Source: Zasmidium citrigriseum | Taxonomy: Eukaryota > Ascomycota > Dothideomycetes > Mycosphaerellales > Mycosphaerellaceae | NCBI GenBank assembly: GCA_002786025.1 | Contig: NHNW01000019.1 | Span: 62,001-126,000, forward strand | Direction: 5' to 3' | DNA: 64,000 nucleotides | In this document: one piece after another, positions 1 through 64,000 of the stretch | Numbering within the stretch: position 1 is the stretch's first letter | How the letters are laid out: each line of letters starts with the position of its first letter | Notes under the pieces: generated by a model | Database searches by the model: none | Told to the model about the DNA's origin: nothing | The model's input: only the letters and a program-made list of their open reading frames with translations | Position numbers and translations under genes: made by a program

Positions 1-2117
1 ATATAGGTAAGATTAAGACGCCCGTAACGTCGATATCGTCGCTTTAGAGGACTAAAGAGTATATAAAGGGGGGGGGTAGTATTACGATCTACTACCTAGC
101 CGCTACTATCTAGCTAGTAGCCCGTAATATCGATACCTAAGGTACCTATCGATACCCTTATCGATAGGAAGCTCCCTTATAAGGAAGCGCTTCTTAGAAA
201 CTCTTCGTAGATTGTCTATAAACTTATTAACTTCTCGATTCACGTCTATTTTATCCGTAACAATATTATTACCGACTAAGTAGAATCTTATCGATTCTAG
301 GTAGATAGTAATAGCGTTAACGTTAAGGTTAGGTACTACCCGCTTAGTTTTCTATTATAAAGCTAGACGGCTAGGTTTAACGATACCTAGTAAGACGGCG
401 TAGATAATACCCTAGTAGTACGGCGACTAGATTTAACGATATCTAGTAAGATAGCGTAGATAACGCCCTAGTAGGCGGCCTCGTTTTACGTCGTATAGCT
501 CGACGAGATAGGCCTAATTACTTAGTTTTACGTCGTTAGCTAGACTAATAGGCCGCTATAAGTACTTAGTTATTAGTAAGATAGATAGTAGCTAGCCTAC
601 CGCTTAGTTTTACGTCGTTAAGCTAGACGGATCTCTTCGTATACCTATTAGTTACTACTACGCTAGCTTACGTACGATACGCTATTATATACTTATAGTA
701 GATCGTAGAGGTATAGAGGTAGATAAAGAAGAAAGGAAGAAGTTAGAGTAAGGAAGAGAAGTTATAGTCGCGCGTAGGTAGTAGCGGCGATATAATATTA
801 GCGCTAGCGAGGTAAGGTAAGGCATTTAATAGACAATAATAGTAAATAGCGATAATAGCCGGAGTTTATAAAGTTTAGACTTAGGCGTTTAAGGCGGGTA
901 AGAGGAGGTATTAGTACTAAAGCTAGTACTAGAAGAGTAAGGACTTAAAGAAGGAGAGGTAATACTAGAGGTAGCGTTAACGATAGGGACTCTAAGTCTA
1001 GTAGACTAGAAGATTAGACTAGAAGATTAGACTAGAAAGTAGGGTAATTAACTTCTTTTCTATCTAGCTTTATACTTCGAGCGAGTAAACTAGTAGTAAG
1101 TATACTTACTAATACCCTTCTTACTATCGTACTATAGCGTAGCGGCCGTAGTATACTCCTTATACTAAACTCCTAGTCGGCTATAGTAGTAATAGTATAG
1201 CCTAGCTCTTATAATAGATAAGCTAGCGATCTCCTTAATTCTCCTAACGTAGGAATATAGGCGCTTCTATAGCTCCTTAAGAGCGTTAAACTCGGCTTAA
1301 GAAAGGGCCTTATAGTACTAGCCTTAAGCTATTAGCTAGTAGTACTAGGTACGAGTACTATAAGGCTAGCTACTAATATTATAAGCTACTAGAGCTAGAG
1401 CTAGAACTAGAGCTAGAGCCGGAGGTAGTACTAGCTAAGGTATAGACGCCTTATCTTCTTCGCTACTCTCTAGTACCTCGTAGATATTAGTAGTAGACGT
1501 TAGAGTAGAGGTAGTAGATTACTAGCGGTAAGTACGGTAGGCGCGTAGCTAAGCGAGAGTACTAGGTCGATATATTAGTACTAAGGTAGCGGCGGCGGCG
1601 GGTTCTTACGATAGCTCTCTATAATATATTAGTCTTTATAATTAAAGGGTCTCTCGAAGATAGTACCTAGATATAGTACTTAGACTAGTACGAACTCGAG
1701 TAAATAGCCTATTAGGCTACTACTACTACTACTACTCTTCTTACGGCGATAGTCTATACGACGGTTAGCGACTATAGAGTTTATCTATAACCTATAGACT
1801 TACTCGTTAATAGCCTCCTTAGTAACGGCGAGTATATTGTCCGCCTATATATCTACTTCTTCGGCGGTAGATATAATAATAATATTAGTACTATAGCTAG
1901 CGCGAGTAAGCGATTTCTTAATAACGGCGGCGACGGTAATAACTACGAGGACGGTAATAAGAGTAATAATTATATTATTACTAGAGAGGGAAAGGAAGAG
2001 ATAGAATATAAAATCGAAGCTTATTTAAATACTAGCCTACTATTATCGACGCTCTTATTATCCGCCTTATATTATACTACTACTAGCTTTACTCTAAGTT
2101 TTTAGTCTTAATCTAAG

Positions 2118-2275
2118 TTTAGACGACGAAGTAGGCTAGGCTTAAGCCTAATAGTTAAAGTAAGCTAGGCCGAGGAGGTAAGGCCTAGTAGACTAGGTTA
2201 AAGCTAGGCTAAAGCCTAGATAGGGCCTACCTTAGCCTACTTTAGCCTAGTAAGAATACTAAAACAATACGAGAG
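2118..2275. repeat. GGCCTAGG-rich repeat, possible left inverted copy
   Basis: This stretch is built from AGGCTAGG, GGCCTAG and AGCCTAC words. It resembles the reverse complement of 10,975-11,100: both contain a TTTTTAGTCTTAAT-like start, then GTAGGCTAGG, CTAGGCCGA, and end near GGGCCTTAG or GGGCCTACC. If real, the pair would bracket about 8.7 kb that includes the hAT and both histone relics. RIP lowers sequence complexity and makes chance similarity likely, so this is only a candidate terminal inverted repeat. Confidence 0.35.
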
Positions 2276-3439
2276 ACTGCTTTATATAAGTAGTTTACTA
2301 CGTATATATAAACGCGAGATATAGATACTCTATAGGTTAAAAAACGAGCTAGCTACGTACGCCGACTACGAAGATATAACTATCGTATACCTAATAACGT
2401 AATCGTAAAGCGACGGGAGTAGCCGAAAGCTTAGCTTTAAAGCCGAGCTCTCGTCGTAATTTAATCCTTCCTTTAATACTACCGATTTTTACGCTAGAGC
2501 GACGAAAATCGACTACGCGATATCGAGAAAATATCGCGAGATATCTACTAACTACGCCTACTAGCTACGTAAGCGAATATAACGAAGTATAATCTATCCC
2601 TATCGCTACTAGCCAACGAACCGCCGAAAATAACGCCTTTATCGAGAGGAAAGCGTAGAAAGGCGGACGAGAACCTCTCGCTTAATAAGAATACTCGGCG
2701 CGACCGTATACGTAAGTAGAAGATAAGTAAGGATAGGGTAGAGGAGAATAGAGAGCGTAAGAGAAAGAATACGGCCTTTAGAAGATAGATAAAGAAGAAC
2801 GTAGAACTAGCTAAACTAAAGGGCTTAAGTAAGTAGTAGGAGAAGGTAAAACGGGATACCCTACGGGCTTAGTAGGAACTTAAGTAGTAAGTTAACCGTA
2901 CTAGCTAGTAGACGTAGCTAGTAGTACTAACTCTCGTATAGGGTAATATCGATAGAGATAGCTAGCGACGAGAATACCGTATATACGGTAGAGGAAGCCA
3001 ACGATATAGCCGCTAATAATACTATATCTAGTATACTCGTTCCTAGTAATACGATTCCTAGTACCTATCGATAGGAGGCGTAGACTATAGTAGAGATCGA
3101 GGATAAGGAGTAGATTTACGACGAGAATAGCGAGCGTATAAGGCAGATAGGTATATATCTTTACTCGCCTAAGCTACCTAGTACTAATACCGAGGACGAC
3201 GTATAGCGCGAGAGATCCTAGATCCGTAAGGCGATAGTAAATAAGGAGCTCTAGTAGCGGTCGGTCTAGAAATACTAGTATAAGGCTATTTATAAGACGA
3301 TAAAGAAGCTAGACCGCCTTAAGCGTATCGGCCGTATAGGACACTTCCTTAAGACTAACGCTAAGCTCTTCTTTAGTAAGGAGCTAACGGTATATTACTA
3401 AGCCGTAGCCGGTATATATAGCTAGTATAAGAGTACTTT

Positions 3440-4337
3440 ACTAACGATAGATAGGATAAGTTAGTAGGTAGTAGTACCTTTAAGCTATACTACCTCTTTA
3501 ACGAAACGAAGCGCGTAGTTATTAGAAACTATATAACCTAGGATAAGACGATTATATCTTTATAGGCTTAGATAGATCTACGCGGATACGACCTAGTTAT
3601 ATACGGATTTCTAGACGACCCGCTAATTTAAACGGCTACCGCGGCTAAGAAGATATATAATATATTCGTTTAAGATACTAAAGACCTTTATCTAGAGGTA
3701 GGCGTCTTTACCGAGATTGTAATTTAAGAGCGTATACCGGCCGTCTTTAGAATTAAGCCTATATTTATAGAGCTAGTTAGCCTCGAAGACCTTACTCTCC
3801 TCGATAACGATAAGACGCGGTAGATCTTACGGGGTCTTTAAATAGCTAATACGCGAATTAAGAGTAGAGAGCCCCTATACTTTACGGAGGCTAATATTAA
3901 CTTCGAGGAGGCTAGTCCTAACTTTAATAAGGCTAGTCTTAACTTTAATAAGGCTAGCTTCGACTTTAATAAGGCTAGCTTTAACTTTAATAAGGCTAGT
4001 TTTAATTTTAATAAGGCTAGTCTTAATAAGTCCGCTAGCGTAGCTAGTAGCCGTAGCTAGCTTAATATAGCTAATAAGCTAGTTAACTAGGCGATAGTAG
4101 AGGGTATAGGAGAGAAGGAGTTTAAGCTTACTATACTACTAACGGATCTAAATAGGAAGAGACTAGGTCGAGTTATACTAGACGTAGAGCCCGTATAAGG
4201 TAACGGCGACGTTTTAGACGATAACTAGATATAGGACGATACCCTAGCGGACTTTAGAGACGATAAAATAGATCTCGACTAGGGTTACTATAGTAACTAG
4301 TATATTAATATACTTAAGGAGGCTTTAGGCTCTTAAT
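3440..4337 (+). pseudogene. Unassigned transposon ORF relic with 7-residue repeats
   Basis: One frame runs for about 300 codons without an indel, interrupted only by TAA and TAG. It encodes a mixed charged protein, then a run of near-identical seven-residue units (3889-4035), then an acidic tail. Upstream, 3,180-3,480 reads in a different frame as a basic segment containing KKLDRLKRIGR, so an intron or frameshift may separate the two parts. I do not recognise a family. The absence of indels suggests inactivation by RIP rather than long neutral decay. It lies upstream of, and in the same orientation as, the hAT relic. It could be an accessory ORF of that element or a separate insertion. Confidence 0.5.
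3889..4035 (+). repeat. 21-bp tandem repeat, about seven units, coding
   Basis: Units begin GGCTAG and end TTTAATAA, exactly 21 bp apart at 3889, 3910, 3931, 3952, 3973, 3994 and 4015; the first and last units are degenerate. In the relic frame each unit encodes a heptapeptide such as ASFNFNK or ASLNFNK. The differences between units are mostly not RIP-type, so the repeat is older than the RIP event. Confidence 0.85.
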
Positions 4338-4649
4338 ATAACTCTCTTCTCTTTATCTATATCTCTATCTCCTACTCTACGCTATTATGCCTCGCCTTCC
4401 TAGTATATTACTAAATAGCTTATAGGTCCCCCCGCGATCTCTACGATTAATAATACGAGAAAGCGAACGATAAAATAGTAGAGTACTTCGATCTAGGGTA
4501 TTATAGTCTAATAAGCGCTTTAGAGAATATATCGTATCGCTAATTAGTCGTACCTAAGAGACGGAACTAACCTCTATATCGCTAGTAACTAGTAATCCTC
4601 TCCTAAGGCGGCGACTTTTCTAAACAATAAATAGCCTAGGAGCCTCTCG

Positions 4650-7450
4650 TCGAACTCGTTCTTCTCCTACCTAGATATAAAGCTTACCTCTATCTACTAG
4701 TACTTAGAATTAGATCGATACCTTATAGTTCCGTAAGATTAAGGACATATATATTTACGAGGACAAATATAAAAAAGCGCTAACCGAATACTACTATTCG
4801 TAGTAGGATAAGGTATTATAATATAGCCTATATAAGAAGCTCGTTAAAAAACGAGGATAGTTACTATTCGAGTTTAGTAGTAGAAGGTCGAGCTCGTACG
4901 TATAGTAATTCTACTATAAGGGCGTTTCTAAGGAGGGTAAACCCTATATTCTTTATTAAATCTACGGGGTACGATTAGTATATCTAGGCCTTAATATAGG
5001 GACGACGACTATAGATTAATATTTATCTTTAAGAGGCTATTTAAGAGTAGTCGTAGTATAAGGACGTAACGATACTAAAGCTACGAAGGGCCGAAGGCTA
5101 AAGAGCTTATAGTACGTCTTATACGAATACCTAGATCTACTAGCTACGTATACTAGCGACGCGTACGATACTAACGAAGAATAGATATAGAAAAAGCGTT
5201 CGGGATTTAGGGGAGAATCGCTAAGTCTAAACGACTTTATAACACTATAGACTAATATAATTATTACTAATAGGTTACTATTAGATTTCTTCGAGCGAGA
5301 TTTAGTATAATAAACGTACCTTTATTTTTATAAGGAACTATAGTTCCGCTCCTCGATAACTTAACGAGTATGGATTCGAGAACGCGAGAAGTAGGTAATA
5401 TAGTAACTATAAGGACAAATTAATAAGTATAACGTAGTCGCTTTCGCTATTAATACGTAGTCTACTAGGTTAATACGGGCGTTATTCCTTAGTATTAAGG
5501 GCTATTAGATTAATCCTACTTAGATATACTATAAGGAGCTACTCGATTTCCCTACTATTTATAGCTAATATACTAGAGAGAATATAGCGAAACTANTAAT
5601 AATAGGACCCTATATTACGCCGTATACGTACTATAAAGATATAAAGCGCTAAACGTTCTAACGAAATATAGTCTAAAGGTAGTTTAGAAGCTATCTCGTT
5701 CTACTAACCTTACCTAGCTTACGAGACTAGAAATATAGGTCGAGGCCGTAAGTATAGAGAACGAAATAGAGTCTAACGAGTAGGTTTACGATCTAAACGC
5801 GGATAGTCCGAAGATATATTACTTTCTATAATTTACGTATATTATATAGTTAGCGATTCGTACTCTATTCTCGGAGCTAAAGCTAGAGCTAGAGAATAAC
5901 GACCTAGAGAAGACGATTAATAATACTACCTCTCGTAAGGAACTTAAAAAGATTAAAGCTAGGAATAACGTAGATAATATTCCCCTAGTCCTTTTTAAAG
6001 TAAGTTTTAGACTTAGCCGTAGCCGGTACGCGTAGCTAGTAATAGACATCTCTAATTAATAATCTATAGATTCGACAAATAGCGATCTACGTTAATTAGA
6101 ACTTACCGCGGATAGAGGCTTTCGAACGTATTTAGGTCGAAGTAAATAAGAAACCTATTATAACTAAAGCCGCGATAGCCTAGAACGAAAGATAGATACG
6201 GGATATATTTCGGAAGCTTCGACTTATCTAAGATATTAAGATACGATTCGACTTAATATACTATATACTTATTCGACTATATCTTCTCTAAGACTCTATT
6301 AATAAATACTATAAGGAGTATAAGCTCGACTAGCTAGAGCTCTCTAATACTAAGTAGAATTAAGTTAAATACCTTATTAAGTTAGCGAGGCCTTTCGCTA
6401 AAGCGATAGCGCTTATAAGTCGGTTATATAGGCTAATACTATACCTTATCTTTAGGTTATATAACTACATTTTTAATAGTATAGATACTACTCGATAGCG
6501 ACTTAAGAAGAAACGGAAGCTATAGAAAAAGAGAATACTCGTAGCTCTAGAGGTAGCGTAGGAAAAGCTTAATAAATACTACTCGTAGACGTTTAAGTTA
6601 TTCGGCGATCTATATAGTATTACTATCCTACTCTATCTATCGTAGAAGCGCGAGTTATAGTAGCTACCTAAATAGGCTTTAGAACTAGAGTAGGAAGAAT
6701 ATTATTAGAACTATCTTAAGAAGCTCTTTCGAAAGTATTCTAAAGCTAAAAGCGGCTCGTAGTAGAACTCGTAAGGTAGATAACGTAAGAGATAGAAGCT
6801 TACGAAGTAGTTACGACTCTTTCGAGGAAATTCGAGTTAGACGAGCTCTTCTTAACACGTAGACGACGACCCTATAGAAGAGTTCTTTCGTTATAAACGA
6901 AAAGGTACGTTAACTATAGCTAGTACCTATCGCTAGTAGCCGCCGCTAGTTACTTATAGTAGTCTAATGTATCTAGACTTTTCGAACCTCTATAATATAG
7001 TTAGTAACGATATCCTTACTTAGTAGGTATATATTAAGTAATAGTTCCCTACGATTGCGAAGATTACTAGAGACGTACTCTATATACCTAGAGTACTAGG
7101 AATCGGATACGAGAGGGCCTTTAGTATTACTCGCTACTAAGCTCGTTATAATCGGTTATACTATCTAGATATCTTTCGCGCTATTATAATGTATCGCTAC
7201 CGTCTTCGTTAAGAATTAAGGTAGATAGAATAGTCTAATAAGGATTCGTTTAAGTAGTAGATAGAGGACGACGTACTAGAGTATAAGATCGCTACTAAGG
7301 AGGATCTCTACTATATTAGTAACGAAGGGGAAAGCGGCGTACTAAAGAGAAGAAAAACGCGTACCTAAAGTAGAAAGAAGCCTACTATATTAGATACTAC
7401 TCTTAAGGCGTAGTCGGTAGGCGTAGCTAGCGTTTACGTACTTCTTAGCG
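4650..7450 (+). pseudogene. hAT-family transposase relic (BED finger plus dimerisation domain)
   Basis: Two hallmarks survive. At about 4,888-5,045 the frame reads as a BED-type zinc finger in which the paired cysteines are now tyrosine codons (TGC or TGT to TAC or TAT) and the histidine is TAT, all RIP-type changes; it is followed by the NIGTTTID segment seen in fungal hAT proteins. At about 7,060-7,215 the frame reads as the hAT C-terminal dimerisation region, with ERAFSI followed by ARYNRL and FRAIIMYR. Between them, around 6,220-6,470, lies a stretch like the hAT region before the dimerisation domain. Stops are TAA or TAG only. It is a dead copy. Whether it mobilised the neighbouring histone relics is unknown. 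Confidence 0.78.
5596..5596. other. Ambiguous base (N)
   Basis: A single N is present inside the hAT relic, the only ambiguous base I noticed. It may be a low-confidence assembly position in repeated DNA. Confidence 0.95.
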
Positions 7451-7740
7451 TCTTAGCGGCAATTTAAAAGCTTCTCTTTTCCCCGCTCTTACTATCTTCC
7501 TTTCTTTAACCTCTAAAATATACCCGCTATCTACTCTAATTAATTCCTAAGTAATTAAGCCCTTCTCGATATACCTAGTCTAATAGATAAGGATAAATAT
7601 AACGACGAACTCGATAATAACGATAAGGTTAATAACAATATACTATCCTCCCTACTACTACGAAAACGTATAGAAGTACTACCCGCTAGTTAACCCTTAG
7701 CTTCGGATATAGATAGACCTATATCGCGGAAGACTACGGT

Positions 7741-8321
7741 ATAAAGTACCTATCGTTAGCTAAGTACCTAATCTAATAACGGTTTTAGAACCCTAAAGCT
7801 AGTCTATCTCGACTATAAACGTCCTTAAAAGCCCCTTATAAAACGGTACTAGTAAAGGCGCCGCGTAAAACTACGAAAGCACCTTAATAAAAGAAGAGAG
7901 CTAAGATAGCGATTAGAAAGGTATAAAAAAGCGTAGCCTAAACTAGGCGTAAGAAAGTTATCGCGAAGAAAACGGATTATAATATACCTTATAAACGACG
8001 AAAATTTAATACTAGTCGAGCTACTCTACGTAAGATCTAGAAATATTAAGGCTCTACGAAATCCGGGTATTCCCTCCTTATATAAAAGGTACCCTTCTAA
8101 CGACTAGTTCGAGAGATTTCTAGCGAGTAGGCCGTAGGTAGGGAAATTATAAGATAGTAGGCGTCCGCGATTAAGGTATTATAAGAAGCCGCCGAAGCGT
8201 TCCTTATCTTAGAATTCGAGTACTTTAACCTACTAGCTATCTACGCGAAACGCGTTACCCTTATATCGAAGGATATAGCTCTATATAAAAAGCTATAGTA
8301 GCGCTAGACTAGCTAAGATTA
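7741..8321 (+). pseudogene. RIP-inactivated divergent histone H3 (CenH3-like)
   Basis: One uninterrupted frame with only TAA/TAG stops. After a basic tail containing VKAPRK (7,852 on), 8,017-8,304 matches the H3 histone fold: ATLRKI, then Y-stop, ST, LLI, PF-stop-RLVREI, L-stop-EAAEAF, NL, AI-Y-AKRVT and KDI. Stops fall on conserved H3 glutamines (8047, 8098, 8158, 8182), the invariant His of AIHAKRVT is now TAC (8242), and the Met of TIM is ATA (8263); all are CA-to-TA or TG-to-TA changes. Other differences from H3 are not RIP-type, so the parent was already a divergent variant. Loop 1 is about three residues longer than in H3 and the R-stop-stop codons fit R-W-Q, both typical of centromeric H3. 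The long N-terminal tail also fits CenH3. The start is uncertain (ATA at 7741 could be a former ATG). Confidence 0.8.
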
Positions 8322-9162
8322 GTAAGAACTATACTAATAAATATCTATTCTTCCTTAAGTCTTTCCGTACATTTTCCCGCGTTTTTAAGCGGTATATAAA
8401 GGGTTTTTACCCGTAGTAAAGTATAAGGTAAAGTATAATCCCTATAGCTTACTATATATTTTTTCCCTAGCTTCTACTAGCTACGTAGGCTAGCTATAGC
8501 TCCTTCCCTATATTCTTCGGTACACCTACTATTATATATACCTATAACGTTATACGAAACGCTAGTATAAAATACTAGTCGTAATCTTAAACCCTCCGAT
8601 ACTATACTACCTATCCCTACCGCCGCCTTAGCCCGTTTTAAGCGCTCTAACCGCCTACGACGCCTAGAAAAATTTATATATACTTTACCTTACCTTATTA
8701 TAGCGCGTATAAAGAGACCTACTACGTAAGCTAAGGCGTTAGTAGCGAAAGCGCCTCGTAAGTAGCTCTCTACTAAGGTACTACTAGGTATCGCTCGTAC
8801 GCGTAATATTAAGATACTAGGCGTAAATAGTTAGGAAGGCCGTACTTTAACGCCTTAGTAGTAACTTCGTAAGCCCGTAGCTAGTACTCGTAGCTAGTAG
8901 GTCGCTAACGCTTTAATAGAGAGATACTTTCGAGAGACGCGACGTCTCTAGGAAATTCCGCCTAACTAGGAGATCCTCTTCGCGCTATTCTCGCGCCTTA
9001 TACGGGAAATAGTATAGAAAGAGTACGTAGACTAGGCTAAGAGAGTTAGGCGTTATATCGAAGATAAGGGCAAATATATTTATTTCGAGCTACGCTAGAA
9101 GAAAGATATAATCTAAGCCCTCCGATATACTATAGTATACGTACTATATAATATATTTAAAG

Positions 9163-9214
9163 GTATATTCTACGTAGCTAGTAAGCGTAGCTAGCGTATA
9201 CTAATAATTTTTAG
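9163..9214 (+). other. Preserved intron in the second H3-like relic
   Basis: The intron is 52 bp, begins GTATAT, has TACTAAT ten bases before its TAG end, and is phase 1. It joins TTTAAAG to CTACTAAC and so restores the H3 sequence between the FE and DTNL positions. This shows the relic was a spliced nuclear gene rather than a processed retrocopy. Confidence 0.7.
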
Positions 9215-9509
9215 CTACTAACCTTATTACGCTTAACGGAAAGTATATTACGCTTATATAGAAGGACCTTTATACCCTTAGTTAGATCCTTAAGATCTAT
9301 AATAACTTCGAGCTATACGGTATAATAGACGCTCCCTACCTAAGAGCTATTATTAGTATTAGTCTTAAGAAGTAAATTACCTACCTAAATAATAAGAGAT
9401 AAGGTAAAGTTAACTCTCGTATTATTACGAACGATAATAACGAAGCGGCGTTCTAGGCCTAAGAGGAGTAATATAAGGGTAATAGAGGCTAGAAGCGCCT
9501 CGTCTAGGA

Positions 9510-9672
9510 TAGCTAGCGTACGCTACGTAAGAGAACTCGAGTTACCTTACCTAAGCCCGTTAGTAGCTAGCGTACGCTACGTAAGAGAGGACCTCGAGTT
9601 ACCTTACCTAAGCCTATTAGTAGCTAGTATAATCTACGTAAGAGAGCTCGAGTTACCTTACCTAAGCCCGTC
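9510..9672 (+). repeat. Three tandem 54-57 bp coding repeats
   Basis: Copies start at 9510, 9564 and 9621, each TAGCTAG followed by TACGTAAGAGA and CGAGTTACCTTACCTAAGCC. In the histone-relic frame each encodes a basic unit of the form RKR-x-RVTLPKP. The third copy runs into a GAA tract encoding seven Glu. The units differ by a 3-bp indel that keeps the frame, so they diverged as coding sequence. Confidence 0.85.
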
Positions 9673-9898
9673 GAAGAAGAAGAAGAAGAAGAATAAGACG
9701 GTAGCGATAAAGAGGCTCTTTAGCGTCGTATCGATAAAACGGATAGAGAGCTAAAACGATTATCGTCGCGCCTCGAGAGAATAGAGGCTAATAATAAAGA
9801 AGGCTTAAGTAATAAGAGTACTAGCTATACGGACCGTATTATATAATATAAGTTACGTAGCTAGTATACGTAGCTAGTATTTACTAACGATATCTAGT

Positions 9899-10797
9899 AA
9901 AACGTAAACGAGAGAAGAAGATAGCTAGGAAGGCTAAGGTAAAGAAGAAGCTAGCCGACTAGAAGAAAGCGGAGAAGGCTACTAAGAAGTAGACCGACAA
10001 TAACCGTAAATACTACTAAATCCTCTAACGAGTCTAGGGCTAGGTCGATATTAAGGACTTTAAGATTACTACGGATAAGGCTAAGTATATTAACGGCCTA
10101 CTAAGGGACTTTTAGAACTACGCTAAGACGAAGGCTAGTCGTAAGCCTCTACTAGATTAGATAGGCGATATAGTCGATCCTAACGTCTATCCGACTATTA
10201 AAGCCTAGCCTAGTAAGAAGGCGACCCCTAAGAAGACTCCGCTATAACTAACGACTAGAGTAGTATAGGCGCCTAACTCTAGCGTAGCTAGCGACTATAG
10301 CCGGTAGGAAGACGAAGAACGAAAGTAAGAATAGGTAATAAATAAGGCGTAGCTAATCGCCGAATATATCTAGAACTAGAAGGATATTAAGGTTATTAAG
10401 ATTCGAAAGGATAAGGCGGACGTAGCTAACGAGCTACTTTCGTAGTAGTAGATAGAGTTACGCGCCTAGCGCCCTAAACCTCCTATAGGTTATCCTTAGG
10501 AAGAGTAGGCTAAAGAGTAGCCTACTATCGGTAAATAAGATAGTATTAATATCTATTAGCTACCCGAAGAGCCCGTAGCTAGTAGTAGTAGCTAGTAGCT
10601 AACCGAGGCTATTATAACTAATACTTAGGTATCGCTAACCGAGTAGCTAGTAGAGGCTAGTACGAAAGAGCCTTAGGATATACTAACTAAGTAGCTAGTA
10701 GAGGCGAAGGAGACTTAGGACCTACTAGCCTACTAGTAGTCTAAGGAATAGTAGACTAAGAATAGTACTAGAGAGATTGCCTCCTAAAGTAGAGGCT
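9899..10797 (+). pseudogene. Unassigned basic ORF relic, possibly an exon of the preceding gene
   Basis: One frame with only TAA/TAG stops opens with a strongly basic segment (RKREKKIARKAKVKKKLAD), continues through KDFKITTDKAKYINGLLRDF, and ends with acidic repeats of the form TE-stop-LVEA and TK-stop-LVEAKE, closing at a TAA after REIAS. A TACTAAC branch-like site and CTAG lie just upstream (9,882-9,898), so this may be a further exon of the H3-like gene at 8,700. The upstream donor is unclear, so I keep them apart. No domain recognised. Confidence 0.45.
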
Positions 10798-10974
10798 CGA
10801 GAGATAATTTGTTTTTTAAGCGATATTAAGAGCGATAATACTTCTACTCCCCCCCCCTCCTTAAAAGTTATATAGCTTACCTCTTTACTATACTACTTCC
10901 CCTATATAATGTTATATAGCCGATTAATACTTTGTCTATATAAAGATTAAATATATCTTTTCTCTATCTATAGC

Positions 10975-11100
10975 CTACTTTAGCCTAGTAGGCCTACTAA
11001 GGCCCGCTCGATTTTTCCTAGGCCTAAAAGCCTAACTTTAATAGGCCTAGTTCTAGGCCGTCGGCCTAGCCTAACCTAACCTAGCCTACCTCGGTATCTA
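10975..11100. repeat. GGCCTAGG-rich repeat, possible right inverted copy
   Basis: Its reverse complement resembles 2,118-2,275 in word order (GTAGGCTAGG, TAGGCTAGGCCGA, AGGCCTA, GGGCCTTAG). It lies just downstream of a run of nine C (10,849-10,857) and a TTAAAAG stretch. The same caution about low-complexity similarity applies. Confidence 0.35.
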
Positions 11101-11539
11101 TCTAAGTTTTTAGTCTAGATCTAAGTTTAATTAAGACTAAAAACCCTATTAGTCTAAGCTATAGATATTTAGCTTAATTATTACGACTAAAAACGTTTAG
11201 ATATTACTACCTAGCTTAATACCGCTTCTAGTACTACTCTAAACGCCCGCTCTAATACTACTATATTCGCTACTAAGGTCTATTATCGCTAGATCGATAT
11301 ACTCGTATCCGTCTATATCGATATACGGACCGACGACGGGACTATATAAGGTAGCTATATTATTATCGACGATACTAGTAGCTATACCTCTACGATCTAT
11401 ACTAGAGACTCGCTTTATAGCGTTACCGTTATTTAGGTCTTCCTTAATTATAGCGTTATTACTACTCTACGTAATACCTCTAGCTAGCTATATCTTCTTC
11501 GTATTAAGCTAGTCGATAGCGCCTATAATCTAGGCTACT

Positions 11540-13930
11540 CTAAGAGCCTAAATATCGTCGAAGAGACTACTCTAGTTCTACTTACTCTAGCCTTAACCTT
11601 AAGTCTACGCTAGCTTCTACGGTTATATAAGACCCTTAGTAAAAAGCTTCTCTACGTAGGCGAAGAGGTTACTAACGACTTTCTTCTCGGTATAGTAGTT
11701 AGTCTCTACTAGACTAAGAGCCTTAAATATATCTCGTAAGATACGCGCTACCTTACGGTTCTAAGAGATAGTTTCTATTATAGTAGCTAGATTATAGGTT
11801 AAGTTACTATAGGCCTTAATATCGAGAGAGTAATCTAGGTTATATAACTCGTTAAGCTTATTAGTAGTAATCCCCTTACCCTTCTTCCCCTATAGGCTAA
11901 TAATTATATAATCGAGGACTATCTAGCGAAGTAGCTTCTTACCTACCTATAATAGATACTTTAACTCTAATATCTCGCGGCTATAGTTTAATATATAGGT
12001 ACCGAAGAAAGCTAGAATTAGATAGTCGACTATATAAGCGACTTAGCTAGTATCTATCTTATAGGTTACTATATAGATCGTTATACTATCCTCGATTTCC
12101 TTTATTATACGATATATAGTAGTAAAGGCTAGATCCTAGACTTCTTCGCCCTCTTTCTTACTATACTAGGCTTCCTAAGTAAATACCTTCTAGTAGATAT
12201 TCTCTATAATCTAGAAGTACTCCGTAGGCTTTAGCTTCTCGATAGCCTACTTAACGATCTCTATCTTACTTATACTTCTATCGACCTCTTCGCCCTCCTC
12301 TACCTACTAGGCGGCTATATAAGTAGTACGAGAAGTAGTCGCGAAGTTAAGCTTCTTTATATTAATAAGCTCTTATATAAATAACGCCGCTATTCGGGAC
12401 TAGTATAACCGATTTAATAGGTTACGAAGGAGATAGTACTTTAGCTTATCCTTTAATAACCCCTAGATACTAAAGTACCGCGTATCTTCCTTTACCGAAT
12501 AAGTAAGTAGTTTACCCTAGCTATTTATACTATAATAGGTCTTAGCTACTATCTTATAGGTATTAACCTCGATATAGAACAATATAGGGTATAGTATAAT
12601 AAATTCCTTATAGTCGTATACCTAGGTACTCTTAATACTCTCTACCTTTATACTACGATTACGTTTACTAGTTATTTAATCGCTATTAATAATCTAGAGC
12701 TCCTACTAGGCTATATCGTCGTCTAGATCTATCTTTATAAAGTTAATAAAGATATCGTTATAGACCTTATAGGTTCTAGTAATCGAGGACTTATTATATA
12801 TCGATACTAGTAGGGAGATAATCTCGGTCTTCTTTAGCGACTTAAGCTTAATATCTAGCTATATAAAGCGCTCCTTTATATTACTACCCTTAAATATTTC
12901 GAAGAAGGGATAGGTACTATCCTTAAAGTCGAAGTCGTCGAATATACTCTTAAGCTCGGTACTAAATATAACGTTTAAGCCTTACTCTATATAGTATAAC
13001 GTCGTTAGCTTATAGTACTAGTTATTCGTAATACTACGGATAATACTCCTCGGCGATAATAGCTTCGTTAGGTTTAGTATATCCTTCTTTAGACCCCCCG
13101 GTAGTAGCGATAGATAGATAGTAAGGTATATAGTAGTTATATTCTACTACTTAGTACTACTACTAATCTCCTAGACACCTTTACGGTTCTTAGATATATA
13201 GAAGTTATCGTATATTAGAGTCTATTAATACGTCTTTACTACCTCTACGATACGGGTACGGTTAGCTTAAGTAGTCTTCTTTACTAAACGCTAGATTATA
13301 CGAAAGGAGCTATAGAGGCCTATACTACTAAGGAGGTTAATAACTCGACGCTTAACGCTAGACACGTATAAGAATAAGCTAAATGCCTTTAACTACTAAG
13401 ATAATCTCTTTAATAAGATCGAGCGGGTAACGATCTAGGTTAAGGTAGTAATACGCTTCTATATACGCTAGTACTTATTAACTAGAATACGGCTAGCCTC
13501 GATATCCTCTACGCTAACTCGATAGTATAGTAAGACTCGCTCTAGAAGTTAGTACTAGTTTAGACAAGTCTCTTTAATTACGTTATCTATATTAGCTAGC
13601 TTCCTCTCCCTCTATTCCTCGATAGGCTCGTCTAGATTATACTTATCGAAGAATAGCTTCTATAGGCGGACTAGCTTCTTTAACTTAGACTATAGTATAT
13701 AGGTACTTATAAGCTACTCTTATAGGAATATCTTAATAAGCTTCTTTATACGAGTATAGTATATTTTAGTTCCTAGGTCGCTAACCTATATCTAAATAAA
13801 CTTATACTCGGCGATATACTTGTCCGCTATCTTCTAGCGAATCTTCTCGTACTTCGTAGGGATATCCTTTAGAGACTTACGCTAGTTTATATTACGAGCT
13901 TTACTACCCTTACCTTAGACTTTACTAGTT
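11540..13930 (-). pseudogene. Large transposon ORF relic resembling DUF6589 proteins
   Basis: On the minus strand a frame runs about 800 codons with TAA/TAG interruptions and no indel that I could see. Around 13,215-13,150 it reads IYDNFYISKNRKG followed by NITT and then LLPGGLKKDIL, which resembles the YDN-F segment and following Gly-rich turn of DUF6589 proteins common in fungal transposons. Later parts contain acidic and Lys-rich stretches (KDSTYPFFEIFKGSNIKERF). A longer N-terminal part may extend to about 14,500. It is opposite in orientation to the hAT and histone relics and lies outside the candidate inverted repeats, so it is probably a separate insertion. The family assignment rests on short motifs read by eye. 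Confidence 0.45.
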
Positions 13931-15057
13931 AAAGGCGTAGGTCGAGGCTTATCCTCCTAGTCCGTATTAATATTGTCTTCGTCTCTATAATTAGTAGCTC
14001 TCTAGCTACGCTCCTTAGCCTCGATATTATTATCGCTTAATTCCCCGCCTTAAGGCTTATCCTCCTACTAGTCCTTATTAGTCTCTTTACTACTCTCTAT
14101 ATACGAGATAACCTTCTAAGTACGCGAGGGCTACTAGCGCTAGGCTAGCTACTACTAGGCTAGCTACTCTCGAGCTAGCTAGTCTTAAGCTAGCTACTTA
14201 CCTTATTACTTAGCTAATATTATACCTTATTACTAAGCCTAAGCTAGCTAAGTCGACTAGGCTACCGCCCTATCGCGCTTAATACGTTCGAGCGTCTTAC
14301 CTATATTAGAACTAAGATCTATACTTCTAAGAGGGTCGACTAGTCTACTACTACGAGGTAGAGTTACTAGTACTATATTAAGAGGGTCGTTAGGTAACTT
14401 AAGATCCTATAGAGTACCCTCCTTAGGCTAGTCGAGTATATTAGTATTATCTACTATATTAGGTAACGACTTAGAGGTGTCTCGCGGTATATTAGTAGGT
14501 ATTAGTAGTAAGTTTAGCGATATCGAGGCGGCTAAATCTAAATATCGAAGGTTTAATCTTATAGATTATAAAATTAGGTAATAACTATACCTTAAAATCG
14601 CTAGAGGGTCGTTAAATAGACTAGTAAGTAGTTCTAGATGCCTTTAGAGTAGGTTGTAGTACCTTACTATCGCCGTCGATTTGCCCTCTAAGTCTATATA
14701 GTAAGAAGGACGAGGATTAAGAGCCTATAGTTTATAGTAATATAATTAGACGCGTCTAGTTACCCTCTACTATACGTCGCGTAGGCGATTCTAGAAGGTT
14801 AGTAAATAGGTGTGTTTACTAGCCTATAGCTAGCCGTAGGCGGGCTTCCGAAATAAGTTATTATACGATAACGCCTTATCGTACTAATATAATTTTTATA
14901 CTATTAAATTCGTAATTACGCGCTCTATAAGCTCTAACCGTCGAGTTAATAGGTAGATAGCGTAGTGTGGAGTTGATATTTTGCGAAGGGTGTTTGGGCA
15001 GACTAGTGCGTTTTGGCTTCAGACCCGCTGCGCGGATCAAGGGGGTAGGTGGTGTTG

Positions 15058-15088
15058 TGATTGGCTGGCTGGCTGGCTGGCTTGGCAA
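15058..15088. repeat. (GGCT)n short tandem repeat
   Basis: About five GGCT units sit just outside the RIP island, some 80 bp upstream of the first ATG of the next gene, next to ATTGG (an inverted CCAAT box). CA and TG dinucleotides are normal from here on. Confidence 0.7.
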
Positions 15089-15165
15089 GTTGATCCGTGC
15101 GCGGGTCTGAAGTTGGAGATAGAGTGAAACGCCAGGCGTCTGGACAAGACGACAGGACAACAAGC

Positions 15166-16584
15166 ATGGCAATGGCAAGCCCGGAACTGCCCAGCCTGGA
15201 GCTTCCAACTCCGCCTCAGACTCAGCAGCAGAAGCCGAAGCGTCCTCAGAAATCACGGCTTCCTCGTCCAACGGCTTCATCTCGCGGCTTCCATATCCAC
15301 GCCGGTTCGCCAGCAAGTGCCAGGACGGAAAGCATTGGCTTCCTTCATTTGCCAGACCACGTTCGGACTCGCATCTACGAGTTGGCCATCTACGGTCATG
15401 ACCGGGGTGCAGTGTTTCTACCTCGTGCACTTCCACGCAAGGTCGTTCCAGGCGTAGACGACGTGGACATCCAATTTGCGGACGGACATGACGATGAGGA
15501 ACAAGTGGGAGACCGAGGTGTCGACGGCAGATCCATACGTTGCGAACCCATCTCTGAGGACTCTGCCGCGTCTGGATTGTGGGTGCAAGAACTGGATCTT
15601 TCGGAAGCCACCTTCCGCGCGCTTGGATTGACCCTCCATTCGGTCAGCTTGATGACGGATGAGGACCTTCTCGAATTTCTCAACGATGACGAGCTTCCAT
15701 TCGACGAGAAAAGCGATAACGCGAGCTCGAGCATTGCTAGCAATAGCGACAGCGACCATGACAGCCTCAACGACAGTGATCGAGTCCTCGACAGCCAACC
15801 GAATGTTGAGGATTACTTGTTGGATCTTGTCTTCAGGGACGACCCTGTCCATCCCAGATTTGAAGGATGCTTGTGTAGCTGCCATCAGTCGGAGAACGAC
15901 CAGTCCGACGATGAGGATGAAGATTCGGATTGCGAGTGTGGAGATGCCGACTGCCGCGTCTGTTGCGATCTTCCTGCACATTTCGAGACCTCGAGAAACG
16001 ATGATAAACCTCTGATCAATGTATTTGCAACGGGGGAGCATGGTGACGAAGACGACGAAGAGCACGATGATACCCTCGAGCTCAACGGAATGGTGTACGA
16101 TGCGAAAGAACCGGCCATCCTGCTGGCTTGCAAGGAGATTCGCGAACAGTGCAGGTCCATCTACTATGCACGCAATTCCTTCTCCTGGCGGTTCTCCTGG
16201 ACGGATTACGCACGGTCCTGCCTCCGCTTCAAGTCCTGGCTGAAGTCTGTACCCACGACTGATCTCCCTTTCCTGACGAAAATCACTTTTCAGGGACGAC
16301 ATGTCATCGAGGAGGGAGCTGACTTCTCCATCGACATCGACCTATTGGAAGAGTATCCCTTCTTCGAGACAAGCGCCTACGCCGCCGCCGAACGAGATCA
16401 GGCAGATGCCGACATCGCTTCTTTCATCAACCGTGAGATGGCATCATATCTCTGGTTGATGGCACAGTCTTCGAGTACGCGGCCTTCGTTCACCGTTGGG
16501 CATCTCTGCGAGCTGGCAAACATCTTCGTGCAGGGCATGCATAGGTCAGTCAATGACGGCCACGTCATGATGAATGCACAATAA
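15166..16584 (+). CDS. F-box-like fungal protein with acidic Cys-rich centre
   Basis: A single-exon frame encodes 472 residues from ATG 15166 (MAMASPEL). The frame stays open upstream only through a GTG, so the ATG is preferred. The N-terminus is Pro/Gln-rich. At about residues 75-100 lies FLHLPDHVRTRIYELAIYG, the fungal F-box-like or 2EXR-type opening where an LPxxxRxxIYELA helix precedes a domain of unknown partner. The centre is very acidic (Asp/Ser runs) with a Cys cluster (CLCSCH, CECGDADCRVCC) that might bind metal. The C-terminal half has ILLACKEIREQCRSIYY, typical of these proteins. If it is a true F-box protein it would recruit substrates to an SCF ubiquitin ligase, but the F-box itself is weak. 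It lies 200 bp from the RIP boundary and shows no RIP itself. Confidence 0.75.
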   Translation: MAMASPELPSLELPTPPQTQQQKPKRPQKSRLPRPTASSRGFHIHAGSPASARTESIGFLHLPDHVRTRIYELAIYGHDRGAVFLPRALPRKVVPGVDDVDIQFADGHDDEEQVGDRGVDGRSIRCEPISEDSAASGLWVQELDLSEATFRALGLTLHSVSLMTDEDLLEFLNDDELPFDEKSDNASSSIASNSDSDHDSLNDSDRVLDSQPNVEDYLLDLVFRDDPVHPRFEGCLCSCHQSENDQSDDEDEDSDCECGDADCRVCCDLPAHFETSRNDDKPLINVFATGEHGDEDDEEHDDTLELNGMVYDAKEPAILLACKEIREQCRSIYYARNSFSWRFSWTDYARSCLRFKSWLKSVPTTDLPFLTKITFQGRHVIEEGADFSIDIDLLEEYPFFETSAYAAAERDQADADIASFINREMASYLWLMAQSSSTRPSFTVGHLCELANIFVQGMHRSVNDGHVMMNAQ

Positions 16585-17251
16585 CAAGGTCGCAGGGACG
16601 CAGGTGGCTCTGTGAGCGATGACTCCCACGCATTACGCCGCATTCTAAGTCCTCTCTTCTGATCCGACGACGGCATACGTTTGATGAACGTGGACGGCGT
16701 TAATGAGGGCTCGACGGTTGGCTTGTGCACGGCTTACAGAGGTCCGTAATAGCATGTGATGTATCGGGATGAGGACATGGCTCGTGTGTATGAAGGGTAA
16801 GCATACATGCACAGGCATGCGCGGAGGCAAGCACAAATGTAAGTATGACTCCTGTCTTTCACTTGCCATTCAACAGCACGGTGATATAGTCACCGACGTT
16901 CCAGCATGTTTCTCGCCATCAGATCCACTTTCGGCATACAGGTTGCAAAGCTAGTGGCACGGAAGAGCCCTTATGAATGAAAAATTGAAGGAGCATCAGC
17001 GTTATAGGCCAAGGCGAGTGACATTTGCCCAATCACACGGCAAACACGGCATGCGAGGGCCCCGATAAAAGCGGATTTAGCTGCGGACTTAGAATCCCCC
17101 GGGCGGGCCTTCTCAAAGAAGACTGCAAGCGCGGCTTTTTGTTTAAGACCATTGGAAAGAGCCTATATCGGCGCCCGGTACACTACATATACGAAGACCC
17201 TTGAGAATCGCATGTTTTTTGAGATGGCTGAGCAGACAGAAAACATTGACG
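16585..17251. other. Intergenic, no gene seen
   Basis: Only short overlapping frames without codon character. It includes a GATAAAA element near 17,064 and a GGGCGGGCC GC box near 17,101 upstream of the transporter gene, which could be promoter elements but are not diagnostic. Confidence 0.6.
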
Positions 17252-18914
17252 ATGAGCGATACCGAAAACGAGAACGCAGCGGAGAACATCGCAGACAAAG
17301 AGAAAGGCAAGGTGCCGGAGGAGTCGAAAGATGAGAACCTGGTGAGCAGAAGGAGTTGATATTTACCATATGCGGAATGTGCTAACATTAGACCTTAGGT
17401 GACTTGGGATGGGCCAGATGATCAAGCGAATCCAAAGAATTGGTCATTCAAACGACGATGGCTGGCAACGGGACTGGTATCGCTCATTACGTTCATGACG
17501 CCCATTGTTTCGTCCATGATCGCGCCGGCGGAGCACCAGATTGGCGATGACCTGGATGTTCACTCCCAGTTCCAGCTTTCACTGATCTTCTCGATCTTCC
17601 TTCTGGCCTTCGTTGTCGGACCGCTTTTCATAGCGCCGTCGAGTGAGGTATGCTTCGCCTCGCCCATTTTCATAGCCACTGCTGACGAGACGTTAGATCT
17701 GGGGCCGTGTCATCGTCCTACAGCTATCCAATGTCTGGTTTCTGATCTGGAATCTGGCATGTGGCTTCGCGCAGAACGAGGCCGAGATGCTGGCTTTCCG
17801 CTTCATCAGTGGACTGGGTGGTTGTGCGCCGCAGACTGTTGGCGGAGGTGTGCTGAGCGACCTCTGGCGCGCTGATGAGAGAGGTATGGCCGTCGCATTG
17901 TATTCCCTCGCGCCCATCCTTGGTCCAGCCCTGGGTCCTATCATTGGAGCCTGGATCGCCGAACTGTCGACATGGCGATGGTGCTTTTGGTCTGTCACGA
18001 TATTCGGGGTCTGCGTCCAAGTCTTGATCTACTTCACCTTACTCGAGACCTATGGACCTCGGATCTTGTACTGGAAGGCAGAGAAGCTCCGCAAGGAGAC
18101 GGGCAACCAGGACCTGAGGACGGAGTACGAGCTGCAGGAACGCACGCGTCTAGGCATATTCCAACACGCCTTTATCCGACCCATCAAGCTGCTCGCCACA
18201 CAACCAATTGTGCAATTCCTGGCTCTATACCAGTCTCTAATCTACGGCATCATCTACATCATGCTCTCCACCTTCCCGGACGTCTGGACAGACATCTACC
18301 ACGAGTCCGTCGGCATCGGCGGCCTCAACTACATCTCCATCATGGTCGGCTTCACGCTCGGCGCCCAGACCGGCGGCCACTTCGTCGACTTCGCCTACCA
18401 TCGTCTATCGAAGAGACACCCTGACGGCAAGGGACGACCGGAGTTCCGCGTGCCCATCATCTTCATCGCTACGGCGTGCGTCGCGGGTGGGCTGTTCATG
18501 TACGGCTGGTCGGCGCAGGCTCATACCCACTGGATTGTTCCTAACATTGGCGCGGCGATCTTCTCGATGGGGAGCATGTTTGTTATGACGGGGTTGCAGA
18601 CGTATGTTATTGATGCGTATGGGGTCTTCTCGGCGAGTGCGATTGGGTGTACGGCTATGGCGAGGAGTTTGACGGGCTTTGGGTGAGTTCTGATCCTTGT
18701 GAACATGTCAAGAGTGTCTTTACTGACATTGATGATCAATAGCTTTCCGCTCTTCGCGCCGCCTATGTACGACGCCCTTGGACAAGGATGGGGGAACAGT
18801 GTCCTAGCTTTTGCGGCTCTGGCGATCGGATATCCTGGTGCTTGCGTGCTTTGGTTCTTTGGGAAGAGGCTGAGGGAGGCGAGCCCGTATGCTGCGAACA
18901 GGGAGGGGGATTGA
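17252..18914 (+). CDS. MFS transporter, DHA1 drug:H+ antiporter type
   Basis: Four exons: 17252-17341, 17399-17647, 17697-18682, 18743-18914, giving 498 residues. All introns are GT-AG, 49-60 bp, and joins keep the frame (phases 0, 0, 2). The protein opens with a charged cytosolic tail, then VTWDGPDDQANPKNWS, the signature just before TM1 of fungal DHA1 exporters. The second exon join creates SEIWGR, the loop 2-3 motif A. GPALGPIIGAWI fits the TM5 antiporter motif, and about twelve hydrophobic segments follow. Such proteins expel toxins, fungicides, polyamines or metabolites across the plasma membrane in exchange for protons. No biosynthetic genes adjoin it, so the substrate is unknown. Two out-of-frame ATGs (17212, 17224) precede the chosen start. 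Confidence 0.9.
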
Positions 18915-20042
18915 AGATGGAGGGTATGGATATCACTGGGACCTGCAATCATGGAATGGACGAGGAGCACCTCGCCTGGATCTGTCGGAGGAGTGACGGG
19001 TGAGGTCAGACATGCCTCGCAACTTCCCGCGATGTCAATCCTACCACTCACGAGCACTCGTCCCGATCTTCTTGACGGCGCCCACAACGACGAGCATGCT
19101 TTGACGACACGACGCAAGGGCATCGTGCCGATAGTCCACCGCCAACTCGTATCATCGAAGATGGCTTCTCACATGCAGCAAGCCATCGATCGATGGCGTC
19201 CAGACGATGGTTTCAATGCTAGCATGAGCACCCAGGCAGCAGAATTCCAACCTCTTATGCACCCGCCGGGAGGGAAGGTGGCTGGATGGGCGACTATGTA
19301 GCTCGAGGCCCACAGCCAAGCTATGAATAGCAAAGCGTTCGAGATAGATCGCCCGCTTGGGAGTGATGATGTCGTCGTAACAAGACATATCTCCCATGTC
19401 TACAGTAGTAGAGAAGTCAATGCTTCATATCAATGGCAATGGAACGCTGACATATCCGACCCTATTGTCGATCAATGCTCGGAGGCTGCGCCGAGTCGGC
19501 CGACTTGTGCCGAGTAGGAAGAAGCATAGCACCTTTTACCCACAAAAACGAACGTAGAAAAGCGTGTAGAGTTCCGGAATTCTGCTGCCTTGAGGCTTTG
19601 ATTCCATGAAGCCAATGGGAACCCACGTGCCGGCAGCAAGAGTCTTTCAAGCGTTGCCTCAATGGGTAGCTTCGTGCAGTCAAAATGCCCGTGATTGGAT
19701 CACGACGATGTATAATGGGCTCGATGTGCAGTATGTGTTGCTGAAAAGAGCGACTGTGGGGTCCGTTTTGTGTTTCGAGATACGAGAAAGTGAGTAGTGA
19801 GTGACGAAGTCAATGGGTGCTTCGCCTCACAGTCCAAGCTAAGAATCCTTCGTCTATGTGGAGGAGACTTGCAGTGCACCTCGATCCAGCGGGACAGTGT
19901 TTGAGGGCTCCAGTAGAGATATACTTGAGTAGATAGGTACATATCTCTCTGCCTGGGCTGCTCTTTTCGTTGCTGCCTTGTCCCGTCCTCGCTCGCTTTG
20001 TTCATTCACTTACCACTCATCAGGCATCCAGCCACGCCAAGC
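18915..20042. other. Intergenic, no supported gene
   Basis: Several overlapping short frames of 60-116 codons occur on both strands, none with domain-like composition or consistent splice structure. No tRNA or structured RNA was recognised. Confidence 0.55.
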
Positions 20043-21005
20043 ATGGGTCAGACCGAGTACTACGCTACTGCCGCTTACGGCAAAGGCAGTGGCAGTGGCA
20101 GCAGCATCGCGGCCGAAACAGGCACTCAGTTGCGTGCCAGAGCACCATACAGAATCCGACACCGTGGCGTCTTCATCGGTCTGATTTCCACGATCTTCGT
20201 CATGTGCCTCGCGCACTTGATCCTGGGAATTTACATCTCTGTCGCCGTCGATCCGGATGCCGCATACTATGACTATGCGACGCAGACGAATTATTCGCAG
20301 GGCGAGTTGATCTCGCAGGTGTAAGTTCCCGTTCCGCCACTTCCCAATACTGAAAACCTGGTCATGAGGATGCTGATGAAATTGTTGATATCCAGGGCCC
20401 TCTGCTTCTTTTGGATCACGATTCCGGCCGTCCTCACAGGCCTGAGTCTCTTCGAATTGATCCAGATCTCCCAGAGACGACTCCCGTCGAAGTGGATTGC
20501 CGCCTCTGCGTTCGTGGCTTGCGTTCTCTGGTGTGTACAGATGACGCTCGAGGGCGTTTGTGTTTGGGACTCGGGGGATGCTGCGCTTTCCGCCGAAGGC
20601 TTGTGTCCTTGGAGTTATTCGTCGAGTGGTTGGACTGATTCGGATGTTTTGCAAACGGTGTGGTTTACGCCTTGGGTCATTCTGCCGGTGATTTCGATGT
20701 GAGTTGATAGTGTTTATGTGAGATTGTTGAGTGGATGCTGACTTGTTGCTTGCAGGTACATTGTGTACTTCTCCGTCGGGATGAGGGCTGTTGTGATTGA
20801 TAAGAGGGATCGCAAGGAGCAGAATGCGGTTGTTGTGGCGAAGGCGGATTCGCTGTCGCTGCACACGCTTTCGACCTCGCCCGTTGCTGAGACTCTTGGA
20901 ACTTCGACGATTCACCCAGGCACTCGCGCTGTGAGCACGCGACCTCCAAGCTACTTCTCAGAGGGGGCCAACTCATTCGATTCGTACGATGTCAAGAAGG
21001 ACTAG
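20043..21005 (+). CDS. Small four-TM membrane protein, function unknown
   Basis: Three exons: 20043-20320, 20396-20698, 20756-21005 (276 residues; introns phase 2, 75 and 57 bp). The donors are GTAAGT and GTGAGT. The N-terminus is Gly/Ser-rich and cytosolic-looking, followed by four hydrophobic segments: GVFIGLISTIFVMCLAHLIL, ALCFFWITIPAVLTGLSLF, WIAASAFVACVLWCVQMTL and TVWFTPWVILPVISMYIVYF. A Ser/Thr-rich tail of about 75 residues ends FDSYDVKKD. The join at 20320/20396 gives SQV-ALCFF, and the next restores ISM-YIVYF, so the model is internally consistent. I do not recognise the family. The topology is MARVEL-like but no motif confirms it. Confidence 0.75.
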
Positions 21006-21151
21006 CAGATCGCACCGAATCTGAATGACTCGTAGGAGGGTGGTCAGTACGATAATGAGTAAATGACTTACTGAGGGTGTTGGAAGACTTGTTATATAAT
21101 CCGCAAAGTACAAAGGGAATCTCGCGCTTTGAATATGTACATGCCTTTCCT

Positions 21152-21953
21152 CTATACCACCGATCGGTCTAATGGAGCCACATCGTCGTAGGACTTGCGG
21201 GCCCTCACCGCAGTTGGGCCGCCAAGTTCCTTCTCCAGACCATCTTCAAAGTAACGTGTGACCGCGGGCTGTGAACTGTTAGTAAAGAGTACAGTAATGA
21301 CGGACCATGGCTTGGCAACGTACTCGGTCCGGATAGTATCTGTAGACAACACCGCATAGAACGCCAACAGAAGCGATGAAGGTGCCAAGAAGGACTGCAC
21401 CCCAGCCTGGCTTGAAGTGCGTGTACTCTTCTGGGGAGAAGATGCCGAGGATATCGTTGTCTTCGTGGACGGTCTCGCCGTAGTTGCGTCGTTCTTGAGG
21501 ATCCCACCTGGCGATGTTAGAACCTAGGCCGCGATACCATGTTTGCTCCATGTGACATACCAGTCGGCGTATGGGTCACGGAACTGCCTCTTGATGGGCA
21601 GCGCAGATGTGAGCGATGGGTCTGGGTAGTTTCCGTTCTGCACAGAGTCCTTGTTAGCCTTATTTCCTGTGCTTCTCCCGTTCTTCCCATCATTCTTATC
21701 CAACCATCCCCAATGCCGCCTGTCATCTTCGCTTCCTCCAGGTTGCGCATACCATATTCGGGTCCTCGCCAGTCTGAAAGTGCAAATCTTCGGAGCCCTG
21801 CTCTGCTTCGGTGGCAGGCTTCGCGTCGGTCGCTGGTCTTTGGACTGCAGACGCATAGCATCGCTGGGCGAGGGGGGTGATGCGGGAGCTGGTCGAAGGG
21901 CGGACGAACTGGGCGCGCGGCGCCAGGCGGAGGGCGGACCTGAAGCTCGCCAT
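21152..21953 (-). CDS. NADH:ubiquinone oxidoreductase subunit NDUFB8 (ASHI)
   Basis: Four exons on the minus strand: 21753-21953, 21561-21637, 21324-21507, 21152-21268, encoding 192 residues. The N-terminus MASFRSALRLAPRAQF with RCYAS is a mitochondrial presequence. Exon joins give NGNYPDP and DPYADWWDPQERRNYGE, the conserved NDUFB8 core, then one TM (GWGAVLLGTFIASVGVLCGVVY) before YYPDRPAV and a hydrophilic tail. It is an accessory subunit of the complex I membrane arm at the inner mitochondrial membrane. Length is normal for the family (about 160-200). It is divergent from SWR1, sharing a promoter of about 320 bp. The longer frame beginning at 22,070 uses a GTG, so ATG 21953 is chosen. Confidence 0.92.
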
Positions 21954-22274
21954 GGCTGCGTGGTGAGCTCCAGATGTCGTTGCTGGCAGTGGTGAAGGTG
22001 GAGTAGCGGCGGCGGGCTCAATGGACGGCGGAGTGAAGCTACGGGCGATGTCAGGATGCGTGCTTGGCACTCCGCGCTAAAACTCGGTCGCGCCTTCCCC
22101 AAAGTCTAAGAAGTGCACCTCCGACGGCAGGAAGAAACATTCATCCAACACACGACAGGACAGCACCTTCCATCCACCACGAACTGCCGCCTGCAACGCC
22201 GAGCGCTCGCCCATCGCATGGTCCGACCCGTCCGCCTTTCGTGATGTTGAGCGAGCGATTATTAGCTGGAGGTG
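21954..22274. promoter_or_regulatory. Shared divergent promoter of NDUFB8 and SWR1
   Basis: 321 bp separate the two start codons. No obvious TATA box is seen on either side, in keeping with housekeeping genes. No gene fits inside. Confidence 0.6.
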
Positions 22275-25200
22275 ATGACCGCGACGTCTCCTAACACGGA
22301 GGCGCGCGAAACGCCAGCCGGACGAGACGCCAACGATGCTCACGTCAATGGAGCAACACTCGACGAGCAACCGAACCACGAACAACACGATATCCTCGAA
22401 AATGGGACATCCGCGAACGGCGTCATCAAAGTCGAAGATGACACCCCTCACGAACATACCCCTCCCCACGACGGCACCGCGACCACTCTCCGGCCTGCCC
22501 CTGCACCGAGCGCTAAGAGACGAGAATCAGAGGCTGCGTTGTCCACGCCAGAGCCGGGCGAGACGCGACCCTTCAAGAAGCGCAAGCGTGCGGCATCGCC
22601 ACCTTGGCAATTCCCAACAGCCGAGACCACAACGTTGAAGACTGCCGATGGCCGTCGTGCTTCGGCTCGCGTCAACACGGGAACTCCAGGCATGAGCGAG
22701 GCTGAGGAGAGCAGAGGCCGGAGTGGGAGTCAATCGGCCACGCGATCGAGGCCCCCGAGTCCACCCTGGAAGAAGTTTGAGGCTGCAGGGCCCACCACAC
22801 TCCAAGTTGATGGCAAGCGTAAGAGCGGTCGTGTGAACAAGGAGTTGACGGAGACGCCCAAGCGCGTCAGCCCGCGCAGCAAGAAGCAGGTCGATAAGCT
22901 GGGCATGGTGCAGAATGGAGAGAAGAAGCCAGCGACCAACAAGAGCCAGGGCGCAGCAGGCAAGAAATCTGATACTGAAGCAAAGAAGCAGACCCAGTCG
23001 AATGGATATGACCCCCTCGATCGGCCGTCTACTTCATCAGCGAGTGCTAGGAGAATCGCTGAGTTGCAGGCTCAGATTGCGGCTTTGCAGCCTACGCGCT
23101 CCTTTCCTTCACCTGTGCCAGACACGAAGCCTACACACAAGCGCAAGGCCAGCAAAGATATTCCCAAAACTGGCAGATCTGTGTCGCCACCGCTACAGCG
23201 TAAGACGCATCGGCTGAGCAACGCAGACCAATCGCCCGAGAAATCGAAACCGTCTCCCAAGATCAAATTGCGATTCAAAGGTTCGCGACATGAAATCCCT
23301 CCGCCGCATCCTCAGGCACAGATCCCCTCGTCCCCGCATCCGCCCATGCTCAACCTGTATCAGCTCATCGAGCATTACGAATTGAAAGAGATGCAACAGC
23401 CGTACATGGAGAATGAGAGGGGTCCACCAGATGCGGAGTTCTTTGAACAGCGCGCAGCGAGACAAGCGGCAGAAGAAGGACTCATGCGGCAGCGACTTAT
23501 TCGAGAAGCTCAACCTGGAGGTGCACTCAGCAAAGAACACTGTAGCTTGTACCAGGAGGACCAGCAACCCGAGCCGCCCAAACAGTACAGCCATCATGAC
23601 CACCTTGTAGCTCATGCACTATACCTTCGCCAGTTACAAGTGCGCGAAAAGACTCAACATCGACTTCTCGCCAAGAAGCTTGCACATGAAGCCGTTGAGA
23701 AGTGGAAAACTATCCATGGCCCGACGGAAGAAGATATTCTGGCCGAGGAGAACAAGACCTTCGAGCTCATCAAGAAACAAGTTGTAGCAGACATCAAGGC
23801 TATGTGGCAGATGGTGGAGCTGCACGTGCAAGACAGAAAGAAGCGGGAATGGGAGGCTGAGCAAGAGAAGATTAGGGCCGAAAAGCTGCAAAAAAAGCTG
23901 GAATACAGTGAGAACTTGTTAGCCAAGCAACGTGGCGATCTTGAGAGCGACATCGACATGGACGAAGACAGCACAGGAGACGTCGAGGATCCCGAGGACG
24001 AAGATGAAGATGATGTTGAAGAGAACATGAGCGATTCAGAAAGCGGGTCCTCGAACGTCGGCGAAGAGGAAGGCGAGATGGACGAGGATGATTTAGCTGC
24101 CTACCTGGCACAGAGACAAGCCGAGCCACCCGACAAAGCTGGCGATGACGTTGACCGCGATGAGGATCAGACTATGGATGATGCCGATACCAGCGAATTG
24201 CTGACACCAAGAGAAAACGGAGACCTTGGGCGGTTGGCAGCATCGCCGAAGCCAGCTTCTGAAGTGGCCGCAAATGACGCCAATGGCGAGGACGTTGAAC
24301 AGCACCGACGAAGCAGCAGGCGTGGTCATGGTTCTGATTCTGGTTCGCCTACCAGAGAGACGACCGACGTAGAAGATCATCTCTCGTCTGACGAATCCAC
24401 GGATATGGATTCCGAAGACTACGACTCTGATGAGGATATGAGCAGCACTGGTGACGAGGCAGAAGGGGGCAACGATGATGATGACGACGATACGGCGAAC
24501 GAGGACCAGCAGGCATCTTCTAAATTGCGGAACTCACTGCTGGGATTTTATACCCCGAAAGAGCTTCTGAAGGAGAAAGAGGGCGGCCTTCCGACGCCCA
24601 ATACAAGTGTGGAAAATGGCGGCGACAATACAGAAAACGTCCGGTCAGGTTCTGAGGCCAGATCTGACGACCAGGCACATCCTGGTGCTGATACTGACCA
24701 CGCAGGACAAGCCAAAGCCCACGATGACGCCGTTGTCGACGACCATCCGCCGCAAAAGCCAGAACCACAGCCAGATGCCGAGCCAAATGATGCCACAGAA
24801 CTGCTGCCAGAACCCGTGACGCGTGATGGGGATCGTTCAGGATCTCCTGCTAATGAAGACATAGATATGGATGAGCAGGAAGATGCTGGTCGAACTGATG
24901 ATCATACCGCGAAATCTCTGGTTCCCGCTCCGACTCTACTGCGCGGCACTCTTCGTTCATACCAACAAGCGGGTCTCGATTGGCTTGCTTCTCTGTATCG
25001 CAACGGGACAAATGGAATCCTCGCGGACGAGATGGGTCTCGGCAAGACCATCCAGACCATCGCTGTACTGGCGCACCTGGCCGAGGTTTATGAAGTCTGG
25101 GAAACGCATCTGGTCATCGTGCCAACATCAGTCATCCTGAACTGGGTCACTGAGTTCCAAAAGTTCTTACCCGGTTTCCGCGTCCTAGGTTACTACGGCA

Positions 25201-27530
25201 CTGCAGACGAGCGAGCACACAAGCGCCGTGGCTGGACCAATGATCCGCACCATGAGAACAAGGAGAAGCGAGGATATAATGTTGTCATTACGAGCTACAA
25301 CGTGGCCATGCAAGATATTAATGCCATACGCGCTGTTCAGTGGCATTACCTCATCCTGGATGAAGCTCACAATATTCGGAACTTCAACAGTCAGCGATGG
25401 CAGGTGCTCATTCGACTGAGGACCCGAGCCAGACTATTGTTGACGGGAACACCTCTGCAAAACGATCTCGCGGAGTTGTGGTCATTGCTTACGTTCCTGA
25501 CAGCGGGAGATGATGACCAGTCGCAGGGAGCACTCGAAGAGTTTCTTAGTCATTGGAAAGATCCAGTCAAGGAGATTTTCGATCAGGGCGTGCAGAAGAT
25601 ATCCGAAGAAGCGCAACGTGTCGTTGGACAACTGCACATCTCACTCCGGCCATTCCTGCTACGCCGCAAGAAGATCGAGGTCGAGAAAGATCTTCCCAAG
25701 AAGACCGAGAGCGTGGTGGTCTGCAAGCTCAGCAAGCGTCAACGACAGCTCTACCAAGACTACATGGGACTCGCGGAGACAAAGGCGACCCTTGCAAAGG
25801 GCAGTGGTGTACAAGCTGGCGCAGTCTTATTGAGCTTGCGGCGAGTCTGCAACCATCCCGATCTATTCGACCCCCGACCGATCCAGACCAGCTACGCGAT
25901 GGAGTTCAGCCCCCTTGAGGACTTCAGTATCAAGGAGCAAGTCATCAGACGTCTGCTCGGCGTGAGGGATGGCTTGCCTGACAAGTTCCTTGTCTCCAGC
26001 CACGAGGGACGGAGGAAAGGAGCTTTGCAGCGATCCCGGAAATTGACAGCGTCTGGAGTGATTCGAGAACAGGTTCAGAAGCTCGAGGCTGCTTTGGGAG
26101 ACAAGAACCCTGACCCGTCAACTCTGTCAGGAAGTCGAGCATTGCAACGTCTGAGGCAACGAGAAAGAGAGCTTGAGCAGCTTCGAGCTTGCATTCAAAT
26201 TACCGACTCGGCACTGCGTGACACGCCTGTGTACGGATCTGATCTTCGAGAAGTAGTGTCGCTTCACAGGGAACACCCTTACATCTTCAAGCCTCGCCCT
26301 CAGCCAGGTCAGCCAACGCATACACACCTCCAGGGGCGCCTCAAGCTGGGTCGCCGTCCTTTGAGGGTTGAGCACGTGAGTGACTGGCATCTAGCAAAGA
26401 CGACTCAGCTGCAACAGGACGTGGCAACATTCGAGAGCTATGGCGAACGACTTCAAGAGACGATCGTGAAGTTCACTTTCGTCCCACCAGCCGCGACTGT
26501 CCCGATTCTTGACTATGCCATCCCGAAGGAAACACAAGAAGCGTTGAGATGTTCGCCGGAGTACCCCTGGGAGAGCGACTTTGGACACGAAGCTCGCGTG
26601 CGGGCATCGATTGCCTTCCCCGACAAGCGACTACTGATATACGACTCTGGCAAGCTGCAACAGCTGGTGCATCTCTTACGAGGACTGCAGTCGAAGGGAT
26701 CGCGCAGCTTGATCTTCACGCAGATGACGGGCACGCTGAACATCTTGGAGCAATTTCTCAATCTCTTAAACTTGCCATACCTCCGATTGGACGGTAGTAC
26801 GCCTGTGGAGCGGCGACAGCTCTACTCAGCCGAGTTCAATCGACCTGACTCCAAGTATCAGTGCATGATATTGTCATCGCGCGCTGGCGGTGTTGGGCTC
26901 AACTTGACAGGTGCTTCTTCGGTTATCTTCTACGACCTCGACTGGAATCCGCAGATGGATCGCCAGTGCATGGACCGCGCGCATCGTATTGGACAAGTCA
27001 GAGATGTTGAGGTGTACAAGATGGTCAGCGAGAAGACGGTCGAAGAGAACATCCTTCGCCGTGCCAACCAGAAGAGCTTGCTGGATCAGACTGTAATTCA
27101 AGAAGGCCAATTCACAACAGAGTACCAACACCCGCGCAAGCAAGATGAAGAACCGGAGAAAGGCGACGATGAGGTCAGCGCAGCTATTGACCGCTTTCTT
27201 GGGGGCGAAGAGAAGAACAAGGCCAAGGTGCTCGAATCGGTTGAAGACAAGGAGGATGTCCAAGCAGCACAGCAAGCAGCCAAGGAAGACCGGCAAGACG
27301 ATGTCGACTTTGCCGACCGATCTTCTAAGGGCGCTTCGAAGGCTAATACGCCCGGCCTTGGTGGAGCAGACATTGATCCAATCGAAGAGGAGAGAAATGG
27401 ACATGTGGACAAATACATGATCAAGAACATGGAGTACCTGCTCAAGGATTGGGTGTATGTGCCGCCGCCTGTCCGAAAGCTCGACAAGCATGGCAGAGAC
27501 CCAAGCCACCGGCCCAAGAAGAGGCGGTAG
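22275..27530 (+). CDS. SWR1: SWR1 chromatin-remodelling ATPase
   Basis: Single exon, 1,751 residues from ATG 22275 (the frame opens with GTG one codon earlier). Swr1 is the motor of the SWR1 complex, which replaces H2A with H2A.Z in nucleosomes. Order: low-complexity basic N-terminus; HSA domain at about 435-528 (HDHLVAHALYLRQLQ through QDRKKREWE), which binds actin and Arp4; long acidic stretches at about 560-750; SNF2 ATPase core with Walker A GLGKT near 921-925 and DEAH at 1029-1032; an insert between the lobes; helicase C lobe with DRAHRIGQ at 1567-1574; and the SWR1-type segment SLLDQTVIQEGQFTTEYQ. LVIVPTSVILNWVTEFQKF and YYGTADERAHKRRGW are closer to Swr1 than to Ino80. Length is usual for fungal Swr1 (about 1,500-1,750). 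Confidence 0.96.
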   Translation: MTATSPNTEARETPAGRDANDAHVNGATLDEQPNHEQHDILENGTSANGVIKVEDDTPHEHTPPHDGTATTLRPAPAPSAKRRESEAALSTPEPGETRPFKKRKRAASPPWQFPTAETTTLKTADGRRASARVNTGTPGMSEAEESRGRSGSQSATRSRPPSPPWKKFEAAGPTTLQVDGKRKSGRVNKELTETPKRVSPRSKKQVDKLGMVQNGEKKPATNKSQGAAGKKSDTEAKKQTQSNGYDPLDRPSTSSASARRIAELQAQIAALQPTRSFPSPVPDTKPTHKRKASKDIPKTGRSVSPPLQRKTHRLSNADQSPEKSKPSPKIKLRFKGSRHEIPPPHPQAQIPSSPHPPMLNLYQLIEHYELKEMQQPYMENERGPPDAEFFEQRAARQAAEEGLMRQRLIREAQPGGALSKEHCSLYQEDQQPEPPKQYSHHDHLVAHALYLRQLQVREKTQHRLLAKKLAHEAVEKWKTIHGPTEEDILAEENKTFELIKKQVVADIKAMWQMVELHVQDRKKREWEAEQEKIRAEKLQKKLEYSENLLAKQRGDLESDIDMDEDSTGDVEDPEDEDEDDVEENMSDSESGSSNVGEEEGEMDEDDLAAYLAQRQAEPPDKAGDDVDRDEDQTMDDADTSELLTPRENGDLGRLAASPKPASEVAANDANGEDVEQHRRSSRRGHGSDSGSPTRETTDVEDHLSSDESTDMDSEDYDSDEDMSSTGDEAEGGNDDDDDDTANEDQQASSKLRNSLLGFYTPKELLKEKEGGLPTPNTSVENGGDNTENVRSGSEARSDDQAHPGADTDHAGQAKAHDDAVVDDHPPQKPEPQPDAEPNDATELLPEPVTRDGDRSGSPANEDIDMDEQEDAGRTDDHTAKSLVPAPTLLRGTLRSYQQAGLDWLASLYRNGTNGILADEMGLGKTIQTIAVLAHLAEVYEVWETHLVIVPTSVILNWVTEFQKFLPGFRVLGYYGTADERAHKRRGWTNDPHHENKEKRGYNVVITSYNVAMQDINAIRAVQWHYLILDEAHNIRNFNSQRWQVLIRLRTRARLLLTGTPLQNDLAELWSLLTFLTAGDDDQSQGALEEFLSHWKDPVKEIFDQGVQKISEEAQRVVGQLHISLRPFLLRRKKIEVEKDLPKKTESVVVCKLSKRQRQLYQDYMGLAETKATLAKGSGVQAGAVLLSLRRVCNHPDLFDPRPIQTSYAMEFSPLEDFSIKEQVIRRLLGVRDGLPDKFLVSSHEGRRKGALQRSRKLTASGVIREQVQKLEAALGDKNPDPSTLSGSRALQRLRQRERELEQLRACIQITDSALRDTPVYGSDLREVVSLHREHPYIFKPRPQPGQPTHTHLQGRLKLGRRPLRVEHVSDWHLAKTTQLQQDVATFESYGERLQETIVKFTFVPPAATVPILDYAIPKETQEALRCSPEYPWESDFGHEARVRASIAFPDKRLLIYDSGKLQQLVHLLRGLQSKGSRSLIFTQMTGTLNILEQFLNLLNLPYLRLDGSTPVERRQLYSAEFNRPDSKYQCMILSSRAGGVGLNLTGASSVIFYDLDWNPQMDRQCMDRAHRIGQVRDVEVYKMVSEKTVEENILRRANQKSLLDQTVIQEGQFTTEYQHPRKQDEEPEKGDDEVSAAIDRFLGGEEKNKAKVLESVEDKEDVQAAQQAAKEDRQDDVDFADRSSKGASKANTPGLGGADIDPIEEERNGHVDKYMIKNMEYLLKDWVYVPPPVRKLDKHGRDPSHRPKKRR

Positions 27531-28325
27531 ATGGCGGCAGCATTGTTTGGGACGATTCTGTAGTGATGACAGCATAGCGAGGAGTTGGTGGTTGAGAAAG
27601 CATGGAAGAACCTGTAGCATAGCAACAAAAAGGAACCCGATTTCGCAGAGGCGGCCTGGCGTTGTGCCAAGCTGCCAACACGTACAGCTACTTCTGTACT
27701 TCCCACGTGGTTCATATAGAGGATGGGCGGTATTGAAGATCATTCGTGGAAGGTGAGACTGACTGCGGTGCACTCGTGGCGTTTGTCGTTGTTCGGGTAC
27801 CTGCATGTGAAGAGAGACGTGTTGGCGGCACGTGGGCATCTTTGTGGGTGAAAGCGCGGGCCATCATAGGGCGCGCACATGCTCGATTGCCGAAAGCGAG
27901 GCAGCGGGCCACAGGGCGGGCGGGTGCCGGCAACGGGGAAGAAAAAAGTGAACCAATGGTCGCCGACCTCACTCTCATCACCATGCCCACCACCGTCCGC
28001 ATCTGCCAATTCCTGCCCTCTTCCTCGCCGTCTGGTCGCGGTGCGGCAGCCTGCACTCAGCACACAAACGCCATGAACAAGTGAAAGCCACGCCCGCCGA
28101 CCAGCAAGCACCTGCGAAGCCTGCGACAAGGGACCTGAGCAGTCATCAGAGTGGGACCCGCTCGCCCACTCACTGAGCTTCCACTACTGCTCAAGAACCT
28201 CTAAATCAACCCGACTATTTAATATATACACCACAGTGAGTCTTGCGCCCACTGCGCGACCGAGCCTCTCCTTACCTCTCGTCTCTACTCCACAGCCTTG
28301 CACCGACCGCCGCCCAACCGCGACC
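27531..28325. promoter_or_regulatory. SWR1-PRS intergenic with TATA-like box and probable 5' UTR intron
   Basis: No gene is supported. Upstream of the PRPP synthetase, TATTTAATATATACACC (28,216-28,232) is TATA-like. It is followed directly by a GTGAGT...CCACAG segment (28,236-28,295, 60 bp) that fits a 5' UTR intron ending 30 bp before the ATG. Confidence 0.5.
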
Positions 28326-29827
28326 ATGGTGCGCAACATCCTCCTCTTCTCGGGCTCCTCACACCCTCAACTCACCGAATCGATCTGCACCCATCTGGGC
28401 ATACCGCCAGCGAACATCCACCTCTCCAAATTCAGCGTCGGCGAAACCCGCGTCGAGGTCGGAGAGAGCGTGCGCGGCAAGGATGTCTTCATCCTGCAGT
28501 CCGCCTGCTCTACCAAGAATGGGAATGGATCGGGCATGTCCCTGAACGATGGTCTGATGGAGCTCCTCATTACAATCAGCGCCTGCAAGACTGCAAGCGC
28601 CAGGAGAGTCACTGCAGTCCTGCCTCTCTTCCCCTACTCGCGCCAGAGCGATCTGCCCTATAATAAGGTCGGCGCACCGCTTGCGCGCATGCCCGCAAAG
28701 ACTGGGGAGGATGGCAAATACACATTCGACTCGCGACCAAGCACGCCAGGACCGAGCAATCATGCAAGAGACGAGAAGCTGGAGAAGAAGTTGAACGGGA
28801 TGCATTTGAACGGCGAGCTCAAGATGCCGAGGAGGAAAGACACACTGGATAGTGTCCAGTCGGACGTCTCGACCAACTCAGCTTCTGGTTCGCAGAATGG
28901 TACCTCTGCGAGACCGGCACCGACTTCAGCGCCAACTTCTGCTGGTCCTGGATCGTTCATGCCTCCAGACTTCAAGCCTCAACGAGGCTACAAGCAATGG
29001 GTTGCGCAAGCCGGAACCCTCATCGCAGACCTCCTTACGTGCGCTGGCGCCGATCATATTATTACTATGGATCTGCATGACCCTCAGTACCAAGGCTTCT
29101 TCGACATTCCAGTAGACAACCTTTACGGCCGGCACCTGCTGAAGCGATACATCTCCCACGACATCTTGCCAAAGGAGGGTGGAGCAGACAACTGCGTCAT
29201 CGTGAGCCCCGATGCGGGAGGTGCAAAGCGTGCGACGAGCATTGCGGATTCGTTGGGGATGGAGTTTGCGCTGATCCACAAGGTGAGTTGAACTACTGAT
29301 GATGTTCACCCAGGTCAACAAGACCCAGGGTGCTGATTCTCCTATAGGAGCGACGTAGCCCGGCGCAGCAGTCGAATGTCGTACACCCAAGCAATGCACT
29401 TTTGCTGGTGGGACAAGTCAAAGGCAAGACCTGCATCCTGGTCGACGATCTCGCGGACACTTCCAACACAATTACCAGAGCAGCCAAGCTACTGAAAAAG
29501 GAAGGTGCTGAGAAAGTGTACGCTTTGGTCACTCACGGCGTCTTGAGCGGCGACGGTGTGGACAGGATCTTCCACTCCGGCCTCGACAAGGTAGAAACTC
29601 ATTTATTGACCACTTTGAAGATTACGGTATTCTGACATGTGGTTCAGGTCGTCGTGACGAACAGCGTTCCTCAGGAAGACCACGTCCGCCGCATGGAAGA
29701 ACTCGCCGCCCAACACGGCAAGCCCAGCGGCAAGCTCGAAGTCCTCGAAGTCGCGGGCGTCTTCGCCGAAGCGATTCGACGAGTCCACCACGGAGAGAGC
29801 ATCAGCGTCCTTTTCCAGTACGACTAG
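28326..29827 (+). CDS. Ribose-phosphate pyrophosphokinase (PRPP synthetase) with internal insert
   Basis: Exons 28326-29282, 29348-29590, 29648-29827 (459 residues; introns 65 and 57 bp, both phase 0). The enzyme makes PRPP from ribose-5-phosphate and ATP for purine, pyrimidine, His and Trp synthesis. Visible motifs: [19 protein letters not shown] at the N-terminus, [34 protein letters not shown], and the PRPP-binding loop [14 protein letters not shown] near residues 348-361. A non-homologous insert of about 100 residues (roughly 122-219, Ser/Pro/Lys-rich) splits the catalytic flexible-loop region, as in yeast Prs1/Prs5-type subunits that work only in hetero-oligomers. The region where catalytic Arg/Lys normally sit (after YSRQ) reads [11 protein letters not shown], so activity of this subunit alone is doubtful. 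ATG 28326 has a good context (GCGACCATGG). Confidence 0.93.
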
Positions 29828-30407
29828 GTACCGCCTGGAAAAAGGCCGTCGAAGGTCTCGGACCCCTGGTGACCGTTACCGTTCCTGGAACTGGATCAAC
29901 ATCGGCGAACTAAGCAGGGCAAGAAAGAGTATGTTGTCAATGTCTGTCATCGTGTACGGGAGGCGGAACGGAGTATTGGTGTACTCACTTGGGATCGGAT
30001 TCACTGAGCGTTTCCTGCTATAAATCGCCCTGCGGCTACCAAACGCAGAGGCAAATGGTGCGGTCTAGAATGATTTTGCCATGCATGCTGCACCCACGAC
30101 GAGATCAATGATATCTCGCACATAACACCTCTACTCTCACGGGTTGGTGGACGGATTACATACACACCTAATGATGAGAACCACTGGGCATCTTGAAGAC
30201 AACATTGGAAGTTGCTTGAAGTTCTTTCTTTTGGGACCTCTATAGGTGATGCTGTTTTGTGTATGTTATGAGCTGGAACGCATGCATGCCATCAAGCAAT
30301 CGAAACGCCAAATGCAAAAGCCACATGCCCATCTTTCTGCTTTCCAAACACGCCCATGCCTTCATGATTGAACAAGACCAAAAACGCCCTCATGTTCTCC
30401 CATCACC
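29828..30407. other. Intergenic between convergent PRS and CDC45
   Basis: The two genes end facing each other. Only short frames are present; it is probably 3' UTR from both sides. Confidence 0.6.
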
Positions 30408-33011
30408 TCACCTGACCACCGTCTTCACAGCCAAAACCTCCATGAACCCACCCAGATCCTCCTTCCTCACCTCCACAACACTATGCTCGAAAGAATCGAT
30501 CCTCACTCTCGCACCAGTCTCTTCGATGACTTCCTGGAACGCCTGGCCGAAGCGGTTCAATCCACGAGACTTCTTCCCATCTTCCTCATCATCATAATCC
30601 TCATCCTCATTAGAAGAATGAGAAGAAACAGTCTCGGTCTCAGCTTCAGATTCCGAGTCTTCGACGTCTGAGTCTATTAGACCATTGGCCTCCATGCGTT
30701 CCCGACGTAGACGTTTGCGTTCTTCTTTCTTTCTCGCCGATTCAGCTTTTTGGAGAGCTTTCTCCGTCGCCTTGCGTTTCTTCTTTTCCTCGCGTTCTTT
30801 AATCTCCGCTTTGGAGCGGATTTTCTTTCCCGTCGCGCTCCAGCCGTTTCCGCCGCCGAGACCTACCACGACGTAGACCCCACGGCCTTCATCCAGTGCT
30901 GCAAGGATCAACGCGTCGTCGCGAAGTTTGTTTGGCTTTCGACCTTTCTCGCTGTCGAGCACGGCGATGGCTTCGCCGACCCAGGCTGCGAGACGGACGA
31001 GGGCGCCCGGGTGGACGAAGAGTGGTACGTCAGGGCCTTCTTTGACAACGCCCATGCGGAAGGTGTTGATGTGGCGAATTTGGTGTTTGCTGATGAGGGC
31101 GGAGCCAACGCGGAGAATGGCTTTGTAGAGGTTTTGGGCGGAGGGGATGTTCTTCTGCAAGGTGCTGAGACCTTTCGCTGGGGCGAGGGAGTCGTAGGCG
31201 CGGAAGAAGCGTTGGGTGACGTAGTCGGGGACGTCTGCTGCTGTGTCGTCGCCCATGCCATCATCTGAGGAGTGGGGCGGTGTTGGGAGGTTGCGGACAC
31301 GCGTGTTGTAGTTTGGATCTGAGGATGATCGAGAGTCGAGCTTCAGGTCTGGGAAGAGATGAGAGTCTGCCCCGACTTCGAGGATAGCACCGACGACGAT
31401 TGCAACGTCCTCTGCGCTGAGTGTCCCTCGCCAGCCCCAGGATCGTACAAAGCCCCAGCCTTCCATGCCATTTCTGCCATTGTCCCCAGGGACCAGGCCG
31501 TCGAGGTTGTATTGCTCTGCGAACTTCAGGATTCGCTTCCTCAATGTCCGTTTCAGCTCGGTATCCATGTGAAGATATCCTTTGCCTGCTTCGCTTAGGC
31601 TAACGCCCATCTTAGCAAGCAATTTGTGCATTCGCTTCTTGCCGGACTCGGACCAGACATGTAGTCTGGTAGCAAGGTATGGCGAATGGAGCATGGAGTC
31701 GTAGAGACTCCAGTGGCGGATGAGCAGGAAACGTGGTTCTGGTGATAGTCGAATGCTGTTGTCAGTAGGACTCCTGGCTGTCGTGGGGATTACGGCTTCT
31801 GCACTCTGGGATCGTCTAAGTTCGGCCTCTGGTATGGGGTTCAAACGGATGACTTCCTCCTGCAATAGAGATCGGATCTGGTTCAGCTTAGCAGTAGAGC
31901 CTGACGGGATTAACGCGACCGAGCTGATTCCAACGATCGCCAGCCAGAGTAGCTCGTTGTCCTCTCGACCTAGCTCCGATGCCAGTGAGTAGATCATGCT
32001 GCTGACGCACTCTGCATTGCTCGTTCCCAGATCATAATACTTGTCAAGCGTGGCTTCGTGCTTCCTTCTCAATTTTAGCAAGTCTTTCCTCATTTGCTTC
32101 GCTGACTTCTGTCGTTGTTTTGGCGGAGACGATGGCATGGCTGGCGGGGTGGAGGCAATGTCTAACTGTGCTGAGAGTGGATTACCTCCAGGCGAAGATG
32201 GAATGGGTACGGAATCGCTGGAGTTACTTCGCCGTCTTCGCCTGGGTCGCTCCTCCTCTCCATCTGAATCTACCTCGTCTTCGGATCCATCTGGCGAGGC
32301 ACTTCGTTTGCGCTTTTGTCCAGCACTTGATGGGTCGTCCTCGACCTCCTCCTCTTCATCTTCCTCGCCGTCGTCCAGAGCTAGGTCATCTTCAGTGATC
32401 TCTGGCATGGTCTGGAGAGCAAAGTAGGCCTCCTTTTCAGAAGCCAACTCTGCTTCAAGATCACCATCGTCCCAAACAATAACACCTCCCTTGCCGGGTC
32501 GATAAGTGGGCGATATCTTTCCCTCGTGCACACCAGGCCGTCTCCGCACAAGATCTCCGTCAGCCCCTTGTGCCTGAGTAGCGGACATGCTAAAGACATT
32601 GTCCAGATTCCACGGCCTGTGCGAATCTATGACCCAGATCTCCACACCATGCTCCTCCATCCCGTCGTCTTGCACGCCTCCATCTTCTGTCCTGCTGTCG
32701 AGTCCAAGAATGTCCTCTAAAGCCACAGTACCTCCCAAGCCCAGGCAGACCACGGTCCCTCCATCTCCACCACGTTGTCGCGTGAGTGGAAGTACAAGTT
32801 CAGCTCCGGCGCGTTGGAGATCGGCGTACCCAGACACGGGGATTATGGTATGAGGGATGAAGTCGCGTTTTAGCAAGCTCGTGAGTATTCGCGTGGCGCA
32901 TAAGCTGTCGACAGTGAGAGATGTAAGGACCAGGACAGGCGAAGAGGAGGGGTGTGTTGATCGGACTAGGTCGGTGTAGAGCTGCGATATCTGCTGTCGC
33001 GGAAGGTACAT
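30408..33011 (-). CDS. CDC45: CDC45 replication initiation factor
   Basis: Single exon, 867 residues, ATG at 33011. Cdc45 is a RecJ-like (DHH-fold) protein of the CMG replicative helicase, loaded at origins with Sld3 and travelling with Mcm2-7 and GINS. The N-terminus MYLPRQQISQLYTDLV and VLVLTSLTVDSLCATRIL is typical. An acidic loop of Asp/Glu runs near 210-240 is followed by basic NLS-like segments (QKRKRS, RPRRRRRS). The middle contains SMIYSLASELGREDNELLWL and FLLIRHWSLYDSML, family hallmarks, and the C-terminus ends FEHSVVEVRKEDLGGFMEVL. A Lys/Arg-rich coiled-coil-like insert and an acidic patch near residues 740-800 lengthen the C-terminal part compared with yeast Cdc45 (650 residues). 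Confidence 0.96.
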   Translation of the reverse strand: MYLPRQQISQLYTDLVRSTHPSSSPVLVLTSLTVDSLCATRILTSLLKRDFIPHTIIPVSGYADLQRAGAELVLPLTRQRGGDGGTVVCLGLGGTVALEDILGLDSRTEDGGVQDDGMEEHGVEIWVIDSHRPWNLDNVFSMSATQAQGADGDLVRRRPGVHEGKISPTYRPGKGGVIVWDDGDLEAELASEKEAYFALQTMPEITEDDLALDDGEEDEEEEVEDDPSSAGQKRKRSASPDGSEDEVDSDGEEERPRRRRRSNSSDSVPIPSSPGGNPLSAQLDIASTPPAMPSSPPKQRQKSAKQMRKDLLKLRRKHEATLDKYYDLGTSNAECVSSMIYSLASELGREDNELLWLAIVGISSVALIPSGSTAKLNQIRSLLQEEVIRLNPIPEAELRRSQSAEAVIPTTARSPTDNSIRLSPEPRFLLIRHWSLYDSMLHSPYLATRLHVWSESGKKRMHKLLAKMGVSLSEAGKGYLHMDTELKRTLRKRILKFAEQYNLDGLVPGDNGRNGMEGWGFVRSWGWRGTLSAEDVAIVVGAILEVGADSHLFPDLKLDSRSSSDPNYNTRVRNLPTPPHSSDDGMGDDTAADVPDYVTQRFFRAYDSLAPAKGLSTLQKNIPSAQNLYKAILRVGSALISKHQIRHINTFRMGVVKEGPDVPLFVHPGALVRLAAWVGEAIAVLDSEKGRKPNKLRDDALILAALDEGRGVYVVVGLGGGNGWSATGKKIRSKAEIKEREEKKKRKATEKALQKAESARKKEERKRLRRERMEANGLIDSDVEDSESEAETETVSSHSSNEDEDYDDEEDGKKSRGLNRFGQAFQEVIEETGARVRIDSFEHSVVEVRKEDLGGFMEVLAVKTVVR

Positions 33012-34734
33012 GCTGGTCGGTCACGTGTAGTTCCGACTGTCTGATGCTGGGGTCGTGTTCGTAGGGTCGGCGAGGGCATTGGACGGCGGTCGTCTCTGGC
33101 AGAAAGCGGTATCCTGCGGTATGGGATCGGGTTGGGACGCGTCCTGGTCGTGTATTCTTGCTGGAGAGAATGCCGTATAGAGGTATGTCCTGGTATTCGA
33201 CTAGCTGACAGCCTCGAATTGGCGAGAAAGTGGCATGTTCAGCCTGGTGCAAGTGGTAGGACTGCTCTCGAGGACCAGACGCAACAGCATGTTGATGTGA
33301 AGACGCGCTTGAGCTCGACCACGCGCCGCTAGCGTCGGCTGCTCCCGTCCCAGCGCCAATGACGTGGGGCAGCCAATTTATCTTCGCTTTCTTCAACATT
33401 GGAATTCTGGAACAAGTTGGGAGTCTTGAAAGCTCATTTCATATACAGTATATACAAGCCGTATATCATTTCTTATGATATACCAGGTGTGTTCGCCTTG
33501 GTCAAATGGCAAGACACCACGTCCCGAAGCCGATGGCCTGTGCTTCGGCTTGCCGCTGCCTCCCACGCTCGATCCCGATCGCTTGTCTTTCGCGTTTCCT
33601 CCTCTTTCACCTCCATCACATGCGCATTGGGACGACACACCGGCACCGCCAGAAAGCCCAAGCGGCACATCAATGCCGGCCCCATCGATGAGGTCCATGG
33701 CGCCGTTGAGTACCGCTTGCGACCTTTGCCTGAGGCCAGCTCGACTCAGCATCCGCTGCCCACGACTCAATGCTCGACGCCGATCGCTGAGATGGGACAG
33801 CCATGACGTACGAACTACGAACCCGCTCAGGAACACCTGTTCGCGCATTGAACATGTGTGCCGATGTGGAGTGGTTCACAGACGACCAAACCTTTGGAAA
33901 TTGATGCAGTAACTATATCTCCCAGAACCAGAGTTGCGGCTTTATACCAAGCGGCCCTTCCTTGCTATACAACAGCGAAAACAACCACTGCCAGCTGCAA
34001 GAAGAATAGCCTGACTCTGCAAACTTCGCCATACAAAGCAAAAACGCCTAATCGAAGCTATGGCCTTCCTATTTTTCTCCGATCCAGTGTGAGCTCTTCT
34101 GCGATCATGCCTGACCTCAACGATCGAACGTCACCTACATGCAGGTTCTGACTCGAAGCGCGCCAAAGGGACATCCCCCGGACGGGAGGCTTGCATACCC
34201 ACACGCCCAACCTCACCTGGTTGGATTCTCAATTACTTCAAACGCTGTGAGACTTTTGTGCCTGACAGTGGTTGCTGATGCACCTCTGCGGCTCTCAGTC
34301 AGTGGCGCATCGATCGCTTTGAGTCCTCTTCCCTCGCATCCGCCAACAACCAGAAACTGGTGATAGAGTTCGACCTCATCGAACGATATCGTGACCTTGG
34401 GCGATGGGGGCAGCATTGGACATCGTGCGATTGTCACATGCTTGACTCGACAGCTGTTCGCACCGCTGTGACCGCACACCTGATGGCCCTTTTGAGCGAC
34501 TGTTCAGGAACAGCGCCAGTAGGGAGGCTGGAACCGCAAGTCAGTAATCCCTATGGACAGTAAGTAGATATAAGCCCTCTACATTGTGCCGTCTTTGCTA
34601 TCCACATCAGGGACCTATCTCTTCATTCTTCTGCTCCATCCCTCCTCTTAGCAGGACTGCTATACCTTTGCCCAGATCGAAGTCATCTTCGTCCATCTCG
34701 ACGACTTGCAACATCGACCTGCAACTAGCAGCAC
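33012..34734. other. 1.7-kb intergenic, no supported gene
   Basis: Overlapping frames of 60-200 codons lie on both strands (for example 33,393-33,848 minus from an ATG) but none shows a domain, signal peptide or splice structure I trust. The part closest to 34,735 is pyrimidine-rich, as in a long fungal 5' leader for the aquaglyceroporin. Confidence 0.5.
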
Positions 34735-36097
34735 ATGACCATGTCTGCTCTTCGAGAGATGCCCTCCTTGGAGGGCCGAACTCTGCACTCTGCTCGGACG
34801 AACAACGACGATGACTCCAACAAGTCTGGGCAAAAGGACAGCATGTCTTTGAACAGCCCCGCCGGTATCACCAGCCCACCCGGTGCCTGGCCACCTTTGG
34901 ATAATGGCCCTCCATCTGGTCGACGCCCTAGCCAGAAGACGTCGATGACACTTATCCAACCACGTACTTGGATGGGTCTGCAGCCTCAAGCTCCTTTGCA
35001 AGAAGAGCACGACGATGCCGAGCACAACGATCTCTGGTGGTCCAAGGTCAAGATCTCGCTCAAGGAGCCCTTCGCCGAGATGTGGGGTACCTTCATTCTG
35101 GTCCTCTTCGGTACGGCATAAAATCCAGATTGTGGTTGACTCCAGCTGATGCGTTACAGGCTGCGGTGGCATTGCCCAGGTCTCGCTCGGAAAGAACTTC
35201 CCCAATACTTCTCCTGACGGCTACGGCTACGGCGATTGGCAGAGCATCAACTGGTGCTTCGGCTTGGGACTTATGTTGGGTGTCTACGTCGCCGGTGACA
35301 GTGGTGCTTATCTGAAGTGAGCATCTCTCAGTCCCCACCAAATCACACATACTGACCGCATTCCAGCCCCGCCGTTACCTTCGCCAGCTGTGTTCTTCGC
35401 AAGCTGCCATGGCGACGCATGCCTCTCTACATCATCGGTCAACTTCTAGGAGGCTTCCTCGCAGCCGGCGTCGTCTACGCCAACTACATCAACAGCATCA
35501 ACGCAGTCGAGGGCCACAACGTCCGCACCGTCCCACCGGCTACCAATGCAACCGCCGGCATCTTCGCCACCTACCCAGCCGACGACTTGACCAAAGCCAG
35601 CCAATTCTTCGAACAGTTCATCGCCAGCAGTCTCCTCATGTTCTTGATCCTCGCCCTGCAGGACGACTCGAATAAGGGCAGCTTCATCGCTAGCGGGTCC
35701 TGGTTCCCACTTTGCTTGTTCTTCGTCATGGTAAACTTCACCTCTCCCAGCCCATAAGCCACGCGAACTAACATCATTCTCTCAGTTCGGCATCGGCGCC
35801 GCCTTCGGCTGGCAAACCGGCTTCGCCATCAACCTCGCCCGAGACTTCGGCCCTCGCCTCTGGACCTACTGCGTCGGCTACGGCACCGACGTCTGGTCCG
35901 CGGGAGGGTACTACTTCTGGATCCCCATGGTGGCGCCCTTCCCGGGCTGCCTCTTCGGCGGCATCCTCTACGACTTGTTCATCTACACCGGCAAGAGCCC
36001 TATCAACCAGCCTTGGTTCGGTCTCGGTCAACTTATCCAGCCGCATAAGGCGATTAAGGATCGTGTCGATCAGCAGAAGGCTGAGGGTCTTGTCTAG
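34735..36097 (+). CDS. Aquaglyceroporin with NPA and NLA boxes
   Basis: Exons 34735-35110, 35160-35316, 35367-35730, 35786-36097 (402 residues; introns 49-55 bp). It is an MIP-family channel for glycerol and possibly water in the plasma membrane, used in turgor and osmotic adjustment. A hydrophilic N-tail of about 110 residues precedes six TM segments. The first selectivity box is NPA (178-180, created by the second intron join). The second reads NLARDFGPR (315-323), so the usual NPA Pro is Leu, as in yeast Fps1. Asp after the pore Arg marks the glycerol-facilitator branch. The C-tail is short. ATGs at 34735 and 34741 are both possible starts. Confidence 0.92.
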
Positions 36098-36530
36098 ATT
36101 ATATCGACAGAGGGGGAACGGATCAACAGAACGGATCTGGAATGAAGAGATGGGGAGGGAATGCACTGGATTTGTGTATTGGGAGGAATTGAAAAAGTCA
36201 AAAGGGTCGAACAGTACCTGACTCTACGGATATGATCTCCTTGTAATGGGTTTTCGACGGCACCATTGGACGGTCTCATTGTGGTCATTATGGAAGAGAT
36301 GTTCTTGTACAATAGTCTTACGAGTGAATGAATGAACTCTGAACCAACACCGCTGCTGGCTCTCCCAAGACCAATGTGTGTGCTTTTGTGTAAATGTGTA
36401 CGAGCTACTACCTATTACGAAACCCCCTTGGATCAACAAGAAGAGAAGAGAAAAAGAACGCCAGGTCCTGATTATCCCATTGCCAGCCAGTTGTTCCTTC
36501 AGCCCAATACCGAAGATATAGAGGGACCTC
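36098..36530. other. Intergenic between convergent genes
   Basis: 3' flanks of the aquaglyceroporin and the secreted Ser/Thr-rich gene; no coding sequence supported. Confidence 0.55.
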
Positions 36531-38229
36531 TTAGTGCTTTCGACGATAGTACGGCCCCATCGCCGCCCTGGCCCTGGCCGTAACAACAACATCCGTAGCC
36601 GTCGCACTCGCAACCGTCGTCACCGTCCCATTCCCCTGAGCTTGAAAAGCAGGATCCAACCCAACCTCCACAATCGCACAAACAGGACTATCATCAAGCT
36701 CCTCCTCCGATCCCAACGCCAAAAGCCGTCCATAATTACTCTGACACAGCGCAAAAACATCCCCGTCCGGCGGCGTCGTCAGAACACCCCTACACGCATC
36801 TACCAGCAGCACGCGCTGGTTCCCTCCCTCGGGCAGGTCTTCGGGGTTGGCCCAGTACAAGAAGGGGATCCCGGCTGGTGCTAGTTCGGTGATTACGGTT
36901 GAGAAGAGACCGCGGTTTACGAGCTCGTTGTCGGAGTTGATGCTGAAGTCTTGGCCTTGGGAGCGGTCGGTGGCTGTGAAGGCTAGGGCGCTGCCGTTGA
37001 TTACGTTGACGCCGCTGCCGTAGAAGGTGCCGTTTGCGGAGGTGATGGTGAGTTTGAAGGTTCCTGTTGGGCGGGGCGTGGGGGTTGTTATTGTGGTTGT
37101 TGTGTAGGAGGTTCCGGTTGTGGAGACGGAGGTTATGACGGAGGGGACCTGGGGAGGGGTTAGTTGGGGTGTTTGGGGAGGGGAGGGATGGGTGCGTACG
37201 GTTGTGTTGCGGATGTCGGTGCTTGTCACCGTGAGAGTTGTTATGGGGCTGCTTGTACTGGTTATTACGCCGCTTGAGAGGATGCCGGTGTTGCGGACCT
37301 ATTACTCGGTCAGGAACATCTTGTTCAACTAAGGTTAGAGCGAAGATGCCTTACCGTAGTCGTTCGTGTGACAGTAGTGCCGGTAAAGACGGTTGACGTC
37401 TCCGTCACGGTTTCAGAAGCAGTCATACTCTCAGCGACGCAGCTACAAGCAGCCGCGATGCCGTAGTTCAATCTGTATCTTCGTAGTGATTCTCTGCATT
37501 GCGGACGCGTTGGGCCGTCGCCTTGCTGACGTGGCACAACGCCGGGGGAGGGGTCGGGACCGGGGGTGGAAGAGGCAGAGGTCTCTCCGGTGCAGATGTA
37601 GTCGAAGTCGGTGCTGTTGATGTAAGTTAGTGCCGATTCGTGCGCATTGCTTCTATTCTTTCATCTTACATGGTGGAAGTAGCCTCGACATTGATGATGC
37701 TCGTGCTTACGCCGCTCGTTGCCGTGGAGTTTTGGGTGAGGGTGCTATAAAGGTCAGTATAGTGTTGGAGGCCATCTCAAGGGCACTTATCACGATGTCG
37801 TTGTCACAGTCGAAGTGCTTCAAACCCATGTCAGCTGTGAGGTCCAACGGTATAGACGGTATTTTGCTTACTTGGTAACAACATCTGTAGAACTGAAGAC
37901 CGTCGAAGCGTATCGAGTGACGGTGATGATGGTTGTTGGGTTTCTGGGCTTGTTCAGCAGGGCATATCTCCTCTGATGGTTAGAGATAGGACGTACGCAG
38001 TGACTACCGTGGTCGAAGTTGTTTCAGGGATGAATGCGCTGCAGAAACTCGTCCTCTGGGCAGGATAGCGGGAAAGACAATTTACTGCACCGGCCGTTGG
38101 CTGAATAGTGCAAGTGCTGGCCGGGTTCTGTGTCGTGGGTCCTCCTTGTCTTCGCTCCAGTTGCGTCTGAGGTATGGCAAAGCCGAGAGAGGCCAAAGAA
38201 AGTAAAAGAGTCTTCTGAATGATCGACAT
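36531..38229 (-). CDS. Secreted Ser/Thr-rich cell-surface-like protein, seven exons
   Basis: Minus-strand exons: 37997-38229, 37872-37943, 37794-37817, 37670-37744, 37355-37613, 37200-37298, 36531-37148, giving 459 residues. All introns are GT-AG, 49-56 bp; the first four are phase 2 and the last two phase 0. Exon 3 is only 24 nt. The N-terminus MSIIQKTLLLSLASLGFAIPQ is a signal peptide. A Cys cluster follows (CTIQPTAGAVNC and FC), then Thr/Ser/Val-rich linkers assembled from short exons, a second Cys-containing stretch (DYICTG, PQCRES, AACSC), more linkers, and a globular C-terminus with FYGSGVNVINGSALAFTA and FLYWANPEDLPEG. O-glycosylation is likely. No GPI signal or known enzyme motif is seen. 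It is probably a wall-associated or extracellular protein; no family is recognised. Confidence 0.78.
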
Positions 38230-39288
38230 GTTCGCGGCAAACAGTGGAGAAACGAGGGTGTGAGGGATGGTGGATGGAGGGAAATACGGACGGTAAGGGT
38301 GGAGGGTAGATATACCACTCCGCCGCTCGCACTCACTTACATTTCCTCAGCTGATGCCAAAACTCAGCTCGCGTCTTGAAAGAAGGCCATCATGCACACA
38401 GCGTCTGATTGATATTAGCTTGCACCAGCTGCAGTGGTTGGTGATCAGAACTCGGCGAATGATTCCAGAGACCGCCACCGCAAGAACATCCTTCCAGCAC
38501 CGGTCGATCGGGAGACTTCATCTTCCAAGGCCGCGACCTTGGACATGTAACTTGGAGGCTTTCGCTTGCTGTGACAGCACGTTCGATGTTAGCGTCAAGC
38601 CAGCCTTGTACAGCAGCTTGTTCTTTATGCACCCCTGCACTAGCGGGCGACGAGACACTTGTGGGGTGACGTTGCACAAGCCTCCAAACTTCGAAAGGGC
38701 AAGTATGGCTTTTCAGTGAGACTGTGTGTCTTCGAGTACGAGGTCTGACAAAGGGGGATTTGAAACCGCGAGATGAAAAGGATCGATGGTCGGTGATGCT
38801 AGTGAGGTGTTTCTTGAGCTGTTGTCAGGGATTGTAGTCGCGGCCAGGAATGGTAGAAGGTCGCTGTATGAAGGCGTTTTGTTCGCGTGGTATGGCCGTT
38901 TGTTCCGCCCCTGAGCGTGCGAAGAAGAATGTCTAGATCTCGATGCCGGCATCCCAGCTGCTGAGCTGATTCTGCCTCTGCCTCTGAATGCATTTCAGAA
39001 CCTGCGAGAGTCTTGTGCATGGAGTATAAGCTCTCTCTCCGTGGTCTGATCGATGACATGAGTCCAGCCATGGAGTGACGACCATTTGGTCCAGTACGTC
39101 GGATGACCACTTGTATTGCTTTGAAGCGCGACTTGCAAACGCACGACGTTCAAGATTAGCCGGCTGTGCAAGTACGCCGGACGTTGTCCCAGTAGAGCGT
39201 CATGTCTTCCCTCTGGAAATCCAGGGGATGACTGTTTGATCATGGTCAGCGGCGTGTCGCTGGCCACATCGCTGGAAGAGTCTGTTCC
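38230..39288. other. Intergenic, no supported gene
   Basis: A minus-strand frame at 38,995-39,243 begins with an ATG (MIKQSSPGFPEG) and has somewhat protein-like composition, but no splice partner or homology is recognised. The region upstream of the secreted gene has no clear promoter motif. Confidence 0.45.
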
Positions 39289-39823
39289 TTAACACCCCAC
39301 ATAGGAGCCCCCGCCACGCAGCACATGAATTCTGCGATCTGCATTAGCTCGAGGAAGGCATCAGTCTTTGTCGCCAGGCAGCATACCTATAGACGATCCA
39401 GACGCCATCGTCAAGCCGCTGCCAGTAAACAATACAGCTACCTTCTCGCCCGATCACGTTCCCGTTCCTGGTCTCCTTATCGTGGACCATAGCATACACC
39501 TCGGCGGATCTCGATCCTCTATGAACTTTGGATGTTACATTCTGCACCTCCCAACTTAGAGTGGAATCTTTCGCGAGGTTTTCATCTATATTCTCGTAAA
39601 GTGCTTGCCGTGAACTAGCATACGAAAATGGGAAGTCACCCAGTCTATGGCCGACCATTTTAAAATCTTCGTGTACATGCCGAAGAAGTAAAGGCGAACA
39701 TCTGAAGCTGGGAGTCTGAACTTCTCCTGCGATTTGCCGAGTGAGGTGTTCGAGGTATTCTGCGGTAGAGTTGTACTGGCACTGGTCGAGCTCGTGTCGT
39801 GATGGTGTCGCGTCGGTTGTCAT
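39289..39823 (-). CDS. Small tandem-family protein, copy A
   Basis: Exon 1 39387-39823, intron 39332-39386 (55 bp, phase 2), exon 2 39289-39331; 159 residues. Without splicing the frame ends by chance at nearly the same length, but splicing gives the C-terminus YRIHVLRGGGSYVGC, which matches copy B. Conserved blocks with copies B and C: YLEHLTRQI, SPLLLRHVHEDF, VTSKVHRGSRSAEVYAMV, GREG and GVWIVYR. The layout (helical N-terminus, then alternating strands ending VWIVYR) suggests an NTF2/SnoaL-like fold, but that is inference. No signal peptide or TM. Function unknown. It heads a cluster of three in the same orientation. Confidence 0.75.
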
Positions 39824-40082
39824 TGCGGTGCTCGTGGCAGCTGTTGAGTGGGGTGGGACAGATGTATTGTGAAGGATTCATTCGGCTGCAATTGTCGAAT
39901 GAACAGTTAAGCCGCATCCGAAACGAAGATGAAGAGTAGCGCCTCTGACGAGTTGATGACTCGTAGCGCAACGACGTTTCTATGATCCTGGACAGGGGCG
40001 GGGTCCCACATGAGTAGCATGAACTCTAACGGATTGTCGTCGTGTTGCCAGCTGAGCCGATGTGATGGACGATCTCCCTTCT

Positions 40083-40629
40083 TCACCATCCAACAAACGA
40101 GCCTCCGCCTCGCAGCGTCTGGACTCTAAAGGTCAAGATTCGTGTTAGCCTCGGACGGTATCAAATAGAAACATCGAGCACCACACCTATGAGCAATCCA
40201 TCGGCCATTGTCAGGATCTCTCTCGAAGTAGAAGATGCAGGCGCCCTCACGTCCAAATGCCTTCACGTGCCTGGTTTCCTTGGCTCGGACCATAAAGAAC
40301 ACTTCGGCTGATTTCGACCCTCGATGAACGTGAGCAGTCATATTGAAGGGCGTGAAAGCCAGAGCTTGGTCCTCCTTGAAGACTTTCTCCACATCTTCGT
40401 AGTGAGATTCCAGTCCAGTATTGGCAGGAAACGGGCAGTCATCCTCGGAGTTTCTAACCACGGTGAAATCTTTGTGCATGTACTTGAGCAGCAAGGACGA
40501 GTTCTTGAAGTCGGGAGTCTGAAGTTCGGCCAGAAGTCGGCGGGTGAGGTCTTCCAGAAATGCCGCAAAAGATCGAAATCGGCGTCGGTCGAACTCGTAG
40601 TCCTCTATTGGCATCGTCTTCTCCGTCAT
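40083..40629 (-). CDS. Small tandem-family protein, copy B
   Basis: Exon 1 40187-40629, intron 40126-40186 (61 bp, phase 2), exon 2 40083-40125; 161 residues, ATG 40629. The unspliced frame reaches a stop (TAG) at the intron's own 3' end. Splicing gives HRVQTLRGGGSFVGW, matching copy A and proving the intron. Shared blocks: FLEDLTRRL, SSLLLKYMHKDF, DDCPF, MTAHVHRGSKSAEVFFMV, FGREG and GRWIAHR. No signal peptide. It lies about 640 bp from the second RIP island. Function unknown; an NTF2-like fold is only inferred from the pattern. Confidence 0.77.
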
Positions 40630-41269
40630 TGTGCGCTTGCGTGGGTGCTATAGCGGATCGGTTCGATCATGAAGTGACAAACTGCTTGGCACCACCCGCC
40701 GGGTTCTAGAGCCATTTTTTGAAACCAAGATGAGAAGGAGCACTTCTGAGCTTGACCCCTGTCCTTCGATGATCCTGGTGAAGAGCGGGGCTCCATTTAA
40801 GCTCTTTCTCATGAACTCTAGCGTAGCATGCTTGGTGAACGACGCGACGAACCTGCAGACAGATTCGAAGAATTGGGAAGCTCCCTATGATACGTCGACG
40901 TCATGTTGCATGTTGCTCGAGTTGTGCTCGAGAAATTCGTCAGACCGCTCTCAACCAGGCGCCCTCGTGTAAATCAATCTGGAGTTTCCCGGATATTACT
41001 CAGTCGTCAGGCCAGACATGCGGCTTCAGTCATCCGGTTGAGCAGCTCGCGAAGTTTAGGCGAGAAGATTCATGGATACCATCCCAGCTCGGCAACTGAC
41101 GGGTTTATAGTCCTTCGGCCTGGGAGCCGGTGGTATGGCTGGCTTGTCCATTCCAATTGGCGGTATCGACACATTAAACCAGTTTTATCGCCAGCCAAGG
41201 GTGGTTCCGAGAAGGGTTTGGTGTCAATATAGTGCAGCGATATTACTTGTCTGTGACCTTGTTAATTAT
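40630..41269. other. Intergenic flank of the second RIP island
   Basis: Normal composition with CA and TG present. Short frames only. It is the upstream region of copy B, so the promoter of that gene must lie here, close to silenced DNA. Confidence 0.5.
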
Positions 41270-41679
41270 GTTATTGTCTAACTACTAAGGTAGTAGAAAC
41301 TATACCCCTTTAAGAAGAAGGTTAAGCCTTCTTAAGCCTTATTAAGGGCGTGTTGTTTACGCGTTAACTCTAGCGCGTAATAGCTACTATCTAGTCTTCT
41401 TAGTTTCTTAATCGATATCTATTATAAGGTAGTAGTTATTAATACTACTACTCGCTACTATTACAGAGAAAGAGGAACTCGAGTTATAAGATATCTAGCG
41501 AGGTATAGTACTACCCTTAATTAATAATAATAGCGAGTCCTTCGCCTTCTAGTATCTATACTTTAACTAGTCCTTAGACGACTTTCTAGATAATAACATA
41601 ATTAAGTAGACTTAATTCTTAAAGGAGTAGATTAGAAAGCTTACTCTAATACTATTTAGTAATAATACTATATAATATC

Positions 41680-42660
41680 TAAGCGATAAGGAGGGTCGTT
41701 ACTACTACTAAGTAGAGCTAGAGTATATACTATTTACGCTTACTCGTAGGCTAGTATATAGCTATTAATATTATAATATAATAGAGTATAGCTAGGCGTA
41801 GGGTTAGATATCCTATATAATTAATAGAGCCGCTAAGGATCTCTATAAGTACTTTAGGCCTATAATCTACTAGTAGCTAGCTCTTAATAATCTTAAGACG
41901 CTCTAAAGGTACTACTATAAGACAAGACAAGCTAGCTATAGTAATAGACTACTATAGGGATTTATTAATAGTATCTTTTATAAGTTTACTTAGCCTAAAG
42001 ACGCTCGTCGCTTAGAGGTAGTAAGCTACCTATTCTAGCTACTACGCTAGTAATAGCGAGAAGATCTAGTATATTACTACCCTAGACGGCCTTATTATCT
42101 ATACCTTAGATCTAGAGCTTAGTCTAGCTAGTAATAGTATAATCTTCTAAGAATCTAGTATAGAAGCTAGGCTAAGAGTAATATTTCGCCCCCTTAGGTA
42201 TAAGTTATATCTTTATAGCGATAGTATATACTCTTCTTACTTTAGAGTTATCGAAGTACCTTATAATAACGCTACTAGACACTAGTATCTAACTAACGCG
42301 GAAATGCGAGCTAACTTCTTCTACTTATAAGCCTAGATTAGCGTCGAGATAGCGTTTAGTAGCTACTAGAAGTACTAGACCTTTAACTATAGTAGTAAGA
42401 CTCTACAAAGTAAATATTAGCCTATCTTATTATACTTCTTCGTATCTATATTACTTATAAACTACCTTAACTATATATAGACGGCCGAAAGGTTAGATAA
42501 TCTAATAGGAAGTATATTTAGCTACTACCTACCCCCTCTAGAGCGTTATCTAGGCTAGTATTACTAAGACTAATCGTATAGAAGTCGTTAGTACTAGAAA
42601 TAAAAGCGGTTAATATAGTAATTACGACGGGAAAATGTATTTATAGCTATAGCGATAGGG
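41680..42660 (+). pseudogene. Unassigned transposon ORF relic
   Basis: One plus-strand frame runs about 320 codons with TAA/TAG stops only and no indel. It is rich in Arg/Tyr/Leu and includes RRYYYKTRQASYSNRLL and FYKFT-stop-PKDARRLEVVSYLF. I do not recognise the family. Stops presumably replace Gln and Trp. Confidence 0.45.
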
Positions 42661-42879
42661 TAGTAGTTATTAATAATAGTAAAGTTTATAGATAAAGGAA
42701 GGCGTAAGAAAGCTAGCGTTTATTACTTAGCGTACCGAATATTAAAAGTTAGGAAGTAAGGATATTAAATTATATCTATTAATCGCAAGTTAGTCTTAAA
42801 TTTAAAGAATTAGTATAGTATATACGTCTATACGCGACTATATAAAGATTAAGCTATATTTACCCTTCCTAGATACTAA

Positions 42880-44027
42880 GAAAGACACTAAATACGGAGC
42901 TACTCGTAACGTTAGACTTTAGCTCCTTCGGCTAGCTCTTATTCCTTCTAATTCTTTATAATTACCTTTATTATTAACTACTATATTAAGTAACGGTCCT
43001 TACGCTCTTTACGATAGTTCTTAGCGTCCTTACGACGCTTCTTAGCCTCTAGCTCTATCTACTTCTTAAAGATAGCTATTATAGACTTAAAGCGGCCGTC
43101 CGCCTTACTTATAATATAATCTATAGCGAGTTACTAGCGTTTAGCCGACCTCCTTTAGCTATAAGCTAGCTACTCGTCTTCTAATACTAGATTATTACTA
43201 GTAAGGTCGATTTCCTTAATACCCTCTTCTTTCTTATTACGTATAATACTAAACTTCTTCTTTAGACCTACCGACTTAAACTCTACCTTACGCCGAGCCT
43301 ACGCCTACTTCTCTTTAAAGTCTAGCTCCTTAGCTTTCTTCTAGGCTTCCTTCTTATTAAGTAGGTTACTTAGACGTTAGATAGTAAGCTAATAGTTACT
43401 TATATTATAACTAGTACCCTATAGGCTATTCTTAACGCCCTCTTTAAACTTAGGTACCTACCCCTTAATCTACTACTCTAGAGCTACCTAGCCGCCTATT
43501 ACGGACCTCTTTAAGCTCTTCTTTAGAGCTAACGTCGTCTACGCTATAATCTTACTCTCTATTATAGTAAACTAATAATTAATAGACTCCTTCTCGCTTA
43601 TTAGATAGTTATAATACCCTAGTATTATATTAATAGCCTATAGTCGCTACTTCTCTAGCTATTTAGTATACGCCTTAGCCTACTCCTTAACGTTACTAGT
43701 CCTTATAGTATAGATTACTTTCTTAACTATAATATCTTCTATAAATATAATATCCTTCTTCGCTTTTAGCTTAGGCTAGCTAGCTAGAGTAGACGTACTA
43801 GTATTTATAGTACGAATCGTCTCCGCTATTATAGGCTAGGCCTAACGTAGAGGAGTAGTAGTAGTAGGCGTAGTAACGCTATTACCCTTAACTATACGTA
43901 GTAGTAACGACTAGACTAGCCTAAGCTACTTATAATAGGTTACTAGCGCTAGATCTTTAACTACTAGTAATAGCGACGAGCTTAGAGCGTTAATATTAAT
44001 CTAGTCGCCGCCGCTAGAGTAAGACAT
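42880..44027 (-). pseudogene. Unassigned basic transposon ORF relic keeping its ATG
   Basis: The minus-strand frame opens with a preserved ATG at 44027 (MSYSSGGD), then a Thr-rich stretch, and becomes Lys/Arg-rich and coiled-coil-like toward the end (IELEAKKRRKDAKNYRKERK). Interruptions are TAA/TAG. The composition recalls DNA- or RNA-binding accessory proteins of transposons, but no domain is recognised. The ATG survives as a rare TG inside the island. Confidence 0.45.
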
Positions 44028-44749
44028 ATTTACTAGTAAGTTGTTATATACGTACTATATACTATAGATAACTAATAGTAGTAGTAGAGCGAGTAGTACT
44101 ACTATCGCCTATAGTAGCGTATCGTTAAGGGGGGTTAGGTAGCGGTAGCTTACTCTACGGCGATTAATTATAAACCTATTAGGCCTACTAGGTATATTTA
44201 GCTAGTATCTAAGGTCGTCTATATCGTTATTATCTTACTAACGTATATATAGATAAGAAAGAAGAAGAAGAAGAAGCTATAGTAGTATTAATAGTAAGAC
44301 GCGCTCGCGTTATATTAAGTTCTCGATCTATAGGCTATATCGTTATCTTAACCTTAAAGAAGGTATACGCTTATACCCGTATAGTATACGGAGGCTAGCG
44401 TATACTATTACTATATTAAGTAAGCGGTAAGCGGTAATTAACGGACTCTTAAGACGAAGGTTAGTAGGCTCTTAACCCTAATTAACACTAATATTACTAT
44501 ATTAGACCTATACGGAAGCTATAAAACTAACCTATTAAAGGTCTCTAACGCTTAACGGATAAATACCGACGATACGGTTAAGGACTACCTCCCCTTTACA
44601 CTTAGGTAACACCCTGCCCCGGCTATGCTATCGGTGGAAATAGTCGACTGCCATGTGCATCATAGTATCCTTAGGATGCTAGATGCAAGGGTGAAAGCAA
44701 AGCTGAGTAAAGAAGCGACCTGGCTTCAACTAGTTCCATGAGGAACTTG

Positions 44750-45304
44750 CTATCCATAAACGCCTCCGTAGCGAATTCTATGATGCCTATCATCATCCTG
44801 GTTAGATGCCCAAGCGCAGTTGGTGGACTCATTCGGCGCATACCTGCACACTTGCCAGACGCCGTTTTCCTGCTTTTTCCAGTGGGTGATGTTCATTGTC
44901 TCGCGCTTCAAAACTTGGTGTTCCTGCGTTGCAGCCTCGATAATGACGAAGTAGACCTCGGCCGATTGTGAGCCCCTGTGGACCTTTGCTGTGATGTTGT
45001 GTGGTTCCATGGTGAATGTTGGATCCCGTTGCATGTGCATCTCAGTGAGGTCGAAGTGTGCCTGCCGGCCTACAGCGTGTAGGAGCGGACAATCGTTCGT
45101 CCTGCTGGTTAGAACGAAGTCTTCATGCTCATGCTTCAGGAGAAGTGGCGAGGTCTCGCGGTTGGGACTGTGAAGCTCTTTCACGATCTTGCGAGTGAGA
45201 TCTTCGAGATAGGCGGCTGTAGAGCTGATTGAGTACTCCTCCGTCTCTGGGGTCCCATCAGCGGGCTCTGCATGGTTCGATGCTGCGAATTCGTTTGGCG
45301 CCAT
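44750..45304 (-). CDS. Small tandem-family protein, copy C
   Basis: Exon 1 44844-45304, intron 44778-44843 (66 bp, phase 2), exon 2 44750-44777; 162 residues. The intron has a length divisible by three and no stop, so an unspliced reading of 184 residues also stays open; the spliced end CRIRYGGVYG agrees with copies A and B. Shared blocks: YLEDLTRKI, SPLLLKHEHEDF, DCPL, ITAKVHRGSQSAEVYFV and GVWQVCR. In all three copies the intron splits the same Arg codon (AG|A). No signal peptide. It lies only about 140 bp from the RIP island, so RIP leakage or silencing could affect its 3' side. Confidence 0.75.
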   Translation of the reverse strand: MAPNEFAASNHAEPADGTPETEEYSISSTAAYLEDLTRKIVKELHSPNRETSPLLLKHEHEDFVLTSRTNDCPLLHAVGRQAHFDLTEMHMQRDPTFTMEPHNITAKVHRGSQSAEVYFVIIEAATQEHQVLKRETMNITHWKKQENGVWQVCRYAPNESTNCAWASNQDDDRHHRIRYGGVYG

Positions 45305-45855
45305 CTTAGTCTCAGAGGATGTGTTGACGGAAGCAGATTGTTTTGAAGCGGTATAAGTTACGCCTGGCCTTTAGCTGTGTGCTGACGCAGTGAGTCTCCA
45401 TCTCCACATCCATGTTCCTGTCCAGGTCCATGCCCGTGTTAAGGCCGCGTGCCTGCAGGCACTGACTAGCCATGCACATCATGAGGCGTTTAAGAATTTC
45501 CCTGAGCCTGGGGCATTCTTGTTCCGTGTGGCAGTGTGCTGATGGTGATGGTTGTCCCATTTGAGTCGTTGTTCGTTCACGGCTGCGAGATACGAGATGA
45601 GGTGACGTGGAGCCGTTTCATGATGTGGATGGTTTTGTGGATGACCTGTGGATGTGTACTACCGGGTTGACTTCGAGGAGAGCATGTCACCTCCCTTCTT
45701 GGACCACGTTGCGATGCAACCTCGAAATCAACGCCTATCAGCCGCCGATCTCTGCCATGGACTGCTTATAATCACCGCGTCATATCCGCTCCCATGCCAC
45801 GGTCTAGCATCTTCTGCGTTCGTGACGGCAGAATATCACACGGGCATCGGTAGTG
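45305..45855. other. Intergenic, one doubtful small frame
   Basis: An 82-codon minus-strand frame from ATG 45560 (MGQPSPSAHCHTEQECPRLR) lies upstream of copy C. It has several Cys/Met residues but no recognisable domain and could be leader sequence. Confidence 0.45.
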
Positions 45856-47633
45856 ATGGCGATGCCAGTCGTGTTTGCCCTTGGTCTGCTGGCGGCCAGC
45901 GTGGCCGGGCAGAGCAGCACGCCAATTGGAGGTCTGTCCGGGAGCCATACTGATATTCCCAGGTGGTGTGGCAAACCTTACGAGGCAGGGTGGGTTTAAC
46001 TCAGTATCCCAGACAGAACATGATACTGAAGAACGACAGCTCTCCAAACTTTGACCCAGGCGGCCAACTGGAGCCTCCATCACCGTCGCCCAGCGTCCTG
46101 CTTGATCTGAAGATATCGCCCCGGCACAGCATCTACGACAGCAGCGAGCGTACGGCCGAATTTATCGTGTCCGCTGCTCTCTCGCATACTCATGGAGAGC
46201 CTCTTCCTCGAAGTGGCGGCCACTGGTGGTGGGCTGGCAGGCCAAATCATTCTGGTGATCTGGAGGTGACCATTGAAGTTGAGGGAAGCCGTCGTCCGCT
46301 AGTGTTGGGAAAGGTGGCCACGAACAATACGCGCAAACTCTTCGACTTCGATCTCGACAGGTTGGCACCTAGGCTGGACCCATATTCTATCGTCTTGAAT
46401 GCAAAGCCATCGCACGACAGGAGCCGATCCTACAGTGCGAAGACCGAACTCTACTACCTTCCAGCGAAGAACAGTGGCAGCAGTGTGAAAATCGATAATC
46501 TAATGGGCGGAATGTGGGTGGCGAACAATGTGACCGACTACGCATTTAAGCCCATTGTGCCTTTCGGCTTTTACACCAGCTGCTCTGGATACCTCAACTA
46601 CAGCTTGGCCAACGTGACAGCCTACAAAGACATGGGGTTCAACGCTATCAACCCGGTATGCGCCTTCACGGACGGTGATCTTGGATACTTGTTCGACTGG
46701 ATGGACTCCGTGGATCTCTGGTATCAGTACGACATGCGTGGCTCATATTTGAACTTGACATCTGTGGCCGAGCAAATCCCTCTTGTAAAGGATCGCTCGA
46801 ATCTATTGAGCTGGTACACTGCCGATGAACCAGACGGCTGGCAATACAACCTGAGTTCTACCAGAAATGCTTATGACTTATTGAAGAAGGAGGATCCCTA
46901 TCATCCAACTGGACTAGTGCTCAACTGCCAAAATTACTACTTCGAGGAGTACACGTCTGGTACCGACTATGTCATGGAAGATGCCTATCCAGTAGGCATT
47001 GATCCGACATACAGTCGACGGTTTAACACTACAGTCAACGACACGTATGGAGACTGCGGTTGCGATAATTGTATCGGATCTCTCGCGGACGTCAGCGACC
47101 GCTTGGACACCCTTTTCGAATACCAGCAATGGCTTGGGGACTGGCAAAAGCCTTTGTGGGCCGTCCTTCAGGCTTTCTCCGGCGAAGACTACTGGGCTCG
47201 AAGTCCTACTGAGGAAGAAAGCTGGGTCATGATGATCATTAGCTTCAATCACAAAGCAAGAGCAATGATGAGCTGGACATTTCCAACGACGCCACCGACT
47301 CTCAGCGAAGCACATTCCGCGATGGCCAAAGTCGTCACTGTGGCTCCTGTGAACGACTTCATATTTGGTGGAGACCCCACTGCGCTGCAAGTCGAGGGCC
47401 ATCACCATCTAGATGTTTCGTACTGGACTGGCGATGATCAAATCATGGTCGCCTTGGCCAACCTCGATTCAAAGTCAAGCACTGGAAGTGTTTCCATCAA
47501 GGTCCCGGCGAAGATCAAGAAGATCTCAAGCCAACCGTGGGGCTCGCTCTCCTGGTATCTGGATGATGCAGGACAGTTGTGTACCTCGGGGCTAGCAGGA
47601 CTGGCTACAAGTATTGTGGTGCTTGAAGTGTGA
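45856..47633 (+). CDS. Secreted TIM-barrel-like putative glycoside hydrolase
   Basis: Exons 45856-45989 and 46040-47633 (575 residues; intron 50 bp, phase 2). The first exon gives the signal peptide MAMPVVFALGLLAASVAGQ and WCGKPYEAG; the join yields AGSPNFDPGGQLEPP, a start typical of secreted fungal proteins of this type. A beta-rich N-terminal part is followed by a barrel-like domain with FGFYTSCSGYLNYSL, SWYTADEPDGWQYN (Asp-Glu acid pair resembling hydrolase active sites), YVMEDAYPVG and a Cys pair (DCGCDNC). A C-terminal beta domain ends the protein, with many N-glycosylation sequons. It resembles uncharacterised secreted glycosidase-like proteins; the substrate is unknown. The choice of intron is the main uncertainty. 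Confidence 0.75.
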
Positions 47634-48218
47634 TACTGCGTCTCTCAAGCAGCATCACTCGCACTCGGATCTCGGAATCACAAATCGGAATCACAAATCT
47701 TCCAGCAAACATTTGCCAACCAGATGCATGGGTCAGAGGAGGTTCAATGTCTTGCGGGATCCTTGATCAATTAATTTCACCCCACGCAGGATCACGGTGA
47801 TCACCCGGGGATACAGGCATAATCCTTGCGAGTCACGAGATGCGTATCTATCATTTGTACGATGCAGTCGTGCATCCAAGTTCTGCAAGACTCCAACCAA
47901 CCAGAATCTGTTCGCCTCTGGCGTGCTTTACAGAAACAATGCTGCGACCTTCCCTCGTTGAATTCAGGGGCGTGTTCAGACACATTTGGGTCGTTCAATC
48001 GGTCACCGAGTGTTTCTGATTCAATCAACCCTGGTCGACACCAGCATGGCCTGCTCGCTTTCGCTGGGCCTTTCTTGGGAATCCAGGGCAAGATTTGATT
48101 GCAGTCACACAAGGTACAGTAACTCAATGTTTCCCTATTAATGATACTCCCTGCGCCCGTCGCGACGTCGACGCCCTCTGGCGTGCGCTTTTGCAGGTCA
48201 GGAAGCCCCATCTTCATC
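47634..48218. other. Intergenic, no gene seen
   Basis: It contains the 3' flank of the secreted hydrolase and upstream region of the mannosidase. An in-frame ATG at 48141 could extend the mannosidase N-terminus by 26 residues but would bury the signal peptide. Confidence 0.55.
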
Positions 48219-50185
<1,967 letters not shown>

Positions 50186-50482
50186 TCGAAGAAAGTGTGT
50201 GATCCAAGTAGATCATTGATGCTATTACTTCTGAATGCACCAAATTGAATTTAAAGAGCCAGCTCTTACGATTCCTCGCTGTATGAGCACACTCCCAATG
50301 GAGCATTTTCTACACCTCACGAAGAGGGGTTGAAGGATCGATGCAAGCTAGTCGTAGTGGTGAGCTCCAGCAGAAGTCACTATTTGCATGCTGTCCAGAT
50401 CTCAGCTCTTGGTTACACAAGAACATAAAGCTTTATTCTCTATTCCGATCACCATCATTTACCAGCAGGCCGACTCGGAACC
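50186..50482. other. Intergenic upstream of the alpha/beta hydrolase
   Basis: No coding sequence. An AT-rich stretch (ACATAAAGCTTTATTC, about 50,422-50,440) lies 45-60 bp before the start codon. Confidence 0.5.
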
Positions 50483-51277
50483 ATGAAGGACCCAGCCATA
50501 ATCATCGTTCACGGCTCCTGGCACACGCCTAACCACTACGCCCTCCTCACCACAGCGCTCAAAGCCCAAAACTTCCAACACATCTCCTGCCCCCGACTCC
50601 CCTCAGCAGTGGACAAAGTCCCCTTTCCACCCAACGCAACCCTCGCCGGCGACACCCAAACAATCCGGTCCACAATCACCTCCCTCGCAGACGCAGGCCA
50701 TCCAATCATCTTAGCAATGCACTCCTACGGCGGCGTCGTAGGCGGCAACGCCCTCACCAAAGACCTCCTCTGGTCTCGGCGTCAAGCAGCAGGCAAGCTA
50801 GGCGGTGTGGTGCATTTGGTGTATTTCGCGGCCTTCATCATTCCCGCCGGGACGAGTCTCTCCACACCCTTTCCGGAGGGCAAGATCCCCTGGCTGGAAG
50901 AAGACCTCACGACGGGAAGCATTACGATGCTTGAGCCCTGGCGGTCGTTTTATAATGATATCGAAGCTGAAGCTGAAGCGACGAAATGGCTGGATATGTG
51001 CGTTTTGTGTCCTGTGAGCGCGATTCGGGATGAGACGACGAATGATCCTTATGCTTTCGTGGGAAGAGGCTTGGATGCAACGTATTTGGTGTGTAGGGGC
51101 GATTACCGCTTGACGACGGAGGTCCAGGAGGGAATGGCAAGTTTGCTGGGGGACGAGAGGGTGATGCGGTATTGTGACGCGGGACATGGGCCCATGGTGA
51201 CGTGTCCGGAGAGGGTGGCGGAAGTCGTCCAGGAAGCATGGGAGCGCACGAAGGCGAGGCTGGAGGCGGACGTATAG
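50483..51277 (+). CDS. Alpha/beta hydrolase
   Basis: Single exon, 264 residues. IIIVHGSWHTPNHY is the oxyanion-hole loop. The nucleophile elbow is MHSYGG with Ser81, and AGHGPMVTCPERV carries the catalytic His (235). This is the AB_hydrolase_6-type small cytosolic esterase/lyase fold seen in many fungal proteins and often encoded near metabolic genes. No signal peptide. Its stop codon lies two bases from the stop of the acetyltransferase on the other strand. Confidence 0.88.
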   Translation: MKDPAIIIVHGSWHTPNHYALLTTALKAQNFQHISCPRLPSAVDKVPFPPNATLAGDTQTIRSTITSLADAGHPIILAMHSYGGVVGGNALTKDLLWSRRQAAGKLGGVVHLVYFAAFIIPAGTSLSTPFPEGKIPWLEEDLTTGSITMLEPWRSFYNDIEAEAEATKWLDMCVLCPVSAIRDETTNDPYAFVGRGLDATYLVCRGDYRLTTEVQEGMASLLGDERVMRYCDAGHGPMVTCPERVAEVVQEAWERTKARLEADV

Positions 51278-51279
51278 AC

Positions 51280-51840
51280 TCACTCCTCCTCCCACAGCAT
51301 ACAACACCGATTATACCCCGGCTTAACCATATCCCTCACCTCCCGATCATACTTCATCTTCTCCGCATGTTTCGGCCCAATAATCGCCGCATCAACCTCC
51401 CTGAACCCAAACTTTCGATACCAAGGCGCATTCCAGGGAACTTCAGCATAAGTCATCAAGGAAACTCTCGACGTCTTGCCTTCGTTCTTCTTCCTCTCTC
51501 GCGCCCAGTCAAGTAGAGCGTTGACGAGCAGACCACCGACTCCTTTCCCTTGGCAGTCTAGATCGACGACGACTTCGTTGACGTACAAGACGTCGTCTTT
51601 GGGGAAGGCTGAGGCGAAGCCGACGGGTTTGCCGTTGGGGTCTTCTGCGATGAAGACTTTGCCATCATCGAGCCATTGCTGGAGTTTTTCTCTTGATAGG
51701 CCTACGACATTCTTGAGGTTGGAGAGTTCGGGGATGTGGTCGTATCTTCGGACTGCTGTTTTGCTGATTCGATCGATGTCCTCGAAGTCGTCTTGAGTTG
51801 CGAGACGGAGTCGATATGTGGATGTCTTTTTGGTGGCCAT
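51280..51840 (-). CDS. GNAT-family N-acetyltransferase
   Basis: Single exon, 186 residues from ATG 51840 (a longer frame begins at a TTG and is rejected). YRLRLATQDDFEDIDRI opens the fold; the acetyl-CoA loop is VVVDLDCQGKGVGGLLVNALLDWARER at about 85-110 (Q-x-x-G-x-G type), followed by the conserved WYRKFGF near residue 140. The acceptor substrate is unknown. It is convergent with the alpha/beta hydrolase at 2 bp, so the transcripts must overlap at their 3' ends. Confidence 0.9.
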   Translation of the reverse strand: MATKKTSTYRLRLATQDDFEDIDRISKTAVRRYDHIPELSNLKNVVGLSREKLQQWLDDGKVFIAEDPNGKPVGFASAFPKDDVLYVNEVVVDLDCQGKGVGGLLVNALLDWARERKKNEGKTSRVSLMTYAEVPWNAPWYRKFGFREVDAAIIGPKHAEKMKYDREVRDMVKPGYNRCCMLWEEE

Positions 51841-52313
51841 GGTCTTCGTATTGAATGGCAGCAAAGAGATGTCCAAATTCAAGGAACGTGGATAGTCTTG
51901 CCTTATGTTTGCGTTGATGCCAAGCTGATGGCAAGCTACGGTGACTCCCCGAATCTAAACTTGTCATGCTCGGCTCAGTCCGATGGCAATGCTATGACTG
52001 ATAAGAGCGACTCGCATGACATAGGGCAATCCTTTCTCACGAGCCTAAGAACACGTGAGCTTGCATTGAAGAATCCGCCGACATCGGTACCTAGGTAGCT
52101 GTCCATGTCGTGAGGCTGCGGGGAAGCTATGAGTATAGGCGGAAAACGACAACAGTGGACAACGTGTAAGGGTATTGACGGCAATCGGAAGTTTCTTCCG
52201 GTGTCTTTTCTCTCCTTCTCCTGGAAATCTCCATACCAAAGATACCATTGCAAGACTCGAGACAAGAATCGAGGGACGTCTTGCGAACTGTTCAGAAGGC
52301 TAGTCTTGCGAAG
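51841..52313. other. Divergent intergenic between the acetyltransferase and IPMDH genes
   Basis: The two genes are transcribed away from each other, so both promoters lie here. No diagnostic motif is seen; in particular I did not find a convincing Leu3-type CCG-N4-CGG site. Confidence 0.5.
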
Positions 52314-53608
52314 ATGCCTCCCAATGGCCCCACAGCAGCTGCCAATGGGCCAACAGCTCAGGTTGCTCCCGCAAAGGGCGGCAAGATATTGGTGCTTCCT
52401 GGCGATCAGTGAGTACCTGACAATGTTAATATTTTGAGAACATCGTACTAAAACTTGATCAGCATCGGACCAGAAGTCGTGACCGAAGCACTCAAGGTTC
52501 TGGACATTGTCGAGCAAGCAACAGGTGCCAAGTTCGAACGAGATTTTGATCTATGCGGTGGCTGCTCCTTGGACAAGCATAAAGATTCAGTGACGGAAGA
52601 AGTTCTGAAGAAATGCGAGCAAGTAGATGCGGTCTTTTTTGGCAGTGCTGGTGGCCCGGAATGGGGTACTGTCCAGCCAAATCCCGAAAGTGGACTATTA
52701 AGAATACGAAAGAGGATGCAGGTGAGTGCACAACATTGTTGAAGCATTGCACAGCTTTCTTACTCGCTCTTTTTAAGATCTTCGCAAACCTTAGGCCATG
52801 CAAGTTCGCCAGTAAGACGATGGTCGAATGGTCGCCAATCAAGCGAGAGGTAATCGAAGGCGTCGACTTCATGCTGATCCGAGAAAATTGCGGTGGTGCT
52901 TATTACGGTAACAAGATCGAGGAGGCGGACTATGCGTGCGATCCGTGGGAATATTCCAGGCCCGAAATCGAGCGTGTTGCACGGGTAGCCGGCGCCCTAG
53001 CACTGCAGCATGATCCTCCCTTGCCCGTTTGGAGCGTCGACAAGGCAAATGTGCTCGCCAATTCACGCGTGTGGAGAAGAATCGTGACCGAGACTTTCGA
53101 GAAGGAGTTCCCCCAGGTCAAGTTGCAACATCAGCTTGCTGATTCCCTGGCCATGCTGTTCATTACCAAGCCGACCGCATTCAATGGTGTGATTGTGACG
53201 GACAACACGTTTGGTGACATCCTGTCGGATGAAAGCGGTGGCCTCACAGGATCATTAGGCCTGCTCCCAAGTGCGAGCTTAGCTGGAGCGCCTGGGACCG
53301 ACCTTGGAAGGAACAGCGTGGGTGGAGTCGTTGGCCTGTATGAGCCTGTCCATGGCTCTGCACCGGACATCTCAGGCAAGGGCTTCGCCAATCCAACTGC
53401 TCAGGTGCTAAGCCTGGCAATGATGCTGCGGTATTCGTTCAACATGCATACAGAAGCCGATTGCATTGAGGAAGCCGTTGCGAAGGTGCTGGATTCGAAA
53501 GCAGATGGCGGGCTCGAGATCAGGACCGGAGACCTCGGAGGCAAGGCAACCACGAAAGATATGAGCGAAGCGATCCAAGCAGAGGTTAAGCGATTACTGA
53601 AGGTATGA
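52314..53608 (+). CDS. 3-isopropylmalate dehydrogenase (LEU2 family)
   Basis: Exons 52314-52408, 52463-52721, 52778-53608 (394 residues; introns 54 and 56 bp). It oxidises 3-isopropylmalate with NAD in leucine synthesis. A Pro/Ala/Asn-rich N-terminal extension of about 23 residues precedes ILVLPGDHIGPEV (exon join; the Gly-His form is usual in fungi). Then FGSAGGPEWG, LRPCKFAS, RENCGGAYYG, VDKANVLANSRVWRR, TDNTFGDILSDESGGLTGS, EPVHGSAPDISGKG. ENCGGAYYG instead of RELTGGIYFG suggests the second fungal paralogue type. Whether it is the main leucine enzyme or a paralogue cannot be told here. Confidence 0.93.
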
Positions 53609-54423
53609 CCTGACCGACATGGATGATGATCCTGCGTGGAGGTGCCTCGCATCGTCACATGCGATCGGCAATTTGTCCAGTGAAGGTCGATGTCGTGAGG
53701 CGGCATGACTAGAAGGACGTTGATTAGATGTCGTCTCCGCTTCAGTGATGATAGAACATTTTAAGCACGAAAGGATGTGATCCCGAGGCTTCGAATCTCA
53801 CCATCAGCATCGGACCTGCATTTGTGCTCCGGCCACCGGGCTGATACTCTGATACCGTTGCTGACATGTAACGTTGTGAAAATGTGAGAATCAGCAAAAG
53901 TGTGTGGTCGTTGATGTCGGACAGACAGGTGAGGTTTGCGAGAAACGGCCAAGAAGGCCGCCGAAGTCCGAGCTCCGTCCCGTCTCCTCGGCAGGAAGCG
54001 GCTCGGCTCGACCAAGAAACGTCACTTGCGATGCCGAAGGACAAACATTCGTCCGGCCACACGAAGTACGAGCCTGGACGACGCCTCCATGGCGCGCCTC
54101 GAATCGACGTTGCGGCGTTGCCTCCTGCCTCTTTGCCTCGATGGCGTCGCGTGCCAGACCCAGAGCCAGCTTTTGACGACACACAACAAGCGTCTCGGCC
54201 GTGTTACTCGCACCACATCCACGCGCCCTCTCGTCATTCGCTCCCTCGCATCTACTGCTGCATCACCTCCACGGACACACCGATTAGTCCGCGTAGCTGT
54301 ATTGCTCGTCCTGCTTGGTAAAAGTCTCTTTTATGCAGCTTCACATTCCTTGTCAGCACCTTTAAAGCAACCTCTCGCGTTCCTTACACTCACTTTCATC
54401 ACTGCTCTCACCACCACAGTGTC
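53609..54423. other. Intergenic, overlapping open frames rejected
   Basis: GC-rich sequence with open frames on both strands (53,742-54,182 minus; 53,936-54,700 plus) that overlap each other and the P450 start. No domain is seen. A CCTTTAAAGC box near 54,359 may be a TATA-like element for the P450. Confidence 0.5.
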
Positions 54424-55974
54424 ATGGACATCTCCAGGTTACCCACCACCGCGAAAGCCGGTCTTGGCTTCGCGGCGCTCTACGTCCTTTATCTTTTGGT
54501 CACATCAATCACACTATGGACCAGACGGAGATCTTTCAAGCGAGAAAAAGGCACCATCGAAGCTCCCTGGTACCCTCAATGGGACCCTTTCCTCGGTCTC
54601 GACCTCTTCCGCAGCAATCTCAAAGCTCTCAAGGATCACAAGCTCCTCGAGTTGGCACATTCTCGGTTCGAGAAGATGGGTGTCAACACTTTCCAACTGA
54701 CGGTCCTTGGCCGGCATCTGCACGCAACGAGAGAGCCCGAGAATCTCAAGATCGTCCAGGCTGTGGAGTTCAAGAAATGGAGTTTGGGAACTGGACGCAA
54801 AGTCAGCTTCAGGCCGCTCCTGGGTGTTGGTATCTTCACGACAGATGGAGCGGAGTGGAAACACAGTCGCGAGATGCTACGGCCTACCTTTGCGAGATCT
54901 CAAGTTGGCGATCTGGCAACATTTGAAAGCCATGTCAGCAACCTCATCAGGGCTATCAAACCAAACTCGACCGTGGATCTATCAACGCTGTTCTTCCTCC
55001 TGACCATTGATTCTGCCACGGAATTCCTCTTCGGCGAATCCACTCACTCCCTCGTGAATGGCAGCGCCGAAGGTTTCGCAGAAGCATTCACAGACTCCCA
55101 AGACTTCATCGCCCACAAAACCCGATGGGGCCCATGGGCAAAGTACATTGTCCCCGGTCAGCGCAAATTCGACAAAGACACCAAATTCGTCCACGACTTC
55201 GTAGACTACTTCGTCGAAAAAGGCCTCGCCAAACGCAGCCAACTCCTGGCCGAGAAATCTCACGAGACCATCGGTCGCTACGTCTTCATCGAAGAACTCG
55301 TCCGCCAAACCTCCGACCGCATCAGAATCCGCAGCGAACTCCTCAACATCCTCCTCGCCGGCCGCGACACCACCGCCTCCCTCCTCTCCAACGTCTGGCA
55401 CACCCTCTCCAAACGCCCGGACATCTGGAGCAAACTGCAAACCGACGTCGCCAAGCTCAACGGTTCCCTCCCAACGTTTGAACAACTCAAAGAGCTCAAA
55501 TACCTCAAAGCCCTCCTGAACGAATCTCTACGTCTCCACCCCGTCGTACCCCTAAACTCCCGCGAAGCCCTCGAAGACACAACGCTCCCCCTCGGCGGCG
55601 GCCCCGACGGCCGCGCCCCGATCTTCATCAAGAAAGGCGAACTCCTGACCTGGAACGTCTACTCAATGCATCGTCGGAAAGACTTCTACGGAGAAGACGC
55701 CGACGAATTTCGACCTGAACGATGGCTCGATGATCCCGAGACCGGAAGGAAAGGCCTGCGGCCAGGCTGGGAGTATTTACCGTTTAACGGCGGCGCGAGG
55801 ATCTGTTTGGGGCAGCAGTTTGCGCTTACGGAGGCTAGTTATACGACTGTTAGACTTTGTCAGGCTTTCAGCGGGATTGAGACGAGGGATCCGAGTGAGT
55901 GGAGGGAGTTTTTGACTTTGACTTGTGTTAGTTTGAATGGAGCGAAGGTTGCTCTTACGCCTAGGGGATCATAG
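54424..55974 (+). CDS. Cytochrome P450, CYP52-like
   Basis: Single exon, 516 residues. An N-terminal TM (AALYVLYLLVTSITLW) anchors it in the ER. I-helix AGRDTT at 312-317, ESLR at 367-370 (ExxR), FRPERW, and heme loop PFNGGARICLGQQFALTEASY with Cys461. The heme loop and LLAGRDTTASLLS are typical of the CYP52 clan, which hydroxylates n-alkanes and fatty acids at the terminal carbon. No reductase is nearby. An intronless gene is usual for CYP52. The substrate is inferred from the clan only. Confidence 0.92.
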   Translation: MDISRLPTTAKAGLGFAALYVLYLLVTSITLWTRRRSFKREKGTIEAPWYPQWDPFLGLDLFRSNLKALKDHKLLELAHSRFEKMGVNTFQLTVLGRHLHATREPENLKIVQAVEFKKWSLGTGRKVSFRPLLGVGIFTTDGAEWKHSREMLRPTFARSQVGDLATFESHVSNLIRAIKPNSTVDLSTLFFLLTIDSATEFLFGESTHSLVNGSAEGFAEAFTDSQDFIAHKTRWGPWAKYIVPGQRKFDKDTKFVHDFVDYFVEKGLAKRSQLLAEKSHETIGRYVFIEELVRQTSDRIRIRSELLNILLAGRDTTASLLSNVWHTLSKRPDIWSKLQTDVAKLNGSLPTFEQLKELKYLKALLNESLRLHPVVPLNSREALEDTTLPLGGGPDGRAPIFIKKGELLTWNVYSMHRRKDFYGEDADEFRPERWLDDPETGRKGLRPGWEYLPFNGGARICLGQQFALTEASYTTVRLCQAFSGIETRDPSEWREFLTLTCVSLNGAKVALTPRGS

Positions 55975-56250
55975 GACTGGGTGGGATGGAAAGTTGATGA
56001 TAGTATGAGGAAATGATTTGATGACTCAAGCAAGCACAGGTGTTGGCCGATACGGGACCGCTCTTCTAGTTGCTGTACCAATATGAAGGAACCACTTCGA
56101 CGCTCAAATGAAGTTTCAATGTGTCAGTCAAACAGGTGTATTCGATACACATCTCTTCTAGTTACAGTGCAAGAAGCCACTTTGGCCCGGTCAAACGATC
56201 ATACATCCCTCAACGCCACGCTTCAGAATAACTACTACAGTCCCAATGTT

Positions 56251-59200
56251 CTAGAATCCAAAATTATCCAACAGTGAATTAGGATCCGGCTCCTTGAACT
56301 GCGTCGGCTCCGGCTTCTTCTCATTCAAAGCCGGCGCTGCCGCTCCCTCTTTCTTCGCCTTGATCTTCGCCAGCAACTCAGCCGCCTTTGCTTCTCGGGC
56401 GGCCTTGTCATCAGCCGCTGGCTGTGGCGTAGGCTCCGGCTGAGTGAAGCCGTCCAGCATAGATGGTGGCTCTTTCGACTGTTCTTGCGGTGCCTCGAAG
56501 TCGTCGAGCATGGACTTAGGCTCCTCGTGCACGCCATTTGTGACCCCGCTAGGTGCCATGCCTAAGCTCGTACTCGCTGGCTGATCATGCTTGAACTCCC
56601 ATCGACTAACGAGTTCCAGCGCGAGGAGCCAGAGACCCATCCTTCGCAGTATCCTAGCCGCTCGCAGAACAGCATCGTACTCGTGTTCGGAAGGCGTGCT
56701 CCTCAGATGCTGGTACAAGAGCAACGTGAGTGGATCATCTTGATGCCACGTCTTCACACCATCCAGAGGCGTCACCAGTGTCTCGGCAGCTTTAGTCTTC
56801 TCAAGTAGGACTGCATGACACCAGCTCATAAGCCATCGATTACCAGTCTCTCGCGCCTGCGGAAGAATCCTACCCTCCAGCAATTGCCTGAGTACCGGAG
56901 AACCATCGCCGCAGTACAGTCGTGCTACAGCAATGCCAAGTTGGGCATCTTCACACTGGCCTGCAAGGACACTGCTTGCCGAAGCCGGATCATCAGCAAG
57001 CAAGAAGAACGCAGCAGCGTATTCGAATCGACGCTTGCCCATCAAGGCGTAAGCGTTCTTCTTAGCTGCAGTCTTAGCTTCCGGCTGGTTGAAGTCCCGT
57101 TTCAAGAAGTTCATGGTGGTCCTTTGCTCTTTGTGCCAGGTCGCCATCCTCCACAAAGCCAGCAATGTCGGCTTCTTGTGCAATGCAAGGAAGTAGAGCG
57201 ATGCATTGACTGGGTCAGGGGGTTGCTCGGATCGATAGGCCGTCTGTCCGAGTTGCTCGAAGACCGTCTCGAGTGCCTCGCGCTCTGATAGCCAAGCCAT
57301 GACTCCCAGTCGACGGGCTATGGGCCAGGTTAGCTTGTTGTCATGATGCAGGATGAGGATGTCCAGCAAGGCTTGTTGGGTGCTGCTGTGGTAGGCGAAG
57401 CAGATCTCACGCCAATGCATGTCAGGCACAAATTGCTGCTTGGATGACACCCCGTTCGGTTGGGTCGAGCCGTTCGGAAGATTCTGCGAGTCCTGGTTGA
57501 AAAGCAGTTGGAGCTTCCAGTTGAAGAGATATCGGAGTGCATGGCGGTCCAAAGATCTCACATGCTCCCTGATGTAGACCAGTGCCTCCACGACATGCTT
57601 CAGGCGTTGCTGTTCGCTCTGCGATGTCCGTGGAAGGTCCTTCTCTTCAAGCTGCTCTCGAAGATCTGTGACTGTATCATCGTCAAGCCACGCGTTGTGC
57701 TGATCCAGATCTTGCATAAAAGACACGGGCGACTCGTCTAGTGTGAGATCTTCGCCACTGCTCCAAAACTTCAAGCGCTGTGCCAGCTTCCTGAGAAGTG
57801 ATGCCGCCAACCCCGCATGGCCATGGTGTAAAAGGTGAGTGATCAAGCTAGGGTGCCATTCCGGCAGTGGAGTCTTCAGCCAGCTTGTGACTCTAGTCAA
57901 ATGAAGACTTGTCTCTTGTTCCGTGTCAGCGTCGATGGCTTCTTGGATTTCGTTGTCCAGGTCTTGAAGATCTATCTTGGGCGCGGCCACGATCATTCCA
58001 TTTCCGGTGGCGATCGCGAGACTGCCATTCGAGAGCCATGCCGCATTCGTGATATTGACACCACTCCCGGCGATCGAGAGTGTCTTGATGAGGATCCAGA
58101 TAGGAATATCAGATCGATGATGCTCATACCGACCCTGGGCTAGAATCTCGACACTGTTCTCATACACAACAGCAAGGAAGTTGTGCCTCGGCTTGGGAGT
58201 AAAGCACGCGAGATGCTTGACTTGTCGCTTGAGAGACTGCCGATGTTCGATGTAGCCGTCTGTCAAATCAACAATGACTATCTCCTTGCCATCTTCAGAA
58301 GTAAGAGCGGAGAACTCTTCATTAGCGGCAAAGACAGAGGGCCTGTGAACGCCAGTTTCGAAGGATATAAATGGCTCGCCGTCTTGTGCATCATCAGATA
58401 GAAGCGTACAGTCGATGCGGCCATTTGAAGTGACACAGATGGCGCAATCTTTAGTAGCGTCGAAAGGCATGGAGACAGGCACTGCAAACTCCACACTGTC
58501 TTCCTTATCCGCACTTGGCAAAGACATAGGCTGGACGGCGAGGCTGCCGTCTTTCTCCCCCGATTCTAGCAATCGTGTATCCCACTGAAGAGAGATCTCA
58601 GCGTCATCTTGGAAGAACACACCTGAGATCCTTTCTTCGCTGATAGACTTTATGTGGAAGACGCCGCCTTGCGTGACTTGACATGGGGCCTTCGCGATCC
58701 GCTGACCGGATTCATTCCAAAGAGCGAAGGCAGAGGCTGTCACGGTAAGCAAGATCTTGCCCGAGCTCACAGTTGTAGCCGCCAGCACTTCAGAGCTGAT
58801 GCCGAATGTTCGCCGCGGTCTGAGAAGTCCAGCGCTGTTCATCGTCCACTGGGTTACGTCGGTAGCTGATCGGGACACTACGCCCTCGCCAGAGGTATGC
58901 AAGTCCAGAATATCGCTATCGTGCCCACACCAGCGGCTCACGGGCGATAACCGCTCAAGTCCAGGGGCAGAAGGTGAGAAGAAAGACTCCACGCTGCCTT
59001 GCCACCAGCCAATCTCGCCGTCAGTGATAGCGTGCGTTAGTAGGTGGAAAGTGTCGTCTTGGAACCAGGCTGCACAGATTGCCGGACACCCACTTGGTAG
59101 TCGGAGCTGCATGCCCTCCGCGTGAGATATGTGAATGGGCTCCTTGGTCGTCGGTGTCTCCGGCCGCCGTTTATGGCCGATGCTCTGAAGACCCCATGCG

Positions 59201-60294
59201 GACATTCTTCCCTGTCCATCGAATGACACGACGACATCAAGCTCTTTCGAGCTCATTTCTTTTAGCAACTCTTTGGAATGGTTGACCTTTCCATCTTGCG
59301 AAATCCCGATGGCTGCGTTAACGGCAGCTGTGAATTGATCCGACGTCAGTACAACGGCACATCGTGGTGCTTGCGAAGGTTGAGATTGGCCTCTGATAGT
59401 CAAGCTTGGCGATTGCGGAATCGAAGCAATCAGGTCGACAGTGGTGTAGAGGACCAGAATGTCCACGTCGTGCATTCCAGCTGTACGCCATACACGCATC
59501 ACGCCGTCGTTGGCAATTGTGTACAGCACTTCCGACTCCTCATCATGCCGGCGAGAAATGCCACTGCCCCTTCTCTGCTCAGAGTTCTCCTCAAATGGAC
59601 GCCATTGGAGATGCGTGACGGCGCCAGGATGTGGGAGGTATGTATGATCAAAAAGCCCCTCCTCAAAAGACAACCTCCTCCATATCTTAACGAGCCGAGC
59701 ATAGTGCGACCGACTCGCAATCATAGCCGCACTAGGACTGAACTCCGCCTGTCGGACAGGAGCAGCCACAGGTTTCGACCAAAGTGCTCTCCTCTCTTCG
59801 ATCGTCTCCCCATCCATCGGATACACCGTCGGCGAGCCCGTCCTTGACGAAGGCAAAGTCGAGAATAGAGTAATAACTCTACTCCCTCCAACCAGCACCT
59901 CCCCATCGTTCCCCCAACTCAGCGAATACGCCTCATCCCCAGCATCCTCTCTCCTCAGCAAAAGCACCTTCTCCCACCAGATCTTTGTCCAGCCCTCCGT
60001 AACAGGCTCCAAAACCCAGACGTCTTTCCGTCCAGCAACGACAATCTTCCCACTCTTCTCTTCTGCTGCTATCGCAACGAGGGAATGTTTGAAAGTAATG
60101 ACCTGGACGAGGGAATTCGGCGAGGAAAGGAGGTTAAGCTGTGAGCCGGAGATATACGCGACATAGCGTTTGAAGCGGTAGACAAACGTGCAGAAAGACT
60201 GAACGGATTCGGTGGGGGCTCCGGTTAATACCTGGGCGAAGTTGGAGCGGGAGGTTGGACTCGAGGCGTGAGGGCCGGGAGAGGTGGAAGGCAT
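56251..60294 (-). CDS. RAV1: RAV1 (rabconnectin-3) V-ATPase assembly factor
   Basis: Single exon, 1,347 residues, ATG 60294, stop at 56251. Rav1 is the large subunit of RAVE, which with Skp1 and Rav2 reassembles the V1 and V0 sectors of the vacuolar ATPase. The N-terminal half is WD40-like (SFCTFVYRFKRYVAYISGSQLNLL; HPGAVTHLQWRPF; YTIANDGVMRVWRT). The Rav1p C-terminal domain is in the second half (MHWREICFAYHSSTQQALLD; LGVMAWLSEREALE; NFLKRDFNQPEAKTAAKKNAYALMGKRRFEYAAAFFLLADD). The tail ends with a Lys/Ala coiled segment and SLLDNFGF. Length agrees with fungal Rav1 (about 1,300-1,400). Confidence 0.95.
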   Translation of the reverse strand: MPSTSPGPHASSPTSRSNFAQVLTGAPTESVQSFCTFVYRFKRYVAYISGSQLNLLSSPNSLVQVITFKHSLVAIAAEEKSGKIVVAGRKDVWVLEPVTEGWTKIWWEKVLLLRREDAGDEAYSLSWGNDGEVLVGGSRVITLFSTLPSSRTGSPTVYPMDGETIEERRALWSKPVAAPVRQAEFSPSAAMIASRSHYARLVKIWRRLSFEEGLFDHTYLPHPGAVTHLQWRPFEENSEQRRGSGISRRHDEESEVLYTIANDGVMRVWRTAGMHDVDILVLYTTVDLIASIPQSPSLTIRGQSQPSQAPRCAVVLTSDQFTAAVNAAIGISQDGKVNHSKELLKEMSSKELDVVVSFDGQGRMSAWGLQSIGHKRRPETPTTKEPIHISHAEGMQLRLPSGCPAICAAWFQDDTFHLLTHAITDGEIGWWQGSVESFFSPSAPGLERLSPVSRWCGHDSDILDLHTSGEGVVSRSATDVTQWTMNSAGLLRPRRTFGISSEVLAATTVSSGKILLTVTASAFALWNESGQRIAKAPCQVTQGGVFHIKSISEERISGVFFQDDAEISLQWDTRLLESGEKDGSLAVQPMSLPSADKEDSVEFAVPVSMPFDATKDCAICVTSNGRIDCTLLSDDAQDGEPFISFETGVHRPSVFAANEEFSALTSEDGKEIVIVDLTDGYIEHRQSLKRQVKHLACFTPKPRHNFLAVVYENSVEILAQGRYEHHRSDIPIWILIKTLSIAGSGVNITNAAWLSNGSLAIATGNGMIVAAPKIDLQDLDNEIQEAIDADTEQETSLHLTRVTSWLKTPLPEWHPSLITHLLHHGHAGLAASLLRKLAQRLKFWSSGEDLTLDESPVSFMQDLDQHNAWLDDDTVTDLREQLEEKDLPRTSQSEQQRLKHVVEALVYIREHVRSLDRHALRYLFNWKLQLLFNQDSQNLPNGSTQPNGVSSKQQFVPDMHWREICFAYHSSTQQALLDILILHHDNKLTWPIARRLGVMAWLSEREALETVFEQLGQTAYRSEQPPDPVNASLYFLALHKKPTLLALWRMATWHKEQRTTMNFLKRDFNQPEAKTAAKKNAYALMGKRRFEYAAAFFLLADDPASASSVLAGQCEDAQLGIAVARLYCGDGSPVLRQLLEGRILPQARETGNRWLMSWCHAVLLEKTKAAETLVTPLDGVKTWHQDDPLTLLLYQHLRSTPSEHEYDAVLRAARILRRMGLWLLALELVSRWEFKHDQPASTSLGMAPSGVTNGVHEEPKSMLDDFEAPQEQSKEPPSMLDGFTQPEPTPQPAADDKAAREAKAAELLAKIKAKKEGAAAPALNEKKPEPTQFKEPDPNSLLDNFGF

Positions 60295-60710
60295 TGCGGG
60301 AAATGGCTATCTGTTCTCGAAGCTCATGGCGAGGACGACATCGATATGGACGGTCGAAGGGGAGGTTTCCAAGGCGTTTCCAGCTCCCTGGTCACACGCA
60401 AAAGCAAGATGGGTGTCAGTGGTGGTCACGCTGTGCATATGCATCATCCATCCTTCGACATCCTGGGTGAGGTCGCATTAGGCTCGCGGATCCTTGTCGT
60501 GCGGGTAGATCCGCGATCACGTGAAGAGGAGATCGAGCAGCGACATGGTCGGTACATGCTTGAACGTAGCAAGAGTTGCTTGTGATGATTCATTGATATC
60601 TATATAGATCGACTGTGCCTCTTGATGAACTCCGTCCCGTGTCCCTTGTCAGCCACTATCAAAACGCCGCCCTTTTGATCAACGCCTTCTACCATTACCA
60701 CACGCCGAGA
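60295..60710. other. Intergenic: RAV1 promoter and flavohemoglobin 3' flank
   Basis: Overlapping frames beginning at 60,255-60,284 are out-of-phase readings of the RAV1 5' end and are not supported. Confidence 0.55.
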
Positions 60711-61961
60711 TTACTTGGTCGGTAACTCACCTGTGCCGAACAGCTCCAGCTTGATCCTCTCCTCTTCGACGCCCATTTCTTTCAGACCCGTCCAGGCATC
60801 CGCCATGAAGCTTGCTGGACCGCAGATGAAGTACTTTGCCTGCTTGTCGTCCAGGCGCAGATCTTTGCTGCTGTGAAGCGTTGGCAGATGCAGTCGTCCT
60901 TCGTGGTGGTAGTGATGACCCTTGACATCTTGCGGTGGTTTCGGACTCCTGATGAAGAAGACCAAATGTACATTGGACTTGATCGTCTCCAGCTGCTTGA
61001 CGTGATCTCTGAAGGCATGGGCAGACGTTGTCCTCGCACCGTGGATGAATGAGATGTGCTGAGTTGAGTCCCGCTCGACCAGAGTGTTGAGAATCGAGAT
61101 CATGGGTGTGACGCCCACTCCGGCTGATAGGAGAACGATTGAGCCTTCTTTGTCCTTTTCAAAATCATAGAAGAAGTCGCCAGCGGGATGGGAGAGTTGA
61201 ACGATATCTCCGACTTGCTTCTGGTCGTGAAGGATGTTGGAGATCCAGCCCGGGTGCGATGGGGCCTTTGGGTCTTGTGGGTCGAGCCCTGCTTCTCTCT
61301 TGACACTGATGCGGTAGTAGTCCTGCCTTGGCCTGTCACTCAACGAGTATTGCCTCGACTGTTTGTAACCGAAGTGTGGAACGTCGGTGAGGAGCGAGAT
61401 GTATTGGCCTGGAAGATACTCAGGAAGCTTCTGACCGTCATTCGGCTTGAGGTAGAATGAAGTGATCTCTGCGCTCTCCTTGATCTTGTCGGCAATGACG
61501 AAGTCTCGCCAATCCGTCCAGCCATTGCTCTCGGAATACAGTTGCGCTTCGCGGCCAATGCAGATGTCGGCCAACTGCCAGTAAGCGGCAGTCCAAGCAT
61601 CGAGAATCTCTTTCGTGCAAGCAGCTCCGAGAACAACGCCCATCGCCCTCAGCAGGCCTTCGCCGACAACCTTGTAGTGCTCTGGTTGGATGTAGAGCGA
61701 GACATGCTTCTGACAGATCTTCTCCACTGCCGGGCTCAAGGCTCCGAGGTCGTCAATGTGTGCGGCGTAGGCATAGAGCGCTCCAGCAAGAGCTTTCGCT
61801 TGATGGCCATTTGCTTGGTTCGTGTGGTTAAAGACGTTGTTCAATGCTGGGTTCTCCTCGAGGACAGTCTTGTAGAATTGGCTCGTGATGGTGGCGCCGT
61901 GCTCCTGGAGGACGGGAACTGTGGACTTGATGATCTGAACTTGCTCTGGTGTGAGTGCCAT
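60711..61961 (-). CDS. Flavohemoglobin (nitric oxide dioxygenase)
   Basis: Single exon, 416 residues. It converts NO to nitrate using O2 and NAD(P)H. Globin domain 1-140: TITSQFYKTVL (distal Tyr), ENPALNNVFNHTNQANGHQ (Gln on the E helix), KHVSLYIQPEHYKVVGEGLL (proximal His). FAD/NAD reductase domain: LPGQYISL, RQYSLSD (FAD), SAGVGVTPMISIL (NAD), YFICGPASFM. The C-terminus LELFGTGELPTK lacks a peroxisomal signal, so a cytosolic place is likely. It is divergent from RRP41. Confidence 0.96.
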   Translation of the reverse strand: MALTPEQVQIIKSTVPVLQEHGATITSQFYKTVLEENPALNNVFNHTNQANGHQAKALAGALYAYAAHIDDLGALSPAVEKICQKHVSLYIQPEHYKVVGEGLLRAMGVVLGAACTKEILDAWTAAYWQLADICIGREAQLYSESNGWTDWRDFVIADKIKESAEITSFYLKPNDGQKLPEYLPGQYISLLTDVPHFGYKQSRQYSLSDRPRQDYYRISVKREAGLDPQDPKAPSHPGWISNILHDQKQVGDIVQLSHPAGDFFYDFEKDKEGSIVLLSAGVGVTPMISILNTLVERDSTQHISFIHGARTTSAHAFRDHVKQLETIKSNVHLVFFIRSPKPPQDVKGHHYHHEGRLHLPTLHSSKDLRLDDKQAKYFICGPASFMADAWTGLKEMGVEEERIKLELFGTGELPTK

Positions 61962-62533
61962 TTTGTTGTAAATTGGCTTTTGATATGGGTTGAACCCTTA
62001 TTGCATTGACTTTGCGAATGATTAAATACTGTACCTGAGTGGTGATGAATCCCTGCTGTCCGCGGAGAAAGACTATCAAGGCGAGAAGTCAGGTCGGCCT
62101 ATGTGCGGCCTCGGGATTACTGTGTGTCAGCAGTGCGAAATATAGCGAACTGCAAATGGCATTTGTTTGCCTTTGCAGCGAGCAAAAAACGGGAGCGGGC
62201 GACTTCGGGTGAGCGTGGAGGAGGACAGGATTTGGTTTCTCCGTGGCTTTGAGCGGCTCATCAGGAGAGATCTCGTGAGTCGTGACGGCTCGAGAACCGT
62301 AGTGGCCGTAGACTTGTATTCGGCTCGGTCTCGGATTTCGACTGGATGTCGATACAGATGAAGGAGAGATGGAGATGGAGTGGAAGTTCTTGGGTAGTGA
62401 CTTCTCGGTATCGGTCTCGAGATCGGATTGACTTTGACGCCGGCAAAGCTTCGTCGAGCCTCATCGCATCCAATCCCACTCAAACACTTCATGTGAACAT
62501 CACTCCAACACCTAACAATCACCATCGAACATT
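61962..62533. promoter_or_regulatory. Divergent promoter region of flavohemoglobin and RRP41
   Basis: 572 bp between the two start codons. Overlapping short frames only. No clear TATA on the RRP41 side; ATTAAATACTG (62,020-62,030) lies about 60 bp upstream of the flavohemoglobin start. Confidence 0.5.
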
Positions 62534-63343
62534 ATGCCACTCGACAGCTCAACCTACGCCCTCGCGCACCTGCGCGTCGACGGCCGCCGCTGGAACGAAC
62601 TCCGCCGCGTCCATGGCCAAATGTCGACTCAAGCCGCCGCCGACGGCAGCAGCTACTTCGAGATGGGCAACACGAAAATCATCTGCACAGTCCTTGGCCC
62701 ACGTCAACAAACCCGAAGCGGCAGCCGCGATCAAAGTAGAGAAGCGACAATCGAGGTCGAGATCGGCATCGCGGGCTTCAGCGGTATGGACAGAAAGAAG
62801 AGATCGCGAATGGACAAGTGAGTTTGCGCATGGGCGTGTGGTTGTAGGAATGAAGGCTTATGAAAAGGTAGGCGCACGCAAGAGATGCAGTATACCATTT
62901 CCTCTGCTTTTGCGAGTACGGTTTTTACGTCTCATTATCCGCATTCTACGATTACGATTGTGCTGCATGTGCTGTCGCAGGACGGTGCGCTGCTGGCTGC
63001 TTGTCTGAATGCTGCGACGCTTGCGCTCATCGATGCTGGTGTACCTATGAAGGACTACGTTGCGGCTTGCACGACTGGCTCGACGGCTTCGTATGCTTCG
63101 AATGACGAGGAGGCCGACCCGCTGCTGGATCTCAATGGAATGGAAGAGTTGGAGTTGCCGTTCCTCACGGTCGGCACGAGTGAGGGAGAGGACAAGGTCA
63201 ATGTCATGGTCATGGAGACGAGAATACAAATGCCGCGGTTGGAGGCTATGGTCTCGGTGGGACTGGATGGCTGCAAGCAGGTCCGCAAGATTCTGGACGG
63301 CATCGTGAGAGAGCATGGGAAGAAGCTGCTGCAGTCGATATGA
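62534..63343 (+). CDS. RRP41: Exosome core subunit RRP41/SKI6
   Basis: Exons 62534-62817 and 62872-63343 (251 residues; intron 54 bp, phase 2). An RNase PH-fold subunit of the exosome ring used in 3'-5' RNA decay and rRNA maturation. [16 protein letters not shown] and [22 protein letters not shown] are diagnostic. The exon join restores DKRTQEM followed by [21 protein letters not shown] and [24 protein letters not shown]. Like all eukaryotic Rrp41 it should be catalytically inactive, acting structurally. Length is usual (about 240-250). Confidence 0.94.
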
Positions 63344-64000
63344 GGAAATGAATCCAGTGGTGTAACGGACACCAAAGCGATTCGCGGGAACATGCGGCCG
63401 CATAAGAAGAGTACGAAAGACATCATGGAGATGGTCGCAGTCGGAGTAGCCTGTGGGCAGCGCAAGAAGCACACCCGACGACAAGCAAGCAAACCAGCTT
63501 TCAGACCAAGCTTGTGCCTATCATTCGGCTATGCACGCCCGGGAGAAGCTCAAGAATGAATGCGAGGATGGAAGGCAACCCACACCAAAAACTTGGACTA
63601 CATACTTCTTGCTCCCGGGCGAGCGAAAGCAGCGTGGAGTGGGTTCACTATAGGAGATACACATCTCCAGAGACAGATGAACGGCAACGAGTTGACATCG
63701 AATCAGAATGATGTTTTAAAACCGGAACACCTTCGAGTTCGTATTGTCTCTCTATATTCGTCACTGGCTGACGTTCGCCTCTTTGAACAAAACGCCTCAA
63801 AGAAAGACAAAACAATAGTCTCTTGTCTTTCTCATCTTTCGACGCGATGGAACAATGGCTCAGACCTAAACATAGCTTTTGTCCGTCCAGTAAGCCATCG
63901 AATCTCGAAAGACAAAGAGCGCCTGCAGAGACAACGCGATCCTATATCTTCGAGTATCCCCTCGACACACTCCTGGGTTCCTGCTTCCTCCTATCCGCTG
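63344..64000. other. Right-end intergenic, no supported gene
   Basis: Only frames shorter than 70 codons. A gene entering from the right edge on the minus strand cannot be excluded, since a minus-strand frame stays open for some distance from 64,000, but no motif is recognised. Confidence 0.45.

Follow-up and report, generated by a model that had tools for sequence, protein, structure and literature searches.

A RIP-destroyed H3-type histone gene inside a hAT transposon of Zasmidium citrigriseum

The histone gene and the element that carries it

The DNA analysed here (the window) is a stretch of 64,000 nucleotides from Zasmidium citrigriseum, which corresponds to C60:62001-126000 of a 44.4-Mb, 148-contig assembly. 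Its bases from 1 to about 14.7 kb are AT-rich and contain a degraded hAT DNA transposon, which encodes a transposase remnant and, downstream on the same strand, a histone gene interrupted by stop codons (Table 1). A second AT-rich block is found at 41000-44500, flanked by DNA of host-like GC content. The preliminary description had placed the histone gene in a transposon island; the AT-rich surroundings agree with this, but rather than a lone gene within an island it lies in, and belongs to, one particular hAT element.

Table 1. Features of the histone-bearing element (positions in the window)
Feature	Position	Strand	Remarks
hAT DNA transposon (family A), RIP-degraded	2120-11100	+	8,981 bp; homology limits, TIRs and target site duplication coincide
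Target site duplication, left (tctaagtt)	2112-2119		identical 8 bp on both flanks
Target site duplication, right (tctaagtt)	11101-11108		identical 8 bp on both flanks
Left TIR, imperfect	2120-2143	+	starts TAGACGACGAAGTAGGCTAGG; aligns without gaps to the reverse-complemented right end
Right TIR	11077-11100	-	reverse complement starts TAGATACCGAGGTAGGCTAGG; paired with the left end
hAT transposase remnant	4950-7380	+	limits approximate; transferred from the C120 segment that is conserved with family E
Place of the hAT C-terminal dimerisation region (PF05699)	7039-7158	+	detected in the C120 copy, mapped by collinearity
H3-like histone pseudogene	7741-8319	+	193 codons, 20 stops; no indels relative to the C120 copy
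Codon aligned with H3 Lys9 (CTA)	7813-7815	+	anchored on the KAPRK motif (H3 14-18)
Histone fold (PF00125)	7942-8295	+	Pfam profile match
Arg-stop-stop adjoining the longer loop 1	8152-8160	+	AGA TAG TAG in the window, AGA TGG TAG in C120

Translation of 7741-8321 in frame 1, with stop codons represented as X, recovered the Pfam Histone profile (PF00125) with 63.5 bits (E 2.9e-17) over residues 68-185. This match, together with an alignment with H3 and CenH3 proteins, defines a core histone fold with an H3-type alpha-N. A six-frame Pfam scan of the whole element (2120-11100, E up to 10) likewise returned the histone only, with no hAT domain. For the comparison of the window copy we used as reference the least mutated copy seen, which resides on contig C120. 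The histone genes of the two copies have the same 579 bp without indels and are distinguished by 55 differences, none of them a transversion and 54 of them C>T or G>A when read from C120 to the window. The 20 stop codons of the window gene correspond in C120 to 8 stops, 6 Gln, 5 Arg and 1 Trp codons. Arg codons were therefore also hit by CG-to-TA change, and the earlier reading of the stops as Gln or Trp is incomplete. The first codon (7741) and the Met codon of the VTLM motif are both ATG in C120 and ATA in the window, and the invariant His of the AIHAKRVT motif is kept in another copy (L007), its replacement by Tyr being already present in C120. These comparisons bear out the preliminary description in regard to a single H3-family frame free of indels, the death of the gene by RIP, and a parent already divergent from canonical H3. 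We accordingly confirm that 7741-8319 is an H3-family histone gene killed by RIP inside a hAT transposon. A chance frame was considered and set aside in view of the ten full-length copies described below, and a fusion of transposase and histone was dropped as a candidate, given the in-frame TGA that separates the two in C120. An AlphaFold model of the read-through C120 histone had a pTM of 0.23 and a mean pLDDT of 62, and fold matches based on it were not used.

Homology of the element to its other copies stops at 2119/2120 and at 11100, the imperfect TIRs of about 24 bp start with TAG, and each of the three copies for which both flanks were fetched has its own 8-bp target site duplication (tctaagtt in the window, gagaggac and cttctact in the others). 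Overall, the right end of the family A element was seen in 7 copies and the left end in 4. The window element is additionally surrounded by a 29-bp direct repeat (2093-2121 and 11101-11129), and the insertion seems to lie within a local repeat; a target duplication of 29 bp was considered and dropped, as 8 bp is the kind shared by the other copies. The region C60:66943-68002 (4943-6002 of the window) is a direct match to the transposase query, and the window transposase is without about 64 bp near 5593 that are present in all six other copies spanning the place. In the C120 copy we detected the hAT dimerisation domain PF05699 (25.3 bits, cut-off 21.4) ahead of the histone and in the same orientation. 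The equivalent score in family E is 19.5 bits, below the cut-off of 21.4, and in the scanned stretch of family C the histone was the only domain seen, with no dimerisation domain. A Pfam scan of the other strand of the C120 copy gave two families, both below their cut-offs, and neither a PDB sequence search with a transposase stretch nor a scan with NCBIfam, a library made for prokaryotes, gave a match. The element ends, the 8-bp duplications and the dimerisation domain in C120 thus place the histone inside a hAT transposon.

The element shows a TA/AT ratio of 2.14 and a (CA+TG)/(AC+GT) ratio of 0.03, as against 0.52 and 1.27 in the 46-60 kb part of the window, and retains CA and TG at 32 places in its 8,981 bp. 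Its GC content is 0.380, as compared to 0.468 in the C120 copy. Across element-wide aligned parts transitions outnumber transversions in all seven comparisons with other copies (898 to 55 against C120, and 317 to 73 against C144, which has the smallest excess). By its directional change and CA/TG depletion the element is a repeat mutated by RIP.

Six families linking transposase and histone

A search of the genome with the PF00125 profile gave at least 55 matches, host genes included. The RIP-marked H3-like genes among them sort by sequence into six families, which we label A to F for the purposes of this study (copy counts throughout are lower bounds), B being represented by one locus. With the C120 histone as query we recovered ten full-length family A histones, as well as one fragment located at the end of a contig, in keeping with the earlier prediction of a multicopy gene. 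That prediction had been accompanied by the proposal to look in the same genome for copies untouched by RIP; copies were indeed found, but all ten full-length ones carry in-frame stops, 8 to 25 in each.

A family A transposase fragment of 373 aa retrieved 44 matches, which were merged into 39 loci (a lower bound). A histone gene lies within 8 kb at 28 of these 39 related transposase loci, and conversely 28 of the 42 listed histone loci and fragments are paired with a transposase. The spacing is nearly constant within each family: the two genes are on the same strand with gaps of 1736-1739 bp in A, 1972-1987 in F and 1785 in E, and are divergent with gaps of 4237-4433 in C, 4039-4571 in D and 3297 at the one B locus. 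The A transposase is at the same distance from the histone in nine family A copies. Among the 11 transposase loci with no histone, seven leave the contig on the histone side (C111, C145, C95, C97, C86, C148 and C68) and two are partial (C122 and C13:119083); at the other two (C76:203138 and C87:367237) there is no visible reason for its absence. That related hAT elements also carry a histone suggests that it is a working part of these elements and not a chance passenger.

The transposase tree of ten rows, built without RIP masking in a run that warned of long branches and of the odd composition of one row, groups A/E/F (85/90), C/D (94/97) and B with C87 (100/100). A histone tree with all RIP-ambiguous residues masked and a host variant (L002) left out recovers A/E/F (bootstrap/SH-aLRT 93/92) and C/D (98/95), and weakly joins B to A/E/F (73/76). 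A purine/pyrimidine histone tree, which is blind to transitions, gives A/E/F (SH-aLRT/bootstrap 90/86) and C/D (93.5/95). The amino-acid trees comprise 16 and the purine/pyrimidine tree 13 of the 34 aligned transposon histones, and the loop-1 and alpha-N insert columns were excluded from the trees. As far as these alignments go, transposase and histone fall into matching groups, {A,E,F} and {C,D}. The elements of A and E have similar right ends, equal gene order and near-equal spacing, and the left end of C is similar to the right end of D when the latter is reverse-complemented, one end each being in view for C, D and E. Apart from the transposase and the histone, which are the main stretches common to A and E in the visible part of E (from C93:9000 on), the two families share one weak match of 105 residues upstream.

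Several additional observations were made in the course of this survey. The family B locus (L025, C1:304500-314499) contains three histone-like matches (at 1176-1547, 4875-5399 and 5934-6371 of L025) together with a direct repeat (67%, about 410 bp), and brings to mind the P. fijiensis elements described with two histones. A second reading frame is common to families C and D (L030 6455-6769 and L031 582-896), roughly 0.9-1.4 kb upstream of the histone, with about 40% over 111 aa, which recalls the "central ORF" of the Pyrenophora element. On C134 two open, strongly divergent H3-like frames occur 8 kb apart (L048, 48567-48788, plus strand; L047, 56546-56764, minus strand), with no stops within the histone match, and these are possibly fast-evolving H3 variants. 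A further divergent H3 variant with a GKAPRKQL tail (L002, C69:454889-455353, minus strand) falls outside the six transposon families and has one TAG upstream of its open fold.

Signs of selection on the histone and its possible origin

RIP makes transitions only; hence transversions between the families record older change. The numbers of histone-fold transversions at codon positions 1, 2 and 3 are 17, 9 and 28 between A and E (p 0.004), 12, 11 and 25 between A and F (p 0.006), 14, 7 and 26 between E and F (p 0.002), and 16, 9 and 30 between C and D (p 0.001). For 14 pairs, which are non-independent and in some cases near-repeats, the uncorrected p value is 0.01 or less in 9 and above that level in 3 (A-C 0.054, A-D 0.28 and D-D 0.56, the last with two transversions only); within family A the fold has no transversions in either of the two pairs tested. 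The signal disappears in the shifted histone frames (p 0.30 and 0.48) and is weak over 152 codons with the tail included (p 0.047). The A-E transposases show a like third-position bias (p 0.023 to 4e-5 in four parts). Expressed as changes per site, the ratio of positions 1-2 to position 3 is 0.46 for A-E, 0.46 for A-F and 0.42 for C-D, with 0.36 for host H3 versus host CenH3. Against host H3, A (0.49), B (0.23) and E (0.49) keep the bias, whereas D (0.67) and C (0.89), with intervals that reach 1, have little or none. We take the codon-position bias as a sign that the histone protein was under selection during the divergence of the families within a group, though a part of the bias could predate capture.

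Based on these observations we think it probable that the histone was a resident, selected gene of the hAT transposon at 2120-11100, made together with the transposase and needed for the success of the element, and that RIP came later. A point against this explanation is that one old capture, with part of the constraint dating from before the capture, would also give the linkage and some of the bias.

As to the kind of histone, the long tail, the longer loop 1 and the R-W reading noted earlier were all confirmed. In the alignment loop 1 is longer in A, E and F, and the R-F of H3 corresponds there to R-W or R-stop; B, C and D have a loop 1 of H3 length with R-F. C120 itself reads Arg-Trp-stop, where fungal CenH3 rows read Arg-Trp-Gln and H3 rows Arg-Phe-Gln. 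At the level of the alignment these CenH3-like traits are real, and they may, but need not, reflect descent from CenH3. The amino-acid trees, which include host H3 and CenH3, set the transposon histones apart from both (bootstrap/SH-aLRT 99/99 unmasked, 72/91 RIP-masked), and a kinship of A/E/F with CenH3 is not rejected (AU p 0.143 and 0.209). The RIP-immune purine/pyrimidine tree weakly joins A/E/F with the host CenH3 (SH-aLRT 79, bootstrap 67). From this difference between the trees the origin would be either one old acquisition or two. The host has separate H3 (C71) and CenH3 (C54) genes, readable across presumed introns. The host CenH3 groups with those of Ramularia and Septoria (95/89, unmasked amino-acid tree), in line with a host from the Mycosphaerellaceae, the family of P. 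fijiensis. Protein searches with the read-through alignments were dominated, among the best 120 of 2365 and of 3766 matches, by ordinary H3 and CenH3, with neither a close intact relative nor a Pyrenophora H3L named there.

This raises the possibility of two or more independent captures, in which A/E/F took a CenH3-type and C/D an H3-type histone and each kept it. Such a history is compatible with the histone being a selected gene of the element, and we regard it as a serious contender, though one we lean against. The division in loop length and in the residue after the loop Arg follows the same lines as gene order, which is same-strand in A/E/F and divergent in B/C/D, and the RIP-immune tree points the same way. 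The top PDB sequence for C120 is the S. pombe Cnp1 (88.9 bits), though it is in effect tied with Cse4 (86.8) and H3.1/H3.2 (8kcb_F, 86.6). Against it, the amino-acid trees unite the transposon histones included in them, and B, which has no longer loop, weakly joins A/E/F in the masked tree. A single origin of all six histones is no more than one possibility, as the transversion distance between A/E/F and C/D is about the same as that of either to host H3.

A passive transduplication, in which a host H3 transcript was accidentally acquired and amplified by a hAT element without the histone ever being of use to it, appears unlikely. It is the published view for Pseudocercospora fijiensis, where PMC6710886 explains the H3-like copies as a captured housekeeping transcript. 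In its favour, that paper reports intron-less exon-exon junctions, extra copies affected by RIP and truncation of many copies. The stops in all ten full-length family A copies and the slight third-position bias of C and D relative to host H3 would fit it as well. It is opposed by the excess of third-position transversions between families of a group, by the linkage of transposase and histone in six families and by their matching groupings. In Table 1 of PMC6710886 itself (deRIP column), the share of sites with transversions is 24% for non-degenerate and 41% for four-fold sites, a divergence which RIP cannot make and which argues against passive capture. Finally, a host histone variant gene swallowed by a transposon island and then destroyed by RIP, which the AT-rich surroundings might have suggested, is already refuted by the element boundaries, since other insertions of this element carry the gene at the equivalent position, at a constant distance from the transposase, with the ends and target duplications enumerated above.

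Proposed role and relation to known elements

Mobile elements are thought to be wrapped in host histones, on which their silencing is written, and H3K9 methylation is the mark that silences fungal transposons. Where H3 has Lys9, family A has CTA, E has ATA and F has TAG, codons that neither encode lysine nor arise from a lysine codon through RIP. The position is non-lysine in all 14 A/E/F copies in which the KAPRK anchor is visible, a fifteenth being cut short. Lysines are kept in C120 at the places of H3 14, 18, 23 and 27. The tail of family D reads ARKT, and the loss of Lys9 is thus not general. A non-lysine residue at this place suggests a nucleosome that might have escaped H3K9 silencing.

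For the histone as a selected gene of the element, the following mechanism can be envisaged. The histone, made alongside the transposase and contributing to the success of the element, would have taken the place of host H3 in the nucleosomes of the element or its surroundings; nucleosomes without Lys9, with a changed tail and loop 1, would have taken no H3K9 methylation, and the unsilenced element would have stayed readable and mobile, until RIP mutated every copy found. We offer this nucleosome replacement tentatively, as the most likely of the functions that might be proposed. In a broader form, equally speculative and more doubtful than the selected status of the gene, there would be a long-lived hAT lineage with its own H3-type histone as a tool, possibly CenH3-derived in A/E/F, whose Lys9-less nucleosome avoids heterochromatin or guides insertion. 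If true, a transposon would have countered histone-based silencing directly by making a histone of its own, and what has been published as an accidental gene capture would become the story of a retained tool. Because the published Pyrenophora H3L is apparently intact, the idea can be put to an experimental test.

In its histone, the element resembles CenH3 (CENP-A, Cse4, Cnp1) in the longer loop 1, the Trp after the loop Arg and an Ala-Phe-Leu-Val in alpha-2 of C120. It differs from CenH3 in the H3-like KAPRK tail and in being multicopy inside a transposon of a host that has its own CenH3 gene, and from canonical H3 in the conserved tail, where the place of Lys9 is not a lysine. Histone-bearing hATs have been published from Pyrenophora in 2013 (PMC3538342) and from Pseudocercospora, Cercospora and Sphaerulina in 2019 (PMC6710886); judged by titles and abstract openings, these two are the only papers on such elements among those listed, with no later work and no CenH3 link. 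PMC6710886 reports hundreds of RIP-dead H3-like copies in P. fijiensis hATs and more in five kin, and states that the hATs of the two publications are not similar to each other. As in those published elements, an H3-like gene lies between the TIRs of a hAT, and the window element is a further member of this known kind. With those of Pseudocercospora fijiensis, Cercospora zeae-maydis, Sphaerulina and their kin, going by their published descriptions (PMC6710886), it shares the 8-bp target site duplication, short TIRs and CA-to-TA RIP; they are 9.5-9.9 kb long with extra copies reported dead, as the copies are here. They have one or two histones with DUF659 as the only recognised domain, whereas family A has one histone and PF05699 was seen; the present elements also differ in forming six families and in the indications that their histone was under selection, as judged from those descriptions. 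With the Pyrenophora tritici-repentis element (PMC3538342) it has in common the dimerisation domain and the H3-like gene. According to that paper, the Pyrenophora H3L, which has tail insertions and matches neither H3 nor CenH3, occurs in 26 nearly identical, mostly intact copies with ESTs, in an element of 5.6 kb with a central ORF, while the present element is about 9 kb long and RIP-dead. To these known systems the Zasmidium elements add the linkage across six families, trees that match, a test based on transversions and an interpretation in which the histone belongs to the transposon.
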